From Halorhabdus sp. CBA1104 (GTDB lineage: Archaea > Halobacteriota > Halobacteria > Halobacteriales > Haloarculaceae), in the NCBI RefSeq assembly GCF_009690625.1, contig NZ_CP033878.1, positions 1,054,001 through 1,118,000 on the forward strand: a stretch of DNA of 64,000 bases, given 5' to 3'. Position 1 is the first letter of the stretch. Each line of letters opens with the position of its first letter. Position numbers and translations under genes: made by a program. Of this stretch, positions 1 through 64,000 are shown in pieces. Under the pieces are notes generated by a model. The model ran no database searches. It was not told where the DNA came from and worked only from the letters and a program-made list of their open reading frames with translations.

Positions 1-2316
1 AGTGAAACCGCGTCCCAGGAACTCGGGGAGGATCTGCAAGATAACGTCTTCACGGCGCTGCGAGTCCTCGGCCGTGGATTCGTTGAAACGAACGATATGG
101 ACATCGATCCCGACGACGAGGAGGCCTTAGACGAACTCAAAGAGCAATCGCTGGTGTTGCTCTACCGGTTGATGTTTGTCCTGTACGCCGAAGCTCGGGG
201 ACTGATCCATCCAGAGGACCCTTCAGAACAATCCGAATACGAGGAGAACTTCAGTCTCGACGCGCTGCGACTTGAGATTCACGAGGAGATCGGGGAGGTT
301 GACGAAGGCTTTGAGGGGTTCAGCGAGTACTCGACGACGTACTGGAATCGCCTTGAGGATTTGTTCGGGCTGATCGACGAAGGTGAGGAGGATCTCGGGA
401 TTCCACCGTACAACGGTGGCCTGTTCGATCACGACAAGCACGATTTCTTGACCGAGCACGCGGTGAGCAATCGGTATCTCGCGGAGGTTATCTACCGGCT
501 TTCGACGACGGAAAACGACGAGGGACGGTACGTGCTGGCTGACTACGCAGACCTGGACACGCGACACCTCGGCAGCGTCTACGAGGGGCTGTTAGAGCAC
601 CAATTTAAGATCGCACCAGAGCAATACGCCGCCGTCGCCGAGGACGGTGGCCAGGTCTGGAAGCCGGCCGACGAGGTGACCGACGACGGTGCGGTAGAGA
701 CGGTCCCCGAGGGTGGGCTGTACGTCGTCAACGACGAGGGCGAGCGCAAGGCGACGGGGGCGTACTACACGCCCGACTACGTGGTGACGTACATCGTCGA
801 GGAGACTGTCGGGCCGCTGGTCGAGGAGATCCGCGAAGAGCTAGTCGAGCAGGGTTTCGAGCCGGGGACCCAGGAGTATCTTGGGCCGTTCCTCCGGCGT
901 GTCCGTGATTTGCAGATCCTCGATCCAGCGATGGGGAGCGGGCACTTTCTGACGCGGGCGACGGAGTACCTCGCCAACGAGGTTATGGAGGACGTCCGGG
1001 AAGTCGAGGAGGGGGTTGCAGGATATTGGGACGAACAGCACGTTCGCCGCCAGATCGCCAAAGAGTGCATCTATGGCGTGGACATCAACGGCATGGCTGT
1101 CGAACTGGCGAAGCTGTCGATGTGGCTGGAGACGCTGGCGGCCGACCAGCCGCTGGCCTTTCTCGATCACCACCTCAAGGCCGGGAACTCGCTGGTGGGC
1201 TCGGACGTGACGGACGTGCTCAGCGAGGACGACGAGGAGGACGGCGGGCAGTTGACGCTGACGCAGGCCTTCGGTCGCGTGCGTCGGGACACCCTGGATC
1301 ACGTGATGGACCTGATGGCGGACTTGCTGGCGATGGACAACGAGACCCTGGAAGACGTCCACTCGATGGAGGACCTCTACGCGGAGATCCAGGACGACCC
1401 ACTCTACCGGCGGCTGTTCGAGTTGACGAACGTCCACACCGCCGAGCAGTTCGGGGTGAGCGTGCCCGAGGACGCCTACGAGCAGATGGCCGACGCCATC
1501 GAGGACGAAAGCGAGTGGGCCGCGATTCAGGGGGAGAACTGGTTCGCGGACGCCCAGGCGCTGGCCGACGAGCAGACGTTCTTCCACTGGGAACTGGAGT
1601 ACCCCGGCGTGTTCTTCGACGAAGACGGGGAAGAACGTGAAGATGCCGGGTTTGACGCCGTGATCGGGAATCCGCCGTATATTCGTGTGCAGAAAATACC
1701 CCATGATTTCATTGATTATCTGAAGGAAGATTATGAAACTGCATACAGGAGGATCGATATATCGATATTATTCTGTGAATTTGCTTCAAATATCTCAAAT
1801 TCAGATGGAAATGTAGGGTTTATAACCTCTCTCCAATTCCGAAACGCAAAATACGGGGAGAAAATCAGGGATTTCCTAGCTGAAAGAAATCTCCAAAAGA
1901 TAGTCAATTTTGGAGACTTGCCGGTATTTGGGAATATTACAACGTACCCCGGTATCATTATTTGGAGTCCCGAAATCAACAGCGATTCGAAGGTTGATTA
2001 TACAGAGGTATTAGAGTTAGAGGAAACCGCACTTAGGACAGAAAGAACCCACGAGAAAGCAAAATCGTATACAACAAAAATTGAGAAGGGTAAGAACTGG
2101 GACTTCACAGATGAGGCTCAACAAAACCTAATAAATGGGCTTGATGATTTTCAAAAACTCAGTGAGATTGCAACATCACATACTGGGATGTTTACAGGAC
2201 GTGATGAGATCTTATTGTTTGAGCCCGAAAATGCAAATTCATCAGAAATTGAAGACGATATATTCATCGATGTAATTAGGGGGTCTGATCCCGATAGATG
2301 GTATTTAAAAACGTAA
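1..2316 (+). CDS. Eco57I-like adenine methyltransferase / type IIG restriction enzyme or PglX-like protein, 5' truncated by window, frameshifted 3' end
   Basis: The reading frame is open from base 1, so the gene begins before the window. Counting from the first Met at 97, the SAM-binding motif I (DPAMGSGHF) lies near residue 277 and catalytic motif IV (GNPPYIRVQ) near residue 525. This is the N6-adenine methyltransferase layout of Eco57I/type IIG enzymes and of PglX-like phage-defence methylases. The N-terminal part (YNGGLF, LGSVYEGLLEHQF) matches the helical region that precedes the methylase in those families. Directly after NPPY the DNA becomes AT-rich: hand count 19/60 GC at 1741-1800 against 37/60 at 1081-1140. 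The frame ends at TAA 2314-2316, in the middle of the specificity region, and the protein continues one frame back in the next feature. Whether it restricts DNA or only methylates it cannot be told without the missing N-terminus. Confidence 0.85.
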   Translation, partial: SETASQELGEDLQDNVFTALRVLGRGFVETNDMDIDPDDEEALDELKEQSLVLLYRLMFVLYAEARGLIHPEDPSEQSEYEENFSLDALRLEIHEEIGEVDEGFEGFSEYSTTYWNRLEDLFGLIDEGEEDLGIPPYNGGLFDHDKHDFLTEHAVSNRYLAEVIYRLSTTENDEGRYVLADYADLDTRHLGSVYEGLLEHQFKIAPEQYAAVAEDGGQVWKPADEVTDDGAVETVPEGGLYVVNDEGERKATGAYYTPDYVVTYIVEETVGPLVEEIREELVEQGFEPGTQEYLGPFLRRVRDLQILDPAMGSGHFLTRATEYLANEVMEDVREVEEGVAGYWDEQHVRRQIAKECIYGVDINGMAVELAKLSMWLETLAADQPLAFLDHHLKAGNSLVGSDVTDVLSEDDEEDGGQLTLTQAFGRVRRDTLDHVMDLMADLLAMDNETLEDVHSMEDLYAEIQDDPLYRRLFELTNVHTAEQFGVSVPEDAYEQMADAIEDESEWAAIQGENWFADAQALADEQTFFHWELEYPGVFFDEDGEEREDAGFDAVIGNPPYIRVQKIPHDFIDYLKEDYETAYRRIDISILFCEFASNISNSDGNVGFITSLQFRNAKYGEKIRDFLAERNLQKIVNFGDLPVFGNITTYPGIIIWSPEINSDSKVDYTEVLELEETALRTERTHEKAKSYTTKIEKGKNWDFTDEAQQNLINGLDDFQKLSEIATSHTGMFTGRDEILLFEPENANSSEIEDDIFIDVIRGSDPDRWYLKT

Positions 2317-3431
2317 GCAAAAAGTCCATTTATCCATATTATGAAGAATCTGGAGATACGGTATTGTATTCGGAGTCGAAATTAAAGCAAGAGTATCCAG
2401 CTGCATACGAATACATAAAAGAAAACGAATCTGAGCTTAAGAAACGTCAAGATTCTCGGGAAAACATCAACAACGAAGACTGGTATAAATTGACCCGGCC
2501 AGGACAAATTTCAGTGTTTAATTCGAAAAAGATCGTGACTCCGGGCGAGTCAAAAAGGAATAAGTTTTGTATTGACGATTCTGGTGCAGCTTATAGCAAT
2601 GCCCGCATCTTTTCCATTATCCCACGTCAAGTCCCAATCAAATATCTATTAGGCGTTTTGAACTCTAAAGTCGTAGAGTTTTATTTACATACCATCGCAC
2701 CCTTAAAGTCAGGAGGATATTACAGTTATTCCTGCCAGTATTTAGATGAGGTGCCAATCCCTCAAAAAGAAGAAAGTCGCTTAAATGGAATAGTGGATAA
2801 AATTGTTGACTATGAGGAAAGTAGAGCCAACCTCAATTTAGATATATTTGACCACCTCGGCTCCTACTCGGATGGCCCGACCCTCGCGGACGTGGGCCTC
2901 ACCCAGCCGCCGGAGGGCGCGGCGGACTCCATCCTCACCCAGACCACCGAGGAGCGCCCGAACCTCCGCGTCGGCGAGGCCACGGTCGTCCGGGAGTCGC
3001 CCACGGCGGTCGAGATCCGCCTCACCGCGCGGTACAAACCCGATGATCCAGACGATCACGAGACCGACCAGTGGGGCTACACTGAGACCGAGCCATTGGC
3101 GGCGTTGCGGATTTCGGACCTCACCGACGCGGAGGCGGACCTGATCGAGCACTTCGTGCCCGTCGCCGTCGCGGAGGCCGGTGGGTTCGCGGACTTCCGC
3201 GAGACCGCCACGAAGACGAACTCGCTTGTGGATCGCCTGCGAAAGCTGACGCTGCCCGCCGTCGATGACGTCCGAGAGGGGCTTGAGAGCTACGTCGAGA
3301 CCAAGGAACGCGCCGCGGAACTGGAAGCGAAGATCGAGCGCACCGACGATCTGATCGACGAAATTGTGTACGAGTTGTATGGGCTGACTGACGAGGAAAT
3401 CGAGATTGTCGAGGAAGCAGTGGGAGAGTAG
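2298..3431 (+). CDS. C-terminal target-recognition part of the same restriction/modification enzyme, in the -1 frame
   Basis: This 377-residue frame continues the preceding methyltransferase. The upstream part ends ...SDPDRWYLK and this one resumes with NVSKKSIYPYY, the usual run-in of TaqI-like C-terminal specificity domains. The stretch LGVLNSKVVEFYLHTIAP and the closing DEVPIPQ are typical of that domain. Bases up to about 2845 are AT-rich; from about 2850 to the stop the DNA is GC-rich again and encodes an acidic, partly coiled-coil C-terminus (ELEAKIERTDDLIDEIVYELYGL). The Met at 2298 is probably not a real start; the frame more likely joins the upstream one at 2310/2311 by -1 frameshifting, or the gene is inactivated. 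Together the pieces give at least about 1,140 residues, normal for the family. Confidence 0.75.
   Translation: MVFKNVSKKSIYPYYEESGDTVLYSESKLKQEYPAAYEYIKENESELKKRQDSRENINNEDWYKLTRPGQISVFNSKKIVTPGESKRNKFCIDDSGAAYSNARIFSIIPRQVPIKYLLGVLNSKVVEFYLHTIAPLKSGGYYSYSCQYLDEVPIPQKEESRLNGIVDKIVDYEESRANLNLDIFDHLGSYSDGPTLADVGLTQPPEGAADSILTQTTEERPNLRVGEATVVRESPTAVEIRLTARYKPDDPDDHETDQWGYTETEPLAALRISDLTDAEADLIEHFVPVAVAEAGGFADFRETATKTNSLVDRLRKLTLPAVDDVREGLESYVETKERAAELEAKIERTDDLIDEIVYELYGLTDEEIEIVEEAVGE
2304..2310 (+). other. T_TTA_AAA -1 slippery heptamer at the methyltransferase frameshift
   Basis: Read in the upstream frame the codons are TAT TTA AAA ACG TAA. Bases 2304-2310 form TTTAAAA, a canonical X_XXY_YYZ heptamer. 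A -1 slip here is followed by AAC GTA AGC, which restores exactly the frame of the downstream specificity domain. The same frame is restored by adding one A to the A5 run at 2307-2311, so mutation, homopolymer sequencing error, phase variation or programmed slippage all fit. No strong downstream stem-loop is visible within 40 bases. Confidence 0.6.
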
Positions 3432-3441
3432 CATCCGCGGA

Positions 3442-3610
3442 GCGCCGAAGGCGCGACGCGGTTCACCGCGAACGAGGGCGCGACCCGGCAGGGCGCGCCC
3501 GAGCGAGCGGGTGTTTTTGGTCCACCGGTAGAGCAAGCTCTACCGAGCCCTGCTTCGCTTCGCTCAGCAGGACAGCTTTTTGCAAGGTGGGTTCGCAGAG
3601 CGAACCCACC
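3442..3610. repeat. Cluster of five short stem-loops downstream of the restriction/modification gene
   Basis: In 234 bases without a gene there are five hairpins: GCGCC-gaa-GGCGC at 3442-3454, CGCGGT-tc-ACCGCG at 3457-3470, CGGTAGAGC-aa-GCTCTACCG at 3526-3545, CCTGCT-11 nt-AGCAGG at 3549-3571, and GGTGGGTTCG-cagag-CGAACCCACC at 3586-3610. A T-run (CTTTTTT) follows near 3635. The last arm pair is perfect over 10 bp and could act in transcription termination or as a 3'-end structure. It separates the accessory gene from the core gene dacZ. Confidence 0.7.
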
Positions 3611-3665
3611 GCAGTAAAAAGGTGGGCCGCAAAGCTTTTTTCCTGTCCGATGATCTGATAGGACA

Positions 3666-4472
3666 ATGAGCCATATCGAAGACGTGCTGGATTCTCTGGC
3701 GGCCGACCTGGATGGAGTTGTGCTTTTCAGTCCGGATGCCGAGTTGTACGAGGGGCTCACCGCGGATTACGAGGTCATCGTAATCGGCGCGGAAAACGAG
3801 CGGGAGGCCGACCGGTTCGTGGAGTTGCCGGTCGAGTTTTCGGAATTGAGCGATCGAGTGCGCTTTGGGATCGAAGGCGCACTCGCCCAGGAGTACCTCG
3901 GCGAAAACGATCAGGTACTCTGTCTGGCGACGACGTACGGCGACAGCCTGGATACGGCGGTGCGCGTCCGGGCCGGGGAGTTCACCGAGACGGGGGTCTA
4001 CGATCTGTTCGTCAACTCCAGGGCCGAACCGGGAGTTATCCGGAACGTCGTCGATGTGGCCGTCGAGTTGGGCAAGAAAGGTCAGAAGGGCAAGCCGGTC
4101 GGGGCACTGTTCGTCGTCGGCGACGCGGGGAAGGTCATGAACAAGTCCCGCCCACTCAGCTACAACCCCTTCGAGAAGAGCCACGTCCACGTGGGCGATC
4201 CGATCGTCAACGTGATGCTCAAGGAATTCTCGCGGCTTGACGGGGCGTTCGTTATCTCCGACGGGGGGAAAATCGTCTCGGCCTACCGGTATCTCGAACC
4301 CTCCGCGGAGGGCGTCGACATTCCAAAGGGCCTGGGAGCCCGGCACATGGCAGCCGGGGCGATCACGCGGGATACCAACGCCATCGCGATCGTTCTCAGC
4401 GAGAGCGACGGGCTCGTCAGGGCATTCAAGGGCGGTGAACTGATCTTCGAACTCGATCCGGAGGAGTATTGA
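3666..4472 (+). CDS. dacZ: Diadenylate cyclase DacZ (c-di-AMP synthase)
   Basis: This 268-residue protein makes cyclic di-AMP from two ATP. The DisA_N/DAC domain fills its C-terminal half, with the two family signatures in place: DGA near residues 192-194 and RHM (canonical RHR) near residues 225-227 in GARHMAAGAI. The GNS-like motif region is ...DGGKIVSAYRYLEP.... The N-terminal half (EVIVIGAENEREADRFVELP) matches the archaeal DacZ N-domain. DacZ is known in Haloferax volcanii as the essential c-di-AMP synthase tied to osmotic adaptation. The stop overlaps the start of an MscS channel gene (TGATG), so the two are probably translated together, which ties the signal to turgor control. Confidence 0.93.
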   Translation: MSHIEDVLDSLAADLDGVVLFSPDAELYEGLTADYEVIVIGAENEREADRFVELPVEFSELSDRVRFGIEGALAQEYLGENDQVLCLATTYGDSLDTAVRVRAGEFTETGVYDLFVNSRAEPGVIRNVVDVAVELGKKGQKGKPVGALFVVGDAGKVMNKSRPLSYNPFEKSHVHVGDPIVNVMLKEFSRLDGAFVISDGGKIVSAYRYLEPSAEGVDIPKGLGARHMAAGAITRDTNAIAIVLSESDGLVRAFKGGELIFELDPEEY

Positions 4473-5254
4473 TGGTCGAGCTGGCAGATATTGTCCGGAC
4501 GCTGTTCTCCGAAGAGACAGCCGTGACCGTGGCGATCGGTGTGCTGTTCATCGGGGCGGTCGCCGGCTATCTGGTGTGGCGAACGACGCGGAACGTGCTC
4601 ACTCACCTCAACGTTCCGGAGGCAGTCGAAGGGACAGCTTTCGAACGGACCATCCAGAACTTCGGTCTCTCGACAGTGGGTGTGCTGTCACAGATGGCGG
4701 CGCTGTTCGTCTACGTGCTTGCGGTATTCGTCGCGTTACAGGTTGCAGAAATCCTCGACGCGGATCTGTTCTGGCAGCGCTTCCCCCAGTATCTGCCCCA
4801 GTTGTTCATCGCCGCCGTTGTGGTCATCGTCGGGTTAGTGATCGGCGATAAGGTCTCCCTGGCGATCAGTGAGCGCCTCAAGAGTGTCAAACTGCCAGAG
4901 GTAACGCTGTTGCCCAAGCTCGCCAAGTACAGTATCTTTTACGTGGCTGCGTTGATCGCCCTGGGTCAACTAGGCGTCGCGACGACCGCGCTCGTCGTGT
5001 TGCTGGCCGCCTACGCGTTCGGTCTGTTGTTCCTGAGTGCGCTTGCGTTCAAAGACTTGCTGACGGCGGCGGCGGCCGGGACCTACCTGTTGTTGACTGA
5101 ACCGTACAGTATCGGCGACGAGGTCGAGATCGACGATCGACGCGGCGTCGTCCAGGAGATCGACGTGTTCGTGACGCACGTCGAGAGCGACGAAGCGGAG
5201 TTCATCATTCCGAACCAGCGCGTCGTACGGTCCGGGATCACTCGCTTCCGCTGA
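4472..5254 (+). CDS. Small-conductance mechanosensitive channel (MscS family)
   Basis: A 260-residue membrane protein with an N-terminal segment (residues about 12-33), further membrane spans near 70-90 and 110-130, and the pore/beta region: a glycine/alanine-rich helix (VVLLAAYAFGLLFLSALAFKDLLTAAAAG) followed by the MscS beta-domain signature PYSIGDEVEID and, near the end, IIPNQRVV. It is shorter than E. coli MscS at the C-terminus: the alpha/beta cytoplasmic cage is missing, so it is a minimal form. The ATG at 4472 shares its A with the TGA of dacZ; a TTG three bases earlier is possible. Likely role: release of solutes on osmotic downshift, plausibly linked to c-di-AMP. Confidence 0.88.
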   Translation: MVELADIVRTLFSEETAVTVAIGVLFIGAVAGYLVWRTTRNVLTHLNVPEAVEGTAFERTIQNFGLSTVGVLSQMAALFVYVLAVFVALQVAEILDADLFWQRFPQYLPQLFIAAVVVIVGLVIGDKVSLAISERLKSVKLPEVTLLPKLAKYSIFYVAALIALGQLGVATTALVVLLAAYAFGLLFLSALAFKDLLTAAAAGTYLLLTEPYSIGDEVEIDDRRGVVQEIDVFVTHVESDEAEFIIPNQRVVRSGITRFR

Positions 5255-5262
5255 GGAGACAC

Positions 5263-5724
5263 TCACTCTGGCGCCGAGACGACTTCAGCAGGTACCCCGG
5301 CTACTGTCGCACCGGGTGGGACGTCTTCGGTCACCAGCGAGTTCGCCGAAACTTGCGCATCGGCCCCGATGCGGACACCAGGTAAAACGACCGCCCCCGC
5401 GCCGACCATCGCGCGCTCGCCGACTACGACTTCACCCGTGCGGTACTCGTCTTGTAGATATTCGTGACAGAGCAGCGTCGCGTCGTAGCCGACGATGGCG
5501 TCGTCCTCGATGACGAGCCGGTCCGGCCAGAGCATGTCTGGCGTGGCCCCGAACGCCAGCGCGACACCCTCGCCCACGTCAGCACCGAGGGCGCGCAAAA
5601 CGACGTTTTTCAGGCGCACACTCGGGACGAGTCCGAGCGCCCAGATGATCGCCGGCACGACCAGCATCCAGATCGGGTTTCGCGTGCGGATCCAGTAGCG
5701 AAGCGAGTTACGCGGTCCGGACAC
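5263..5724 (-). CDS. Left-handed beta-helix acyltransferase (hexapeptide repeat)
   Basis: The C-terminal 100 residues are hexapeptide repeats of the maltose/galactoside O-acetyltransferase type (VVVGERAMVGAGAVVLPGVR, ending in PPGATVAGVPAEVV). Before them lies a hydrophobic segment (IWMLVVPAIIWALGLVPSV), which may anchor it to the membrane. The acceptor is unknown; sugars or lipid-linked sugars are usual. I chose a GTG start at 5724 (SGPRNSLRYW follows) because the longer open frame to 5892 runs into the control region of the divergent carbonic anhydrase gene and has atypical composition. The start is uncertain. It converges with the mscS gene only 8 bases away. Confidence 0.75.
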   Translation of the reverse strand: MSGPRNSLRYWIRTRNPIWMLVVPAIIWALGLVPSVRLKNVVLRALGADVGEGVALAFGATPDMLWPDRLVIEDDAIVGYDATLLCHEYLQDEYRTGEVVVGERAMVGAGAVVLPGVRIGADAQVSANSLVTEDVPPGATVAGVPAEVVSAPE

Positions 5725-5924
5725 TGTGTGGCGCTCCAGCCGGTCGTGTCGCGAGGTCTCCGAGTCGGGACCTCGAGATGGCCCGTGCTTCACGCGCTGT
5801 CGTTCGGCGCGACCGACCAAGAAAGTCGCGGGTGCCTTCGTCAAGAGGGGACCCATCCGTCGTCGTGGTGGCGAAATCCGCCCGAACGTCAAAAGCTAAA
5901 CCGACGAGGGCGCTGACCACAGCC

Positions 5925-6605
5925 ATGCACGATGTCGTCCAGGCGTTACTCGATGGGAACGAACAGCACGTAGCGACGATCGATGCGTCGTTTGAGGAGC
6001 TTCAGGACGGACAGGCCCCCGAAGCCGTCACGGTGTGCTGTTCGGACTCGCGGGTGCTGCAAGATCACCTCTTTTCCAACGACGACCCTGGTCACCTCTT
6101 TACGTGTGGGAACATCGGGAACCGCGTCGTCCAGCGAACTGCCGGTGAAACAGTCGTCTCCGGGGACGTCCTCTATCCGCTGGCACACACGGGCACCGAC
6201 GTCGCGGTGGTCGTCGGGCACACCGGCTGTGGCGCGGTCACCGCGACGTACGACCACCTCACGGACGGCCTCTCCGAACCGCCGGGGATCGACCACTGCG
6301 TCGATCTCTTAGCCGACCACCTCGAAGCTGGCGTCGACGCGTTGCCCGACGATATCGATCGCGAAGAAGCGATCAACCGTCTCGTCGAGTACAACGTCGA
6401 CCGGCAAATCGAGTATCTCGAATCGAGCGAGCACGTGCCCGCTGAAACGGACCTGATCGGTGTCGTCTACGACTTCCAAGATGTCTACACCGATCGCCGT
6501 GGGGAGCTACAGGTTATCAACGTCGACGGCGAGACCGACCCCGAGACACTCCGGGACGCGCAGCCGGCCATCGAGTCACGAATTCGGCGATTGTGGACGT
6601 ACTGA
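5925..6605 (+). CDS. Beta-class carbonic anhydrase
   Basis: A 226-residue zinc enzyme that interconverts CO2 and bicarbonate in the cytoplasm. The zinc ligands and catalytic dyad are visible: Cys39 with the Asp41-Ser42-Arg43 set in CCSDSRV, and His99/Cys102 in GHTGCGAV. Length is normal for the prokaryotic beta class. A frame open from 5778 adds 49 arginine-rich residues that do not look haloarchaeal; the ATG at 5925 starts the conserved region and follows an A/T-rich patch (AAAAGCTAAA) about 25-35 nt upstream, consistent with a leaderless transcript. It is divergent from the acyltransferase gene. Confidence 0.9.
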   Translation: MHDVVQALLDGNEQHVATIDASFEELQDGQAPEAVTVCCSDSRVLQDHLFSNDDPGHLFTCGNIGNRVVQRTAGETVVSGDVLYPLAHTGTDVAVVVGHTGCGAVTATYDHLTDGLSEPPGIDHCVDLLADHLEAGVDALPDDIDREEAINRLVEYNVDRQIEYLESSEHVPAETDLIGVVYDFQDVYTDRRGELQVINVDGETDPETLRDAQPAIESRIRRLWTY

Positions 6606-6620
6606 CGGCGACGATCCGAA

Positions 6621-6926
6621 TTAGCGTTGTTCTCGCTGTTCGACCTTGTTCAACTCGATCAGGAGTCGGAAGATTGCCTTCACGAGGTTGGCGTCGACGT
6701 CGAACTGCTCGGCGTTCTCGCCGGCCCGATCCATCACGCGCTGTTCCTGCTGTTGGTCGGTCGTTGGCAGTCCTTGCTCGTCTTTGACGGCCGCGATCGT
6801 GTCGGCGACGTAGGTTCGTCGGGCGATCAGTTCCACGAGTTGCTCGTCGATCGAGCGGATTTCCTCCCGGAGCTCGTCGAGATCCATTTCCTCGGGCGTC
6901 TGTTCGGTCACGTTCTCGCGAGTCAT
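6621..6926 (-). CDS. aroQ: Chorismate mutase, AroQ type
   Basis: A 101-residue all-helical protein that turns chorismate into prephenate, the branch point to phenylalanine and tyrosine. The first helix carries the AroQ pattern LREEIRSIDEQLVELIARR; a Lys follows in IAAVKDEQG and the third helix ends RLLIELNKVEQ. The ATG at 6924-6926 overlaps the TGA of the shikimate kinase gene (ATGA), so the two are cotranslated; a start 36 bases earlier (6962) is possible but less likely. The length is typical of the stand-alone haloarchaeal enzyme. Confidence 0.9.
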   Translation of the reverse strand: MTRENVTEQTPEEMDLDELREEIRSIDEQLVELIARRTYVADTIAAVKDEQGLPTTDQQQEQRVMDRAGENAEQFDVDANLVKAIFRLLIELNKVEQREQR

Positions 6927-7771
6927 GTCGTCGCCCCCGTGTTTTGTGTCGTTGTGAACCATGTGCGACCCTCTCGTTGGGCCCAGCTTTCACGCACGCG
7001 CTCTAAATCCTCCCGGTTCCCGATTGCCGTGACGCTCGGTCCAGTCCCGGAGAGAGAAACACCCTCGACGTGGGCCATCGCCTCGAGAAGTGGATCCGGC
7101 GAGAAGCCGAGCGCGGCGGCAAAGGCCAGCCCGTTGACGGTCATCGCGCGACCGTACTCGCCCTCCATAGCCATCTCGGCCACCAGTTCGGCCATCGGGG
7201 CGATCTGCTGGCAGCGCTCGACGTCGGCCGCGGCGCTGTAGGCCCGTTCGGGCGGCGTCCAGACGAGGACGTCCCACTCGACGGCCTCGTGGGCCAACAG
7301 TTCGTCCGCCGTATTGTCCGTCACCGTGACGCCGCCGAGCATGCTGGCGCTGGCGTCGTCGAACGCGCCGGTAACCGTCACACCGACGTCTCTGGCTGCC
7401 TGGACGCCGATACGTGCGGCGTCAGCCTTCGACACCTCTTCGGCCACATTGAGTGCGGAAAGCGTCGCCAGCACGGTCGCGTTCGCGGCAGCGCTCGAAC
7501 TCTTCAGCCCGGAGGCGAGTGGAATGTCACTCTCGGTGCGGACGGTCCCGCCCTCGCCGTCGCCAAAGCGCTCGGTGACGAGTTCGACACACCGCTCGAT
7601 GAGGGCCGTCTCGGCGTCGGGATCGTCGGCAATTGTCCCCGTGATGCCGTCCTCGGCGGTGAGCTGTACCTCCGCGCGAAGCTCGGTGTCGATGGCGAAC
7701 GCCGAGCCAGTCCCCGTCGCGAGGGCGTTCAAGACGGTCCCTGCGGCGGGGGCTACAGCCGTTCCGTTCAT
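6923..7771 (-). CDS. aroK: Archaeal shikimate kinase (GHMP kinase family)
   Basis: This 282-residue enzyme phosphorylates shikimate in aromatic amino acid synthesis. It is of the archaeal GHMP type, not the bacterial AroK fold: the ATP-binding GHMP motif is at residues 84-98 (PLASGLKSSSAAANA) and the C-terminal glycine-rich motif is SLSGTGPSVTAIG. The start is set at the ATG 7769-7771 (MNGTAVAPAAGT) because a TATA-like CTATATG lies about 22-30 nt upstream on this strand (7793-7801); the longer frame to 7888 would cover that promoter and the start of the divergent gene. It forms a two-gene operon with chorismate mutase. Confidence 0.9.
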   Translation of the reverse strand: MNGTAVAPAAGTVLNALATGTGSAFAIDTELRAEVQLTAEDGITGTIADDPDAETALIERCVELVTERFGDGEGGTVRTESDIPLASGLKSSSAAANATVLATLSALNVAEEVSKADAARIGVQAARDVGVTVTGAFDDASASMLGGVTVTDNTADELLAHEAVEWDVLVWTPPERAYSAAADVERCQQIAPMAELVAEMAMEGEYGRAMTVNGLAFAAALGFSPDPLLEAMAHVEGVSLSGTGPSVTAIGNREDLERVRESWAQREGRTWFTTTQNTGATT

Positions 7772-7792
7772 GGCGCGAGGGTGGCCGAGGGC

Positions 7793-7801
7793 GCATATAG
7801 A
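7793..7801 (-). promoter_or_regulatory. TATA box of the shikimate kinase-chorismate mutase operon
   Basis: CATCTATATGC on the minus strand, 22-30 nt before the start codon, the usual spacing for a leaderless haloarchaeal transcript. It decides the kinase start. Confidence 0.6.
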
Positions 7802-7863
7802 TGTGGTGGTTACGCCGCCGTGCAAGCGCGGTGTTTTTCCCCTGTTCGGCCGAACAACGCGGT

Positions 7864-8292
7864 ATGAGCATTCGCGAGGACGTCCCACCGGATACCATCG
7901 GCGTCGAACTGACCGAGGAGGGGGTCGTCGTCGAGTATCTCGACGGCCGGGAGGCGTTCTATCACGGCGTTCCCACTCGCAAAGAGGCGTCAGTCACGAC
8001 TGCTCCAGGCAAGCAGGCCCACGTCCTCGTGACCGACGAGTCCGAAAGTCAGGGCGTCCTCGTCTACGTCAACGATCGCGTCACGCACGAAGACATCCTC
8101 GAATCGAGCGGTGTCGGTCGCGTCCTGCTCGATCCGGGCGAAACGACGACGGTCTTCCCAGGCGTCAAAGCGACGAGTGAGGCCCATCGCGTCCACGTCG
8201 ATGTAGACTTCGAGACCGTCGATGGGCGCGTGTTCGTCTTCGAGGAGGACGAAATGGGCGAACGTGCCTTCGAAGTCACCCCTGGCGAGTAA
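7864..8292 (+). CDS. Haloarchaeal conserved protein, DUF5796-like
   Basis: A 142-residue soluble acidic protein. The pattern YxDGRExFYHGVP near residues 25-37 and the central VLVTDESESQGVLVYVNDRVTHEDILESSG (only partly quoted by key residues V-L-V-T-D and G-V-G-R-V-L-L-D) match, from memory, a family confined to haloarchaea and labelled DUF5796. No catalytic motif or metal site is visible and the function is unknown. It is divergent from the shikimate kinase operon and starts at ATG 7864; the 21 codons before it lie inside that promoter. Confidence 0.75.
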   Translation: MSIREDVPPDTIGVELTEEGVVVEYLDGREAFYHGVPTRKEASVTTAPGKQAHVLVTDESESQGVLVYVNDRVTHEDILESSGVGRVLLDPGETTTVFPGVKATSEAHRVHVDVDFETVDGRVFVFEEDEMGERAFEVTPGE

Positions 8293-8293
8293 G

Positions 8294-8428
8294 TTACTGG
8301 ATATACGACGGCTCCTCGGCGTCGCACGTGTCCTCGTGCTGGCGAGCGTCTGCCTGCTCGTCGAACAACATCCCACACTGCTCGCATTGATACCACGTCA
8401 TATCATCGCGTTGGGTTGTCTGGACCAT
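8294..8428 (-). CDS. Small zinc-finger protein, 44 aa (DUF7128-like)
   Basis: A short gene encoding a single C-x2-C zinc half-site (WYQCEQCGMLFDEQADARQH) followed by H-x3-C (HEDTC), i.e. a C2HC/C2H2-like finger. Such very small zinc-binding proteins are abundant in haloarchaea; the pattern resembles the family labelled DUF7128. A TATA-like AATAAATG (8451-8458, opposite strand) sits 23-30 nt before the ATG, supporting a real leaderless gene. It converges with the DUF5796-like gene with one base between them. Role unknown; a regulatory or protein-binding function is the usual guess. Confidence 0.75.
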   Translation of the reverse strand: MVQTTQRDDMTWYQCEQCGMLFDEQADARQHEDTCDAEEPSYIQ

Positions 8429-8450
8429 GTATGATCGTCCGAGGGCCGTG

Positions 8451-8458
8451 AATAAATG
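8451..8458 (-). promoter_or_regulatory. TATA box of the 44-aa zinc-finger gene
   Basis: CATTTATT on the minus strand, 23-30 nt before the ATG at 8428. Confidence 0.55.
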
Positions 8459-8550
8459 CGTTTTCGTGCCATGGCCTACCGTGCCACAAGACGGTGCTGA
8501 GCAGCCGGGACGGGGAGAATTCTCAAGGGCAGGACGGTGCTACTGGCGCT

Positions 8551-10656
8551 ATGGTCGCTGTTGAGCAGGGGATCGACGTCAGTGTCGAGGGGGCACACAA
8601 GCGCGATGCCGGCCGTGGAATCGCCCGACTCCCCGAGTCCGTTCGGGATCGACTGAGTGTGTTGAGCGGGGATTCAGTCCTCATCGAGGGCGAACGGACG
8701 ACGGTCGCGAAAGTCTGGCCGGCGGATAGTGACGGCGAATACGTGCGGATCGACGCCGACACCAGACAGAACGCCGAGGTCACGATCGGCTCGACGGTCA
8801 CACTCCGGGCAGCCGATCTCGACGCGGCAAACCGGGTGAAGCTTCGGCCGATCGATGCGAGCGTCGAGGGGAACGCTGGCGGATCGATCGGTGAGCGACT
8901 CAGAAACAAGCCAGTTAGTGACGGTGATCGGGTCACCGTGCCCGAACTCGGCTCTTTCAGTGTGGCCGACGTCGATCCGGCCGGAACGGTCAGAATCGAA
9001 GCCGACACCACCGTCCGCATCGGCCAACCGGTCGAATCCGATCCAACCGAATCAAGTAACGACGAGCAATCGACGGCGGCAGAGTCGACTGGATCCCAGG
9101 GCGTCACCTACGAGGACATCGGTGGCCTCGACGACGAACTCGACCGGATCAGAGAGATGATCGAACTGCCGCTGTCCGACCCGGACGTCTTCGATCGTCT
9201 CGGCATCACGCCGCCGAAGGGCGTCCTCCTGTATGGGCTGCCCGGGACCGGCAAAACGCTGATCGCGAAAGCAGTCGCCAACGAGGTCGATGCGTACTTC
9301 GAATCCATCTCCGGGCCGGAAATCGTCTCGAAGTACAAAGGCGAGAGCGAACAGCAACTGAGAGAAGCCTTCGAGCGGGCCGAGGCCAACGCCCCTTCGA
9401 TCCTGTTTGTCGACGAAATCGACTCGATCGCCGGCACGCGCGACGAAGACAGCGACATGGAGAATCGTGTCGTCGCACAGTTGCTCACGTTACTTGACGG
9501 CCTCGAAGAGCGCGGCCGGGTCGCAGTCGTCGGTGCGACAAATCGCGTCGATACCGTCGATCCAGCCCTCCGGCGTGGCGGGCGCTTCGACCGGGAAATC
9601 GAGATCGGCGTCCCAGACCAACCCGGTCGCCGCGAGATTCTGGAGGTTCACACCCGCGGCATGCCCCTGGGTGAAGACGTAGATCTGGACACACTTGCAG
9701 GGACGATGCACGGGTTCGTCGGAGCCGACGTCGCGGCGGTCGCAACTGAGGCCGCGATGGCTGCGCTCCGGCGACAACGAGACGAGCCCGAAGTCAGGCG
9801 CGCGGACTTCGACCGTGCGCTGGCCAGCGTCGACCCCTCTGGGATGCGCGAATACGTCGCCGAGTCACCGACAGTCGACTTCAGTGACGTGGGCGGCCTC
9901 GAAGACGCGAAGGCGACGCTCGAAGAGGCCGCCGAGTGGCCCCTAAAGTACGGCCCGCTGTTCGAGGCGACCAACACCGACCCGCCGTCGGGGATCCTCC
10001 TGTATGGGCCGCCAGGGACGGGCAAGACGCTACTTTCGCGGGCACTCGCCGGCGAAACTGGTGTCAACTTTATTCGGGTTGCTGGCCCCGAACTACTGGA
10101 TCGATACGTCGGCGAGAGTGAGCAAGCCGTCCGTGAAGTCTTCGAGCGAGCGCGCCAGACCGCACCCGCGATCGTCTTCCTCGACGAAATCGACGCGATC
10201 GCGTCCCAACGTGGTGGCGGCCACGAGGTGACCGAGCGTGTCGTCTCTCAGTTGCTGACGGAACTTGACACCGCCGCCGAAGACCCGAATCTCGTCGTCC
10301 TCGCGGCGACGAATCGGCGCGACGCGCTCGATTCCGCACTGTTGCGTCCCGGGCGACTGGAGTCTCACGTCGAAGTACCACCACCGGATACCGAGGCCAG
10401 GCACGCAATTCTCACCGTCCACGCCGAGGGGAAGCCACTCGGCGAATCGGTCGACCTCGAGGAGATCGCCACCGGGACAGACGGGTACTCGGGTGCCGAT
10501 CTGGCAGCCGTTCTCCGCGAGGCCTCACTCACAGCGATCCGGGAAATAGCCGACGACCACGACCCAGACGCTGGCAACGACTTGGCTGACGACGTGACGA
10601 TTACCCAAGCCCACCTTCAGACAGCGTGTGATCACGTCGATCCGTCTGGCCAGTGA
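8551..10656 (+). CDS. CDC48/VAT-type AAA ATPase with two ATPase rings
   Basis: A 701-residue unfoldase/segregase of the CDC48 (p97, VAT) group. Order: N-domain with double-psi barrel (residues about 1-175), D1 with Walker A GLPGTGKT near 229 (Leu replaces the usual Pro) and Walker B ILFVDEIDSIA, D2 with Walker A GPPGTGKT near 486 and Walker B IVFLDEIDAIA. Both domains carry the second region of homology with ATNR. There is no C-terminal HbYX motif (the end is HVDPSGQ), so docking on the proteasome by that route is not obvious. The start is uncertain: the frame is open from 8494 and I prefer the Met at 8551. It is shorter than most archaeal CDC48 proteins (about 740). Confidence 0.88.
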   Translation: MVAVEQGIDVSVEGAHKRDAGRGIARLPESVRDRLSVLSGDSVLIEGERTTVAKVWPADSDGEYVRIDADTRQNAEVTIGSTVTLRAADLDAANRVKLRPIDASVEGNAGGSIGERLRNKPVSDGDRVTVPELGSFSVADVDPAGTVRIEADTTVRIGQPVESDPTESSNDEQSTAAESTGSQGVTYEDIGGLDDELDRIREMIELPLSDPDVFDRLGITPPKGVLLYGLPGTGKTLIAKAVANEVDAYFESISGPEIVSKYKGESEQQLREAFERAEANAPSILFVDEIDSIAGTRDEDSDMENRVVAQLLTLLDGLEERGRVAVVGATNRVDTVDPALRRGGRFDREIEIGVPDQPGRREILEVHTRGMPLGEDVDLDTLAGTMHGFVGADVAAVATEAAMAALRRQRDEPEVRRADFDRALASVDPSGMREYVAESPTVDFSDVGGLEDAKATLEEAAEWPLKYGPLFEATNTDPPSGILLYGPPGTGKTLLSRALAGETGVNFIRVAGPELLDRYVGESEQAVREVFERARQTAPAIVFLDEIDAIASQRGGGHEVTERVVSQLLTELDTAAEDPNLVVLAATNRRDALDSALLRPGRLESHVEVPPPDTEARHAILTVHAEGKPLGESVDLEEIATGTDGYSGADLAAVLREASLTAIREIADDHDPDAGNDLADDVTITQAHLQTACDHVDPSGQ

Positions 10657-11026
10657 CTACGGCACAGACAGCTGTGAGACGTCACATAGCGGCGCGGAAA
10701 GACGACGTTGGGGGTAGGCCAGCGCGGCGACGAAGAGAGGACGGGACTGGATGTCCAGGACGTGGGATCAGTCGTCCGGACGGGAGCTTCAGGCCGGTTG
10801 CGTGGTCGGATCTTTGTGCCGGGATGACGAGAAAAGCGTCGTGCCGGCAGTGAGACATTTGTCACTGTCGAATATAAATCCCCGTATGACGGACAGTCTT
10901 GACTCAGGTGTGTACCACGGCCCGCAGTCTGCAAACGTGGGAAAGGCGCGCTGACCCGACCGATATCGCGTAGATTGTGACTCTCGACGACTCCCGGCTC
11001 GCTGCCGAGTCGAATGGGTGGCCGGA
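10657..11026. other. 370-bp intergenic region with an orphan promoter
   Basis: No convincing gene lies between the AAA ATPase stop and the convergent SRPBCC gene. It holds an inverted repeat (10848-10867) and a TATA-like box (10871-10879). A 22-codon frame at 10886 starts upstream of the expected transcription start and is not supported. Confidence 0.5.
10848..10879 (+). promoter_or_regulatory. Inverted repeat plus TATA-like box, no assigned gene
   Basis: Arms CAGTGA and TCACTG (10848-10853, 10862-10867; 8-nt loop) lie directly before AATATAAAT (10871-10879). This is the position of an operator or activator site next to a core promoter, yet no gene follows on this strand before the convergent gene. 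It may drive a small RNA. Confidence 0.4.
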
Positions 11027-11455
11027 TTATGACTCGCCGTCGAGATACGCACGGAGCCCGGCTTCGAGATTGTCGAACTCCGCTTCGAGGTTGTCCCGGA
11101 AGAACCGTTCGATGCCGGGGATCCGGCCTTCGACCGTGAAGTGGTTGGTGAGTCGGGTCCCGGTCTCGGTCGCTTCGAGTTCGTGTTCGCCCACCACGCG
11201 CATCGCTCGTGAGCGGCCGATGAACTTGACAAACTCCGGTGGTCGTCGTTCGACATCTTCAGTCTCGATAGCGATGGTCTGATCGATCACCGGGATCGGC
11301 AACGAGAGATGCCACGTAGCACTCCCATCACCATCGACTTCGAAGTCATCGACGACACTCACGTGACGTGCGCGGTATTTCGGATCGGCGATGAATGTCC
11401 ACACGTCCGCCGGCTTGGCTGGCACATCGAGCACCCGCTCCAGGCGAATCGCCAT
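11027..11455 (-). CDS. SRPBCC (START/polyketide cyclase-like) family protein
   Basis: A 142-residue single-domain protein of the SRPBCC hydrophobic-ligand-binding fold. The start fits the fold (MAIRLERVLDVPAKPADVW, then FIADPKYRARH), and the end carries the long C-terminal helix (RFFRDNLEAEFDNLEAGLRAYL). Members bind lipids, polyketides or act as CoxG-like membrane-associated proteins; the ligand cannot be predicted here. The start is set at ATG 11455; the frame runs on to 11536 but those residues are not typical of the fold. Confidence 0.8.
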   Translation of the reverse strand: MAIRLERVLDVPAKPADVWTFIADPKYRARHVSVVDDFEVDGDGSATWHLSLPIPVIDQTIAIETEDVERRPPEFVKFIGRSRAMRVVGEHELEATETGTRLTNHFTVEGRIPGIERFFRDNLEAEFDNLEAGLRAYLDGES

Positions 11456-11490
11456 AGGCCTAGTCCGGGCGCGGACGGCAAAACCCGCCG

Positions 11491-11715
11491 CTAGCTGCGA
11501 GTGACGCGCCAGGTTGTCGAACGGGTACGCCCCCACTTCTCGATATCGACCTCGTCGGCCTTTTCGGCGAGTGTCGGGAGCCGGACGCCCACCTGTTTAG
11601 CCGAGAGGCCGATACTCTCGGCGATTCCTTTCGCCCGGAAGTACCCTTCGCCACCGCCGACACGGTCCCGAAGGTACTCGAGGATAGCGCGTTCTTCGTC
11701 ACTAAACTCCGCCAT
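11491..11715 (-). CDS. Small winged-helix DNA-binding protein (DUF7123-like)
   Basis: A 74-residue protein with a helix-turn-helix of winged type: ERAILEYLRDRV as helix 1, then FRAKGIAESIGLSAKQVGVRL as helices 2 and 3, and a C-terminal beta-wing (WGRTRSTTWRV). It matches small haloarchaeal putative regulators known as DUF7123. A TATA-like CTTTTATCG lies 24-32 nt before the ATG (11739-11747 on the opposite strand). Targets are unknown. Confidence 0.75.
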   Translation of the reverse strand: MAEFSDEERAILEYLRDRVGGGEGYFRAKGIAESIGLSAKQVGVRLPTLAEKADEVDIEKWGRTRSTTWRVTRS

Positions 11716-11738
11716 AGAAGAGAATAGGCCGTCCAGCG

Positions 11739-11747
11739 ATAAAAGCT
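11739..11747 (-). promoter_or_regulatory. TATA box of the DUF7123-like gene
   Basis: CTTTTATCG read on the minus strand, 24-32 nt before the start codon, leaderless spacing. Confidence 0.5.
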
Positions 11748-11754
11748 CGTCCGT

Positions 11755-11937
11755 TCAGGCGTAGACGTGCCCAGCGGCGACCGCCAGTGAGCCGGCCCCG
11801 ACGGCTACGGCAAAGCCCAGGCCGGCGAGGAGATGATCTTCGGCACCGAGTCCCATCGTCAGTGCGCCCGCCAATGCGAGAACGACGAACAGAACCGTCA
11901 ACCCGATGCCTTTCTCAGACGCGTTGGACGCGGCCAT
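11755..11937 (-). CDS. Small haloarchaeal membrane protein, 60 aa
   Basis: Sixty residues with two predicted membrane helices: IGLTVLFVVLALAGALTMGLG (residues about 11-31, partly quoted) and LAGLGFAVAVGAGSLAVAAGHV near the C-terminus. The start at ATG 11937 (MAASNASEKG) follows a weak A/T-rich box; a longer frame to 11997 would overlap the stop of the PhoU-like gene. Similar 60-residue two-helix proteins are common in haloarchaea; no function is known. Confidence 0.65.
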   Translation of the reverse strand: MAASNASEKGIGLTVLFVVLALAGALTMGLGAEDHLLAGLGFAVAVGAGSLAVAAGHVYA

Positions 11938-11993
11938 ATCCGTTCGATCGTCCGGAACTGGCTTGTAAGTTTGCCTGCCGGCGAGGGGGCCGT

Positions 11994-13028
11994 TCACCCG
12001 ATGGTCACGTGCTCGGACTGGTCTTTCAACGCGAGGTTCGTGGCAATTTCGGCGTTCCGGACGGCATACTGGGCCGTCTCTTGGAGTGCAACGAGCACTT
12101 CTCGAACGGCGAGTAGATCCTCGTTGCTCATCTCGGCCAGGCCATCGAGCAAGTCGTCTTCGAGGGCATCGATCTCACGAAACTGTTCGCGGACGTCGAT
12201 AGCCGTCGTGTGGTCGCGATCGATCGCCGCCTGCACGGCCAGTTCAGTCAGGTCGTCGACCTGCTCGGTGAGATCCCGAATCCGCTCCATGGTGTCGGCA
12301 TCGACGCTGAGACTGTGCCCTTCTGCTTCCATTGCGATATCTGCGATGTCTTCAGCGTTGTCCGCGATCAGTTCCAGATTCTTCGCGATCGACCGGTACC
12401 CGATCAGCGGGAAGCTATCGTCCAGGCCGATCGCCTGAGCAAAGTTCGGATTCTGGTAGGCGGTAAAGATCAGTCGCAACACGAGGACGAAAATCTTGTT
12501 GGCCTGTCGTTCCCGGTTGAGCGCCCGCTGGGCAAGATCCGGATTCCCGTGGGCGAGGGCTTTGACGGCCTCGTTTCGCATCGTCGAGCCCGTACTCTCT
12601 AGGCGTTCGAGCAGGGTATCCAGCGTGAAGTCACTCGGGTCGACCGAGCAGCGAATCGAGATGCGCTCGGGCGTCTCCTCGATCACGCCAAGGCCCATCA
12701 GCTGTGTCTCGGCGGTGTAGACGGCGTTGATGTGGGAACTGGCCAACGTCTCGCCCTCGTCGGCCTCGACGTTGATGACCCGGCGACCGAGGACGTACTG
12801 GGCGACGATCGCCCGCTCGACCGCATCAGCGTCCAGCGACGAGGCAGCAATCGTGGCCTCTGAGTCTCCCGAGGAAACGGAATCCGGAAGCACGGTCAGG
12901 GTTCCGTTATCACCGACACGAAGCGACAGCTCGTCACCTTTCTGGACGTCGGTGTCGCTCGTCCAGGCCGCCGGAAGTGTCATCGCCAGCGTCGATGGAC
13001 CGAGTTGCTGGACTTTCCGTGTATCCAT
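11994..13028 (-). CDS. PhoU-domain protein with N-terminal SpoVT/AbrB-like domain
   Basis: A 344-residue protein. Residues 1-50 (TRKVQQLGPSTLAMTLPAAW, then KGDELSL) form a swapped-hairpin AbrB-type domain, and residues about 115-335 are PhoU-like helices with the acidic repeats that bind metal clusters (LIADNAEDIADIAMEAEG). This fusion is the haloarchaeal phosphate-uptake regulator type, thought to signal phosphate status or to regulate transcription; it does not lie next to pst genes here. The start is set at ATG 13028 (MDTRKVQQ), with CTTAAG 21-28 nt upstream; five more codons are open. Confidence 0.85.
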   Translation of the reverse strand: MDTRKVQQLGPSTLAMTLPAAWTSDTDVQKGDELSLRVGDNGTLTVLPDSVSSGDSEATIAASSLDADAVERAIVAQYVLGRRVINVEADEGETLASSHINAVYTAETQLMGLGVIEETPERISIRCSVDPSDFTLDTLLERLESTGSTMRNEAVKALAHGNPDLAQRALNRERQANKIFVLVLRLIFTAYQNPNFAQAIGLDDSFPLIGYRSIAKNLELIADNAEDIADIAMEAEGHSLSVDADTMERIRDLTEQVDDLTELAVQAAIDRDHTTAIDVREQFREIDALEDDLLDGLAEMSNEDLLAVREVLVALQETAQYAVRNAEIATNLALKDQSEHVTIG

Positions 13029-13188
13029 ACTCGGTGTAGGCATCCCTATGGCCTTAAGTTTGTGAGTAGCATCCGGATGTCCTAAAGTACGATCTGAGAT
13101 CTATTAGGGACCGCCCCTGCTGACTCGAAGAGTAGACCCAGTTTCCGACCGTGCTCGGTCCGGCCGAGCACGGAGGCCTGAGCCACGC

Positions 13189-14268
13189 TCAGACGAGCTG
13201 CAGAAACCGACGTTCGCGTCGCCCGACGCGGACGCGCTGCCAGCCACGAAGCGTCTCGTCGAGGTCCGGATCGCCCGTGTCGACGCGTAGCACGCCCAGC
13301 CCGTCCAGCTTCCGGCGCGAGGCAACGATCTCGACGTCACACTCTCGAAGGACAGCCGGCGAGAGCTGTTGGTTTCCTCGTCCGAAGACGAATCCCTGGC
13401 CGCCGATCGGTGAGACGATCACGACGTTGCGATCCCCGAGTGCATCGAGGATTGCCGACTGGCCGCCATCGGCAACGAGTACCTCGCCGTCCCGCCAGAC
13501 ATCGACGCCGAGTGGTGACGGGTCGATCCCAAGCTGTCGTTCGATTTCCCCGACGGTGCTGCCAGGCCCGAAGACGTACGTGGTCCCCGAGTCGACTTCC
13601 TGGGCGACGCCCGCTGCAAGCGTTTCGACGCTCCCGCCGGCTCGTTCTTTCGGTGACTGGCGCAACTCCGCGACCGGCGTCAACGCGGTGGTCTGCAGTT
13701 CGGGGACGACAGCCCCGTCTCGGAAAGCGTCCTCGTCGAGATCTTGCAGGTCGGCTCGCTCGACCCGCTGGAAAGTCGCTGCAATCTCGCCGGCGGCCTC
13801 GGGATCGACGGCGAAGACCCCCGAGTAGACTTTCACTCCAGCCGGAACGCCGAGCATCGGCACGTCGGCTTCGAGCCCTGCGAGGGTCTGGGCCACGTCG
13901 ACGGCAGTGCCGTCACCACCGACAAAGAGGATTACGTCGACCCCGGCAGCCACAAACGCTGCCACGGCTCGGCGTGTATCCGCCACTGACGTCGCGCTGA
14001 TGTCTGCCGACGGGCCTGCTGCTGGGCGGGAGGCGACGACTGGCTCGAAGCCGGCTTTGCGTGCCACGTCGGCCCCCATCACCCCTCCGACAGTGATCAC
14101 GTCCACCTCGTGAGCAGCCAGTCCGTCGAGTGCTCGCCGGGCACGATCCGGTGCCCGAGGTGTGGCGCCGCGTTCGCGGGCGTCGGCGACTTTCCCGTCG
14201 GTCCCTTTCAACCCGACACGGCCACCCAAGCCGGCGATCGGGTTGATCAGGAAGCCGACGCGTCGCAT
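13189..14268 (-). CDS. ATP-NAD kinase family protein
   Basis: A 359-residue protein of the NAD kinase/diacylglycerol kinase-like fold. The nucleotide-binding GGDGT motif is at about residues 117-121 (ILFVGGDGTAVDV), preceded by MRRVGFLINPIAGLGGRVGLKGTDG, the signature start of the COG3199-like archaeal/bacterial branch. That branch is distinct from the NAD kinase that makes NADP; its substrate is not established. The start at 14268 is preferred over 14286 because MRRVGFLINP begins the conserved block. It lies 49 bp downstream of the aldo/keto reductase gene on the same strand. Confidence 0.82.
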   Translation of the reverse strand: MRRVGFLINPIAGLGGRVGLKGTDGKVADARERGATPRAPDRARRALDGLAAHEVDVITVGGVMGADVARKAGFEPVVASRPAAGPSADISATSVADTRRAVAAFVAAGVDVILFVGGDGTAVDVAQTLAGLEADVPMLGVPAGVKVYSGVFAVDPEAAGEIAATFQRVERADLQDLDEDAFRDGAVVPELQTTALTPVAELRQSPKERAGGSVETLAAGVAQEVDSGTTYVFGPGSTVGEIERQLGIDPSPLGVDVWRDGEVLVADGGQSAILDALGDRNVVIVSPIGGQGFVFGRGNQQLSPAVLRECDVEIVASRRKLDGLGVLRVDTGDPDLDETLRGWQRVRVGRRERRFLQLV

Positions 14269-14317
14269 CGAGTAGACGTACGGCAATCAGTCAGAAAAGC
14301 ACGGGGGTTACCGGCGG

Positions 14318-15121
14318 TTACTCGTTCCAGGGGGCCACGTCGAAGTCGAGGTGGCGATCCTCGCGCTCGATTCCGTCGATCGTCGCGACGTCTTCGTCGT
14401 CGAGTTCGAGAGCGAGACTCTCGAAATTGTCGCGGATGTGGCCCTCACTGGTGGCTTTCGGGATCGTGGACACACCCTTCTCGCGCAGCCACGCGAGACT
14501 GACCTGGGCCGGACTGACGTCGTGTTTCTCGGCCACCTCGACGACTTCCGGCACGTCGAAGACGTCGCCCCGAGCCAGCGGGGAGTAGGCGACGAGCGTG
14601 TAATCGTGTTCGTCGGCGTGGGCGCGGAGCGCATCCTGCTGGAGCAGTGGGTGCATCTCGACTTGGTTCGCGAACAGTGGCGCATCGAGGACTTCCAGGG
14701 CCGTCTCGACGTTGAACGGCTCGAAGTTTGAGACGCCGACGTTCCGGATGAGACCCTCGTCGTACAGCTCGTCGTAGGCGGGCAGCGTGTCCGCGGGATC
14801 GTAGTCGCCGGTCGGCCAGTGGACGTACAGCAGGTCGACGTACTCGACGCCGAGCCGGTCGAGGCTATTGTGTGCCGTCTCGATGACGCCGTCGTAGCTC
14901 AGACTCGTCGAGGAAGCGTGGACTTTCGTCGCCAGGAAGATCTCCTCCCGGTCGACGGCAGCTTGTGCGATCCCCTCACCGACGGCTTCCTCGTTGCCGT
15001 AGATCTCGGCCGTGTCGATGTGCCGATACCCCGTTTCCAGGGCCGTCCGGACACTCTCTGCACACTGGGCGGGATCCTCGTTCTGCCAGGTCCCGAGTCC
15101 GATGTCTGGTAGTTCCGTCAT
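14318..15121 (-). CDS. Aldo/keto reductase
   Basis: A 267-residue TIM-barrel oxidoreductase using NADPH. The catalytic tetrad is complete: Asp36, Tyr41 (HIDTAEIYGNE), Lys66 (LATKVHA) and His101 (YVHWP). The cofactor end includes IPKATS and the helix HIRDNFESL, as in 2,5-diketo-D-gluconate reductase-like enzymes. Physiological substrate unknown; sugar-derived carbonyls or aldehydes are likely. It may be in an operon with the NAD kinase-like gene 49 bp downstream. Confidence 0.9.
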   Translation of the reverse strand: MTELPDIGLGTWQNEDPAQCAESVRTALETGYRHIDTAEIYGNEEAVGEGIAQAAVDREEIFLATKVHASSTSLSYDGVIETAHNSLDRLGVEYVDLLYVHWPTGDYDPADTLPAYDELYDEGLIRNVGVSNFEPFNVETALEVLDAPLFANQVEMHPLLQQDALRAHADEHDYTLVAYSPLARGDVFDVPEVVEVAEKHDVSPAQVSLAWLREKGVSTIPKATSEGHIRDNFESLALELDDEDVATIDGIEREDRHLDFDVAPWNE

Positions 15122-15248
15122 GTCTCACGCATGGTCGGGGGACGGTTTGGGTGTTTCTATCTACGGCGAGAAATTACGTCACAAATTGCCTGCTGTGCCA
15201 CATTCGGCGAAGCGAACGCGTTACTCGTCTTCGTGGGCTTGGTCAAAC

Positions 15249-15282
15249 TCGAAGTCCATGCTGTGCTCGGACATCGAGACAC
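15249..15282. repeat. Imperfect direct repeat, copy 1
   Basis: 34 bp beginning TCGAAGTCC and ending GAGACAC, matching 15418-15451 at 29 of 34 positions by eye. A shorter third piece (TCGAAGTCTCGCTG) lies at about 15333. Confidence 0.55.
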
Positions 15283-15417
15283 TGGAAGACTCGCTCGCTT
15301 CGCTCACGGATCACTTTGTTTTCCGTTCCCATCGAAGTCTCGCTGCAGTCGGTATCAGTTCGGCCGTCTTCCGAGCCGCCAAAAGGTCGCCAGATTCGGG
15401 TTAGGCGTCTTCGCCTA

Positions 15418-15451
15418 TCGAAGTCCTCGCTATGCTCGGACGCCGAGACAC
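15418..15451. repeat. Imperfect direct repeat, copy 2
   Basis: Second copy of the 34-bp repeat, in the same orientation, 169 bp after the first, ending 49 bases before the dnaK stop codon. Confidence 0.55.
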
Positions 15452-15500
15452 CGCAAGTCGGAGATTCGCGAGCCCGAGACGAAGACGACTCGCACTCGGT

Positions 15501-17429
15501 TTACTCGTCTTCGTCGTCTTCGTCTTGGACCTCTTCGAAGTCGGCGTCGACGTACTCCTCGTCGTCACCGGCACCTGCGCCGGCGGGACCGCCCGCACCA
15601 GCGGGGCCGCCAGCGGCACCACCCATGCCGCCCATACCACCGGGGCCGGCCGCGCCGCCCGGGCCACCAGCAGCGCCTTCAGCGGCCTGCTCCTGGTACA
15701 TCTGTTTGCCGATTTCCTGGAGCGCTTCGGTCAATTGTTCGGTAGCGCTCTCGTAGTCGTCTTTCGTCGCGTCCTCGTCTTCGAGGGTCTGTTGGACGGC
15801 CTCGATCTCGGTCTCGATGTCCTCACGGAGGTCCTCGTCGATATCGTCCTCGTTTTCTCCCAGCAGCGTCTCGGCCCGGCGGATCGCGGCCTCGGCTTCG
15901 TTGCGGGCCTCGATTCGCTCACGCCGCTTTTCGTCTTCCTCGGCGTGTTCCTCGGCCTCTTCCTGCATCGCTTCGATCTCCTCGTCTGAGAGACCGACGC
16001 CACCTTCGATCGTGATCTCCTCGGAGTTACCCGAGCCCTGGTCTTCGGCACTCACGTTGACGATGCCGTTCTCGTCGATGGAGAACGTGACTTCGATCTG
16101 GGGCGTCCCAGCCGGTGCCGGGGGGATGCCCGAGAGCATGAACTCACCCAGGAGTTCGTTCTCTTCGGCAATTTCACGCTCGCCCTGGAAGACGCGGATC
16201 TGGACCGACGTCTGGTTGGCCGCTGCCGTGGTGAAAATCTTCGACTCCTCGGTCGGGATCGTCGTGTTCTTCTCGATGAGTCGCTCGAAGAGGCCACCCT
16301 TGACCTCGACACCCAGCGAGAGCGGCGTGACGTCGAGCAACACGATGTCGTCGACGTCACCCGAGAGGACGCCACCCTGGATCGCCGCGCCCAGCGCGAC
16401 GGCCTCGTCCGGGTTGACGTTCTTCTTCGGTTCCTTGCCAGTGAGTTCCTCGACTTGCTCTTGGACCTGGGGCATCCGGGTCGACCCGCCCACGAGCAGT
16501 ACTTCGTCGATGTCCGATTTCGAGTAGCCGGCGTCGGCCAGCGCCTGCTCGGTCGGTTCGACGGTCCGTTCGATGAGGTCGGCCGTGAGGCTCTCGAATT
16601 TCGCCCGGGTGATGTCCGTCTCCAGGTGGACCGGCCCGTCGTCAGTCGCCGTGATAAACGGCAGATTGATCTCGGTCTCCTTCCGGGAGGAGAGCTCGAT
16701 CTTGGCTTCTTCGGCGGCGTCCTTGAGACGCTGGAGGGCCTGGCGGTCCTCACGAAGATCGATCCCGTGTTCGTCTTCGAAGTCTTCGGCCAGCCAGTCG
16801 ATGACCGCCTGGTCCCAGTCGTCGCCACCCAGGTTGTTGTCACCGTTGGTCGCGACGACCTCGTAGACGCCACCGCCCAGATCGAGGATCGAGACGTCGA
16901 AGGTCCCGCCACCGAGGTCGTAGACGAGGACGGTCTGGTCGGATTCGTCGTCCAGGCCGTAAGCCATCGAGGCCGCCGTCGGCTCGTTGATGATCCGCTC
17001 GACCTCGAAGCCGGCGATCTCGCCGGCGTCTTTCGTCGCCTGGCGTTGGCGATCGTTGAAGTACGCCGGCACCGTGATGACCGCCTTCTCGACGTCCTCA
17101 CCGAGGTACTCTTCGGCGTCGCGTTTGATCTTCTGGAGGATCATCGCCGACACCTGCTCGGGCGTGTACTCTTCGCCCTCCAGCGTGACCGTATAGTCTT
17201 CCTCGCCCATGTGGCGCTTGATGGACTGGATGGTCTCGTCGGGATTCTTGACGGCCTGGTTTTTCGCCGGCTTACCGACCAGTTGCTCACCGTCGTCGAA
17301 CGCGACGACCGAGGCTGTCGTCCGATCGCCCTCGCTGTTGACGATGATCTCCGGGTCGCCACCCTCCATCACTGCGAACGCACTGTTCGTCGTCCCCAGG
17401 TCGATACCGAGGATCTTGTTGCTCGCCAT
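15501..17429 (-). CDS. dnaK: Chaperone protein DnaK (Hsp70)
   Basis: A 642-residue Hsp70. The ATPase domain starts [19 protein letters not shown] and contains the phosphate-2 motif [14 protein letters not shown] and the adenosine motif [12 protein letters not shown]; the substrate-binding domain follows ([14 protein letters not shown]), then a helical lid and a Gly/Met/Pro-rich linker before the acidic tail ending EDDEDE. Archaea obtained DnaK from bacteria; it works with GrpE (next gene upstream, same strand) and DnaJ (52797). The ATG at 17429 is preferred over 17438. The upstream region holds TTTAAC near 17457-17463 and a direct repeat CCGGTTA spaced by GCG. Confidence 0.96.
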
Positions 17430-17569
17430 GTTATCCACAGTTACCGGTTAGCGCCGGTTAAACATTACTAGACGCGCCGAGACGCCACCACCACTCGATC
17501 CACTCTCGTCTGGCGATTTTGATCACGACGGCAAAATCACAGTCGAGGAATTTATACAGAAGTGCCGAT

Positions 17570-18268
17570 CTACTCCCCGCTGTCAGTAGACTCGCTGTCA
17601 TCCGTCCCATCGCTGACGGCCACCTGGGCCGGCCGCAGGACTTTCTCGGCCATCAGATACCCGGGCCGATGGACGTCTGCGATCGTCCCTTCGGGATGGT
17701 CTGTGTCGATCCGGGCCAGCACTTCGTGGTGTTCGGGGTCGACTTCGTCGCCGGGTTCGGGTTCGATCGGTTCGACGTTTTCCCGATCGAGTTCGGTCTC
17801 GAACTGCTTGAGCGTCGAATTGACGCCGTCTCGAAGGGCTTCGGCGTCGTCTTGGCCGAGTGCGCGCTGCAGGTTATCACGAACGTCGAGCAATCGATCG
17901 ACGAGATCCTCGGTCGCCCGCTGTGTTTCCTCCTCGCGTTTGCGCTCCATGCGCTTCTTGAAGTTCTGGAAGTCCGCCTGCTTGCGCTTGAGGCGTGCGG
18001 TGAGATCCTCGATCTCTGCCTCCTGTTCTTCGACCGTTTCCGTCAACGCGTCGTTCTCTTCACGGAGCGTTTCGATCGTAAGCCGAGACGCCGCAAGCTC
18101 GTCTGCCAATTGTTCTGCAGTCGCGTCCTGTACGTCCTCGAGCAGTTCCTCTCGAAGCGCAGCGACCGACTGTTCAGCCGCCGTCTGGCTGCTCTCCTCG
18201 CTTGCCTCACCGACGGATTCGGCACCTTCGGTCGTCTCTGCGTCTTGGTCCTGCTCGCTGTCAGTCAT
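17570..18268 (-). CDS. grpE: Nucleotide exchange factor GrpE
   Basis: A 232-residue co-chaperone that releases ADP from DnaK. The acidic N-terminus is followed by a long coiled coil (residues about 65-135, LRERNDAL-like heptads; LTARLKRKQADFQNFKKRM is the family signature) and the C-terminal beta-domain with EPIEPEPGDEVDPEHHEVL and LMAEKVLRPAQVAV. The start at ATG 18268 is supported by a TATA-like CTTTTATC 23-30 nt upstream (18291-18298); the in-frame extension to 18745 is therefore rejected. It precedes dnaK by 140 bp, and both are probably heat-induced together. Confidence 0.93.
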   Translation of the reverse strand: MTDSEQDQDAETTEGAESVGEASEESSQTAAEQSVAALREELLEDVQDATAEQLADELAASRLTIETLREENDALTETVEEQEAEIEDLTARLKRKQADFQNFKKRMERKREEETQRATEDLVDRLLDVRDNLQRALGQDDAEALRDGVNSTLKQFETELDRENVEPIEPEPGDEVDPEHHEVLARIDTDHPEGTIADVHRPGYLMAEKVLRPAQVAVSDGTDDSESTDSGE

Positions 18269-18662
18269 GTCAAAGACGTGCCCGTCGTCGGATAAAAGGG
18301 TTGAGAATTCCGGCCTCCCAGCGATCCGCTCGGGGGTCGTCTCGACAGTACCGTGGCGGGCGCTGAACCGGGCAGATTTTCGTCCTTGGTGGGACTGGTT
18401 GGGCGAAGACGATCGTGCTGATTCGTCGTCTGTCGTGATGTGCACGACGCTGAAGCCACCGTCCTGACAACGCCATTTCGTCTTGGTCCCGAAATCGACG
18501 ACCGTATGGGACCCCGCCGGAACGAGCGAATCTACGACAGCGCGGACACCATTGCTCGGCCGCCTCTGGCAGACCCTCTCTTTGGCCCCTAATCTGCACG
18601 ACGATTTGACAGCGGCCATCTTCGCCCTGACGTTAATGACGACGGGACTCGTGGCTCCACTC
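18269..18662. other. 394-bp divergent spacer between grpE and the cobalamin adenosyltransferase gene
   Basis: Holds the grpE promoter at its left end. An open frame runs through it on the minus strand in the grpE frame, and another covers 18270-18599, but neither has a promoter or recognisable domain and the grpE box lies inside them. I see no RNA gene here. Confidence 0.5.
18291..18298 (-). promoter_or_regulatory. TATA box of grpE
   Basis: CTTTTATC on the minus strand, 23-30 nt before the grpE ATG at 18268; it fixes the start and implies a leaderless mRNA. Confidence 0.6.
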
Positions 18663-19199
18663 ATGTCACTATATACGGGCCGCGGCGACGACGGCGATAC
18701 CGACTTGCAAACCGGCGAGCGCGTCTCGAAGGCCGATCCACGCATCGAAGCCTACGGAACCGTCGACGAGCTCAACGCGACCCTTGGCACCATCCGCCCG
18801 ACCGGCTACGATGACGTCGACGAGACGCTCGCTGACGTGCAAAATCACCTCCACGTCCTCCAGGCTGAACTCGCAAACCCCGAGGCTGCGGCCGATGATC
18901 CGACGATCCAAGCCGAGCACGTAACGGCACTCGAAACCGAAATCGATGCAGCCGACGACGAACTGCCACCGCTCGAGTCGTTCGTCCTGCCCGGCGGGTC
19001 ATCGGCCGGGAGCGCCTTACATCACGCCCGCACCATCTGCCGACGAGCCGAGCGACGCACCGTGGCACTGACTGGGGATCCCCAACCCGTCCGTAGCGAG
19101 GCGGTAACGTACCTCAATCGCCTCTCAGACCTGCTGTTTACGCTCGGTCGCCTGGTCAACCACCGGGATGGCGTGGCCGAATCTGCACCGACCTACTGA
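18663..19199 (+). CDS. Cob(I)alamin adenosyltransferase, PduO type
   Basis: A 178-residue enzyme that transfers the adenosyl group of ATP to cob(I)alamin, giving coenzyme B12. The PduO signature begins MSLYTGRGDDG with the ATP-binding loop, then RVSKADPRIEAYGTVDELNATLG, and later SFVLPGGSSAGSALHHARTICRRAER with the conserved Arg pair, and YLNRLSDLLFTLGR. Length fits the family. The ATG at 18663 starts the conserved block; a longer frame from 18483 adds residues of unlikely composition. It is divergent from grpE with no obvious link. Confidence 0.9.
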   Translation: MSLYTGRGDDGDTDLQTGERVSKADPRIEAYGTVDELNATLGTIRPTGYDDVDETLADVQNHLHVLQAELANPEAAADDPTIQAEHVTALETEIDAADDELPPLESFVLPGGSSAGSALHHARTICRRAERRTVALTGDPQPVRSEAVTYLNRLSDLLFTLGRLVNHRDGVAESAPTY

Positions 19200-19246
19200 T
19201 CGGTGCCGGCACAACGGTTATATCCGTTGTTCTCGTAAGGACAGAT

Positions 19247-19510
19247 ATGAACAAGCACTTCGAAGATGCACAGTATTATCTCAAGCGTGCCGGTGAGACG
19301 GCAAAGAAAGGCGTCGAGGAGGAACTCGACGAGGTTCGAGAGCGGTTCGACGAGATGATTGGAGGCGAATCGGAGCCGGAGCCAAGTCGCGTACAGGCGG
19401 TTCGGAACGATCTCGAGACGCTTCAGGCGACTGCCGAAGGGGAAGCCAAAGAAGCGATCACGGAGGCCCGAGAAACCATCGCGGCGTATCGAGACGAGCG
19501 GACGGACTGA
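19247..19510 (+). CDS. Small acidic helical protein (DUF7553-like)
   Basis: An 87-residue, highly charged, all-helical protein starting MNKHFEDAQYYLKRAGETAKKGVEEE, with two amphipathic helices split by the GESEPEPS loop. The pattern matches a haloarchaeal family labelled DUF7553. No function is known. It lies 48 bp upstream of tRNA-Val on the same strand. Confidence 0.75.
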   Translation: MNKHFEDAQYYLKRAGETAKKGVEEELDEVRERFDEMIGGESEPEPSRVQAVRNDLETLQATAEGEAKEAITEARETIAAYRDERTD

Positions 19511-19523
19511 GCGCCGAAAGCAA

Positions 19524-19531
19524 TTCTTAAG
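19524..19531 (+). promoter_or_regulatory. TATA box of the tRNA-Val gene
   Basis: TTCTTAAG lies 27-34 nt before the first base of the tRNA. Confidence 0.45.
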
Positions 19532-19557
19532 TCCGCGCCTCGAAAAGACCGGGGTGC

Positions 19558-19632
19558 GGGTTGGTGATCTAGTCCGGTTATGATACCTCCTTCACACGGA
19601 GGAAGTCGGCGGTTCGAATCCGCCCCAACCCA
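19558..19632 (+). tRNA. tRNA-Val (anticodon CAC)
   Basis: Seventy-five bases fold as a tRNA. Acceptor arms GGGTTGG (19558-19564) and CCAACCC (19625-19631) pair perfectly; the anticodon arm is CCTCC-TTCACAC-GGAGG with anticodon CAC; the T arm is GGCGG-TTCGAAT-CCGCC; the discriminator base is A. CCA is not encoded. A short T-run (CTTTTC) follows and could end transcription. Confidence 0.95.
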
Positions 19633-19750
19633 CTTTTCTGGCGAACATATCTGTGAGTGGTAACTGCGGTGATACGGATTTGAACTACGGAGCGAGCGTC
19701 GCGAGTGACGTTCAGGCGGTTCAACTCCGTCCCAACACTACTGAGGGCAC

Positions 19751-20506
19751 TCAAAGGTAGGCTGCGTCCCACCGGGTCGGTTTTCGTGTATTCCCACAGG
19801 CCTCACACTCGATGCGCCCCATCGCGTCCATCGCGTTGGCGAGGCGACCACAGTTGTCGCAGTAGTAGCCGTATCGGGCCGACCGATCTGGATCGGAGTA
19901 GACGATGTGGAACGGTGCTTCCGAACCGCCTTCCGATTCGTCGTGATCGACGTAGACCGTCTGCTCGCCGGATTCGAGCGGTTCCAGGCCAGTTGCCTCG
20001 GCGACGTACCGGTATTCGACGTGACTGCGGCCCCCGATCTCGATTTCGGTTCGGCCGACTCGTTCGAACCCGTGTGATTCGAAAAACTGCGTCCCGTCCT
20101 GGTTGTTCGCCAGCACGCGCCCCTGAACACTGGCGGCGTCGGCTGCATCGAGGCGATCGAGCGTCGTTTCGAACAGCCCAGAGCCGATGCCTTCTCCCCG
20201 GTACTCCGGATCGACGTGTAGCCAGAGCAACAGCGCGTCACGGCCGTGATCTTCCTTGTCCGTGACCCAGGGCCGGTCTGCAGTCAACGTGCTCTCGGAA
20301 AACCCGACGATCTGACCATCTCGGTCGGCGACCAACAACAGTCGCTCGTCAGACGTGATGCTCGTGGTTAATTGGGCTTCGTCGTACCACTCCTCGATGC
20401 CACTCGTGATCGTCTGGGGACTCAACGAATACGACGCCTGCAACGATCGGCGTGCGACGTCTCGGATCGCTGGTTTGTCAGCTTCTCTCGCGGTACGTAT
20501 CTCCAT
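19751..20506 (-). CDS. GNAT acetyltransferase with C-terminal zinc ribbon (DUF5816-like)
   Basis: A 251-residue two-part protein. Residues 1-165 are a GNAT domain with the acetyl-CoA loop YRGEGIGSGLFE near 102-113 and the closing beta strand FFESHGFERVGRTEI. The C-terminal 80 residues hold a zinc ribbon (YYCDNCGRLAN, then IECEACGN) of the type labelled DUF5816 in haloarchaea. The fusion suggests a nucleic-acid or protein substrate, but none is known. The start is ATG 20506 (MEIRTAREAD). Confidence 0.85.
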   Translation of the reverse strand: MEIRTAREADKPAIRDVARRSLQASYSLSPQTITSGIEEWYDEAQLTTSITSDERLLLVADRDGQIVGFSESTLTADRPWVTDKEDHGRDALLLWLHVDPEYRGEGIGSGLFETTLDRLDAADAASVQGRVLANNQDGTQFFESHGFERVGRTEIEIGGRSHVEYRYVAEATGLEPLESGEQTVYVDHDESEGGSEAPFHIVYSDPDRSARYGYYCDNCGRLANAMDAMGRIECEACGNTRKPTRWDAAYL

Positions 20507-20727
20507 GGTAGTCCTTGTGGGACGTTCCCTCTTAAGCCAACCGGCGCGACAAGACACGAGATAGATCGGCTCACAGCGAACCATCAACTATCAGACCAGA
20601 GTGGCGTTGGGACCGAAGTGACGACAGGAGTGTTCGCACGCTCCTGTCGGTGTCGTAACGCTAAAGAGTCGAAACCACGTCTTTCCGGACAAGATGAACG
20701 TTACGCATCAGTTTCGGAGGTGGTTCT

Positions 20728-21414
20728 GTGGGTGTTGAGATCCAGGAGTCGCCGGTTTCCGACGCGGAATTCGCGGAGATGAAGCGGTTCGTGCACGACT
20801 ACCTGAGTGCCAGCGTCGAAAACGAGGAAGCAGGCGGCCGAATGCGGTGGTACCCTTGGCACTCGGCTGAGTACCGGTACAACCACATCCTGAACGTAGT
20901 CGAACTCGCCTCCGAGATAGCCCACAAGGAGGGTGCTGACGTCGAAGTCACTCGTGTCGCAGCAGTGTTTCACGACGTCGCCAAACTCGAAGCCGAACAG
21001 GACGAACACGCCGAGGCCGGGGCTCGAATCGCCAAAGAGTACCTGACGACGCATGGGGACTTCCCCCAATCGTTCGTCGATGCTGTCATCGGGTCGATCC
21101 GCGACCACTCCTATCAAGGTGACGTGACGGACCTCCCGCTGGAGACACAATGTCTCATCGAAGCGGACGTCCTCGACAAGGTTGGGGCCAACGGCACGGC
21201 GCTGCTGTTGTTACGAATGGGCTATGAATCACGCGATCATACGGATGCCGGTGAAATGGTCGAGCGCGTAATCGAGCGGGGCGAAGACGCACGAGAGCGG
21301 ATCGCCTCTGAGACGGCTGAGAGCCACCTTCACCGGCGACTCAAACGTGTCCGCTGGTTCAAAGAGTGGCTACAGGAAGAAATCGCGGCCATCGATCCCG
21401 AGCCGACGGAGTAA
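20728..21414 (+). CDS. HD-domain metal-dependent phosphohydrolase
   Basis: A 228-residue protein with the HD signature: His53 (YNHILNVVEL), His82-Asp83 (AVFHDVAKLE), a further His in IRDHSYQG and Asp in LIEADVLDKVGANG. This is the YedJ/HDIG-like hydrolase group acting on nucleotides or phosphoesters; the substrate is unknown. The start is a GTG (GTG GGT GTT). It converges with the LysE-family gene, whose end is 28 bp away. Confidence 0.85.
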   Translation: MGVEIQESPVSDAEFAEMKRFVHDYLSASVENEEAGGRMRWYPWHSAEYRYNHILNVVELASEIAHKEGADVEVTRVAAVFHDVAKLEAEQDEHAEAGARIAKEYLTTHGDFPQSFVDAVIGSIRDHSYQGDVTDLPLETQCLIEADVLDKVGANGTALLLLRMGYESRDHTDAGEMVERVIERGEDARERIASETAESHLHRRLKRVRWFKEWLQEEIAAIDPEPTE

Positions 21415-21442
21415 CCGACCGATTCCTTCGCGCGACAACGGG

Positions 21443-22141
21443 CTAGAGCACCCCGAACGTCGTGAGGGCGTCCGTGAGAAAGAGGACGCCGAATCCGGCC
21501 AAAAAGAGCGCACTCGTGACCGCGACGGCGGGAGCAAACCGGTCGATTCGCCGACCGGCCCCGACGAGCAGCGCCGGAAAGCCGACGACCCAGACGACGA
21601 TTCCACCGAACAGGCCGACGATCAGCGACGGACCCCCCGTATGGACGACGATCAGTCCAGCCAGGTTCTCCCCAAAATACGGCGTGTGTGAGAGAACATC
21701 GACAGTCCCCGGGCTCAACAACCCGACGCCGACCGTCAACCAGAAGATGATCTGGTAGGGGTTGGTCAGCGCCAGGAGAAAGGCTCGACGGAATCCCCGG
21801 GCGTCCGTCCGCGTCCTACCGGACTCGAACTCGGTGAATCCCTGATCTAACTCCCGAACGGCGTCGACAGCGAAATACAGCATGAGGAGACCGCCGATGG
21901 CGACCATCGCCCCCTGTACGTACGCCATTTGTTTGACGACAGACACCGCGCCGAGGGCCGCAAGGAGCAAAAAGGTCACATCGGCCACCATCGCGCCACA
22001 GCCGGCGATGGCGCCCGCCCGAAACCCGCCGACGACACTCTCTTCGGCAATGACGGCGTTCATCGGTCCTGGCGGCGCTGCAAGCGCGAGCCCAAACAGC
22101 CCACCGGCCAGTCCGGTGACGAGAACGTCGACAATGGCCAT
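21443..22141 (-). CDS. LysE-family exporter
   Basis: A 232-residue membrane protein with about six hydrophobic segments. The N-terminal family signature is GLALAAPPGPMNAVIAEESV (PGP-N), and a second conserved part is RRAFLLALTNPYQIIFWLTV. LysE/RhtB carriers export amino acids such as lysine, arginine or threonine by proton antiport; the substrate here cannot be read from the sequence. The start is ATG 22141, in a head-to-tail array with the PAC2 gene. Confidence 0.88.
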   Translation of the reverse strand: MAIVDVLVTGLAGGLFGLALAAPPGPMNAVIAEESVVGGFRAGAIAGCGAMVADVTFLLLAALGAVSVVKQMAYVQGAMVAIGGLLMLYFAVDAVRELDQGFTEFESGRTRTDARGFRRAFLLALTNPYQIIFWLTVGVGLLSPGTVDVLSHTPYFGENLAGLIVVHTGGPSLIVGLFGGIVVWVVGFPALLVGAGRRIDRFAPAVAVTSALFLAGFGVLFLTDALTTFGVL

Positions 22142-22187
22142 CGAATACGATTAGCCGTCAGCCTGCGAAAAACGTGTCGAGACGCTG

Positions 22188-22925
22188 CTACTGGTACATC
22201 CCGACTGGCTCGGCCTTCGAGCTCTCGTCGCTTGCCTGTTGCATCTGCTTTGCCAGTTTCTTGCGCGCGATGCGGATTTCCTCGGCCTGTTCGACGAGCG
22301 TCTCGGTCGTGACGTCGATCTGGGCAAGTGTGGCGATTCCCTTCTCAAGTAAGATCTTGGCGGCGGCTGGATCTGGAAACTGCGAAGACGCCTCGACGAG
22401 CAGCCCGATGCTGTCGAGGTCCTCGCGAGTGGCTTCGTACAGGAGCGCCCCCGTTGGCCCGCTGATCGCGCCGCGTTCGTCGGGCGTGGCAATGTCGTGA
22501 TCGCGCAGTTGGGCCTCAGCTCGCCCGGTTGCAACACCATACAGCTCACGATTGCCGTCCGGATCGACAGGGATGCCACTGAGGTAGATCGGCAAGGCGT
22601 CTTGCTCGTCGAGCCAGACCGTCACACAGCCGGCGAACTCCTCGGCAGCTTCTGGAGAGACGGGCACGTCGCTCTGGAGGACGAGCAACTCACGTGCCTC
22701 GTCGGCGTAGATCCTGACCGGCCCGGCGATCGAGGTCTCGTTCTCGTGGTAGACCGCAACTTCGGGCAGGCCCTCACAATGGCAGGTCGCGTAGTGAGTC
22801 ATCTCGTAGCTATCGACCAGGTGATCGGCAGCGATTTTCCCGACGAGGCCGGCACCCGGGAATCCCTCGACGAGCATCGGGTCCTCGAGCGTCAGCTCCG
22901 CATCGTGAACTGCAATATGTGCCAT
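22188..22925 (-). CDS. PAC2-family protein (proteasome assembly chaperone-like)
   Basis: A 245-residue protein of the archaeal PAC2/COG2047 family: MLVEGFPGAGLVGKIAADHL at residues about 17-36, then ELLVLQSDVPVSPEAAEEFA. The C-terminal 45 residues form a charged helix (EQAEEIRIARKKLAKQMQQ). Eukaryotic PAC2 helps assemble the proteasome ring; archaeal members are related by fold and their role is not established. The start is ATG 22925; another ATG at 22940 is possible. It is divergent from the RNA methyltransferase gene. Confidence 0.85.
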   Translation of the reverse strand: MAHIAVHDAELTLEDPMLVEGFPGAGLVGKIAADHLVDSYEMTHYATCHCEGLPEVAVYHENETSIAGPVRIYADEARELLVLQSDVPVSPEAAEEFAGCVTVWLDEQDALPIYLSGIPVDPDGNRELYGVATGRAEAQLRDHDIATPDERGAISGPTGALLYEATREDLDSIGLLVEASSQFPDPAAAKILLEKGIATLAQIDVTTETLVEQAEEIRIARKKLAKQMQQASDESSKAEPVGMYQ

Positions 22926-23020
22926 ACGTGACCGTGACATGCTACCACAATAAGCGTGCGGGCCGCCCCCGGCGCAGCCGTTCGAAACCGACAAAGCCCT
23001 GTCTCGCGAATCCGGGGCCA

Positions 23021-23929
23021 ATGGAGGTTCTAGACCGGTACGAATCGATCGTCGACGACTTCGAGGCGTTCGTTGCGGCATGTGAGCGCCCACTACCGTC
23101 GGTCGTTCGCGTGAATACGCTCAAAACGTCGATCAGTCGGGCAACGCAGGCCCTCGACGAGGCAGGGATTGCATACGAGCCGGTCGGCTGGCACGACGGG
23201 TTGCTGGCGCTGCCCGATGGCGATCCCGGATCGAACTGGCCGTACGTCCAGGGCTGGCTGCACGGCCAGGAAGAAGTCTCGGCACTGCCGCCGCTCGTCC
23301 TCGACCCCCAGCCCGGCGAGCGTGTCTGGGACGCGGCTGCTGCACCGGGCAGCAAGACGACGCAACTGGCGGCACTCATGGACGACGAGGGACTGCTCGT
23401 GGCGACGGACAACAATCTGGGGCGACTGTCCGCACTCCGGTCGAACGCCGAACGGCTCGGCGTGACGAATCTTGCAGTGACCAACGAGGACGCACGCAAC
23501 CACTCACTGAAACCCTTCGACGGGGCGGAATACGATCGGGCACTGGTCGACGTCCCCTGCTCGTGTGAGGGGACGATCCGGAAGAACCCGGATGCCCTGG
23601 CAGAGTGGACTTTCGAACACGTCCAGGGGGTCGCCGGCGTCCAGAAGAGCATCCTTCGGCGCGCGATCGAGGCGACCCGTGAGGGTGGCACTGTCGTCTA
23701 CTCGACGTGTACGTTCGCCCCGGAAGAGAACGAGGCGATCCTCGATTACGCGATCGAAGAGACAACTGCCCGGCTGGTTGAGGTCGACTTGCCCCTCGAC
23801 AGTCGGCCCGGTATCACGGAGTGGGAGGGCGACTCATTCGATCCCAGTGTCCGGAAGGCCAGGCGGATCTATCCACACGTCAACGACACTGGCGGCTTTT
23901 TCGTCGCGAAACTGGAGGTGACGGCATGA
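23021..23929 (+). CDS. RsmB/NOP family RNA cytosine-C5 methyltransferase
   Basis: A 302-residue SAM-dependent m5C methyltransferase for tRNA or rRNA. Motif I is AAAAPGSKTTQLA (residues 106-118), motif IV DVPCSCEGT with a conserved Cys at 180, and motif VI STCTF with the catalytic Cys at 230. A short N1 domain precedes it. The start is set at ATG 23021 (MEVLDRYES). It has no RNA-binding PUA domain; the next gene, overlapping by ATGA, appears to supply it. Confidence 0.9.
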   Translation: MEVLDRYESIVDDFEAFVAACERPLPSVVRVNTLKTSISRATQALDEAGIAYEPVGWHDGLLALPDGDPGSNWPYVQGWLHGQEEVSALPPLVLDPQPGERVWDAAAAPGSKTTQLAALMDDEGLLVATDNNLGRLSALRSNAERLGVTNLAVTNEDARNHSLKPFDGAEYDRALVDVPCSCEGTIRKNPDALAEWTFEHVQGVAGVQKSILRRAIEATREGGTVVYSTCTFAPEENEAILDYAIEETTARLVEVDLPLDSRPGITEWEGDSFDPSVRKARRIYPHVNDTGGFFVAKLEVTA

Positions 23930-24468
23930 CGGACCAGCCTACCAACAGTGATGAGACCCACCGGGACAACGACGGCCAGCGGTTCGGCCGCCTCCCGGCG
24001 ACAGCGGCCGATCGCGAGGTGGCTGATCGACCGAGCCGGGAAGCCGTTCTCGAGTTCTGGACGGACCGCTTTGGCGTCCCGCCGGAAACGTTCGCGGACT
24101 ACACGTTCTGGGAGCGAGGGTCGGGAAAGATCTGGGCGTTCCGCGGTGAGTTGCCTTCGCCGGTCGAGATCGAAGCGCTGGGGCTGACGTTCCTACGGAC
24201 GCGCCAGGAACACTGGAAGCCAACGCTGTCGGCCGTCCAGCGGTTCGGTGACCGGGCGAGTGAGAACGTGCTCGATCTCACCCGCGAGCAAGCCCAGACG
24301 TTTCTCGCCGGCGAAGATCAGGAACTGGCGTGGGACGGCGACTGGGGGTATCTGATCGTCACGCACGAACTGGCCGGGAGACGCGAACCGCTCGGCGTCG
24401 GCCTGTACGTCTACGGTGAACTCCGTTCACAGGTCCCAAAGGGTCGGCGGCGGGACCTCCGGGAGTGA
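23926..24468 (+). CDS. Probable PUA-like RNA-binding partner of the upstream m5C methyltransferase (DUF7122-like)
   Basis: A 180-residue protein. The middle (FWTDRFGVPPETFADYTFWERG) and the end (GYLIVTHELAGRREPLGVGLYVYGEL, key part G-V-G-L-Y) resemble the C-terminal PUA-like region of RsmF/NSUN-type methyltransferases, which binds target RNA. The ATG (23926) overlaps the methyltransferase TGA, so the two are cotranslated. In other lineages these parts are one protein; here they are two polypeptides. Function by inference from context. Confidence 0.7.
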   Translation: MTDQPTNSDETHRDNDGQRFGRLPATAADREVADRPSREAVLEFWTDRFGVPPETFADYTFWERGSGKIWAFRGELPSPVEIEALGLTFLRTRQEHWKPTLSAVQRFGDRASENVLDLTREQAQTFLAGEDQELAWDGDWGYLIVTHELAGRREPLGVGLYVYGELRSQVPKGRRRDLRE

Positions 24469-24652
24469 CGGTTCGGGACTGGCGTTTCACTCTCTCGGTC
24501 GGACGGTAATATCGTGTGAGTGGCTGATGGAAGCTTGGACAGCCGATTTACTGCAATGCAACTGGGGGAGCGGATAGGGCGATAGGTCGCGATCTAGCAA
24601 GCTACACGATGTAGTGGACCTCGGGAATAGTCTCTCGTCTCGAGAAGGTCGA

Positions 24653-24874
24653 TTAACAGCAGTCGTTTCCCTCGGGATTCCACGCACACGCATTCCCCGT
24701 CGTCAGGTTGTGTTCGTCGATATGTGCCGAGAGACACGCGTAGTTACAGAAGTACTCGGGAGAGCCACAGTCGTCGTCACAGTCACGAACACAGATTGGG
24801 TCGTGTTCGAAGATCCGCGATTCACAGTACGCACAGACTTCATCCGTTGTCGGCGTCGATACAGTCGTGGCCAT
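24653..24874 (-). CDS. Small cysteine-rich zinc-finger protein
   Basis: A 73-residue protein with ten cysteines. A first pair C-x2-C (VCAYCESRIF), the CVRDCDDDC cluster, and FCNYACLSAHIDEH form a treble-clef-like zinc site; the C-terminal NACAWNPEGNDCC adds three more. Similar small zinc proteins are widespread in haloarchaea with unknown roles. The extra Cys-Cys end is unusual. It is divergent from the TFS-like gene 181 bp away. Confidence 0.7.
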   Translation of the reverse strand: MATTVSTPTTDEVCAYCESRIFEHDPICVRDCDDDCGSPEYFCNYACLSAHIDEHNLTTGNACAWNPEGNDCC

Positions 24875-25055
24875 ATCGACCGTAAAGCGGTGCGCCCCGG
24901 AAAACGTTTCGTCAGATACGATGACTGTCGAGCGAGATCAAACGCTGTCCGTTGGCGCTTCGATACCACAAGACAATCAGCGTACGCAGGTACCTGTAAC
25001 CACGCATCGAGCAGAAGTTAACACATATACCCACACCCGTGTAGTCCTACGCAAT

Positions 25056-25373
25056 ATGCAATTTTGTGACGAGTGCGGTTCGATGATGCACACGGACGGA
25101 GAAACGTGGGTGTGTCGCTCCTGTGAAAACGAGGCGCCGCGGGACTCGAACGCAGAAGCGGCGATGACGACCCAGGACGGACAGCGAGACGATGGTACAC
25201 CCGACGTGGCCGACGCGACCCAGGACTCAGCCGAGACAATGGAAGAGTCCTGTCCGGCCGAGGACTGTGACAGCGACCAGGCCTACTACGAAATGCTGCC
25301 AAAACCGGGTGGCTCCTACGAAGTGCGGCTGTTCACCTGCGTCGAGTGTGGCCACAAGTGGCGCGAATCCTGA
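25056..25373 (+). CDS. TFS/RPA12-like RNA polymerase zinc-ribbon protein lacking the acidic cleavage loop
   Basis: A 105-residue protein with the two zinc ribbons of archaeal TFS: N-terminal Cys4, Cys7, Cys20, Cys23 (MQFCDECGSMM) and C-terminal Cys66, Cys71, Cys95, Cys98 (FTCVECGHKWRES). In active TFS/TFIIS the C-terminal hairpin carries an Asp-Glu pair (R-S-A-D-E) that enters the polymerase active site to stimulate RNA cleavage. Here the loop reads MLPKPGGSYEVRLF with no such pair, so cleavage activity is unlikely. It may be an RNA polymerase-binding paralogue with a regulatory or inhibitory role. The leaderless start at 25056 has CATATAC about 27-34 nt upstream. Confidence 0.85.
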   Translation: MQFCDECGSMMHTDGETWVCRSCENEAPRDSNAEAAMTTQDGQRDDGTPDVADATQDSAETMEESCPAEDCDSDQAYYEMLPKPGGSYEVRLFTCVECGHKWRES

Positions 25374-25893
25374 CCCTACATCTTGTCCACTTTGGGCTGA
25401 CAGCACCACAGACAGCAGACGCCCGATCCATGGGACCCCGCTCGTTCTCGGGTTGCACTGCCCCACGTCGGCTCTGAATGGATCGATACTGCGCTGATCG
25501 TGTTACTGCCTGGGTGTGCGTAGCAAACCAAGTGCAAGAGACAGGGCGCGTATCGGTTATGACCACCGACGAGCAAGCGCGTAAGCGACGATAACAGGAA
25601 CAGTGGGAACTAACCCAACAAATAGACTCTCATCGACTATTGGACCAGATTGCGTGACCGCGCTATGAGCCACGAGAGTGCCAGTAGCGAGGACACTGAT
25701 GATGGTTACACCGCATTTTGGACTCCCTCGTCCGGGTTACGAATCGGTGGAGAGTATATGTGCCCTACCGACGCTGAAATTGTATGTGTCGGGTGTACCT
25801 ACACGAATGTGTAAGCCTTCGTACTGTATGGAACCCCCGTATGCAGCACAGGATTGCTTTCAAGTTCTGAGGGATCCGACAGAAGCGCTCTTT
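25374..25893. other. Gene-poor 520-bp stretch with at most one tiny ORF
   Basis: Open frames on both strands here have cysteine- and arginine-rich translations unlike haloarchaeal proteins. Only the 38-codon membrane frame at 25557-25673 looks plausible. No RNA gene or mobile-element end is seen. Confidence 0.45.
25557..25673 (-). CDS. Possible 38-aa membrane protein or degraded remnant
   Basis: Read on the minus strand from a GTG at 25673 the product is AHSAVTQSGPIVDESLFVG followed by a hydrophobic helix LVPTVPVIVAYALARRWS and a stop. The hydrophobic pattern continues upstream of the GTG in the same frame (VTIISVLATGTLV), without an ATG. One base removed from ATGCGGTGTAACC would fuse an ATG to it, so the gene may be frameshifted. 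It resembles in layout the two small membrane proteins encoded just upstream at 25894-26273. Confidence 0.3.
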   Translation of the reverse strand: MAHSAVTQSGPIVDESLFVGLVPTVPVIVAYALARRWS

Positions 25894-26103
25894 CTACGAC
25901 GAACGATACCAGATAGGATTCCACTTTTTCAGCACAATCGTCGTAGCCGTTGCCACAGAGATACTTACGACTACTACAAGACTCGTATTCGTCCATCGCT
26001 GTATTCCGGTCAAGTCGGTTCGATACCAAGCGAACACGGCGACGGTAATGCCGATGACTACGATGCTTACGATCTCATCACTACGCAACGCAGTCATTAT
26101 CAC
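25894..26103 (-). CDS. Small two-helix membrane protein, 69 aa
   Basis: Sixty-nine residues with two hydrophobic segments: IVSIVVIGITVAVFAWY (about 11-27) and TSLVVVVSISVATATTIVL (about 39-57). The start overlaps the stop of the upstream small membrane gene, suggesting a two-gene operon. No family is recognised. The stretch is AT-richer than its surroundings. Confidence 0.5.
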   Translation of the reverse strand: MIMTALRSDEIVSIVVIGITVAVFAWYRTDLTGIQRWTNTSLVVVVSISVATATTIVLKKWNPIWYRSS

Positions 26104-26273
26104 GGTCCCCTATCTGAATAGACGCGGCGGTATAACGTCCATCCAATAGCCGAAACCGCGACGATAATGCCAATAACTGTCGGGATGGTGTTCGCAGAGC
26201 CGTTGAACGACCAGCCGAAAGTCAGGTAACCGACGACAGCAATCAACGCGACAATAGCCCCGACTGTTCTCAT
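26100..26273 (-). CDS. Small two-helix membrane protein, 57 aa
   Basis: From ATG 26273 the protein begins MRTVGAIVALIAVVGYLTFG and has a second helix TVIGIIVAVSAIGWTLY, then a basic end RRVYSDRGP. Eleven more codons are open to ATG 26306. It overlaps the next small membrane gene. Unknown function; two-helix proteins of this size are common in haloarchaea. Confidence 0.5.
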   Translation of the reverse strand: MRTVGAIVALIAVVGYLTFGWSFNGSANTIPTVIGIIVAVSAIGWTLYRRVYSDRGP

Positions 26274-26412
26274 CGCGGATGAATCTGAACGACCTGCTCC
26301 GGGCATACGAAGCGAATATGCCTGTACGATGGTAAATCAAAGGGTGGAATTGGGCTCTCACGCGGTCGGGCTGATTTGCTCCCACAGTACGCAGACAGTG
26401 GCTCAACGAACG

Positions 26413-27336
26413 CTACTCATGCAGTACCCTAACGTCAAACTTCGAGTGCCAACGGTACCGTCGTCCTCCCCAAACAAATGTGTCCCGGGCAAAAGCATAC
26501 AGCCCCAGGGAGACAGCGGCCGTAAGTGCTGGTACCGTGAGCAGTAGCGAGATTCGTCGGACCCCGAAGCTGGCGCTGACGCCGGCTGTCAGTACTGTTA
26601 GTGCCACCGCGAGGGGCGGAAAGCGGACACAGCCAATGAGAACGGCGACCAACACACCAAACGAGAGTTTCGCTACCGTCGGATCGTGTGTTGTGAAAAT
26701 CTTGTTAAACCGGATATGTCGTTCAAGCGTCTGCCGGAGACTTCCACCCATCGGTACCCGGCGTACGCGTCGAACTGACGTCACATCGACGTGTTCTCCG
26801 AGGAGACCATCGTCGCTGATAGTCTGGCGGAGCTCCGAACGGAACCGTGCCTCGTCGAGATCACTTCTGTCGAATATGACAGCCCCGCCCCAGGCGTGGT
26901 CGCCCACGTACGTCCCGAGCGTGCCCCCAAGGGCATAAACAGGCTCTAGCAGGACTGCAAGCGGATCTTGGCCGACGAACGCCGGTAGCTCCGTTGTCGG
27001 ACCGTATTCGGCGTAGTCCTCGTGGAGGCGGTCAAGCCAACCCGAGGGATGATGAAAGTCATCGTCGGTCCAGACGAGACGGTCGTGACTGGCGGCTTCC
27101 ATCCCAGCTGCGATTGCGTTTGCTTTCCCGGAACACCCGAGAGGGTCGCCGGCGGGGAGCAACCGGACGTTCTCGGGGAGCGGTTTTCGGTCCGCAACCG
27201 GGTCGTCCTCGCTGTCGTGGATGATGAGCAGTTCGTCTTCAGGCCCCAACTGTGTAGCGACGTCGTCGCAGGCGGCCGTCCAAGACACCGTCGGGAGGAG
27301 GACGCTCGTTGGCGTGTGTGTCTGTCTGTTCGACAT
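26413..27336 (-). CDS. Membrane-associated family 2 glycosyltransferase
   Basis: A 306-residue GT2 enzyme. The N-terminal domain has the nucleotide-sugar fold (SVLLPTVSWTAACDDVA), the DxD metal site VWTDDDFHHPSGW at residues 88-100, and the acceptor region ending in LRQTLERHIRFNKIF (a QxxRW-like position). Three hydrophobic segments follow from about residue 225, and the protein ends with a short cytoplasmic tail. Ceramide glucosyltransferase-like GT2 enzymes act on lipid acceptors. The start at ATG 27336 is supported by a TATA-like CCATATCT 22-29 nt upstream (27358-27365). It is divergent from the winged-helix gene with which it shares a palindrome. Confidence 0.82.
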   Translation of the reverse strand: MSNRQTHTPTSVLLPTVSWTAACDDVATQLGPEDELLIIHDSEDDPVADRKPLPENVRLLPAGDPLGCSGKANAIAAGMEAASHDRLVWTDDDFHHPSGWLDRLHEDYAEYGPTTELPAFVGQDPLAVLLEPVYALGGTLGTYVGDHAWGGAVIFDRSDLDEARFRSELRQTISDDGLLGEHVDVTSVRRVRRVPMGGSLRQTLERHIRFNKIFTTHDPTVAKLSFGVLVAVLIGCVRFPPLAVALTVLTAGVSASFGVRRISLLLTVPALTAAVSLGLYAFARDTFVWGGRRYRWHSKFDVRVLHE

Positions 27337-27357
27337 CCGTACGCGAGAGATGAGCGT

Positions 27358-27365
27358 AGATATGG
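27358..27365 (-). promoter_or_regulatory. TATA box of the glycosyltransferase gene
   Basis: CCATATCT on the minus strand, 22-29 nt before the ATG at 27336. Confidence 0.5.
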
Positions 27366-27386
27366 ATGATAGTTTCTCGTGACTTC

Positions 27387-27402
27387 TCTGACTGAAGTCA
27401 GA
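27387..27402. promoter_or_regulatory. Palindromic operator candidate between two divergent promoters
   Basis: TCTGACT-GA-AGTCAGA, a perfect inverted repeat with 7-bp arms. It lies 22-24 bp from each of the two divergent TATA-like boxes (27358-27365 and 27426-27432). The adjacent winged-helix gene product is the natural candidate to bind it. Confidence 0.55.
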
Positions 27403-27425
27403 CAGAACGCCCACAACGGCACAAC

Positions 27426-27432
27426 CTATATT
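27426..27432 (+). promoter_or_regulatory. TATA box of the winged-helix regulator gene
   Basis: CTATATT, 28-34 nt before a GTG at 27460. It places the transcription start close to that GTG and argues against the earlier GTG at 27379. Confidence 0.55.
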
Positions 27433-27459
27433 GACGAACCAGGAGACGGTCCGTTTACA

Positions 27460-27801
27460 GTGTCCGACGTGCGAGATCCTGAAGCACTCGCAGACCTACT
27501 CGGTGACGAGTGTGCGCGTACGATTCTCGTCGAGGCGAAAAAAGAGCCCCGCTCGGCGGCAGAACTCAGCGACTGCGCCGGGGTCTCGGAGCCGACGGTC
27601 TACCGTCGACTCGAACGCCTCCGTGAGTACGATTTGGTTACCGAAGACATCCAGCCAGTCACCGACGGAAAGAATTACAAGCTCTATCGGACAGAACTCG
27701 ACGGTATCGAACTCGATCTCGGCGAAGACGGCTTCGAGATTACGGTCTCACGTCGGGAACGGATAGCCGACCGCTTCACACAGTTCGTAGAGGGTACCTA
27801 A
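27460..27801 (+). CDS. Winged helix-turn-helix transcriptional regulator (ArsR-like)
   Basis: A 113-residue regulator from GTG 27460 (SDVRDPEALADLLGDECAR). The winged-helix core is ILVEAKKEPRSAAELSDCAG followed by recognition helix SEPTVYRRLERLREYDLV and a wing around GKNYKLYRTELDGIEL. Proteins of this form are often found in haloarchaea directly before a small DUF7521-type membrane protein, as here (1-base gap). It probably regulates itself, the membrane protein and perhaps the divergent glycosyltransferase through the palindrome at 27387. Confidence 0.8.
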   Translation: MSDVRDPEALADLLGDECARTILVEAKKEPRSAAELSDCAGVSEPTVYRRLERLREYDLVTEDIQPVTDGKNYKLYRTELDGIELDLGEDGFEITVSRRERIADRFTQFVEGT

Positions 27802-27802
27802 C

Positions 27803-28120
27803 ATGCTCGATACACCGCTCCAATTGATCGATCTCGAAACGTTGCGAATCGTTCGGCAGGTGAGCGAGGTGATCCCCATGCTCCTCGGATTGGCAATCAG
27901 TTACTTCGCCTATACTGCATACCGGCAAAACCAGAGCCGTCCGATGCTGTACATTGCCGTTGGATTCGTCTTGGTACTGTTTGTTCAGCTTCCGCTGAGC
28001 CTGATACTTCTCTATCTGTTGGATTTTCCAACGCCGGTTCTCAACACCATTGTTCAGATCCCCGAGTTCGTCGGTCTGGGACTGATCCTCTACGGGCTGT
28101 GGGTGCCGCGTCGGGACTGA
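27803..28120 (+). CDS. Three-helix membrane protein (DUF7521-like)
   Basis: A 105-residue integral membrane protein with hydrophobic segments near residues 22-40 (IPMLLGLAISYFAYTAY), 48-72 (PMLYIAVGFVLVLFVQLP) and 83-99 (IPEFVGLGLILYGLWV). The layout matches the haloarchaeal DUF7521 family, usually paired with an upstream winged-helix regulator. It could act as a sensor partner of that regulator; this is inference. Confidence 0.75.
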   Translation: MLDTPLQLIDLETLRIVRQVSEVIPMLLGLAISYFAYTAYRQNQSRPMLYIAVGFVLVLFVQLPLSLILLYLLDFPTPVLNTIVQIPEFVGLGLILYGLWVPRRD

Positions 28121-28401
28121 CTCGGCGGCTCACATCGGTGTCCATGCCAGCCGAACGAACACTGATCGCGATTCTCTCGGATACATCCGCGTGTGTAGCC
28201 CGGTCGAGGCGCGAGCAGGCCAGAAGACGGCAGCGATATCAACGCTGGCCTTGAGTTCATACCGGATTCGTGTAGATTTCCCCATCTGGTGGGTGTCGAA
28301 ATACTTGGGGAATACGTCCGACAGGCTCACTACGACGTTAGTTTCAGCGAGTGAAGCCAGGAAAATCGGCCTTTTGACACCGGCCTATTGGTACACATGA
28401 G

Positions 28402-29415
28402 ATGACCGAAGCAGATGCCGACACCAACTTCGAACGAACCCCATCCCAGTTGGCCGATGACGACCGGGGAGCCAATCGCGGTGGAATCACGGGACGTGTC
28501 GTCTCCGTGCTGTGGAATCGAGCCGAAGATCGCCCGCGCGCTCTCTGGCGGATCCTTGGCGTGTACGTCGCCGCGCTCGTGGGGATTTTCGTACTCCCGG
28601 CGCTGGCACTCGCGGGGACCGAACTCCCACCGTCTGTCAACGGAGCCGCGACCAGCCTGATCGGTGCGCTCGTTGGGTTCGTCCTGGCGATTGCCGTCGC
28701 GAAGTACGTCGACCGTCGCCTGATAGCCGACTACGGACTCGCGTTCGGCCCGTCGTTCCTGAGGGACTTTGGTGCTGGCAGCGTCGCGGCCCTGGCGGGG
28801 ATGGGTGTGGCACTCCCCGCGAGTCTGCTCGCTGGGTGGGCGACCGTCTCCGAGGTGTTCTCGGGTGGCGTTGGCACGAACGTGTTACCGTTCGCCGCCG
28901 CGTTTGGAGTGTACACCATCCAGTGGGCGTTTACAGCCGTCTGGGAAGAACTGGTCTTTCGGGGCCTCATTCTGACGAACGCCGTCGAAGGACTCCGGAG
29001 CCGGTGGCTGTCCGACCGTGGCGCGATCGTGACAGGAGTGGTGGCGTCCTCGGTGATATTCACTCTCGGGCACTTCCCGGGTACGCTAGGAACGTTTGGA
29101 TTCCGGCTAGCTTTAGGGCTCCTCCTCGGTGCCGCGTACGTGTGGACCGACTCACTGGCGCTGCCGATCGGCCTTCACTTTCTGGTCAACTTCGCGATGA
29201 ACAACATCTACGGCCTGTCGAACTTTCTTGAGGCTACGGAAACAGCGATGCTGATCCGACCGAGGTTCACCGGTCCGGCACAGTTCGTAGGGGTGTACGG
29301 GCTAGTCAACGGCGCGGCGGTGCTCTGTGTCGCTGTACTCACTGTCGGATACGTTGCTCTCCGGAACGGTGACTTCGGGTCACGGCTATCGGCGCCATAC
29401 CGACAGCGAGAGTGA
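28402..29415 (+). CDS. CPBP-family intramembrane metalloprotease (Rce1-like)
   Basis: A 337-residue membrane protein with about eight hydrophobic segments. The CPBP catalytic motifs are present: EELVFRG starting at residue 182 (two Glu and Arg), FTLGHF with His224 and GLHFLVN with His259. Family members cleave or process prenylated proteins, bacteriocins or membrane peptides; in haloarchaea the substrate is unknown. The N-terminal 45 residues are acidic and soluble. The 280 bp before it hold no supported gene. Confidence 0.85.
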   Translation: MTEADADTNFERTPSQLADDDRGANRGGITGRVVSVLWNRAEDRPRALWRILGVYVAALVGIFVLPALALAGTELPPSVNGAATSLIGALVGFVLAIAVAKYVDRRLIADYGLAFGPSFLRDFGAGSVAALAGMGVALPASLLAGWATVSEVFSGGVGTNVLPFAAAFGVYTIQWAFTAVWEELVFRGLILTNAVEGLRSRWLSDRGAIVTGVVASSVIFTLGHFPGTLGTFGFRLALGLLLGAAYVWTDSLALPIGLHFLVNFAMNNIYGLSNFLEATETAMLIRPRFTGPAQFVGVYGLVNGAAVLCVAVLTVGYVALRNGDFGSRLSAPYRQRE

Positions 29416-29768
29416 CCTGAACAACCTCCCACAGCCGAGCGGTGAGTGATCGCAACTGCCGTGAGTCTCCGTCTGTGGGCTTTGAGGCCGCTGCGTGGGG
29501 ATTGATATTGAAATTTCCTCTTACCGAACGCAGTGACATAGTACCGGCCGAAGGATCGAGAAAACACTCCGTAAATGATGTATGGCGCGTATCTCACGAA
29601 GAAGAATTCATCGATCGGAGAAATATAATTGATCGATGCAGGATTCTCGGACAACGAAAGAGGCCCACCCACCATTCAGAAATAATCACGGAGCAGATGA
29701 TTCACTCCTGTTTCGAACCCAGAAGTCCTGCTAGGTGATTGTAGTACGACGACAAGTACGTGGGACGT
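29416..29768. other. 353-bp AT-richer intergenic region without a recognisable gene
   Basis: Open frames here (for example 29442-29738 on the plus strand) have no recognisable domain, promoter or haloarchaeal composition. Nothing else is visible. Confidence 0.4.
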
Positions 29769-29879
29769 ATGGACTGGGGATTTCGGATCCGGAAAGATGT
29801 TCCATCTTGGGTCATGAAACTCGTACTGGTTGGTGCAATTCTGTTAATTGCTGGCCTTCAGCATTTTGCTGTCATATAA
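29769..29879 (+). CDS. Possible 36-aa single-helix membrane protein
   Basis: An ATG-TAA frame of 37 codons encodes a short basic/aromatic start (MDWGFRIRKDVPSWVMK) followed by one strong membrane helix (LVLVGAILLIAGLQHFAVI). The amphipathic-then-hydrophobic layout is that of a real single-pass peptide. I know no family and see no clear TATA box at leaderless distance. Confidence 0.4.
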   Translation: MDWGFRIRKDVPSWVMKLVLVGAILLIAGLQHFAVI

Positions 29880-29976
29880 ACGTCACCCAGAGCGATATTA
29901 TTGATAGAATTGGCTGTGCAGGTACATCCTATCGGCTGACTTACGGGTAGACAAGAGCCATAAACTGCCCTCCTCT

Positions 29977-30084
29977 GTGGCACAGACCCGCTGTATCTTG
30001 TACTACCGTCTGTAACGATGGTTCACTCAAGACTTTCTCGCCGGTTGCGCTGCAGTGAATCGGCTATGACGGATTCTGTGCCAC
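29977..30084. repeat. 108-bp segment bounded by 10-bp perfect inverted repeats
   Basis: GTGGCACAGA at 29977-29986 and its reverse complement TCTGTGCCAC at 30075-30084 bound a noncoding segment. It could be a very small MITE-like relic or a long-loop hairpin. No target-site duplication is clear. Confidence 0.3.
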
Positions 30085-30159
30085 GCTGACCTGGCGAACA
30101 GAGAGTCGTCCCGGCTCTGTCGCCTTGAATCAGCGTCCACCATGAGAGAGACCGGTGAT

Positions 30160-30414
30160 CTACTCTACTGCCAGCGAATCTCCGCCCAAAAGATACCGAA
30201 ACATCGAGTCGCCGTTTCGGCGAGCGATGAGTTCCATGACAGCGAGATAGGGCCCAGCGAAGGCAATACCCGAGGCGATAGCCTGGAAGACGCCAAACTC
30301 CAGGAAATACCCCATCGGAACTCCGAACCCAAGGATCAAGAACACGACGAGTACCACATCCCGGAGGAGGAGATGGTCGTCGAACGCCTTATCGAACCGC
30401 GTTTTCTCTGCCAT
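30160..30414 (-). CDS. Small two-helix membrane protein, 84 aa
   Basis: From ATG 30414 the protein starts MAEKTRFDKAFDDHLLLRD, followed by two membrane helices, VVLVVFLILGFGVPMGYFL and AIASGIAFAGPYLAVMELIA, and a polar tail. The frame extends to 30492 but those residues (HHTTTRRCGDATLKW) look noncoding. Unknown function; isolated gene upstream of the bax1 gene on the same strand order. Confidence 0.6.
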   Translation of the reverse strand: MAEKTRFDKAFDDHLLLRDVVLVVFLILGFGVPMGYFLEFGVFQAIASGIAFAGPYLAVMELIARRNGDSMFRYLLGGDSLAVE

Positions 30415-30552
30415 GTGACTAATTAATTTCTTCTGACACCACTTGAGCGTTGCGTCCCCACATCTCCGTGTTGTCGTGTGGTGCGTACTCATTTGCTGAC
30501 GATGGGCTAGGGACCCGTTTGCCGGCGTTGACCAGGAGGCCGCGGACAGGGG

Positions 30553-32055
30553 TTATGCCGTCTTGCGAACTGTGCCGCCGCTGAGTCCGTCCCACTCGAC
30601 GCGATAGCCCAGTCGCGAGAGGACAGCACTCGCGTCGTCGATCCCGTACGCTTCGAAGGCCGCTTCCGCGTCGTCGAGCGTCATGCCGTCCGCGATTTCC
30701 TGCTCCAGGGCCTCGAGAACGGCTGGCCTGATGAGTGTGCGTCCAACGCGCTCGTGGTCGGGGAACGTTGCCCGCTCGATGGCGTCTTCGCTGACAGCGT
30801 GGTCGTCGGCCAGTGCTGTCAGTGTAATGACGTCAGATTGTGGTGTGAGTTCGTCGGGGAGAGCGGTAGCCGCCTCGTTGACCAGATCGGCTTCGTACCG
30901 TCTGAGTGCGTCCCGGACGGCTTTGAGGCTCACTGTCTTTGAGTAGGGGATCGCTCGCTGGTTGCGCGCTTCGATGGCGTCCCCCACGCCCAGACTTTCG
31001 TCGTAGGCGACGAGCAATTCGGCATCGTCGATGGCTTCGAACTGGTCGAGTTTCTTCTGGACGTATTCCGGCGTCCAAAAGCCCATTATCTCGAAGAACA
31101 CCCGAAACTCCGCGTAGCGATAGTCGAAGGCAAAATCCGGGATCGCGACGCTTGTCCCGGCTTCGAGCGGTTCCGGTTCACGCACTAACGCCCACGGGAG
31201 ATCGAGCGACTGCAAGCGCGTCGCAAAGTCGGCTTCGACGCCGCTGTCGAAGGACATCTCGACGACAGGCTCGGCGTCAGGTACCGGGAGGTCCACGTCC
31301 GAGAGCGTCATCGTTCGCTCCGTGCCGTCGTCGTCGATCGTGGCCGTCACCTGCCAAGATTCCGTTCCGGCAACGGTTCGGAGCAGGCGGGCAAATCGCG
31401 TGCCGTAGCGGCGCGTGTTCTCGAAGAGCGCGTCCGGTCCGGTGACGACGAGTTCTCGCCCTGGGTCTGTGTGAACGACTTCATAGAGCAACCGGAGTCG
31501 CTTGACCGCATCGATCAGTCGCCGCGGATCGCTCGATCGAACGCGGACTTCCGTCGCGTCGAACAGTGCAGTCTGGGCCAGCGACAGATCGTACTGTACG
31601 AGCAGTTCCGAAGGCGTCCATCGCCGGTCGAGACTCGCCAGCACCTGCCGGTCATCCAGGTCTGCGTACAGCGACGTCTCGACTGCCTCCGGGTCGGCAC
31701 CAAGTCGATCGGCCGCCTGCTCGATCGCCTGCTGTCGATCGGCCGTCGTGACCACGCCGACAGCCTCAGCCGCCTCGAAGGCAACTCGACGAGTACGGGC
31801 TGGTGGCAGCGGGGCGTGTGTCTCGAACGTCGCGTCGCGGTCGAGCAGCTTTGCGAACCCGCGCACGAGCTTGAAATCCGAGGCTGCCCGTTCGAGATCG
31901 GACAGTGCCCCCTGTAGTGACTCGCGAGATTCACCGACGTGGCCCTGGTAGACACCGATCACCCTGGCTGCCGTTTCGCGGTCCCGGTCGTCAGTGAACT
32001 GTGGCTGGTAGCCATCGCCAGCCCGCGAGACGCGCAGCAGGTCCTTCTTCAGCAC
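30553..32055 (-). CDS. bax1: Bax1 (DUF790), predicted nuclease partner of XPB
   Basis: A 500-residue protein of the DUF790 family, known as Bax1, which binds the archaeal XPB helicase and acts as a structure-specific endonuclease in an NER-like machine. The nuclease core shows a PD-(D/E)xK-like series: VEADFATRL, IPDFAFDYRYAEF, then FEIMGFWTPEYVQKKLDQF. The N-terminus (MLKKDLLRVSRAGDGYQPQF) is the family start. It is normally adjacent to xpb; here a divergent lipoprotein gene sits between the two. Length is normal. Confidence 0.88.
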   Translation of the reverse strand: MLKKDLLRVSRAGDGYQPQFTDDRDRETAARVIGVYQGHVGESRESLQGALSDLERAASDFKLVRGFAKLLDRDATFETHAPLPPARTRRVAFEAAEAVGVVTTADRQQAIEQAADRLGADPEAVETSLYADLDDRQVLASLDRRWTPSELLVQYDLSLAQTALFDATEVRVRSSDPRRLIDAVKRLRLLYEVVHTDPGRELVVTGPDALFENTRRYGTRFARLLRTVAGTESWQVTATIDDDGTERTMTLSDVDLPVPDAEPVVEMSFDSGVEADFATRLQSLDLPWALVREPEPLEAGTSVAIPDFAFDYRYAEFRVFFEIMGFWTPEYVQKKLDQFEAIDDAELLVAYDESLGVGDAIEARNQRAIPYSKTVSLKAVRDALRRYEADLVNEAATALPDELTPQSDVITLTALADDHAVSEDAIERATFPDHERVGRTLIRPAVLEALEQEIADGMTLDDAEAAFEAYGIDDASAVLSRLGYRVEWDGLSGGTVRKTA

Positions 32056-32159
32056 AGTCGTCTCTCAACACCGGAGAACCGAAAAACTGCGGGGCGAAGT
32101 TGAGAGACAAACGGGTAGCGACGGGAAGATTCTTGACGCGGGGGCCGAAGGCCTCTACC

Positions 32160-32561
32160 ATGCACCGTCGGGCGCTACTACGTCGACTCGGGGCCGTTGG
32201 ACTCGTCGCAATCGCAGGTTGTGGAGAGTACGAGTCTGGCCCCCAGACACCACCCGGAGACACGACCGACCAGGCCCAAACCGAGACGACGACAACGCCC
32301 GAAGACGTCTTTGTGGTCCCGGAATTCGCGTTCGAGGAAGGGACGGGTGGCGATGCAGTGCTCGTCGCAACCGTCGAGAACACCCGGGACGACCCCCAGC
32401 AGGGCGAGATGGTCGTCCGCTATGCCGATGACGGCACGACGAAATCCGTCACCGAATCGATCGACCTACAGGGAAAAGACGAGACGACGGTCCGCGTGAA
32501 GCTCCCGATTGCCTATGCGGACCGGAATCTGCAGGGGATCGACTTCGAGACGGCGACTTGA
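32160..32561 (+). CDS. Tat-type lipoprotein of unknown function
   Basis: A 133-residue secreted lipoprotein. The twin-arginine-like start MHRRALLRRLGAVGL leads to a lipobox ending at Cys21 (VAIAGCGE), then a Thr/Pro/Asp-rich linker, then a small beta domain (DAVLVATVENTRDDPQQGEM) of the transthyretin/CARDB-like look. It is on the strand opposite to bax1 and xpb and separates them. No family recognised. Confidence 0.75.
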   Translation: MHRRALLRRLGAVGLVAIAGCGEYESGPQTPPGDTTDQAQTETTTTPEDVFVVPEFAFEEGTGGDAVLVATVENTRDDPQQGEMVVRYADDGTTKSVTESIDLQGKDETTVRVKLPIAYADRNLQGIDFETAT

Positions 32562-32585
32562 TCACAGCCCCCCGTGCCAGCCTCG

Positions 32586-33935
32586 TTATCGTCGCCGTCG
32601 AGCGACGCCTTGTTCGGCCGTATCGGTGCAGACGACCTCGTAGAGTAACGCTCGGCCCCCATCGTTGCTTGGTCGCAAGATGCGACCCAATCGCTGGGTG
32701 AACTCGCGCTCGCTCCCGCTGCCGGCGAGGACGACCGCCACGTTGGCGTCGGGAACGTCGATGCCCTCATCGAGGACGTTCGCCGTCATGACAGTCGAGT
32801 AGGTGCCCGACCGGAAGCCACGCAGGATCTCTCGCCGTTGGGCAGCCCCTGTCTCGTGGGTGATCGCCGGGCAAAGGAACCGCTCGGAGAGGCGATAGAC
32901 GAAATCCGTCGTCGCGGCGAAGACGATGACGCGGTCGGCCGCGTGGCGCTCGAGCAACGTGGCGAGAGTCTCGACCTTTCGGTCAGCCGTGCGGACGATC
33001 TCGCGGGCACGCTCTTTCGCGAGTAAGGCATCGCGGGCTCGCGGATCAGACCCCGAGCGGATGACCAACTTCTGGTAGTCGGCTCCGCTAGTGAGACGGA
33101 GATCCGAGGTCGCCAGATACTCCGTGAACGTCTCTTGGTTGTGCTCGTATTCGGCCCGCTCTTCGGCCGTGAGATCGACGTCGAGGCGCTTGATATCGTA
33201 GGCCGCGAGATACTCGCCAGCCAGGTCGTCGGGGCCGAGTCGATACACTGGATCGCCCACCAGTTCCGAGACGGCCTCGTGAGCGTCGTCCGGGCGTTCG
33301 AACGTCGCTGTCAAGCCCAAGCGGGCCGGCGCGGCGAGCAAGCGAGCGATGTCCCGATACCCCTCTCCGCCGAGGTGGTGACACTCGTCGAATATCACGA
33401 GGCCAAAGCGGTTCCCGATCTCCTCGGCCCGCAAGTAGGCCGAGTCGTACGTCGAGACGGTGATCGCCTCGATGCGCTGTGTGCCCCCGCCGAGTTGCCC
33501 GATCGGCACGCCGAACTCCGTCTGGAGTTCGCCTCGCCACTGTTCGAGGAGGTCGATCGTCGGGACGACGACCAGCGTCGCCGTCTCCAGAGCCTCGATA
33601 GCGGCGATCCCGAGTACGGTTTTGCCGCTGCCGGTCGGGAGTTCGAGGACACCGCGCTCGCCTGCGTCCTGCCAGGCGTCGAGTGCCTCTCGCTGGTAGT
33701 CTCGAAGCCGATACGTCGAGGTCACGTCGGTCGTCGGGGCGTCAAGCACACGATCGTCGAAAGTGACTGTCGATTCGGCCAGTGCTCGCCGGAACGTATC
33801 GTACTGATATGCCGGCATCCGCCACGTCTTCGTCCGCTCGTCACGCTCGACGTACGAGAGGCCCGCGACTCGCTCGGGGAGGTCGCCCTCGATGCGAACG
33901 GTCCCGTCCGCGTAGGTCAGCGTGACCGGAGCCAC
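32586..33935 (-). CDS. xpb: XPB-type DNA helicase
   Basis: A 449-residue SF2 helicase. The N-terminal damage-recognition-like domain (VTLTYADGTVRIEGDLPERV) precedes the core: motif Q/I with LPTGSGKT, motif II DECHH (IFDECHHLGG), motif III LTATF, and motif VI QRLGRILRPS. This is archaeal XPB, the helicase of TFIIH in eukaryotes; with Bax1 it forms a helicase-nuclease complex thought to act in repair. The end (GVARRRR) is short. Its start is 232 bp from the tRNA-Lys gene. Confidence 0.9.
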   Translation of the reverse strand: MAPVTLTYADGTVRIEGDLPERVAGLSYVERDERTKTWRMPAYQYDTFRRALAESTVTFDDRVLDAPTTDVTSTYRLRDYQREALDAWQDAGERGVLELPTGSGKTVLGIAAIEALETATLVVVPTIDLLEQWRGELQTEFGVPIGQLGGGTQRIEAITVSTYDSAYLRAEEIGNRFGLVIFDECHHLGGEGYRDIARLLAAPARLGLTATFERPDDAHEAVSELVGDPVYRLGPDDLAGEYLAAYDIKRLDVDLTAEERAEYEHNQETFTEYLATSDLRLTSGADYQKLVIRSGSDPRARDALLAKERAREIVRTADRKVETLATLLERHAADRVIVFAATTDFVYRLSERFLCPAITHETGAAQRREILRGFRSGTYSTVMTANVLDEGIDVPDANVAVVLAGSGSEREFTQRLGRILRPSNDGGRALLYEVVCTDTAEQGVARRRR

Positions 33936-34039
33936 TGGGTCGATTTCGGCTGTCCCCCGGAAAAAGTCTGCCGGGAACGGCTAGTTCGACGACAGTCCGG
34001 CGCACAGCAGGCGCTCGCGGCTTGCTCGCAGCAAAATGC

Positions 34040-34063
34040 CACGGGCCGGAAGGGATTTGAACC
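34040..34063. repeat. Copy of the tRNA-Lys 3' end (direct repeat)
   Basis: 24 bases identical to 34165-34188, which is the 3' end of tRNA-Lys (discriminator, acceptor and T arm). Flanking bases differ at once on both sides. Such a copy is the usual mark of integration by a tRNA-targeting integrase. Only about 100 bp lie between the two copies. Confidence 0.7.
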
Positions 34064-34164
34064 ACGGAAAGACGATGACCTCGCTTCGCTCGGTCCTGCG
34101 ACTTTCCTGATTCAAACCTTCCGTCCGGTTCGTTCACCGGTTCGCGTCGCTCACCGGTTCACTG

Positions 34165-34188
34165 CACGGGCCGGAAGGGATTTGAACC
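34165..34188. repeat. tRNA-Lys 3' end, partner of the direct repeat
   Basis: Second copy, inside and just beyond the intact tRNA gene. The segment between the copies contains CCTCGCTTCGCTCGG (34079-34093) and, in opposite orientation, a partial third similarity (GGAAGGTTTGAATC on the minus strand). Confidence 0.7.
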
Positions 34189-34240
34189 CCTGACCGTCTG
34201 ATTAAGAGTCAGACGCTCTGCCGGACTGAGCTACCGGCCC
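34167..34240 (-). tRNA. tRNA-Lys (anticodon CTT)
   Basis: Seventy-four bases on the minus strand. Acceptor GGGCCGG (5' end at 34240) pairs with CCGGCCC; D arm AGCTCAGTCCGGCAGAGC; anticodon arm TCTGA-CTCTTAA-TCAGA with anticodon CTT; T arm CAGGG-GTTCAAAT-CCCTT(g), discriminator G. CCA is not encoded. A TATA-like CGTATTTG lies 29-36 nt upstream (34269-34276). Confidence 0.95.
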
Positions 34241-34268
34241 ACGCGATCTGTAGTTACGTCGGGCGATT

Positions 34269-34276
34269 CAAATACG
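34269..34276 (-). promoter_or_regulatory. TATA box of tRNA-Lys
   Basis: CGTATTTG on the minus strand, 29-36 nt before the tRNA 5' end. Confidence 0.45.
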
Positions 34277-34326
34277 TTTCCTTTCGATCGCGAGCCGTCT
34301 GTTCAGTCCCTGGCAACAACCGCGAT

Positions 34327-34349
34327 GTTATAAGGGTTGGCGCGCCAAC
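34327..34349 (+). promoter_or_regulatory. TATA box and palindrome of the RCK-DHH gene
   Basis: GTTATAAG (34327-34334) lies 28-35 nt before ATG 34362. Just after it is the perfect 14-bp palindrome GTTGGCGCGCCAAC (34336-34349), at the expected transcription start, a position where a bound protein would block initiation. Confidence 0.5.
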
Positions 34350-34361
34350 GTTGTCGACACT

Positions 34362-35819
34362 ATGAGCAGCGACATCACGATGGCCTCGATGTCTACGTAC
34401 GCTATTTTGGGGTGTGGAAGCGTGGGCCATGCCGTCGCAGAGGCACTCGTCGAGGAAGACAAAGACGTGCTCATCCTCGACAAGGACGAAGGACGCGTCG
34501 AGGCCTTACGGGATCAAGACCTCAATGCGCGAACGGCGGATATCCGCGAAGAATCCGTCGCCGCTGAACTCGACGACCGGGACGTCGTCTTGATCCTCTC
34601 GCCGGATGTCGAGGCCAATGCCGCCGCCGTCGAACACCTTCGGGATCGCGACGAAGATCAGTTCATCGTCGCGCGCGCATCCGATCCCGTTTCGGCGGAC
34701 GAGCTCTCCGAACTCGGGGCGAACGTCGTGATCAATCCCTCCGCCGTCATCGCCGATTCGGCGCTTCGGGCGCTCGAAACTGGCGAACTCGAGCACAAGG
34801 CCAATCAGCTTGCCGCCGTCGTCGACGGGACCGACGAGCGACTGGCGATTCTCATTCACCGTGGACCCGACCCCGACTCGATCGCCAGTGCCGCGGCACT
34901 CCGGGCGATCGCCGACAGTCGCGATATCGACGCGGATATCATCTACGAGGGGGACATCGGTCACCACGAGAATCGCGCGTTCGTCAACCTTCTCGGCCTC
35001 GAATTGACGTCCCGGTCTGCAGTCGACCTGGACGACTACGATACGTTCGCGCTGGTCGACTTCGCCAAGAGCGGCGGGCCACCGGCCGAAGACGTCGAAG
35101 ACCGCATCGATATCGTCATCGACCACTACGAGGTCGAGATGGGCTCGGAGGCGGAGTTCACCGACGTCAGACCGAACGTCTCGGCGACTTCGACGATCCT
35201 GACGAAGTACATCCAGGAACTGGATCTCAGCCTCGATCACGAGGTTGCGACTGCACTCCTCTATGGAATCCGGGCGGAAACGCTCGACTTCAAGCGGGAT
35301 ACGACACCCGCCGATCTCACGGCTGCAGCCTATCTCTATCCGTTCGCGGATCACGACACGCTCGAACAGGTCGAGTCGCCGAGTATGAGCCCCGAGACGC
35401 TGGATGTCCTCGCCGAGGCGATCCGTAACCGCCAGGTCCGGGGCAGCCACCTCGTCTCGAATGCAGGGTTCATCCGCGACCGGGACGCCCTGGCCCAGGC
35501 AGCCCAACAATTGCTCAATCTCGAAGGTATCACCACGACGGCTGTGTTTGCGATCGCCGACGATACGATCTATCTGGCAGCCCGGTCGAAAGACATCCGG
35601 ATGAACATCGGCAACGTCCTCGAAGAAGCCTTCGGAGGGATCGGCGAGACGGCCGGCCACTCGACGGACGCCAGCGTCGAGATTCCACTCGGCATCTTCA
35701 CCGGCATCGAGACGAGCGATGACAACCGCGATACGCTGCTCGAATTGACCGAAGAAGCCGTTCGCTCGAAGTTGTTCACAGCGATGGGCGTCGAGAATTC
35801 CGACAGCAACGGCAGTTAA
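34362..35819 (+). CDS. RCK (TrkA-N) - DHH - DHHA1 phosphoesterase
   Basis: A 485-residue three-domain protein. Residues about 12-125 are an NAD/nucleotide-binding RCK/TrkA-N domain (YAILGCGSVGHAVAEAL). Residues about 150-320 are a DHH phosphoesterase: HRGPDPDSIAS (motif I), LVDFAKSG (motif II) and VIDHYEVE (motif III, DHY instead of DHH). The C-terminus is a DHHA1 domain with GIGETAGHSTDAS. DHH-DHHA1 enzymes degrade c-di-AMP, nanoRNA or ssDNA; the RCK fusion makes a c-di-AMP or potassium link plausible. The start is ATG 34362, with later Mets at 34380 and 34389. Confidence 0.85.
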   Translation: MSSDITMASMSTYAILGCGSVGHAVAEALVEEDKDVLILDKDEGRVEALRDQDLNARTADIREESVAAELDDRDVVLILSPDVEANAAAVEHLRDRDEDQFIVARASDPVSADELSELGANVVINPSAVIADSALRALETGELEHKANQLAAVVDGTDERLAILIHRGPDPDSIASAAALRAIADSRDIDADIIYEGDIGHHENRAFVNLLGLELTSRSAVDLDDYDTFALVDFAKSGGPPAEDVEDRIDIVIDHYEVEMGSEAEFTDVRPNVSATSTILTKYIQELDLSLDHEVATALLYGIRAETLDFKRDTTPADLTAAAYLYPFADHDTLEQVESPSMSPETLDVLAEAIRNRQVRGSHLVSNAGFIRDRDALAQAAQQLLNLEGITTTAVFAIADDTIYLAARSKDIRMNIGNVLEEAFGGIGETAGHSTDASVEIPLGIFTGIETSDDNRDTLLELTEEAVRSKLFTAMGVENSDSNGS

Positions 35820-36127
35820 GCTACAACGTCGTCTTCTGTGACCTCGCCGTTGTCCTCGTGTAGACGCTCGACGATATCGTTGATGAGCACGATATCACCG
35901 ACGGCCTGGACCCACCGATACGGGACGATAACACCGCGTGCACTGGCCGTCTCGGCGTCGAACAGTTCCGTGTTGAGTTGATGAAGCGCCAGGCCGGTCA
36001 CGCCCTCAGCATCGAGATTGAGCCGCAGATCTTCGACTTCACCAACGTAGACACCGTTGTTCGAGTACACTTCCCGACCCACCAGTGACGTAATTTCCTG
36101 GGGGCTCGCGTCACGATCAATTGCCAT
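35816..36127 (-). CDS. PRC-barrel domain protein (possible CdpB-type cell-division protein)
   Basis: A 103-residue protein consisting of one PRC-barrel (EITSLVGREVYSNNGVYVG, later RGVIVPYRWVQAVGDIVLI) and a short acidic tail. Small PRC-barrel proteins CdpB1/CdpB2 are part of the haloarchaeal division ring with SepF and CdpA; this one has the right size and layout, but the assignment is only suggested. Its stop overlaps the end of the RCK-DHH gene on the other strand (4 bp). Confidence 0.75.
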   Translation of the reverse strand: MAIDRDASPQEITSLVGREVYSNNGVYVGEVEDLRLNLDAEGVTGLALHQLNTELFDAETASARGVIVPYRWVQAVGDIVLINDIVERLHEDNGEVTEDDVVA

Positions 36128-36200
36128 ACTGGATCCCTGGAGAGGGGTCGCCTTAATTCTTGGCAGAGCGTCAGACGTTCGCTGTGGCCCACCGACTGCG

Positions 36201-36208
36201 AGATATTT
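36201..36208 (+). promoter_or_regulatory. TATA box of menB
   Basis: AGATATTT followed by more T, 27-34 nt before ATG 36235. Confidence 0.5.
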
Positions 36209-36234
36209 TTCTACCGGGCGGCCGGACCACCAGT

Positions 36235-37125
36235 ATGGTTTCAGAGGTTTTCGATGCTGAACGCTGGGAACCGATCGAATCAGTCGACTTCGCGGATGTC
36301 ACGTATCACCGAGCAACGGACGTCGGGGCCGTCCGGATCGCTATCGACCGGCCCGACGTTCGCAACGCCTTCCGACCGGAAACTGTCGACGAGCTTTCGG
36401 CCGCACTCGATCACGCCAAGCGCCAGACGGACGTCGGCTGTGTCCTCTTGACTGGGAACGGCCCGTCCTCGAAAGACGGCGGCTGGGCCTTTTCGGCCGG
36501 GGGCGACCAGTCGATCCGCGGCGATGCCGGCTACGAGTACGAAAGCGAAGACGAGGACGACCAAGGAGAAGGCCCGCGACTCCACATCCTGGAAGTCCAG
36601 CGCCAGATCCGCCACATGCCAAAGCCCGTCATCGCGGTCGTCCCTGGATGGGCCGTCGGCGGCGGCCACTCACTGCACGTGATCTGTGATCTGACCCTCG
36701 CCAGCCAAGAGCACGCGAAGTTCCTCCAGACCGACCCCGATGTCGGGAGTTTCGACGGTGGCTTTGGCTCGGCGTATCTCGCCCGCCAGATCGGCCAGAA
36801 GAAGGCCCGCGAAGTGTTCTTCCTCGGGAAAACCTACGATGCCGAGGAAGCCACAGACATGGGGATGGTCAACGAAGCTGTCCCTCACGAGCAACTTGAA
36901 CAGACGGCCTTAGAGTGGGCCGAACGCATCAACGACAAATCCCCGACTGCGATGCGAATGCTCAAATACGCGTTCAATCTCCCCGAAGACGGCATGGTCG
37001 GCCAGCAGGTCTTCTCCGGGGAAGCGACTCGTCTGGCCTACATGACCGACGAAGCTCACGAAGGCCGAGATGCCTTTACCGAGGGACGGGAGCCGGATTT
37101 CGACGACTACCCCTGGCACTACTGA
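36235..37125 (+). CDS. menB: 1,4-dihydroxy-2-naphthoyl-CoA synthase (MenB)
   Basis: A 296-residue crotonase-fold enzyme that closes the second ring of the menaquinone head group. Diagnostic segments: LTGNGPSSKDGGWAFSAGGDQ (key part FSAGGDQ), VIAVVPGWAVGGGHSLHVICD as oxyanion hole, LQTDPDVGSFDGGFGSAYLARQIG, and the C-terminal EAHEGRDAFTEGREPDF. The long acidic insert after GGDQSIRGD is common in haloarchaeal MenB. The start at 36235 is supported by a TATA-like box. menA, menC and menE follow 2.5 kb downstream. Confidence 0.93.
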   Translation: MVSEVFDAERWEPIESVDFADVTYHRATDVGAVRIAIDRPDVRNAFRPETVDELSAALDHAKRQTDVGCVLLTGNGPSSKDGGWAFSAGGDQSIRGDAGYEYESEDEDDQGEGPRLHILEVQRQIRHMPKPVIAVVPGWAVGGGHSLHVICDLTLASQEHAKFLQTDPDVGSFDGGFGSAYLARQIGQKKAREVFFLGKTYDAEEATDMGMVNEAVPHEQLEQTALEWAERINDKSPTAMRMLKYAFNLPEDGMVGQQVFSGEATRLAYMTDEAHEGRDAFTEGREPDFDDYPWHY

Positions 37126-37164
37126 GCGAGCGCGTGCGACGGAGGATCGCTCCGGGCGCTCCAG

Positions 37165-39342
37165 TCAGTCGGTGGTCAGTGGAACTGTGACGACGATGTG
37201 TGTCCCTCGGTCGGCGTCAACAAACCGCAGGCTGCCACCGACGTGGGTAATACTGTACCGTGCGAGCCAGAGCCCGAGCCCGGTTCCGTGCAAGAGTGGA
37301 GAGCGGTCAGCCTGGGGGCGCAACACGGCCTGCTCTTCGGCTGGAATCCCTGGCCCGTTATCCTGAATGTCGATCCGTAGCACGTCGCCATCGCGAGTCG
37401 CTTCGACACTCACGCGTGGCGGGTCGTTGTCGTTGTGTTCGATGCCGTTTTCGATGAGTTCGGCGAAGGCATTCTCCAGAACCGGGACTGCCTCGATCCG
37501 GGCGTCGATCGGACAGTGGAGTGTGATTTCCCCATCGGGAAAGGACGCTCGGGCGGTTTCGACAGCCGCCGAGAGCAGCGGCGCGATCGAGACGCTCGTC
37601 GTGCGTGCGTTCCCAGTGAGTAGCTCGACGATTTGACGTTCGGTGTCGACGAGTTCGATCATGTCGGTCCCGGTCGAGAGAATCCGATCGGCAGCACTCG
37701 CCAGTGGCTCTTGGGTCTGTTCTCGAAGCACCTCGGCGCTGCCGGTAATGACGTTGAGATCGTTTCGGAGGTTGTGGCGCAGGACCCGGCTGAGAACCTG
37801 TAGCTGCCGTTCTCTATCTTTGAGATCAGTGATGTCCCGACAGATAGCGATCGATCCCACGATCGTTCCCGTCTCGTCGTAGTGCGGGTACCGTGTCGTT
37901 GCGAAAGAGCGGTCGCCGCGTCCCCGCAATGACGGCGAGATCGTGTAGCTGATCGGCTCTGCGTGCTCGAGAACCAACGCTTTCTTCTCCTGGACGCGTG
38001 TGGCCGTTGGCTCGTCCATGAACGCAAACTCGTCTGTGCCGAGCAGCTCCGAACGGGGAACTCCGGCGTACTCGACGAGTGCATCGTTGACGACCTGAAA
38101 CGCCCCGTCACGATCCTGAAACATGATGGGATCGTCGACTCGCTGAACGATCTGCTCGTAGGTTGCAAGTTCGTCGGTCGCTTCGACACGATCGGTGATA
38201 TCGATGAACACCGCAGCGATCCGATCGCCATCCAGGGGATAGGCGGTCACGCGGTGGTGCTGATCTAGCGGCTCGGAATAGGCTTCGAACTCGATTCGGT
38301 TTCCCTTCAGCGCGACATCGCCGTACCGAGAGATGAACGGATCGTCAGTCGGATCGTCCGGCAGGTCGAAGACTGTACTGCCTCGCTTGCCCTGGATTTC
38401 CTCGGCGTCAAGCCCGGTAATTCGCTCGAAGGCCTCGTTCACGTCCTCGAACACGTAGTCTAGGGCTCGTCCGTGCTCGTCGGTGACGATCCGTTGGATC
38501 GCGATGCCGTTGATCGCATCCCGGAATAGCCGTCGATACGCCGAATCGTCAAGTACTCCGCCGTCGCGCTGGCTCTCTCCGGTAGCTGTGTGTGGTGTCC
38601 CCGATTTCTCAAGGTGACCCTCCGTTAGGACGAGTGCCACCGCAACGTCGTCTTGCCAGTTGCTGCTGGTGGCGATGTACTGGCCGGTCCACTCCCGAGC
38701 GTTTCCCATCGTGATCGACGCAGTACCGAAATCGAAGGTACACTCACCGGTCGCAAATCGTTCCGTCCACGCTGCAAGGTCACCAGCGTCCAACCCAACC
38801 CTGGTGAGGAACGCGGCTTCGGTCAGCCCGTCGGTCCCTTCTGGGTCAAACTGACTCACAGCAGCGCCGTTGGCCCACGCAAGCTCCCCGTCCCGTAAGA
38901 CGAAAATCGGGTCCAGAGTACCGTCCAGAACCGCTTTCGGGTCCGGTCGTGGACCGGACCGAGACCGATAGCGTCGAGCGACAGTTTCGATGAGCGCTGC
39001 GACGCTTTCGTCCGTCTCTCCGGGCGTGAGGATGTCCGTTACCCGGGCCGCACTTGCCCGGTCGATCGTCTCGGCGTTTCGATCAACAGCGCGCACGATC
39101 ACCGGGAGAAAAGGGTCTCGGGCACGGAGCGCTTCGAGAAACGCAATCCCGTCGAAATCCGGCATCTCGGCATCACAGACGAGACAGTCGACAGTCGCCG
39201 TCCGGACGTGTTGGGCCGCCGCTTGGACAGTCTGTGCCGTTACTACTCGTAGCTCGTCCCGGCCCAGGAGAGGAGCCAGAAGGTCGTCACTGTCTGGTTG
39301 TGGCGTCACGGCGAGAATCTGTATCGCCTCGTCTCGTCCCAT
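37165..39342 (-). CDS. Hybrid histidine kinase: receiver, PAS repeats, HisKA-like and HATPase domains
   Basis: A 725-residue cytoplasmic kinase without membrane helices. Residues about 8-120 are a receiver domain with phospho-acceptor Asp in LVCDAEMPDFDG. Three PAS domains follow (about 135-240, 268-395 and 397-515; the second contains YVFEDVNEAFERITGLDAEE). The dimerisation helix has RVLRHNLRNDLNVITG with phospho-His, and the ATPase domain has ENGIEHND, DNGPGIP and GTGLGLWLAR. The signal is unknown; PAS domains may bind haem, flavin or a small ligand. It lies between menB and menA on the other strand, and no partner regulator is adjacent. Confidence 0.9.
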   Translation of the reverse strand: MGRDEAIQILAVTPQPDSDDLLAPLLGRDELRVVTAQTVQAAAQHVRTATVDCLVCDAEMPDFDGIAFLEALRARDPFLPVIVRAVDRNAETIDRASAARVTDILTPGETDESVAALIETVARRYRSRSGPRPDPKAVLDGTLDPIFVLRDGELAWANGAAVSQFDPEGTDGLTEAAFLTRVGLDAGDLAAWTERFATGECTFDFGTASITMGNAREWTGQYIATSSNWQDDVAVALVLTEGHLEKSGTPHTATGESQRDGGVLDDSAYRRLFRDAINGIAIQRIVTDEHGRALDYVFEDVNEAFERITGLDAEEIQGKRGSTVFDLPDDPTDDPFISRYGDVALKGNRIEFEAYSEPLDQHHRVTAYPLDGDRIAAVFIDITDRVEATDELATYEQIVQRVDDPIMFQDRDGAFQVVNDALVEYAGVPRSELLGTDEFAFMDEPTATRVQEKKALVLEHAEPISYTISPSLRGRGDRSFATTRYPHYDETGTIVGSIAICRDITDLKDRERQLQVLSRVLRHNLRNDLNVITGSAEVLREQTQEPLASAADRILSTGTDMIELVDTERQIVELLTGNARTTSVSIAPLLSAAVETARASFPDGEITLHCPIDARIEAVPVLENAFAELIENGIEHNDNDPPRVSVEATRDGDVLRIDIQDNGPGIPAEEQAVLRPQADRSPLLHGTGLGLWLARYSITHVGGSLRFVDADRGTHIVVTVPLTTD

Positions 39343-39664
39343 GCTAGATCATCTCCCAGTGGCAAACTGTGTGCCGCTTTTCCCCACAGCAGGGCGAGAT
39401 TCCCTCGCGGAGAGAGAACAACTGCGCTCACGAAAGCAGGGACTCACTTTCGCGATGGGAGGCGGTCTGACGACAGTCACTGTTCGTCAACGTTGGTGAG
39501 GTAGCTTCAAAAGCATGAGTGGTCACCCCGCCTCGTAGATCGGAAGCTACCGGCCAGGTATCGTGTCCCTGGCGGTGGACACGAGTGTCGGTTATACGAT
39601 CGATCGCTGTCCCGGCTGCCTTGCTCCGGTAGCTTAACACGGATCCGGCCCCGAACAGATCCTA
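39343..39664. other. 322-bp divergent control region between the histidine kinase and menA
   Basis: No supported gene. A weak A/T-rich patch (AGCTTAACAC) lies about 27-36 nt before menA and may be its promoter. Confidence 0.4.
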
Positions 39665-40621
39665 ATGAGTTCGGCAGCAGCGGACGTTTCAAAGACGAAA
39701 GCCTGGGTGATGGCCGCACGGCCACAGACGCTTCCGGCTGGCTCGGCCCCAGTGATCGTCGGCGTCGGCCTGGCAGTCCACGACGGCGTTCTCGCGGTAC
39801 TCCCAGCGCTTGCAGCCTTCGTTGGCGCACTCCTCATTCAGATCGGGACGAACTTCGCTAACGATTATTTCGACGCGATGAAAGGGACCGACGACGCCGA
39901 TCGCGAAGGATTCACGCGCGTCACTGCCGGCGGATTGATCCCACCGAGGCAGGTCAAGGCAGCGATGGCAGGAACCTACACGCTCGCGCTCGTCGTGGGC
40001 CTCTATCTCGTGGCGATCGGCGGCGTCCCGATCCTCGTCATCGGCCTCTCGAGTATCGTCGCCGGATTGCTCTACACGGGCGGGCCGTACCCCTATGGCT
40101 ACTACGGCCTGGGTGACCTGTTCGTGTTCGTCTACTTCGGCGTGATCGCAGTGACCGGGACCTACTACGTCCAGGCCGTTGCTACCCTCGACGGTGGCCT
40201 GTTTCCGACGTGGGTGCCAGCGGGAACCGTTCCGAGCGCGGTCGTTATCGCCAGTCTGGCCGCGGCAGGGCTCTCGACAGCCATCCTCGTCGTGAACAAT
40301 ATTCGGGACATCGAGAGCGACCGCGAAGCCGGTAAGCGAACGCTGGCTGTCATGCTGGGCTACCGGTGGAGTCGCGCCGAGTACGTAGCCCTCGTTGCGC
40401 TCGCGTATCTCGTCCCAGTCGTGCTGTGGCGGATGGACGAGTTCGGCCTGTTCGTCCTGTTGCCGCTGGTGACGATCCCGCTTGCTATCTCGGTGACGCG
40501 GACGGTTCTCACCGAACAGAGTGGCGCGGCGTTGAACCCGGCACTGGAACGCACTGGCAAACTGATGGGTGCTCACGGACTGCTGTTTACAATCGGGCTG
40601 GCGCTCCCGGCGGTGCTCTGA
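39665..40621 (+). CDS. menA: 1,4-dihydroxy-2-naphthoate polyprenyltransferase (MenA)
   Basis: A 318-residue UbiA-family membrane enzyme that attaches the isoprenoid tail to DHNA. The two Mg-diphosphate-binding motifs are NDYFDAMKGTDDADR (with RVTAGG after it) and DIESDREAGKRT. About eight or nine membrane helices are visible. The start MSSAAADVSKTKAWVMAARP is typical. Its TGA shares a base with the menC ATG (TGATG), showing translational coupling. Confidence 0.92.
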   Translation: MSSAAADVSKTKAWVMAARPQTLPAGSAPVIVGVGLAVHDGVLAVLPALAAFVGALLIQIGTNFANDYFDAMKGTDDADREGFTRVTAGGLIPPRQVKAAMAGTYTLALVVGLYLVAIGGVPILVIGLSSIVAGLLYTGGPYPYGYYGLGDLFVFVYFGVIAVTGTYYVQAVATLDGGLFPTWVPAGTVPSAVVIASLAAAGLSTAILVVNNIRDIESDREAGKRTLAVMLGYRWSRAEYVALVALAYLVPVVLWRMDEFGLFVLLPLVTIPLAISVTRTVLTEQSGAALNPALERTGKLMGAHGLLFTIGLALPAVL

Positions 40622-41640
40622 TGGAGATCGAACCGTTCAGTTTGCCACTCGCCTCGCCACTCGGGACGGCCACCGACCGGATCGAGTCCCGCGAGGGCGC
40701 TCTGATCGTCGTCGAACGCGATGGCGTCCGTGGCGTCGGCGAGGCGACCCCGCTGCCGGGCTGGACGGAATCACTCGATGCGTGTCGGGCGGTGCTCCGT
40801 GCCGTCGCCGCTGGCGAGCGACCGCCCGCGTCGGTCGACCCAGCCGAGAGGCCGGCAGCCAGACACGGACTCACGCTGGCTGAAGCCGACGCGACTGCCC
40901 GAGCAGCCGGCGTTCCCCTTGCGCAGTGGCTCGCGGCCGACACCGCGGACACCGCCGGTTCGGTTCCGGTGAACGCGACGATCGGTGACGCCGATCCGGA
41001 TGCGACTGCGCGAGCGGCAACAGCGGCTGTCGAAGCAGGATTCCGGTGTCTCAAAGTCAAAGTCGGTGCCAGGCCGCTCGGGGCCGACCTCGACCGACTG
41101 CGAGCGATCCGACGCGAGGAACGTGACGTGACGATCCGCCTCGATGCCAACGGCAGTTGGACTCGCACAGTCGCTGAAGACGCCCTGAAGGAAATTTCCG
41201 ACCTGAACGTCACCCTCATCGAACAACCGTTACCTCCGGACGATCTAGACGGGCACGAACAACTGCAAGGTCGTGGCGTCGACATCGCCCTCGACGAGTC
41301 ACTCAGGGAACACGGAATCGACGCCATCAAAAGCGCCGACACGGCGGATGTGGTCGTGCTCAAGCCGATGGTACTCGGCGGCCTCGACCGAGCAGCGGCC
41401 CTGGCCCGAACAGCACGTCAACACGGGATGGAGCCGATCGTGACGACGACGATCGATGGCGTCGTTGCCCGAACGGCCGCGCTGCACCTCGCCGCGAGCC
41501 TCGGGATCGATCGGGCCTGCGGGTTGGCGACCGCTGACCGACTGGCCGAGGATCTAGCTGGCGATCCCGCGCCGGTCCGAGACGGGTACATGACGGTCCC
41601 GGACGCTTCAGGGATCGGTGTAGCCCTCGAAAGGCCGTGA
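40621..41640 (+). CDS. menC: o-Succinylbenzoate synthase (MenC), enolase superfamily
   Basis: A 339-residue enzyme that dehydrates SHCHC to o-succinylbenzoate. The enolase-superfamily residues are present: general base Lys pair in LKVKVGA, metal ligands Asp (IRLDANGSW), Glu (LIEQPLP) and Asp (IALDESL), and the second Lys in VVLKPMVLGG. The start is the ATG overlapping the menA stop; a longer open frame exists but lies inside menA. It forms an operon with menA and, 67 bp on, menE. Confidence 0.92.
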   Translation: MEIEPFSLPLASPLGTATDRIESREGALIVVERDGVRGVGEATPLPGWTESLDACRAVLRAVAAGERPPASVDPAERPAARHGLTLAEADATARAAGVPLAQWLAADTADTAGSVPVNATIGDADPDATARAATAAVEAGFRCLKVKVGARPLGADLDRLRAIRREERDVTIRLDANGSWTRTVAEDALKEISDLNVTLIEQPLPPDDLDGHEQLQGRGVDIALDESLREHGIDAIKSADTADVVVLKPMVLGGLDRAAALARTARQHGMEPIVTTTIDGVVARTAALHLAASLGIDRACGLATADRLAEDLAGDPAPVRDGYMTVPDASGIGVALERP

Positions 41641-41707
41641 TTGGGGGCCTGCAAGTTGGTGAGAATCGGGGGGCCACTCAAGTAGGGGCCGGACCGAATT
41701 TTCCCCA

Positions 41708-43204
41708 ATGCGAACACTCGACGCCTGGCCCCAGATCGATCCGCTGACCGCCAGAGCGAGTTCGACGCCCGACAGCACGGCGGTCGTCGAGGCGGAAACG
41801 GGGGCTAGCTGGACGTACGAAGCGCTATTCGACGAGGCCGATCGACTCGCCGGGCGTCTCCAGGCGGCCTGTGATGGACGCCCCCAGCGAGTCGGAATCG
41901 CTATGGAGACGAGCATCGACTTCGTCCGGGCGACCCACGCTGCCTGGCGACTGGGAGCAGCGGTCGTCCCACTCGACGTCCGCGAGCCGACCGACCAACT
42001 AGAAACGCTCGCCACCAAAGCCGAGGTCGATGTCATCCTCTGTACCGAACAGACGGCAGGGCCAGTCAGCGATCTCGGCGACCGGGCGCTGTTCAGCGTC
42101 GACACGTCCCCCACCGAGACAGTGCCGACGCTACCCTCGGCGACCGGCGGCATCACACCCAGAGCCCGGTACCCATCAGAGACACATCTCGTGATGTTTA
42201 CCTCCGGATCGACAGGTGAGCCGGCGGGCGTGCAACTGACGTTGACGAATCTGTTTGCGAGTGCGATTGCATCTGCATTCCGACTCGGGGTCACCCGTTC
42301 CGACCGCTGGCTGGTCTCGATTCCGATGGCACACATGGGCGGCTTTGCGCCCCTCGTCAGGTCGACGCTCTACGGCACGACAGTGATCCTCCAACAGGAT
42401 TTCGAACCGGCCCGGGCCGCCGCGGCGATGGCTGACTACGACGTAACCGGGGTTTCGTTTGTCCCGACGATGTTATCACGCCTCCTCGATGCTGGCTGGG
42501 ACCGGCCGGACGCGCTTCGGTTCGTGTTGCTGGGCGGCGCATCTGCATCCCGGGATCTCATCGACCGCTGTCAGCGAGAGAACGTTCCCGTCTACCCGAC
42601 CTACGGCATGACCGAAACGGCCTCACAGGTCGCCACCGCGACCCCAAGCCAGGCCTTCGACAACCCGGGGACGGTCGGTCAGCCACTCCTCTTTACGCAG
42701 GTGGCCGTCATCGACGACGGGGAGTCAGTCCCACCCGGAGAGACCGGCGAGATCGTCATCGAGGGGCCGACAGTCACACCGGGGTACCTCGACGAGGAGG
42801 AAACCGAGGCGGTGTTCGATCAGCGGGGCCTACATACCGGCGACCTGGGCTATCGCGACGCCGACGGCCGCTTGTACGTTGTCGGACGGCAAGACGATCG
42901 CATCGTCACCGGCGGTGAAAACGTCGAGCCAGGAGCGGTCGTCGACGCGATCGAGTCGTGCCCTGACGTCGCAGAGGCCGTGGTCGTCGGAGTCCCGGAC
43001 GACGACTGGGGCGAGCGCGTGGCCGCGCTGGTCGTGCCAAACGGGACCACAGAGCTGTCTGCCGAGCGGATCGAAGCGGCCTGTCGTGACGAGTTGGCGC
43101 CCTACAAAGTTCCCAAGTCGATCGAGATTGGTGAGTCTATCCCGCGAACGGTCTCGGGAACCGTCGACCGGGCAGCCGTCATCGAAACCATACAGAACAG
43201 CTGA
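41708..43204 (+). CDS. menE: o-Succinylbenzoate-CoA ligase (MenE)
   Basis: A 498-residue acyl-adenylate-forming enzyme that activates o-succinylbenzoate with CoA. Core motifs: P-loop MFTSGSTGEPAGVQLT, YPTYGMTETASQVAT, TGDLGYRDADGRLYVVGRQD, and the C-terminal catalytic Lys in APYKVPKSIEI. Position after menA-menC supports MenE over other ligases. Length is normal. Confidence 0.92.
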   Translation: MRTLDAWPQIDPLTARASSTPDSTAVVEAETGASWTYEALFDEADRLAGRLQAACDGRPQRVGIAMETSIDFVRATHAAWRLGAAVVPLDVREPTDQLETLATKAEVDVILCTEQTAGPVSDLGDRALFSVDTSPTETVPTLPSATGGITPRARYPSETHLVMFTSGSTGEPAGVQLTLTNLFASAIASAFRLGVTRSDRWLVSIPMAHMGGFAPLVRSTLYGTTVILQQDFEPARAAAAMADYDVTGVSFVPTMLSRLLDAGWDRPDALRFVLLGGASASRDLIDRCQRENVPVYPTYGMTETASQVATATPSQAFDNPGTVGQPLLFTQVAVIDDGESVPPGETGEIVIEGPTVTPGYLDEEETEAVFDQRGLHTGDLGYRDADGRLYVVGRQDDRIVTGGENVEPGAVVDAIESCPDVAEAVVVGVPDDDWGERVAALVVPNGTTELSAERIEAACRDELAPYKVPKSIEIGESIPRTVSGTVDRAAVIETIQNS

Positions 43205-43245
43205 ATGGCCGAGAGTTTAGGCCGATCGCGTCCGAATTCGAATCC

Positions 43246-43986
43246 GTGTGTACTCTGATCCTGGCCTGGCAAGTCTTTGCCGACGTGCCAGTTGCAGTCG
43301 CCGCGAACCGCGACGAAGCCACTGATCGGCCCTCTCGGGCACCCACCGTCTGGAACAGCGACCCAGCGATCCTCGCACCGCGAGACGAGTCTGCAGGCGG
43401 GACGTGGATTGGATACAACGAGTGTGGCGTTCTCGTAGCGATTACGAACCGGTGGCTCGACGATCCGCCGGCAGCCGACCGTTCGCGTGGGCTGGTTGTC
43501 AGGGCGGCGCTCGACGCCGAGACCGCGCAGAAAGCGGCCAGAACAGTCGAGACCGCCGTCGATCGAACCAGCCACGCTGGGTTCAACCTCGTCGTCGCCG
43601 ACGAGCAGGCGGCGCTACTGCTCGAATGGGACGGGACGCTCTCGGTCAGGTCTCTTGAACCCGGCGTCCACGTCGTCGTCAACGTCGGGGCCGACGGTCG
43701 CTATCGAATACCGACGTCTCGGTCGACCGTTGGGCCTGAACAGGCCGAAACGGCGACGCAGCTACGAACCACACTGCAACCAGGCCCCGGCGAGTCCGGT
43801 GACGATTGGCTCGATCGGGCAGCAAGGACCATCGCCGATCACGAGTACGGCGCCTGCGTGCACGGAGACGGCTTTGGTACCCAGTCGTCGTCACTGGTTC
43901 GGTTCGGTGACGACGACCGGGCGTACTGGTATGCCGATGGCCCACCCTGCGAGACCGAGTACGAACGCGTCGAAGGTCAAGTTTAA
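43246..43986 (+). CDS. NRDE (TANGO2) family protein
   Basis: A 246-residue protein with the NRDE signature: Cys2 right after the initiator (CTLILAWQVF) and VAVAANRDEATDRPS, then WIGYNECGVLVAITNR. Related eukaryotic TANGO2 acts in haem or lipid handling; the fold is Ntn-hydrolase-like with Cys2 as probable nucleophile. The start is GTG, which keeps Cys at position 2. Function in archaea is unknown. It follows menE by 41 bp. Confidence 0.85.
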   Translation: MCTLILAWQVFADVPVAVAANRDEATDRPSRAPTVWNSDPAILAPRDESAGGTWIGYNECGVLVAITNRWLDDPPAADRSRGLVVRAALDAETAQKAARTVETAVDRTSHAGFNLVVADEQAALLLEWDGTLSVRSLEPGVHVVVNVGADGRYRIPTSRSTVGPEQAETATQLRTTLQPGPGESGDDWLDRAARTIADHEYGACVHGDGFGTQSSSLVRFGDDDRAYWYADGPPCETEYERVEGQV

Positions 43987-43987
43987 G
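43981..43987 (+). promoter_or_regulatory. TATA box of the MarR-like regulator gene
   Basis: GTTTAAG, 25-31 nt before ATG 44012; it overlaps the last codon and stop of the NRDE gene. Confidence 0.5.
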
Positions 43988-44011
43988 CGGCAACCTGCCC
44001 GAAGTGATTGT

Positions 44012-44359
44012 ATGAGCGCCGAGTCGGAGCCGGATCTCTCGGAGGACGAACGCCGGGGCCTCGAACTCGTCCGAGAGTCGGGCGGCATCCATCAGAGTGA
44101 CTTCTGGAAAGAACTGGACGTGAGTTCACGCAAGGGATCGCGCATCGTCGACTCCCTGGCCGAACAAGACCTCATCAATCGTGATGAGGCCGTCTACGAG
44201 GGGCACAACACGTACCTGCTGACACCGACTGCGAAAGATCTCGATTTCTCGTTGCTGATGGCCGGCGACATGCTCTCGCCGTTCGTCGGCGACGAGGAAG
44301 TCAACGTGCACAGCGACCAGTTCACGCAGTGGTTGATGAACCTCGCCTACGAAGAGTAA
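44012..44359 (+). CDS. MarR-like winged-helix transcriptional regulator
   Basis: A 115-residue regulator. The winged helix spans DLSEDERRGLELVRESGG (helix 1), IHQSDFWKELDVSSRKGSRI (helices 2-3) and a wing with EGHNTYLLTP. The C-terminal part (DMLSPFVGDEEVNVHSDQF) is a haloarchaeal extension. The TATA-like GTTTAAG at 43981-43987 overlaps the stop of the preceding gene and lies 25-31 nt before this ATG, so the gene has its own leaderless promoter. Confidence 0.82.
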   Translation: MSAESEPDLSEDERRGLELVRESGGIHQSDFWKELDVSSRKGSRIVDSLAEQDLINRDEAVYEGHNTYLLTPTAKDLDFSLLMAGDMLSPFVGDEEVNVHSDQFTQWLMNLAYEE

Positions 44360-44427
44360 CCGTCGACCCGCAACTGGGAGTAAACAAGCAATCAGCTATC
44401 GGGAGCGGCATCTCTTCGAATCGCCGA

Positions 44428-45630
44428 TCAGCGGCACGCGACTGACCGGGCGATCTCGATCAACGGAGCCGCAGAGAGGCCAGTTGCAGCGACGGAGTAG
44501 CGAGCGTCCGCACACGTCCAAGAGATGCGGAGTTCGGTACCGATATTCCGAAGGGTTGCGGTTTCCGATCCGAGAGTTACGTTCCGGCCCTCCGTACGGG
44601 GCTGGTACCAGGTGAGGTTGCTCTTCGAGACGGCCACGGTCGCCGTCTCGTTTGCGTAGCGCAGGCCGATACTCCGGACGTTCCCGACTGTTCGAGTCGC
44701 CTCGCGAAGGTCGAACGAATCCGGGAGCGTCGGCTCCGGAACGGAGTAGTTTGTGACAGCCTGTAGCTGTGCGATATCGACGAAGTGGCTCTGTGTCGGC
44801 GACTCATCCGTTTTGATAGTCGCCTCCGCCGGCGGATCGAATTGGAACCGCTCGGACGACAGTCCGGGATTAAACGTAACGTTCTCGTAGTTGACCGTTA
44901 TCGTGACAGGTGTCCCATCACGGTTGTACGTAGTCGTTCGTTTCAGCGGCACGTACCACTCTTGGTCGAGCCAGACACGCTGTGAGAAGTCCGAGACGAC
45001 CCCGGTCGCGTTCGTCGTCGACCGAAGGGAGAGGACGTACGTCTCCCGGCCAGCGACAGTCGCCGTACCATTGTACGTGACAGTGATTTGCCCGGCGATT
45101 CCGCTGGTGGTCCCATCACGCTCGCTGGCGACAGGGACGACGGGAAGTGGATCGACACTCCCTGCGGTCGCTGGGCCATCTGCCGCTCTCACGACGGCGA
45201 GGAGCCGGCTAATCCGATCGCCGCTCGACGAGTGGTCCGTCTGGGAAATATCGATCTGGATTGCCGTTTGGGCATCGTCGTCGTACAGCCAAAGCTCGGT
45301 CCCGTTTGCCACTTTCCGTTCAGGCCACCGCGGGTCGTCGTGGAGATCCTCGATGCGATACTGACCGGTACCTGGGCGTACCCAGACGCGTTCGACCGAC
45401 TCACTCGTCGTGTTGCCCCGCTCGTAGACCGTCTTTCTGAGACCGACGAGCCCATCGAGGCTAGCCCGCTGTTCGTCGACGTCGTCGAACGCTGGGACGG
45501 CGTCGGGTGGCTCGGCAGCGACCCAGACGCCGACCGCGAGACTCGCGAGAAAGACCACGCTGACCACCGCAACGATCTGCACCGTGGGCCTCGAACGCAG
45601 TCGATCCATCCAACTGTGCGGGAAAACCAT
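44428..45630 (-). CDS. Membrane-anchored LolA-like / DUF2092-type protein
   Basis: A 400-residue exported protein. One N-terminal membrane anchor (TVQIVAVVSVVFLASLAVGVWV, key part near residues 17-38) is followed by a long beta-rich domain with the lipoprotein-sorting look: RVWVRPGTGQYRIED, GTELWLYDDDAQTAIQI, and the VWLDQEWYVPLKRTTTY strand pair. A second domain (FDLREATRTVGNVRSIGLRY) follows. Many N-glycosylation sequons (NTT, NGT, NYT, NYS). Likely surface role in haloarchaea; ligand unknown. ATG 45609 is an alternative start. Confidence 0.75.
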   Translation of the reverse strand: MVFPHSWMDRLRSRPTVQIVAVVSVVFLASLAVGVWVAAEPPDAVPAFDDVDEQRASLDGLVGLRKTVYERGNTTSESVERVWVRPGTGQYRIEDLHDDPRWPERKVANGTELWLYDDDAQTAIQIDISQTDHSSSGDRISRLLAVVRAADGPATAGSVDPLPVVPVASERDGTTSGIAGQITVTYNGTATVAGRETYVLSLRSTTNATGVVSDFSQRVWLDQEWYVPLKRTTTYNRDGTPVTITVNYENVTFNPGLSSERFQFDPPAEATIKTDESPTQSHFVDIAQLQAVTNYSVPEPTLPDSFDLREATRTVGNVRSIGLRYANETATVAVSKSNLTWYQPRTEGRNVTLGSETATLRNIGTELRISWTCADARYSVAATGLSAAPLIEIARSVACR

Positions 45631-45686
45631 TGAGACGATGATAGGTGTTTCGGTAGCCCCACAACACGCCGGGATTCGATCCGAAC

Positions 45687-46091
45687 TTACTGTTCGAGGG
45701 CGTCGGCGATCCGTTCGAGTTCGCGTCGCACGTCGTGAACTTCGTCACGAAGCTTTCGCATCTCGCGGGTGAGTTCCTCGTTGCCGCTGTCGCTTTCCTC
45801 GCCTTCGGGACCCATCTGTCCGGGACCGCGACCACCCGGTCCGCCCGGGCCGCCGCCCATCATCCCACTCATCATCTGGGCGAAGGGGTTGCCACCGCCA
45901 CCCATGCCCGGGCCGCCACCCATGGCTTCTTCCATACGCTCGCGGCGATCCTCCATATCCCGATCCTCGCCCTCTTCGGCGCGTTCCTGTCGGATCTCCT
46001 CGACGCGCTCGCGGAACGATTGTTCCTCGTCGTCGCCGTTCTCAGCGTCTGTCGATGGCTCGCCGTGCTCGCTTTCGTTGTCGTCTGCCAT
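45687..46091 (-). CDS. Charged coiled-coil protein with Gly/Met-rich centre, unknown function
   Basis: A 134-residue protein in three parts: a very acidic and Arg-rich helix (EEQSFRERVEEIRQERAEEG), a low-complexity Gly/Met/Pro-rich middle (GGGPGMGGGGNPFAQMMSGM), and a C-terminal coiled coil (REMRKLRDEVHDVRRELERI). No family recognised. The Met/Gly-rich linker between two coiled coils suggests oligomer or scaffold formation. The start is ATG 46091; the frame upstream is arginine- and serine-rich and unlikely. It is the last of three adjacent minus-strand genes. Confidence 0.65.
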   Translation of the reverse strand: MADDNESEHGEPSTDAENGDDEEQSFRERVEEIRQERAEEGEDRDMEDRRERMEEAMGGGPGMGGGGNPFAQMMSGMMGGGPGGPGGRGPGQMGPEGEESDSGNEELTREMRKLRDEVHDVRRELERIADALEQ

Positions 46092-46134
46092 GTGGCCGAG
46101 AAACGTCGCGCGGTGGAAAAGCGTTCCGAACAAT

Positions 46135-46464
46135 TCAGGATTCGAATCGACGACGGACGAGTACAGAGAGCCCGATCGCGACCAGCCCGAGCACGACGAG
46201 GTTAAAGACCGCCCTGAAGATCGACTCGTATTCTCTGGCCACCCAGGTATCGATCGCGCCCATCGCGCTCGTGTACGCCCCAAAGACGGCGATGATACCG
46301 AGCAGTGCAAGGACCGCGACCGCGCCGAGTTCGAGATACTCGACGATCTTGCCAGCGCGATCATCAGTGACCGCCCGGCCAGGATCGTCGGCCGCGTCGC
46401 TGTCAGTCGCTCGCTCAGCTTCGCCGTCGGTGCCGTTGGATTCGCCCGTTGAGTCCGTTGTCAT
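46135..46464 (-). CDS. Two-helix membrane protein with acidic N-terminal tail
   Basis: A 109-residue protein. The first 40 residues are Asp/Glu/Ser/Thr-rich and probably disordered; two membrane helices follow (VAVLALLGIIAVFGAYTSA and FNLVVLGLVAIGLSVLV) and the end is basic (RRRFES). The ATG overlaps the stop of the upstream gene (ATGA), indicating one operon. Unknown function. Confidence 0.65.
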   Translation of the reverse strand: MTTDSTGESNGTDGEAERATDSDAADDPGRAVTDDRAGKIVEYLELGAVAVLALLGIIAVFGAYTSAMGAIDTWVAREYESIFRAVFNLVVLGLVAIGLSVLVRRRFES

Positions 46465-47447
46465 TGTCGACCTCCTAACCGCGAGACGAGACCGATCCCA
46501 GCGAGGGCAAGCAGGGCAGAAATAACTCCCAGTCCAGGGCCGGATGTCGCCGTGGGACGCGTCGGGCCGTCCGTCTCGCCCACGTCCTCGGCCTCCGTGA
46601 AGTCCTCGGCCTCGAAAGGCACGCTCTCGAAGGTGGTATCGGCCTCGATCTCTCTATCCGGGTCCAGATCCGCGATCGAAGACGCGGAACTGACGATCAC
46701 GCCGTCGTGTTTCAAGATTGCATCCAGATGATACCCGTAGCCGCTGGGGACTGTCAACTGTGCGTCCGGCGCGACAGCCTGTCCGGAGTCGAGTCGATCG
46801 ACGTCGATCGTCGTCCGGTCCGCGACGACATTCGAGTCAGACTGTCGAGCGACCAACTCCAGCGTCGCGCCCTCGGCAGGGTCGACACCCGCATTCCAGA
46901 GGTGTGTCCGGACGGCCAGGGTGGCCTGCTCGTCTCCAGCCGCTTCGATCGTATAGTCGATAGTCGGGATCGCCGTCTCGAAACGCTTGAATTCGATCGT
47001 CGTCGGGGAGAGTCCGGCGACGCCGTGGATCGAGCCGCGTTCGACGTCGATTCGTTCCCCATCGCTGTAGAGAATCGCCACGAGATCGTAGCCACCCTCG
47101 CGAGCAACCGTCAGATTCGTCCTCGACCGGTGTTCGCGATCGCCGGCGATCTCGCCGACTTGGGTCGACGTTTCGGCGGCGACCAGCCCGGACTCGGCAT
47201 CGACGGCCCGAATCGTGAGCGAGACGTTGTCGGCTGGCCCACCCCGATGATCGAGGGCCACCCCAAACTGAACGGTCACGGCGTTGCCGGTCACTGCCCC
47301 CGGAGCGACAGTCACCTCGTCGATATCGAGATGACTGGGCGCGTCAATGTCGTGTGTGGCAACGGCACCCGGGACGAGGAGGAACGTGGCCACAGCGAGG
47401 ACACACAGGAGCGCGGTCGCGGCAGCGAGATACCCTTCGCGTCGCAT
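46461..47447 (-). CDS. Secreted surface protein with PGF-CTERM-like anchor (DUF7490-like)
   Basis: A 328-residue exported protein. A signal peptide (YLAAATALLCVLAVATFLLV, about 6-25) is followed by two related beta-sandwich repeats (IDIDEV/IEFKRFE starts), each with a VSL or LEL strand and SDGERIDVERGSI type turns, and a linker rich in Glu and Thr. The C-terminus has the PGF-CTERM plan: GPGLG, a hydrophobic helix VISALLALAGIGLVS and a basic end RLGGRQ, though the tripeptide reads PGL not PGF. Such anchors are processed by archaeosortase ArtA. It heads a three-gene cluster. Confidence 0.78.
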   Translation of the reverse strand: MRREGYLAAATALLCVLAVATFLLVPGAVATHDIDAPSHLDIDEVTVAPGAVTGNAVTVQFGVALDHRGGPADNVSLTIRAVDAESGLVAAETSTQVGEIAGDREHRSRTNLTVAREGGYDLVAILYSDGERIDVERGSIHGVAGLSPTTIEFKRFETAIPTIDYTIEAAGDEQATLAVRTHLWNAGVDPAEGATLELVARQSDSNVVADRTTIDVDRLDSGQAVAPDAQLTVPSGYGYHLDAILKHDGVIVSSASSIADLDPDREIEADTTFESVPFEAEDFTEAEDVGETDGPTRPTATSGPGLGVISALLALAGIGLVSRLGGRQ

Positions 47448-47494
47448 ACTGTCTGGCGCGTCGGTGACTGCTAAGTGTTTTTTGGTATGGATTT

Positions 47495-47511
47495 ACATAA
47501 TTGTATTATGT
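47495..47511. promoter_or_regulatory. AT-rich perfect inverted repeat upstream of the surface-protein operon
   Basis: ACATAAT-TGT-ATTATGT, 7-bp arms, 48-64 bp before the ATG of the surface-protein gene. It may be an operator for that operon or the end signal of the gene upstream. Confidence 0.45.
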
Positions 47512-47532
47512 GATGAATTCACTCGACAACTC

Positions 47533-48330
47533 TCAGTCGAACGACCCGAGACTCGCCTGGACCTCCCGGTCCGGTTCCGTCGAAGTGACCCCATAGCCCA
47601 CGAGATCGCGCATGTCGACGGCGTAGACGGTGCCGTGGCGTTGAAGGACAAGCACTCGCCCCTTCGTCCCACGAACGGAGCCCGTCAACAGCGTCTCCGC
47701 GATGGGTTGGCCTGTCAGTTCCAGGCCGTAATCGAAGGCGAATTGCTCGCGGACGTCGAAATCAGCCAGAAGCTGCTCCCAGGCATCCCGATCGACGCTG
47801 CGATGGAGCCCAGCTCGCTTGCGATCGACGCGAACGCGATCGCCGACTGTCTCGGCGATCTCTGCTTCGATCTGGCGGGCGATCCGGCCGTTCTCGACGG
47901 TCCGAACGTGTGCCGCCCGATCGGCCCCCTGCTCGCGAAGCCGGGTGTCCAGCCGCCAGGATCGCGTCACACCGACTTTGAAGATGTCGGGGGCAAAGGC
48001 CGCCAGATAGATCGCGTGTTCCTCGCGGCAACTCTCGCGTGGGAGGTCACAGTCACCCCGACAGCGGGCACAGGGCCAGCGATCGGTGTGTTGTGGACAG
48101 GATGGCGCTTCTGGCGCGTTGCAAGCCAGGTGACGACCGTCGTCGATCGTCCCAGCACAGTGGCGGGCCTCAAGCGTGTAGGTCACCCCCGTTCCGGGGG
48201 TGAGCCCTTCGCGATCGATCTGGCCGTCTCGGGCGAGCAACAGCGCTGGGTCGGATTCGCCAGCGCGAGTACTGTAGCCGACAATCTGCACGGGCGGGTC
48301 TTCGATCGAGAGGATCTTTACCGTTAGCAT
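47533..48330 (-). CDS. DUF2797 family zinc-binding protein
   Basis: A 265-residue protein with a central cysteine cluster (CPQHTDRWPCARCRGDC, then ESCREEHAIYLAAFAP) that probably binds zinc, and a GIY-YIG-like stretch (IFKVGVTRSWRLDTRLREQGA). DUF2797 proteins occur in haloarchaea and actinobacteria; a nuclease activity is suspected from the fold but unproven. It is divergent from the DsbA-like gene. Confidence 0.8.
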   Translation of the reverse strand: MLTVKILSIEDPPVQIVGYSTRAGESDPALLLARDGQIDREGLTPGTGVTYTLEARHCAGTIDDGRHLACNAPEAPSCPQHTDRWPCARCRGDCDLPRESCREEHAIYLAAFAPDIFKVGVTRSWRLDTRLREQGADRAAHVRTVENGRIARQIEAEIAETVGDRVRVDRKRAGLHRSVDRDAWEQLLADFDVREQFAFDYGLELTGQPIAETLLTGSVRGTKGRVLVLQRHGTVYAVDMRDLVGYGVTSTEPDREVQASLGSFD

Positions 48331-48381
48331 CGTCCGGGACCCCCGGGTTCGGGGCGCTGTCAGCGTCGGAACCGACGGTTT

Positions 48382-49137
48382 ATGAACGTCGACCCGCCAA
48401 CACCCTTCATGGATGATAATAGACAGACGACGGCGCTGACGCGGCGCCGATTGCTGGCTGCCGGATCGGTCGCGGCCGTCTCCGGGGTTGCGGGGTGTAG
48501 CTCGGGAGAGACAACGACGAGTAGCGTCTCACCCTCGGCCATCGGCACGTTGACCGAGACAGCGAGCCAGAACGGGTTCCCGGAGACAGCCGTCGAACTC
48601 GACGGCGACCGTCGGACGCCGATCATTGGCGATCTAGACGCCGACATAACGGTCCGGGTGTTCGAGAACTACCAATGTGGGCACTGTGCCAGATACTCGC
48701 TGAACCACTTTCCGGCCATTCGCGAGGAATATATCGAAACTGGAACGATACGCTATGCCATGCACGACCTGCCGTTTTCCAGAGACGGGTGGGAAGCGTC
48801 CAGACGCGCTCCACACGCCGCCCGGGCCGTCTGGGAGGACGCAGGCCACACTGCCTTCTGGGAGTACTCTCAGAAGTTGTTCGCCAACCAGGACACACTG
48901 GGACCAGAGACGTACGCACGGTTGGCCAAACAGGTCGGTGCCGACCCGGACGACGCCCGAAGTGCCGCGGCCAACCGCCGCTACGAAGCGGCAGTGAGCG
49001 CGGACGTCGCCTTCGCCGAGGAACTCGGCGTGGACGCGACGCCGACGGCCTTCGTTGTGGACACAGTGACGGACGGATACGACTTCGAGACGGTTTCGGC
49101 GGCAATCGAGGACGCCAAACCCGAGGCCAACGCCTGA
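48382..49137 (+). CDS. DsbA-family thiol-disulfide oxidoreductase, Tat lipoprotein
   Basis: A 251-residue exported protein. The Tat signal TRRRLLAAGSVAAVSG ends in a lipobox with Cys39 (GVAGCSSG). The thioredoxin-fold domain has active-site CGHC at residues 99-102 (FENYQCGHCARYS), a DsbA helical insert, and the cis-Pro motif DATPTAFV. It should form or shuffle disulfides outside the membrane. A second Met at 48409 is an alternative start. Confidence 0.88.
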   Translation: MNVDPPTPFMDDNRQTTALTRRRLLAAGSVAAVSGVAGCSSGETTTSSVSPSAIGTLTETASQNGFPETAVELDGDRRTPIIGDLDADITVRVFENYQCGHCARYSLNHFPAIREEYIETGTIRYAMHDLPFSRDGWEASRRAPHAARAVWEDAGHTAFWEYSQKLFANQDTLGPETYARLAKQVGADPDDARSAAANRRYEAAVSADVAFAEELGVDATPTAFVVDTVTDGYDFETVSAAIEDAKPEANA

Positions 49138-49151
49138 CCAGGTGAGTAGCG

Positions 49152-49709
49152 ATGCACGAGTACGCTGAAGTCGCCGTGTTACGCCTCGGACATCGACCGG
49201 GCCGGGACGAACGGACGACCACGCACGTCGGGTTGACGGCCCGTGCCCTGGGTGCGGACCGACTCATCCTCGAAGACGTCGCAGAAGGCCGCCGAGGGAC
49301 AGTCGAGGATATCACCGACCGTTTTGGTGGCCCCTTCGAGGTGACGGTAACGGACGGGCCACTCGGCCAGATCCGCGCCTGGGATGGGGCGATTGCCCAC
49401 CTTACGATGTACGGCGAGCCAGTCCAAGCCGTCGGCGAAGAGATCCAGGCCCGGCATCGTCAGGAGCCACTGCTGGTCGTCGTCGGGGCCGAGAAGGTCC
49501 CCTTCGAGGTCTACGAACACGCCGACTGGAACGTGGGCGTGACCAACCAGCCCCACTCCGAGATCGCCGCGCTCGCAGTATTTCTCGATCGGCTCTTCGA
49601 CGGGGCCGAACTCGATCGCGACTTCGAGAACGCAACACAACGTGTCGTCCCACAGGAGACGGGCAAGCGCGTCGTCGACGGTGACGATGCCGATGCCGCC
49701 GAAGACTGA
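49152..49709 (+). CDS. trm56: tRNA 2'-O-ribose methyltransferase Trm56
   Basis: A 185-residue SPOUT-class enzyme that methylates the ribose of C56 in archaeal tRNAs. It starts MHEYAEVAVLRLGHRPGRDERTTTHV (key LRLGHRxxRDxRxxTHVxL) and carries the knot motifs LVVVGAEKVPFEVYE and NVGVTNQPHSEIAALAVFLD. Length fits the family. It is 15 bp after the DsbA-like gene and 82 bp before the TFE gene, on the same strand. Confidence 0.93.
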   Translation: MHEYAEVAVLRLGHRPGRDERTTTHVGLTARALGADRLILEDVAEGRRGTVEDITDRFGGPFEVTVTDGPLGQIRAWDGAIAHLTMYGEPVQAVGEEIQARHRQEPLLVVVGAEKVPFEVYEHADWNVGVTNQPHSEIAALAVFLDRLFDGAELDRDFENATQRVVPQETGKRVVDGDDADAAED

Positions 49710-49756
49710 CGGCGGCCGCCGAGTGCTGCCCGGCGGTCCCCCGAGCATCGTTCGGT

Positions 49757-49766
49757 GAATTTAAAC
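49757..49766 (+). promoter_or_regulatory. TATA box of the TFE gene
   Basis: GAATTTAAAC, 25-34 nt before ATG 49791. Confidence 0.55.
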
Positions 49767-49790
49767 GACTCACCGCCCCAAAGGTAGATA

Positions 49791-50315
49791 ATGGCTTTTG
49801 AGGAATACCTCGAGGATCCCGTCATCCAGAAATACCTCCACGAACTGGTGGGACCGAAAGGCATGCCCGTCGCCGCTGCGCCGCCGGATGGCGAGGTGAC
49901 CGACGAGGAACTCGCCGAGGAACTCGGGTTGGAACTCAACGACGTCCGCCGGGCGCTGTTCATTCTCTACGAGAACGACCTGGCGAGTTATCGCCGGCTC
50001 CGTGACGAGGATTCGGGCTGGCTGACCTACCTCTGGACGTTCGAGTACGACAACATCCCCGAACAACTCGAAGGCGAAATGTACGAACTCTACGAGGGAC
50101 TGGTCGATCGCCGCGAGTACGAACTCGATCACCAGTTCTACCTGTGTGAGACCTGTGGTATCCGCTTCGAGTTCGAGGAGGCGATGGACTTTGGCTTCGA
50201 GTGTCCCGACTGTGGGTCACAACTCGAGTCCATGGAGAACACGGCGCTGGTCGATGCGATGGACGACCGCATCGACGCGCTCGAAGACGAACTCAACATC
50301 GACGTCGACGCCTAA
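49791..50315 (+). CDS. tfe: Transcription initiation factor TFE, alpha subunit
   Basis: A 174-residue general transcription factor that helps open the promoter. The winged helix is at the N-terminus (EEYLEDPVIQKYLHELVG, then EVTDEELAEELGLELNDVRRAL), a coiled linker follows, and the zinc ribbon is YLCETCGIRFEFEEAM / FECPDCGSQ with four Cys. The TAA overlaps the ATG of the DUF2110 gene (TAATG). Confidence 0.93.
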   Translation: MAFEEYLEDPVIQKYLHELVGPKGMPVAAAPPDGEVTDEELAEELGLELNDVRRALFILYENDLASYRRLRDEDSGWLTYLWTFEYDNIPEQLEGEMYELYEGLVDRREYELDHQFYLCETCGIRFEFEEAMDFGFECPDCGSQLESMENTALVDAMDDRIDALEDELNIDVDA

Positions 50316-51001
50316 TGGTCGTTCTCGCTACCAAGTGCTACGTCGACGGTGAGGCCCGCGAGCGAACGCTCGATTCCCTCGCATCGCTGCTGGCGGACGC
50401 CCTCGGTGAACTCGACGTCACGTACGATGTCGGCGTCCGCGACGACGACTTTCCCTCGGTGACGATCAGCGGCGATGACGCCACGGTCGCCCGGAACGTG
50501 CTGGCCGATCGCTGGGGGACAATCACCCCACACCTCGAAGCCGGTGATGAGTACGTGGGGACGCTCGAAGCCTGGGACGGCGAGGGGTTCGTCCTCGATG
50601 CCGGCCGGCAAGTTCGGATTCCGGCCGACTCTATTGGGCTCGGACAGGGAACTCCAGGACAGCTCCGGACGCGGTTCGGCCTCGTCCAGCACTTACCCAT
50701 CGCGTTCGTCTACGAAGGCGACGCTGAGGACGGCACCGCAACAGGCCGGCTGGCGGACGGAGAGCGCGACCGCCTCTACGAGTGGACGCGAGGCGAGGGG
50801 CGTGTGAACGTCAACAGCGCCACGCGGGCGGAAGTGCGCGCGACGGTCAACCGCGCCGGTCACGCCGAAGATATCGTGACCGTCGAGCGACTGGGGCTGC
50901 TCGAACAGAGTATCGTCTGCCGGGAAGCGACAGATCCGCCGGGGTTACTCGCCAGTATCGGGCAGTATCTCCCATCAGAGCTACTAGCCGTCGTGCCATG
51001 A
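50315..51001 (+). CDS. DUF2110 family protein
   Basis: A 228-residue protein starting MVVLATKCYVDGEARERTLD. It contains the segments LEAGDEYVGTLEAWDGEGFV and RVNVNSATRAEVRATVNRAG typical of the archaeal DUF2110 family, often found next to tfe. The function is unknown; the tight link with tfe suggests a role in transcription. It overlaps the gene before (TAATG) and after (ATGA). Confidence 0.82.
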   Translation: MVVLATKCYVDGEARERTLDSLASLLADALGELDVTYDVGVRDDDFPSVTISGDDATVARNVLADRWGTITPHLEAGDEYVGTLEAWDGEGFVLDAGRQVRIPADSIGLGQGTPGQLRTRFGLVQHLPIAFVYEGDAEDGTATGRLADGERDRLYEWTRGEGRVNVNSATRAEVRATVNRAGHAEDIVTVERLGLLEQSIVCREATDPPGLLASIGQYLPSELLAVVP

Positions 51002-51756
51002 CCGGGCGGCGACGTCTCGCACTCGCGGTTGCCGGTCTGTTCGCGCTGCTGGCGATTTCGGGGTGTCTTTCGCCAGTCAGCGACGCCGACCTGAAGGAGA
51101 ATGCAACCTACAACTGGGAATCAAACGCCTCAGCGAGCTACACCCTGTATACGAACAACTACACGGCGGTACTGGACGTGAACAACCGCTCGTCGATCGA
51201 GTTGTTCCTCGAAGACGCCTTCGGCTCGAACCAGGCGTTGCCCATCTCCGCGTTGCAGTTTCGCTATCCGAACGGAACCGTCGTCAACAATACGGCCTTC
51301 TCGGTCGAGACAGGTCGATCGAAGGTGACGCTCGAACCGCCGGCACGAAACGGCACTGCGGCGTTTACGGTCGCGCGCTCGGGCCCTGATTTCCGGACGC
51401 CCGTCGTCGTGTCCGGGTCCCACGAGGTGCACCTGCCACCCGGACGAGCGATCTCCCTCCCGTTCATCTCGCGTGCCGTCCCCGGAAATTACACCACGCA
51501 AACGGTAGACGACCGCGTCGTCGTCAAGTGGGGGTCGGTCGAACGGGAGACGATCCTCCTGTCGTTCTACCGGAATCGCGACGTGTTGCTGTTCGGTGGC
51601 TTGGCCGGGGTCGTGGTGGCGATCGGGCTGGTCGGTCTGGCGTACCATCGCCGGCAGATTTCGAGGCTCGAAGCCCAGCGGGAGCAACTGGGCCTCGACG
51701 TCGATACCGAGGACGACGATCCTCGTGATCGTGGCCCGCCCCCAGGGATGGGTTAG
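50998..51756 (+). CDS. Membrane-anchored lipoprotein (DUF5803-like)
   Basis: A 252-residue protein. A signal peptide ends in a lipobox at Cys23 (LAISGCLS); the exposed part is beta-rich with many sequons (NAT, NAS, NRS, NNT); one membrane helix near residues 199-219 (LLFGGLAGVVVAIGLVGLAY) precedes a charged cytoplasmic end. The ATG overlaps the stop of the DUF2110 gene, so it belongs to the tfe operon. Resembles haloarchaeal DUF5803. Role unknown. Confidence 0.75.
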   Translation: MTGRRRLALAVAGLFALLAISGCLSPVSDADLKENATYNWESNASASYTLYTNNYTAVLDVNNRSSIELFLEDAFGSNQALPISALQFRYPNGTVVNNTAFSVETGRSKVTLEPPARNGTAAFTVARSGPDFRTPVVVSGSHEVHLPPGRAISLPFISRAVPGNYTTQTVDDRVVVKWGSVERETILLSFYRNRDVLLFGGLAGVVVAIGLVGLAYHRRQISRLEAQREQLGLDVDTEDDDPRDRGPPPGMG

Positions 51757-51816
51757 CCCGAGGGCACGTCCCGCCGAGTGCGTCACTGCTATGTCTATCA
51801 AGACCCGAGGACGCGT

Positions 51817-52515
51817 ATGCGCGTCGCGCTGGTCACGATCGGCGACGAGTTGCTGGCCGGGGAGACGGTCAACACGAACGCCGCCTGGCTCGGCCGCCAG
51901 TTGGCCGACCGTGGCGTTCGGCTCGAACGGGTGACGGTCATTCACGACCGGATCGATGAAATCGCCACTGTTGTCGACGACTACCGCAGACGCTACGATG
52001 CCGTGATCACGACCGGGGGCGTCGGTCCGACCCACGACGACATGACGATGGACGCCGTGGCTGAAGCCTTCGATGTCGAACTCGAAGAGAGCCAGGACGC
52101 CCTCGAATGGATCGAGACTCACCACGGGTACGCCCGTGACGATCTCACGGAAGGAACCGCAAAGATCCCCGAGGGGGCGCGGATGATCCCGAACCACGAG
52201 GGGGTCGCCCCGGGGTGCGTGCTGGCGAACGTCTACGTCCTGCCGGGGGTGCCCGCAGAGATGAAAGCAATGTTTGGGGAAGTCAAGGCGGCGTTCACCG
52301 GCGAGACCATCCACGTCGAGACGATTCACGCGGCCGAGCCCGAGAGTGCACTCCTCGATCGTATCGAAGCGGTGGGCACACAATTCGACGTGACGATCGG
52401 GAGTTATCCCGGCGAGACTGTCCGACTCAAACTCTCCGGTTCGAATGCTGGGGAAGTCGAGGCGGCCGCAGCGTGGCTCCGCGAGCGCGTCGACCGCCCG
52501 GAAGCCAAAGAGTGA
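51817..52515 (+). CDS. CinA-like / MoaB-fold molybdopterin-binding domain protein
   Basis: A 232-residue protein starting MRVALVTIGDELLAGETVNTN. The MoCF-binding fold is shown by GDELLAG and ITTGGVGPTHDDMTMDAVAEAF. The C-terminal third holds LPGVPAEMKAMFGEV as in CinA. CinA relatives act on nicotinamide nucleotide or ADP-ribose metabolites; whether this acts there or binds molybdopterin is open. The start ATG 51817 begins the conserved block; 13 more codons are open upstream. Confidence 0.85.
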   Translation: MRVALVTIGDELLAGETVNTNAAWLGRQLADRGVRLERVTVIHDRIDEIATVVDDYRRRYDAVITTGGVGPTHDDMTMDAVAEAFDVELEESQDALEWIETHHGYARDDLTEGTAKIPEGARMIPNHEGVAPGCVLANVYVLPGVPAEMKAMFGEVKAAFTGETIHVETIHAAEPESALLDRIEAVGTQFDVTIGSYPGETVRLKLSGSNAGEVEAAAAWLRERVDRPEAKE

Positions 52516-52528
52516 CCGACACCGAGAC

Positions 52529-52645
52529 TCAGCGTGCGAGGTGCAGCCACCAGGCCACCGCGAGGACGATACTGCCGATAGTCACGACGGCACCGGCCGC
52601 GTTGATCACTGCCGTGTTGACGCCGGCTGCCAGTGGAATGAGCAT
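52529..52645 (-). CDS. Small membrane protein, 38 aa
   Basis: A 39-codon gene encoding a single hydrophobic peptide, MLIPLAAGVNTAVINAAGAV then a helix ending VAWWLHLAR. A TATA-like TGATTTA lies 25-31 nt before the ATG (52670-52676 opposite strand). The WW-LH-L-R end after a long apolar run looks conserved in haloarchaeal mini-proteins as I recall them. It is divergent from dnaJ. Confidence 0.6.
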   Translation of the reverse strand: MLIPLAAGVNTAVINAAGAVVTIGSIVLAVAWWLHLAR

Positions 52646-52669
52646 ACGTCTTTGATCGGTGCCATCGGG

Positions 52670-52676
52670 CTTAAAT
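52670..52676 (-). promoter_or_regulatory. TATA box of the 38-aa membrane protein gene
   Basis: TGATTTA on the minus strand, 25-31 nt before ATG 52645. Confidence 0.5.
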
Positions 52677-52796
52677 CATCGTCCCGCAGAACGGAGTGGG
52701 GCCACCACAGTGTGGATGGTGGGAGAAGGCAGTTACTGGCGGCCGTCGTCGACCCGGGCTTTTGAAGTGTCTCAATCGCCTACCTCCCGATAACGA

Positions 52797-53966
52797 ATGA
52801 GCGAGGATTTCTACGACGTACTGGGGGTCTCTCGGGACGCGGGCGAGGAGGAGATCCAGGAAGCCTATCGCGAGAAGGCACGCGAGTACCATCCCGACGT
52901 CAGCGACGATCCGGACGCCGAAGAGAAGTTCAAGCAGGTCAAAAAGGCAAAAGAGGTCCTGACCGACGACGAGAAACGGCAGGCCTACGATCGCCTGGGC
53001 CACGACCGCTTCGAGCAGGCCGAAAAGCGAGGTGGCTTCGACGACAGCGGCCGTGGCGGGGGCCGGGCCGGGCGGGGCGGACGCGCCGGCGGTAATCCCT
53101 TCGGCGGTGGCGGTCCCTTCGGCGACATGGGCGATATTTTCGACCAGTTCTTCGGTGGCGGTGGCCGCCAGCGGGCTGACCGCCCACAGCAGGGCCAGGA
53201 TCTCAAGACCCGATTGGCGATCGACCTCGAGGAAGCCCACGAAGGGGTCGAAAAACAGTTCAGCGTCACGCGACCGGAGACGTGTTCGGACTGTGGCGGC
53301 AACGGGCACCCGCCGAGTGCGGACAGCCGGCAATGTCCCGAATGTGAGGGACGTGGCCAGGTGACCCGCGTCCAGCGGACGCCGATGGGTCGGGTCCAGC
53401 AGACGACGACCTGTCCGCGCTGTGACGGCGAAGGCTCACTTCACACCGAAACGTGCTCGACCTGTAACGGCGACGGCCAGGTTCGCAACGAAGCAACACT
53501 GTCCGTCGAGGTGCCGGCCGGAATCCAGACTGGCCAGACCCTCCGCATGGAACGGGAAGGCGCGCCCGGCGAGAACGGTGGCCCGAACGGCGATCTGCTG
53601 ATCGAAATCGAGATCGACGACCACGACGAGTTCGAACGCGATGGCGCGGACCTGCACCACACGGCTCCGATCACGTTCCCACAGGCTGCACTCGGGGATA
53701 CGATCGAAGTCCCGACCCTGGACGGGCCGGTCGAACTCGATGTCCCAGCAGGCACCCAAAGCGGCGAGACGTTCCGCCTGCAGGGCAAAGGCATGCCACG
53801 ACTCCGCCGTCGCGGCCACGGCGACTTGCTCGTGACAGTGCAGGTCTATACGCCCGAATCACTCTCTGACGAACAGCGCGACGCACTCGAACAGTTCGCC
53901 GAAGCCAGCGGCGAAGAAATCGACGTCGAGCAGGGCTTTTTCGATCGGCTGAAAAGTTCGCTGTAA
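52797..53966 (+). CDS. dnaJ: Chaperone protein DnaJ (Hsp40)
   Basis: A 389-residue type I J-protein. The J domain carries HPD at residues 32-34 (REYHPDVS); a Gly/Phe-rich linker follows (GGGGPFGDMGDIFDQFFGGG); then four zinc motifs CSDCGGNG, CPECEGRG, CPRCDGEG and CSTCNGDG; then the C-terminal substrate-binding beta domains. It delivers clients to DnaK, whose gene lies 35 kb away with grpE. Confidence 0.95.
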   Translation: MSEDFYDVLGVSRDAGEEEIQEAYREKAREYHPDVSDDPDAEEKFKQVKKAKEVLTDDEKRQAYDRLGHDRFEQAEKRGGFDDSGRGGGRAGRGGRAGGNPFGGGGPFGDMGDIFDQFFGGGGRQRADRPQQGQDLKTRLAIDLEEAHEGVEKQFSVTRPETCSDCGGNGHPPSADSRQCPECEGRGQVTRVQRTPMGRVQQTTTCPRCDGEGSLHTETCSTCNGDGQVRNEATLSVEVPAGIQTGQTLRMEREGAPGENGGPNGDLLIEIEIDDHDEFERDGADLHHTAPITFPQAALGDTIEVPTLDGPVELDVPAGTQSGETFRLQGKGMPRLRRRGHGDLLVTVQVYTPESLSDEQRDALEQFAEASGEEIDVEQGFFDRLKSSL

Positions 53967-54026
53967 CGGCGACGTCGGTGCCACGACGGCGACAAAATCC
54001 AATCTCCGTGCACAAACCAGCGAGAC

Positions 54027-56285
54027 TTACTCGACAGTGATCGTCTCGATGGCGACGATATTTCGTGAGGATCGACCGACAGATACCGTGTACTCGCCAT
54101 CGTCGACCGTCCAGGCCGCGCCGTCTTCGTCGTAGTAAGCGAAGTCCCGTTCCTCGATGGACAGCGTGATAGTCGTTTCTTCGCCAGCGGCGAGTTCGAC
54201 CGACTCGAAGGCCGCGAGTTCCTTGGGCGGCCGCTCGACGGAGGGATCGTCCTGGCCGAGATACGCCTGGACGACCTCGTAGCCGTCCCGACCGCCGACG
54301 TTCTCGACGGTCACCTCGACGGTCGCTGTGGGGCCATCGCCCGACTCGACGGACACGTCCGTGTATTCGAAGTCGGTGTAACTCAAACCGTGGCCGAACG
54401 GAAACAGCGGCTCGATATCCGCGTTGTCGAAGTGTCGGTAACCGACGAACACGCCTTCGGAGTACTCCGCCTCGAAGTCGATGCCGGGGTGTTGTCGGCG
54501 GGTGTTCACGGAGTAATCGCCGGGGCGCTCGCCGAACGTGACCGGCAGTCGACCCGAGGGCTCGGCGTCGCCGAATAGGATCGACGCGACGACGCGTCCG
54601 TCCTCTTGGCCGGGATACCAGGCCTCGACGATGGCCTCGACCTCGTCGGCCCAGGGCATTTCGACGGGGCCAGCCGTCCGCAGGACGACGACGGTTTCCT
54701 CGGCGACCTCGGCGACCGCCGAGACGAGTTCGTCCTGATTGTTGGGCAGCGAAAGCGGCCGGTCGAAGTCCTCGGTTGCGGCGTCTTGAACCACAACGAC
54801 GGCGACATCTGCGTCCTCGGCGGCCTCGACGGCCGGGGCGACGGAGACGTCTGCTGGGTCGTCGTCGTCACCGAACACCGAATCGGCGACGGTCTCCGCG
54901 GAGAGATTCCAGACGGTGACATCCCGGTCGTCGCCACCCTGGACGGGCGGGCCACCGCGCTCGAAGGACACGTCGACGTCCCCATCGACGCGGTACTTGA
55001 TGCCGTCGAGCGGACCGATCTTCGAAGAGGGATCGACCTCCGAACTCCCGCCGCCACCGACTTTCGGTTCGTCGGCGTGGGGACCGACCAGCGCCATCGA
55101 ATCGAGGTCCTCGGTCGAGAGCGGTAAGACGTCGTCCTCGTTTTGCAGGAGGACAGTCCCGCGCTGGGCGATATGGCGGGATCGTTCGTGGTGGGCCGGG
55201 ACGTCGATCTCGCCGTCGGGCTGTTCGCCCTCGAGCAGCCCGAACCGGTCCATCTGCCCGAGGATGCGGCGAACCTTCTCGTCGAGGACCGACTCGTCGA
55301 CTCGACCGTCTTCGACCGCTTGCAAAAGATCGTCGTCGAACTTCTCGGAGCGATGGACGCGGCACTCGCTCGATTCCAGGCCGACGATCGAAGTGACCAG
55401 TTCCGTCGCGTCGTCCGGTGATAACCACTCGAACGTCGAGAGGGTGTCGATCGTTCGATAGAGGACGTTCGTCTCGGGAGCCATCTCAGGGAGCGTCGCG
55501 CCCGGCATATCGAGATCGAGTCCTGCCCTGGCAGCTGCGGGACCGTCCGTGGTCGCCCACCAGTCCGAGACGACAAAGCCATCGAACCCGAACTCGTCTT
55601 TGAGAATGTCAGTGAGGAGTCGCCGGTTCTCGGTTGCGTGTGTTCCGTTGACGTGATTGTAGGCAGCCATGATCGAGGCGACGTCGGCCTCTTCGACGAC
55701 GGCCTCGAAGGCGCGCAGATACAGCTCCCGGAGCGCCCGGTCGCCGACGTTGGCGTTCATCTCCATCCGGGCCGTCTCCTGGTTGTTCGCCACGTAGTGT
55801 TTCGCACAGGCAGCGACATCGCCCGCCTGGATCCCCTCGACGGAGCCGACCGCGATCCGACTGTTCAGGTGCGGGTCTTCGGAGTAGTATTCGAAGAGTC
55901 GACCACACTGGGGCACCCGCACGATGTTGAACCCGGGGGCCAACAGGACGTCCTGATCCAATGCACGCGCCTCGGCTGCCATCGTCTCGCCCATCTCCCG
56001 GGCGAGAGCTGGATCCCAGGCCGACGCCAGCGCGATCGATGCGGGGAACCCCGTCGCCGGCGTCCCGTCGCCGGCACGGACGCCAAGCGGGCCGTCGATC
56101 AGCGACAGTGACGGAATGTCGAGTCGTTCGTTCGGCGGGACGTACCCCGTCGCGATCCCGTCCGGATCCACGTCTCCGTGGACGAGATCGATCTTCTCTT
56201 CGAGCGTCAGCCGATTCACCAGACCGTCGACTCGATCACTGGCCACGTCAGTGCCCGAGTCAGTCGTCATCTGTTCGGATGTCAT
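54027..56285 (-). CDS. Glycoside hydrolase family 3 beta-glucosidase
   Basis: A 752-residue GH3 enzyme. The N-terminal barrel has the substrate motif ACAKHYVANNQE (KH-x-x-x-N) and the nucleophile Asp241 in GFVVSDWWAT. The second domain has VALVGPHADEPKVGGGGS, and the C-terminus is a fibronectin III-like domain (GYEVVQAYLGQDDPSVERPP). No signal peptide is seen (start MTSEQMTTDSGTD), so it is cytoplasmic and acts on imported glucosides or other beta-glycosides. ATG 56285 is preferred; Met 56321 is open. The 232-bp upstream region has no close TATA box. Confidence 0.92.
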   Translation of the reverse strand: MTSEQMTTDSGTDVASDRVDGLVNRLTLEEKIDLVHGDVDPDGIATGYVPPNERLDIPSLSLIDGPLGVRAGDGTPATGFPASIALASAWDPALAREMGETMAAEARALDQDVLLAPGFNIVRVPQCGRLFEYYSEDPHLNSRIAVGSVEGIQAGDVAACAKHYVANNQETARMEMNANVGDRALRELYLRAFEAVVEEADVASIMAAYNHVNGTHATENRRLLTDILKDEFGFDGFVVSDWWATTDGPAAARAGLDLDMPGATLPEMAPETNVLYRTIDTLSTFEWLSPDDATELVTSIVGLESSECRVHRSEKFDDDLLQAVEDGRVDESVLDEKVRRILGQMDRFGLLEGEQPDGEIDVPAHHERSRHIAQRGTVLLQNEDDVLPLSTEDLDSMALVGPHADEPKVGGGGSSEVDPSSKIGPLDGIKYRVDGDVDVSFERGGPPVQGGDDRDVTVWNLSAETVADSVFGDDDDPADVSVAPAVEAAEDADVAVVVVQDAATEDFDRPLSLPNNQDELVSAVAEVAEETVVVLRTAGPVEMPWADEVEAIVEAWYPGQEDGRVVASILFGDAEPSGRLPVTFGERPGDYSVNTRRQHPGIDFEAEYSEGVFVGYRHFDNADIEPLFPFGHGLSYTDFEYTDVSVESGDGPTATVEVTVENVGGRDGYEVVQAYLGQDDPSVERPPKELAAFESVELAAGEETTITLSIEERDFAYYDEDGAAWTVDDGEYTVSVGRSSRNIVAIETITVE

Positions 56286-56464
56286 GATAGATCCCTCAAT
56301 CGTTGCTGGACCCCACGTCACGGGTACCCGTCGAACCGATCCCCGGCGGGTACCGAACGGCCGCGCCGGCCGGACGATACAACCTGTGACGGGCAGCCAA
56401 TCTTCACGTGCAGGCCAGCCTCGATCCGACCGTCACCCGCTACCGTAATAACCGTTGCTGAAAA

Positions 56465-56481
56465 GATGCATCATATATTTC
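56465..56481. promoter_or_regulatory. GATGCATC palindrome with AT-rich patch upstream of the GH3 gene
   Basis: GATGCATC (56465-56472) followed by ATATATTTCA, framed by TGAAA...TTTCA. It lies about 180 bp before the GH3 start; a possible sugar-responsive control site, low certainty. Confidence 0.3.
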
Positions 56482-56517
56482 AACGAAGTGGAGAGCCTCG
56501 CCCGCAAGCAGGCTGGC

Positions 56518-57090
56518 TCAGTCGACGACCCGCCAGAGGTACAGCGACGCGATCGACCGATAGGGACGCCACGACTCGGCGTGGTCGACCATCTCTGTGC
56601 GGGTCATATCAGTGTCGTAGAGGGCCTGCATCCCGCGGCGGATGCCGAGGTCTTCGACCGGAAACACGTCCTCACGACCGAGGGCGTACAGCAAGAACAT
56701 TTTGGCGGTCCACGGGCCGATGCCGGATATCTTGGTCAGTTCTTCGAGCACCTGCTCGTCGTCCATGGCGTCGAAAGAGGAGACCGAATAGTCGCGTTCG
56801 TCGAACACAGTGGCGACACGAGTGATGGTCTCGGCTTTCTGGCGGGACAGCCCCACATCGGCGAGGTCTGCGGCGGGGACGTGCTGTAAGTTCGTCGGGG
56901 TGACTTCGAAGTGGTCGAACAGCCGCTGACGAATCACCGAAGCTGATTCGATCGAGAGCTGTTGGCGAACGATCGAGACGACCAGTCGTGCAAAGCAGTT
57001 TTCGGCGGGTTCGACGGTCAATTCGCCGTGTTCGTCTATCAGCGATGCCAATCGGGGGTCGGTCCGGAGGTGGTTGTATGCGTCAGTCAT
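56518..57090 (-). CDS. DNA-3-methyladenine glycosylase (AlkA-like, HhH-GPD)
   Basis: A 190-residue base-excision repair enzyme. The helix-hairpin-helix is ISGIGPWTAKMFLLYAL (residues 121-137) and the catalytic Asp is 147 in VFPVEDLGIRRG. The N-terminal part has SIVRQQLSIESASVIRQRL typical of the AlkA/MAG group. It lacks the N-terminal TBP-like domain of E. coli AlkA, matching the short archaeal/yeast form. Confidence 0.9.
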   Translation of the reverse strand: MTDAYNHLRTDPRLASLIDEHGELTVEPAENCFARLVVSIVRQQLSIESASVIRQRLFDHFEVTPTNLQHVPAADLADVGLSRQKAETITRVATVFDERDYSVSSFDAMDDEQVLEELTKISGIGPWTAKMFLLYALGREDVFPVEDLGIRRGMQALYDTDMTRTEMVDHAESWRPYRSIASLYLWRVVD

Positions 57091-57116
57091 CGTGTGTCGG
57101 GGGTCGTCGAGACTCG

Positions 57117-57497
57117 TTAGTCGCCGTCGTTCCCGGCGACTGGGGCTGCCATCGGTGTCGTTCCGTTGATCGGTTCGGCAGGGACGCCAGCGACCGTCTC
57201 ACCTGCGGGCACGTCGTCGATGATCGGCTCGCCTGCACCCACGGTAGCGTTTTCGCCGATCGTAACAGTGCCGATCAGTGTCGCATTGACGCCCACTGTC
57301 GTGCCGTCTTCGACTGTCGGATGGCGCTTGCTCCGCCGCATGGAGTTGCCGCCGAGCGTCTCGCCGTGATACATCATCACGTCGTCACCGATATCGGCCG
57401 TCTCACCGATGACGACACCCATGCCGTGGTGGATACACAGCCGGTCGCCGATGTCAGCAACCGGACGTATTTCGATGGCGGTCAGTAACCGACTCAC
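57117..57497 (-). CDS. cysE: Serine O-acetyltransferase (CysE), C-terminal catalytic part after an in-frame amber codon
   Basis: A 126-residue left-handed beta-helix domain with the full SAT active site: IHHGMGVVIGETADIG (catalytic His and substrate loop), DVMMYHGETLGG and KRHPTVEDGTTVGVNA. It would acetylate serine for cysteine synthesis. The frame begins with GTG directly after TAG (TAGGTG) and is in the same frame as the upstream N-terminal part, so one base change (CAG to TAG) would explain the split. It may be translated separately by re-initiation at the GTG. The tail after the beta-helix is unusual (INGTTPMAAPVAGNDGD). Confidence 0.8.
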   Translation of the reverse strand: MSRLLTAIEIRPVADIGDRLCIHHGMGVVIGETADIGDDVMMYHGETLGGNSMRRSKRHPTVEDGTTVGVNATLIGTVTIGENATVGAGEPIIDDVPAGETVAGVPAEPINGTTPMAAPVAGNDGD

Positions 57498-57671
57498 CTA
57501 AGAGAGAAGACGGGCCGTGAGTCGATACCCACCCATCCAGCGGACATGCGCCAGGCGATACAGCCAGATTGCGTGCAGCCCTGGGTCAGTGAGAACTACC
57601 GCCAGTGTGGATTGGGCTGCCGGATCTTTTGCTTTCGCTGTGTGAACGTCCTCGCGAATGTGGACAATCAT
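57498..57671 (-). CDS. cysE: Serine O-acetyltransferase (CysE), N-terminal helical part ending at an amber stop
   Basis: A 57-residue helical segment: MIVHIREDVHTAKAKDPAAQ, LTDPGLHAIWLYRLAHVRW, and TARLLS just before TAG (57498-57500). It matches the N-terminal helices of EpsC/CysE-type enzymes, in which the next residues are usually Q-x-S-R-L-L-T-x-I-E-I-H. The next codons encode VSRLLTAIEIRP, so only the amber codon breaks the protein. A GTG seven codons earlier (57692) is an alternative start. Confidence 0.75.
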   Translation of the reverse strand: MIVHIREDVHTAKAKDPAAQSTLAVVLTDPGLHAIWLYRLAHVRWMGGYRLTARLLS

Positions 57672-57836
57672 GGATCGGCCAAAGCGGGCCACCGTCCTAC
57701 TGGTCGGGCAGCCATAGCCACCGGACGGACGGTTGACCGTGAATACGTCGACTAAGCGAGTTTCGTCTTTAAACCCGTGCGAACACCGCTACCGAGAGAC
57801 AGCCGAGTGAGTTGACGAATTGTTGTCGGAAGCGAA

Positions 57837-57844
57837 GTTTAAAC
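57837..57844 (+). promoter_or_regulatory. TATA box of the hydroxyacyl-CoA dehydrogenase operon
   Basis: GTTTAAAC, itself palindromic, 31-38 nt before ATG 57875. Confidence 0.5.
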
Positions 57845-57874
57845 TGCCTTCCAGTCGTCTCCCCGGACGAACAC

Positions 57875-59041
57875 ATGACCGTTGACGCTATCGATACGAT
57901 CGCAGTACTGGGAGCGGGAACGATGGGCCACGGCATCGCCCAAGTCGCGGCCCTGTCGGGCTACGAGGTTCGATTACGCGACATCAACGAGGAACTCGTC
58001 GCTGAGGGCTACGACCAGATCGACGCGAGCCTGGGGAAGACCGCCGAGCGAGGGTACATCACCGAGGACGAGGCCGACGCCGCCCGCGACCGGATCGATC
58101 CGGTCGTCCCGGTCGAGGACGCTGTGACTGGTGCCGATGTCGTTATCGAGGCCGTCCCGGAGGACATGGCCATCAAAGAAGACGTCTACACTGAAGTCGA
58201 CCAACACGCCCCCGAACAGGCGATATACGGGACGAACACCTCCAGCCTCTCGATTACCGATCTCTCAGAGTTGACCGAGCGTCCCGGCCAGTTCTGTGGG
58301 ATGCACTTTTTCAACCCGCCGACCCGGATGGACCTCGTCGAGGTCATTCGCGGGGCTCACACTGACGAGGAGACCCTCGAGACGGTCGAAGCACTCGCCG
58401 AAGATCTCGGGAAAACGCCCGTCCGAGTACAGAAGGATAGTCCGGGCTTCATCGTCAACCGGATCCTTATCCCGATGCTCAACGAGGCCGCCTGGCTGGT
58501 CGACGAGGAGGTTGCAACCGTCGAAGAAGTCGACGCAACCACGACGGAATCGATCGGCCTGCCAATGGGGGCCTTCGAGTTGAGCGACCAGATCGGCAAC
58601 GACGTCACGCTACACATCATGGAGTACCTCCACGAGGTGCTGGGCGATGCGTACGAACCGGCACCCCTCCTCGAGACAGTCGTCGACGAGGACCGCCTCG
58701 GCCGCAAGACCGGCGAGGGCTTCTACGACTACGACGACGGCGGCACGGACTACGAGGGGGCCGACGTCAGCACCGAAGTCGAACACCGTCTGCTGGGTGT
58801 GATAGCGAACGAAACGGCGAAGCTACGTGCCGAGGACGTCGCCACGGTCGAGGCGATCGACCAGGCGATGCAACTCGGAGCCGGGTTCCCCGAGGGGGCC
58901 GTCGCCCTGGCGGATGCGGGCGGCCTGGAAACACTCGTCGAGACACTCGATACAGCCGACGAGGCGTCTGATACAGAGCGGTACAACGTGGCTGACTATC
59001 TGCGGACTGCAGCCGACGCCGGGGGGTTCGGCGACGTATGA
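57875..59041 (+). CDS. 3-Hydroxyacyl-CoA dehydrogenase
   Basis: A 388-residue NAD-dependent enzyme of beta-oxidation. The Rossmann motif is VLGAGTMGHGIAQVAA (residues 11-26); the catalytic His is in MHFFNPPTRMDLVEVI, and the HAD C-terminal domain contains DSPGFIVNRILIPMLNEA and GRKTGEGFYDYD. A second C-terminal half-domain follows, as in the long haloarchaeal form. The start is ATG 57875. The stop overlaps the enoyl-CoA hydratase start (ATGA), giving a beta-oxidation pair. Confidence 0.92.
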   Translation: MTVDAIDTIAVLGAGTMGHGIAQVAALSGYEVRLRDINEELVAEGYDQIDASLGKTAERGYITEDEADAARDRIDPVVPVEDAVTGADVVIEAVPEDMAIKEDVYTEVDQHAPEQAIYGTNTSSLSITDLSELTERPGQFCGMHFFNPPTRMDLVEVIRGAHTDEETLETVEALAEDLGKTPVRVQKDSPGFIVNRILIPMLNEAAWLVDEEVATVEEVDATTTESIGLPMGAFELSDQIGNDVTLHIMEYLHEVLGDAYEPAPLLETVVDEDRLGRKTGEGFYDYDDGGTDYEGADVSTEVEHRLLGVIANETAKLRAEDVATVEAIDQAMQLGAGFPEGAVALADAGGLETLVETLDTADEASDTERYNVADYLRTAADAGGFGDV

Positions 59042-59820
59042 GTGATTACGAGACGCTACTCGTCGATCGCGAGGACGGCATCGCTCACGTCACGATCGAC
59101 CGGCCAGAGCGGATGAACGCGATTAGCCCGACGTTCCTCGAAGAACTGGCCGACGTGTTCGAAACGCTCGACGCTGCCGACGCAGTTCGCGTGGTCGTCC
59201 TCAGGGGAGCGGGCGATCGAGCGTTCTCGGCAGGCGCGGACCTCTCGTCGATCACCGACGGGAATGCGGTCGACGTCGCGGAACTCTCTCAGACGGGACA
59301 GGAAACCTTCGGCGCGGTCAAAGCGTGTTCGATGCCGGTCGTCGCGGCCATCGACGGCTTCTGTCTCGGGGGCGGCATGGAACTGGCGACCCACGCTGAC
59401 CTCCGGATTGCGACGAGTGACGCCGTGTTCGGACAGACCGAGCACAATCTGGGCCTCATGCCTGGCTGGGGCGGAACCCAACGTCTCCAGCGAATCGTCG
59501 GCGAAGGGCGGGCCAAAGAGATCATCTTCACGGCCGATCACTTCGATGCCGAATCGATGGCCGAGTACGGATTCGTCAACGAGGTCCTCGATCCCGAGGA
59601 ATTCGACGAGCGCGTCGAGGAACTCGCGACCGACCTCGCTGCCGGACCACCGATCGCTCAGGGCCTGACCAAGCGAGCGATGCACAAGGGCCAAGACGAC
59701 ATCGAAGCGGGGCTGGAAATCGAATCGCGCGCGTTCGGGTTGCTCCGAGACACAGACGACCTCATGGAAGGAATCGACGCGTTCCAGGACGATCGCACGC
59801 CCACGTTCGACGGCACCTAA
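59038..59820 (+). CDS. Enoyl-CoA hydratase
   Basis: A 260-residue crotonase. The oxyanion-hole segments are GAGDRAFSAGADLSSI and IDGFCLGGGMELATHADLRIA; the catalytic Glu region is FGQTEHNLGLMPGWGGTQRL. It hydrates enoyl-CoA to the hydroxyacyl-CoA used by the enzyme encoded just upstream, with which it overlaps by 4 bp. Length is normal. Confidence 0.92.
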   Translation: MSDYETLLVDREDGIAHVTIDRPERMNAISPTFLEELADVFETLDAADAVRVVVLRGAGDRAFSAGADLSSITDGNAVDVAELSQTGQETFGAVKACSMPVVAAIDGFCLGGGMELATHADLRIATSDAVFGQTEHNLGLMPGWGGTQRLQRIVGEGRAKEIIFTADHFDAESMAEYGFVNEVLDPEEFDERVEELATDLAAGPPIAQGLTKRAMHKGQDDIEAGLEIESRAFGLLRDTDDLMEGIDAFQDDRTPTFDGT

Positions 59821-59933
59821 ACTGTAGAGAGCGCACCGACCGGGTTTTAGAACAGCCGGTGTTTATTTTTCGCTGGCTCACCCACACCGACGGGCATCAA
59901 GAGTGCGAACGGACTCCACGTCTGTCTGTCTGC

Positions 59934-60323
59934 TCAGGCTTCGACCGCGTCACGGATCTCCGTCGCCAGGTCGGCATACCGGTCGGTACCGGTCCCCTTC
60001 TGGACGTAGCCGGTGACTGACTGCTCGCCGAGTTCGGCGTCGATCTGTTGGCGGTCACGACCGGTGAAAAAGAAAAACGGAACGGTAGGAGCAACGTCAC
60101 GGACAGCGTGGAAAAACTCGACGCCGGTCATCTCCGGCATGCTGTAATCACTGATTACACAATCGACAGCCGCCGGCTCCGCTTGGATGGTTTCGAGGGC
60201 CGTTGCCGTCTCGGTCACCGTCAGTACGTCCAACGCGTCGTCTTCCCGTTCGAGAAACGTCGAGGTAATATCGAGGATATCCTGATCCTCGTCGACCAAC
60301 ATGACTGTGATCGTCTCCGTCAT
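59934..60323 (-). CDS. Single-domain response regulator
   Basis: A 129-residue stand-alone receiver. Acid pocket Asp11 and Asp13 (VMLVDEDQDI), phospho-acceptor Asp59 (CVISDYSMPEMTG), switch Thr87 (FFFFTGRD) and Lys109 (GYVQKGTG). There is no output domain. A sensor kinase is not adjacent; the hybrid kinase at 37-39 kb has its own receiver. Confidence 0.88.
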   Translation of the reverse strand: MTETITVMLVDEDQDILDITSTFLEREDDALDVLTVTETATALETIQAEPAAVDCVISDYSMPEMTGVEFFHAVRDVAPTVPFFFFTGRDRQQIDAELGEQSVTGYVQKGTGTDRYADLATEIRDAVEA

Positions 60324-60522
60324 TTGAATACGTAGAGATTAGGCCTTCTCTCCCTTGAACGTTGAGTTAGTTTTAGTCATCGCTGGACACTCCACGTCAC
60401 AACACCACGGTACCGAATCATTCGTCGGCACAATTGCCCATTACTGACGATGATTCGTCAATGCGAACCGCAGTTGTCCGGTCGATCTATCCACGCAAGC
60501 CACAAGGACCGACACGGCAGGC

Positions 60523-60735
60523 TCACTCCGATTCGGTCGGCGGATGGACGAACAGGCGGTCGGCGATGAGTACCGCGCAAGCGATCGACGCCAGTATGAG
60601 CGCACGATCGTTCGACACCCACACGCCGTTTGAAACGGCAAATATCCCGATAAACGCGAGGGGCAACCCGACGAGCACGGCATCCGTTCGCGTGCCCGCC
60701 CGGAGTCTCGACCACAGTCGTTCGAGCGGCGGCAT
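60523..60735 (-). CDS. Small two-helix membrane protein, 70 aa
   Basis: Seventy residues starting MPPLERLWSRLRAGTRTD, then two membrane helices (AVLVGLPLAFIGIFAVSNGV and ALILASIACAVLIADRL) and a short polar end HPPTESE. It looks like a real small haloarchaeal membrane protein of unknown function. Upstream lies the inverted repeat at 60770. Confidence 0.65.
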   Translation of the reverse strand: MPPLERLWSRLRAGTRTDAVLVGLPLAFIGIFAVSNGVWVSNDRALILASIACAVLIADRLFVHPPTESE

Positions 60736-60769
60736 GTACTGGCCACCTCGACACCGGAGACGGAAAAAA

Positions 60770-60787
60770 GTAATTAGATATAATTAC
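60770..60787. promoter_or_regulatory. AT-rich perfect inverted repeat upstream of the 70-aa membrane protein gene
   Basis: GTAATTA-GATA-TAATTAC, 7-bp arms, 35-52 bp before the ATG of the minus-strand gene. It also contains TATA-like sequence, so it may be a combined promoter and operator. Confidence 0.45.
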
Positions 60788-60997
60788 GGGACTGACTGGG
60801 AACTCCCGGCGGCACCACCAAGCCTGTATCGGGACCCACAGAAGATGCGAGGACTGAGATGACCGGGACCGGCAGACTGGCGGGGTAATTCCAACTGGGA
60901 CCACGGCGCTCACCTGCCCATGCGAGACCGCTTGGGAAGTTGTTACAGAACCTGCCTCCAAGGCGGCTCTTTAGGTGCCGCCCGCCGAAGGGCTGGC

Positions 60998-62005
60998 ATG
61001 ACCGAACGCATCTGTATCGTCGGCGGCGGCATCGCCGGGGCTGGAGCGGCCCACGCACTCGATGACGCCGACACGACAGTCTACGAGATGGACACTGTTG
61101 GAGGTCGCATGGCGAGTCGGCGCCGGAGCGGCTGTATCTTCGACTTCGGTGCCAACTACCTCGAAGTCGGTGACGAGGACTTACAGGCCGTCATCGAGAC
61201 CGCAGCAAGCGACGTCCTCGTCGAGATCGAGACCCCAGTCTGGCGCTTCGACGCCGACGGCGAGGTGGCACCCGGACAGACGCCGCAAAATCCCCGGTGG
61301 ACGACCCGTGAGGGCCTCGATGGGATCGTCCGTGGCATGATCGAAGCGAGTGACGCCACTCTCGAAGTCGGCGTTGGTGTCACCCGTCTCGAACGACTCG
61401 CCGATGGCTGGCGAGTGACGACCGACGAGGGACAAGAAGACTTCGATTCGGTCGTGTTGGCAGTCCCCGGCGCATCGGCGTCAGTGCTGTTCGAGACGGC
61501 TGACTGGGACGATCCGCTCCGGGAGCGATTGGCCACGACCGCAGACGAGATTCCGTACCGGACGATGGACACCGTCGCGCTGCACTATCCCTTCGAAATC
61601 GAGACCGAGTTCTTCGGGCTCGTCAGCGAGGAGGGCGTCTACGACGTCGCGTGGATCTCGAACGAAGGGCACAAACCGGGTCACGTGCCGGACGGCGAAG
61701 GAATAGTCATCGTCCAGTTCGGCCCGGGGTGGGCAGTAACCCATCCCCAGACGTCACCGGCGGCCGCTGCCGAGGCGGCGACCCAGCGGGCCGTGGAACT
61801 GCTCGATGACGACCGACTCGAAGAGCCGACCTGGTGGGAGTATCAGCGCTGGGGGGCCGCGGTCCCGACGCGTGGACCGGACGAATCGCTGGTCGAAGAC
61901 GCCCTCGACGCGGACCTCGCGCTTGCTGGGGACTGGGTCGAAGGAATCGGACGGACGCGGGCCGCTCTTCGGAGTGGCCTCGAAGCCGGTCGCGCGCTCC
62001 GGTGA
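60998..62005 (+). CDS. FAD-dependent oxidoreductase, renalase/amine-oxidase-like
   Basis: A 335-residue flavoprotein. The dinucleotide motif is ICIVGGGIAGAGAAHAL near the start, followed by YEMDTVGGRMASRRR (GG motif) and FDFGANYLEV; the C-terminal FAD motif is LALAGDWVEGIGRTRAALRSG. This is the renalase/NAD(P)/FAD oxidase branch. The substrate is unknown; renalases oxidise aberrant NADH isomers. The start is ATG 60998; a longer frame from 60920 adds atypical residues. Confidence 0.85.
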   Translation: MTERICIVGGGIAGAGAAHALDDADTTVYEMDTVGGRMASRRRSGCIFDFGANYLEVGDEDLQAVIETAASDVLVEIETPVWRFDADGEVAPGQTPQNPRWTTREGLDGIVRGMIEASDATLEVGVGVTRLERLADGWRVTTDEGQEDFDSVVLAVPGASASVLFETADWDDPLRERLATTADEIPYRTMDTVALHYPFEIETEFFGLVSEEGVYDVAWISNEGHKPGHVPDGEGIVIVQFGPGWAVTHPQTSPAAAAEAATQRAVELLDDDRLEEPTWWEYQRWGAAVPTRGPDESLVEDALDADLALAGDWVEGIGRTRAALRSGLEAGRALR

Positions 62006-62060
62006 GAAACTGACCGCTCCATAACAATCTTGGTCTCTGGGCCGTCACCCACCGAATGGG

Positions 62061-62177
62061 ATGTCGGACTTCGAAACGTACACCTGCAACGGTTGTGGCG
62101 AATCGTTCAACGCACACCCCGATTCGAACGCCGCCGAGACGGGCTACTGTAGTCCCGCGTGTGCTAACGCTGACTAG
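62061..62177 (+). CDS. Very small zinc-finger protein, 38 aa
   Basis: A 39-codon gene with two Cys pairs: YTCNGCGESFNAHP and GYCSPACANAD, the C-x2-C ... C-x3-C treble-clef pattern of haloarchaeal zinc mini-proteins. It follows the oxidoreductase gene by 55 bp on the same strand. Function unknown. Confidence 0.7.
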   Translation: MSDFETYTCNGCGESFNAHPDSNAAETGYCSPACANAD

Positions 62178-62363
62178 CACTTCAGGAAACCACAACTCCT
62201 ACTGGGGCAGTTGGCTTTTCGAGCGAGGCCCAGTACCGCCGCATATAGAACGGACCCGCTTTTCGACGAGCACACCGTCTGGACACTTTCAGCCATCGCG
62301 GACCTCATCCACTGGAAAGGGAGTACATGAAACACATCTGCGAAACTTATTTTAATCGTAGTA

Positions 62364-62371
62364 TTTAAATA
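62364..62371 (+). promoter_or_regulatory. TATA box of the beta-propeller lipoprotein gene
   Basis: TTTAAATA, 21-28 nt before ATG 62392, which favours that Met over the one at 62371 inside the box. Confidence 0.55.
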
Positions 62372-62391
62372 TGTTTATACATTCTGCCAGT

Positions 62392-63573
62392 ATGTCCAAA
62401 TTGCGTCTCCACTACTATCGGCGCGAAGTACTTGGTACCTGTTGTGGGCTCGCTCTCGCGGGCTGTACGCAACCGATCTTCTCTGCAGAACAGCACCTAG
62501 AAGCATCATATACGGAGGATTGGCCGTCAGTCCAGTTCGATCCACAGAACACGGGCACCGTGTCGGGCACAGTCCCACGCGAGATCGAACGCCAGTGGCT
62601 GAAAGAGACCGGCGGTGAAGGCGTCTCCTCCATCGTCGTCGACGACGGCGTCCTCGTGGCGACGGGCGACGTTGCCACCCAGTATCACGGTGTCGCCCAG
62701 TACGAATTGAACGGCGGGTTACGATGGAAGAACGAACTCCCGGGACCCGTCAGCGCGAGTCCAGTTGGACACGGCCAGGTGGTCTACGTCCCGACTGAAA
62801 CGTCCGGTGGCGGCCGGCTGCTGGCCTTTCGAACGACCGACGGTGAACGGCTGTGGACTGTCGACGTACAGGGCGAGCAGTTGTTCTCGCCGACGGTCGC
62901 CGACGAGACGGTGTTCCTGCGCACGACAGACCGGCTGCTGACCGTCGACGCTGAATCGGGAGAGATCTCGCGTTCCCGGCGTCTGCCGACCTTCGAGGTC
63001 GACACGTTGCAGGCACGGATGGACATCGCGCCGGCGGTGATCGAGAACACAGTGTGCGTCCCGAGCGAGAACGAGGTCTGGGCTATCGACCGAGACTCGA
63101 ACGAGCGTCGGTGGAGAGTCCCCTTACAGAAGGTGCGAGCTGGGCCCACCGTAGCCGGCCAAATAGCAGTACTGTCGAGCGTGAAAGGAGGTATCGTGGC
63201 CGTGGACGTCGAGAGCGGCCAGCAGCGGTGGCGACGGAGCGACCTCACGTCGTGGACATCTCCAGCGGTAACGGAGACCGCACTCTACGCGACCGACGGG
63301 TTCGATCTCGTCAAACTGGATCGCGAGAGTGGCGAAGGCAGTGCGAAGCGATCACTCCAGGGCGACATCTACTCGTCGCCGATCGTCGTCGGCGACACTG
63401 TCATCGCCGGTTCGATCGATACGGACGTGGCGGCGTTCGATACCGACCTGCAGACCGAACGGTGGTCGGTCGCGGAATCCTCTATAGTCCACTCGTCTCA
63501 CGCTGTTGCAGGTCAAAGTATCCTCGTGACGAGTCGGGACGGAAAGCTCCGGGCATTCCAACCACCAGCGTGA
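62392..63573 (+). CDS. PQQ-type beta-propeller lipoprotein
   Basis: A 393-residue exported protein. A Tat-like/lipoprotein signal (YYRREVLGTCCGLALAGC, lipobox Cys25) precedes seven or so PQQ-like blades, each with a variant of G-x-x-W-x and VxVxS/DG (for example TTDGERLWTVDV, ESGQQRWRRSDL, TDLQTERWSV). Family members are extracellular binding proteins or BamB-like; most do not bind PQQ. The gene stands alone between a zinc-finger gene and guaB. Confidence 0.8.
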   Translation: MSKLRLHYYRREVLGTCCGLALAGCTQPIFSAEQHLEASYTEDWPSVQFDPQNTGTVSGTVPREIERQWLKETGGEGVSSIVVDDGVLVATGDVATQYHGVAQYELNGGLRWKNELPGPVSASPVGHGQVVYVPTETSGGGRLLAFRTTDGERLWTVDVQGEQLFSPTVADETVFLRTTDRLLTVDAESGEISRSRRLPTFEVDTLQARMDIAPAVIENTVCVPSENEVWAIDRDSNERRWRVPLQKVRAGPTVAGQIAVLSSVKGGIVAVDVESGQQRWRRSDLTSWTSPAVTETALYATDGFDLVKLDRESGEGSAKRSLQGDIYSSPIVVGDTVIAGSIDTDVAAFDTDLQTERWSVAESSIVHSSHAVAGQSILVTSRDGKLRAFQPPA

Positions 63574-63640
63574 TCTTGATCACACGCTGTTCTCGCTCTA
63601 CAGAACCATCCAATAGTCGGCGAGATATTGGCTGACAGCG

Positions 63641-64000
63641 CTACTCGTCGGGCCGGTAATTGGGCGCTTCGTCGGTAATGACGACGTCGTGGGGGTGATT
63701 CTCCTGTTGACCCGCCCCGGAGACCCGGACGAACTCGGCTCGCTCTTTGAACGCCGGGATCGACTCGGCACCGACATAGCCCATCCCTGACTTCATGCCG
63801 CCGACGAGCTGGTGGAGTTCGTCCTCGACGGGCCCCTTGTAGGGCGTCGCGGCCTCGACGCCTTCCGGGACGTACTCCTCGTCGTCTTGTCCCTCCTCGA
63901 CGTCTTTCAGGTAGCGGTCGCCGCCGCCGGATTTCATCGCACCGACAGAGCCCATCCCGCGGTACTGTTTGTACTTCTTGCCGTTCATCGTGATGACGCG
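63641..64000 (-). CDS. guaB: IMP dehydrogenase, C-terminal end (gene runs past the window)
   Basis: The frame is open to the window edge, so only the last 119 residues are seen. They contain KQYRGMGSVGAMKSGGGDRY and VEGVEAATPYKGPVEDELHQLVGGMKSGMGYVGA, the mobile-flap end of GuaB, followed by the usual ...HDVVITDEAPNYRP end. IMPDH makes XMP for guanine nucleotide synthesis. Confidence 0.93.
   Translation of the reverse strand, partial: RVITMNGKKYKQYRGMGSVGAMKSGGGDRYLKDVEEGQDDEEYVPEGVEAATPYKGPVEDELHQLVGGMKSGMGYVGAESIPAFKERAEFVRVSGAGQQENHPHDVVITDEAPNYRPDE

Follow-up and report, generated by a model that had tools for sequence, protein, structure and literature searches.

Several described archaeal systems resemble parts of the locus reported here. 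In the VARTIG modules of Thermococcales the C-terminal domain is hypervariable and the downstream genes change; as described in the accessible part of the published account, these modules combine a secreted protein of the Ig/CARDB type with membrane-associated genes downstream (PMC8416519). The S-layer protein of Methanospirillum hungatei has six Ig domains and a PGF-CTERM and forms a lattice; as far as the accessible text goes, its Ig-like domains are accompanied by a spacer and a PGF tail that is anchored in the membrane (PMC11641113). In Haloferax volcanii, according to the accessible portion of PMC7157517, archaeosortase A sorts PGF-CTERM proteins, which carry a signature, a hydrophobic helix, and a basic end; that paper also describes an artA deletion.

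The locus in Halorhabdus sp. CBA1104 shares features with each of them. It encodes P1, a predicted exported protein with two Ig-like domains and a sortase-type tail, and, immediately downstream, the small membrane protein P2. A secreted Ig-type protein followed by a membrane-associated product is the arrangement of the VARTIG modules, too; there, however, the downstream genes vary, whereas here P2 is the constant downstream gene in 80 of 80 loci (compared with the accessible part of PMC8416519). P1 has Ig-like domains, a spacer, and a membrane-anchored type of tail in common with the M. hungatei protein as it appears in the accessible text, but only two such domains are present in P1, and its partner gene is fixed (compared with PMC11641113). 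With the H. volcanii substrates it shares the signature region, the hydrophobic helix, and the basic end, and the gene for the enzyme is present in the genome; unlike them, P1 of this genome has PGL as its signature, and the accessible portion of PMC7157517 mentions no membrane partner dedicated to such a protein. In terms of domain families, P1 is a clear member of PF24318 (DUF7490), whose description gives neither a function nor a partner gene. The fold type is shared with CARDB and other Ig-like (E-set) domains (PF07705), although DUF7490 scores far above CARDB. Known archaeosortase substrates have, to our knowledge, been treated as single proteins. What appears to be new, judging from the sequences, is that a putative Ig surface protein of the archaeosortase type has a membrane hairpin as its near-obligate partner. 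Neither a paper naming DUF7490 nor a published account of the P1-P2 pair was found in the literature searched, in which subscription papers are largely absent, and the pair is not described in the accessible part of PMC5244752. A surface protein that keeps one small membrane partner throughout a phylum, both in haloarchaea and in the further classes sampled, provides a test case for how archaea place and hold their surface proteins.

The window is the whole stretch of DNA that was analysed, 64,000 nucleotides long; it comprises positions 1054001-1118000 of the single contig (2,628,395 bases) that makes up the genome. A sequence-only reading of the window had proposed a cluster of three minus-strand genes, P1, P2, and P3, with an ATGA overlap between the first two and the third following by 43 bp, and this arrangement is borne out (Table 1). 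The three open reading frames (ORFs) are genes and not chance occurrences, because P1 matches DUF7490 with 199.5 bits and all three have conserved relatives.

Table 1. Features of the P1-P2 locus and its flanks (window coordinates; contig coordinates in brackets)
Feature	Position	Strand	Evidence or remark
P1, 328 aa, exported, two DUF7490 Ig-like domains and sortase-type tail (predicted)	46461..47447	-	PF24318, 199.5 bits
P1 domain 1 (DUF7490)	47019..47333 (contig 1101019-1101333)	-	121.6 bits
P1 domain 2 (DUF7490)	46665..46976 (contig 1100665-1100976)	-	87.6 bits
P1 C-terminal tail: PGL at residues 304-306, hydrophobic helix, basic end	46464..46538	-	sequence and model helix 307-324
ATGA overlap, P1 stop and P2 start	46461..46464	-	sequence
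P2, 109 aa, with an acidic N-terminal tail of variable sequence and a membrane hairpin of two helices (predicted)	46135..46464	-	
P2 hairpin, residues 39-107, with conserved turn	46144..46350	-	80 haloarchaeal and 20 non-haloarchaeal P2s
P3, 134 aa, acidic Gly/Met-rich coiled-coil protein	45687..46091	-	neighbour, judged outside the P1-P2 module
DUF2797 gene, flanking marker; adjoins P3 where P1-P2 is not between	47533..48330	-	

In the Pfam scan the DUF7490 match of P1, which falls into two stretches, passes the curated cut-off of 27 bits, and in a profile search of the whole genome both DUF7490 matches lie in the P1 gene. P1 has two hydrophobic stretches, one at the N-terminus (residues 4-34) and one at the C-terminus (302-326). 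Its AF2 model (mean pLDDT 85.2) consists of a helix at residues 2-24, two beta-sandwiches of seven strands each, and a C-terminal helix. The best Foldseek matches in the PDB are Ig-like-domain proteins, for example, transglutaminases and GH2 glycosidases. Domain 2 aligns with 5t9a_C over 106 residues (VIA-align; Z 15.1, rmsd 1.5), an alignment that barely covers domain 1. As modelled, both domains have the seven-strand beta-sandwich of the Ig-like (E-set) fold, which is a common type and gives no pointer to an enzyme activity. A sequence search of the PDB with P1 gave two matches only (E 0.28 and 0.43), and no P1 was found on PLSDB plasmids. The closest named relatives are those of Halorhabdus salina (84% identity) and Halorhabdus amylolytica (68%), and the mean column identity of the P1 alignment is 49%. 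When 59 sequences chosen from the 80 named loci and the window were scanned for families at E <= 0.1, DUF7490 was matched by all 59, CARDB by 50 (best E 1.9e-8), and PGF-CTERM (PF18204) by 42; P1 of the window is unmatched by CARDB. A second copy of the pair, in Haloglomus irregulare (L182:4272-6119), has both genes in one ORF. Its N-terminal part is apparently out of frame, and it may be a fusion or a decaying copy. The single ORF was set aside as proof of P1-P2 function, since that part seems to be in the wrong frame.

The description of P1 as a PGF-CTERM-like surface protein holds for its predicted export and for its tail, in which the signature is followed by hydrophobic residues (the stretch 302-326), a helix, and arginines near the end. 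It does not hold for the signature itself, which is PGL and not PGF, nor does the PGF-CTERM model PF18204 match P1 of the window. PGF is found in 77 of the 80 named haloarchaeal P1s and in 18 of 20 from outside the haloarchaea; PGL occurs in two named loci (L113 and L114), both from Halorhabdus, and the one P1 with neither signature is that of L182. Because PGL stands in place of PGF, processing of P1 in this genome is uncertain. Archaeosortase A is encoded in the window genome (TIGR04125, E 7.3e-79) and is above cut-off in 281 of 294 genomes drawn from the phylum. It is thus nearly universal there, and having the enzyme is not a distinguishing feature. By a strict pattern, 10 of 20 non-haloarchaeal P1s carry a lipobox-like cysteine close to the N-terminus, compared with 3 of 80 haloarchaeal ones.

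P2 had been read as a small two-helix membrane protein, and this is supported: it has hydrophobic stretches at residues 39-71 and 79-107 and is coupled to P1 far beyond the haloarchaea. Its model, of middling confidence (mean pLDDT 66.9), has helices at residues 35-71 and 77-108 and a disordered tail. Conservation across the P2s, 80 from haloarchaea and 20 from elsewhere, is highest in the turn that joins the two helices. Residues kept across P2s are Y64, I71, W74, Y79, F83, A85, F87, N88, and L89; conservation in haloarchaeal and other P2s is 99% and 85% for Y64, 94% and 100% for I71, 72% and 70% for W74, 79% and 80% for Y79, and 99% and 55% for N88. Hydropathy and charge, namely the basic C-terminal residues, suggest that both ends of P2 are inside and the turn is outside. 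P2 has no family in Pfam or NCBIfam, where it gives scattered weak matches below the cut-offs, and no sequence relative in the PDB up to E 1. Automatic annotation would therefore leave it as a lone hypothetical protein.

P1 and P2 very probably belong together as one near-inseparable pair. With P1 as the bait, all 80 named haloarchaeal loci have P2 directly after P1 and in the same orientation (the single ORF of L182 is counted); without L182, 76 of 79 pairs have overlapping frames. With P2 as the bait, P1 is found upstream in 31 of 31 loci, including the window. Among 242 Halobacteria genomes, 149 have both genes, 91 have neither, one has only P1, and one has only P2; weak DUF7490 matches (E 0.001 to 4e-5), present in ten genomes, are not counted here as P1. 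The Fisher value for these counts is inflated in significance by the relatedness of the genomes. Both single-gene exceptions look like remnants of decay. The P1-only genome G093 (locus L205) carries pieces of P1 in different frames without P2, and the P2-only genome G142 (locus L204) has no P1 and matches the P2 model in its second half alone. Since 91 of 242 genomes lack the pair, its function is either dispensable or dependent on the lineage.

The pair is also found outside Halobacteria with the same gene order, and it is therefore much older than the haloarchaea. In the draw of 294 genomes across the phylum, 144 have DUF7490 over the cut-off and 126 match a widened P2 profile, which was built partly from 20 non-haloarchaeal loci inspected directly. 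P2 adjoins P1 in all 20 of these loci, with overlapping frames in 16 of the 20 pairs. Among the matches listed, which are those with the better DUF7490 scores, P2 comes right after P1 in 66 of 72 non-haloarchaeal genomes. As for the six exceptions, in G494 P1 is on the minus strand and starts at base 423 of the contig; P1 and P2 are on different contigs in G391; the frames in G304, G311, and G317 are 193-198 aa long, which leaves no room for two domains and a tail; and P2 was not found in G457. At DUF7490 E <= 1e-8, 120 of 137 genomes of the draw have P2 and 17 are without a P2 match, while 6 of the 126 P2 genomes lack a P1 match at this threshold. Some of the P1-only cases in the phylum come from short frames with a single domain or from the ends of contigs. 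When the neighbours of 40 loci were clustered, no third gene family recurred near the pair across all lineages; the neighbours are lineage-specific. Upstream of P1, one haloarchaeal genome (L218, G086) and several non-haloarchaeal ones (L226, L229) have an ORF that we take to be HisF-like, which may be an old gene order.

The reading that we consider probable is that P1 and P2 form a two-gene operon whose products make a membrane-bound surface complex, where P2 stays as a hairpin, and that P3 is separate. P1 would be exported. Its two Ig-like domains would lie on the outer side of the cytoplasmic membrane, and the hydrophobic tail at its C-terminus would be embedded in it; in most relatives this tail would be cut and a lipid put on by archaeosortase A. 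P2 would form a membrane hairpin with its ends inside, and its conserved turn would meet P1 beside the membrane, where it may hold P1 or hand it over to be anchored. Production of the two proteins would be kept in step by the overlapping start codon. It is a rather doubtful extension that the pair is an ancestral, phylum-wide element of Halobacteriota, in which an Ig protein fastened outside the membrane at both ends (by a signal helix or lipobox cysteine at the N-terminus and by an archaeosortase tail at the C-terminus) is seated in P2 as a socket, serves as a spacer or clamp between membrane and S-layer, and is lost only as a unit.

P2 could instead be a substrate-specific helper of archaeosortase A, which presents the P1 tail or removes the cleaved tail and then leaves mature P1. 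Such a role fits a partner that bears a PGF tail in nearly all haloarchaeal and most other P1s, in genomes where the enzyme is present. It fits less well with the window genome, where further PGF-CTERM ORFs are present but a single P2 match is found, and with the pair being kept in Halorhabdus despite the PGL signature; we regard it as distinctly improbable. We give somewhat less than an even chance to the view that P2 stays with P1 as a structural partner and does more than help in sorting. Another arrangement with Ig domains outside and a membrane hairpin would be a translocon-associated pair near the Sec channel, similar in outline to eukaryotic TRAP. Two of the 59 scanned P1s do show weak TRAP_beta matches (best E 0.0012), but CARDB matches are far more frequent and stronger in the same set, no Sec gene was recognised among the recurring neighbours, and the patchy presence of the pair is ill-suited to a core export factor. 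This explanation is scarcely credible, and a surface complex of P1 and P2 is preferred to it.

The sequence-only reading had joined all three genes into one envelope-spanning system with P3 as the inner scaffold. The genes are indeed adjacent on the same strand, and P3 is Gly/Met-rich as had been said (20 Gly and 8 Met in residues 51-98), with a net charge of -23 and no hydrophobic stretch. P3 lies near the pair in 19 of the 22 loci from the window's own family and in none of the nine from other families (31 loci, window included; tblastn); it falls within the fetched flanks, some of which end early with the contig, in 31 of the 80 named loci. The expected adjacency of the three genes in other haloarchaea is thus not general. 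The P3 HMM, moreover, matches all 242 Halobacteria genomes, including the 91 without P1-P2. In the phylum draw it matches 53 of 294 genomes, all in the window's own order, and P3 was not found there in the other classes that hold the pair. Several Haloarcula loci have about 1.2 kb and another ORF between P2 and P3. A single system of three genes is very unlikely on these grounds, and the scaffold role assigned to P3 has to be given up. P3 is a separate core haloarchaeal protein with no family in Pfam or NCBIfam (scattered weak matches stay below the cut-offs), and our search found no literature on P3-like core proteins. Its position next to the pair is most simply read from the DUF2797 gene. 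In seven loci this gene adjoins P3 without P1-P2 between, at a distance of 45-187 bp; in the window, 1,441 bp lie between the two genes. The pair is absent from the genomes of two of these loci (L093 in G005 and L094 in G006), which belong to the same genus as the window, and in another (L105, G054) the pair lies elsewhere in the same genome. In L107, which is without P1, DUF2797 and P3 are 1,505 bp apart. Most simply, the DUF2797-P3 order would be the older one, and P1-P2 would have come between the two in the Haloarculaceae-like family. P3 may still be co-transcribed with the pair in that family and have an unrelated function, which would be compatible with the two-gene reading. The 43-bp gap and the conserved order in the family point this way, but P3 is retained throughout, also where P1-P2 does not precede it, and hence can be expressed from other contexts; we consider co-transcription possible, though on the unlikely side. 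P3 is best read as a bystander of the P1-P2 module.

Some further observations concern the surroundings of P3. Weak matches of P3 in the PDB search (CWC15 and others; best E 0.0019) were dismissed as an effect of composition, P3 being acidic and of low complexity. The genes near P3 in the window are, we presume, those for TFE and a tRNA methyltransferase, and a zinc-finger-like ORF of 90-110 aa that is often near P3 (L108, L109, L102, L107, L111, L040) is presumably RNase P component 4. By these identities, P3 would lie in an RNA-related neighbourhood. The ORF after P2 at L041:9712-10068 looks to us like archaeal NAC. Two loci of one genus (L055:10037-11086 and L061) have an ORF of 346-349 aa with a twin-arginine-lipoprotein-like start between P2 and P3. 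Downstream of P3 in the window, the gene at 44428-45630 gives weak LolA-like and DUF2092 matches below the cut-offs, and its relatives adjoin P3 mainly in the window's genus.
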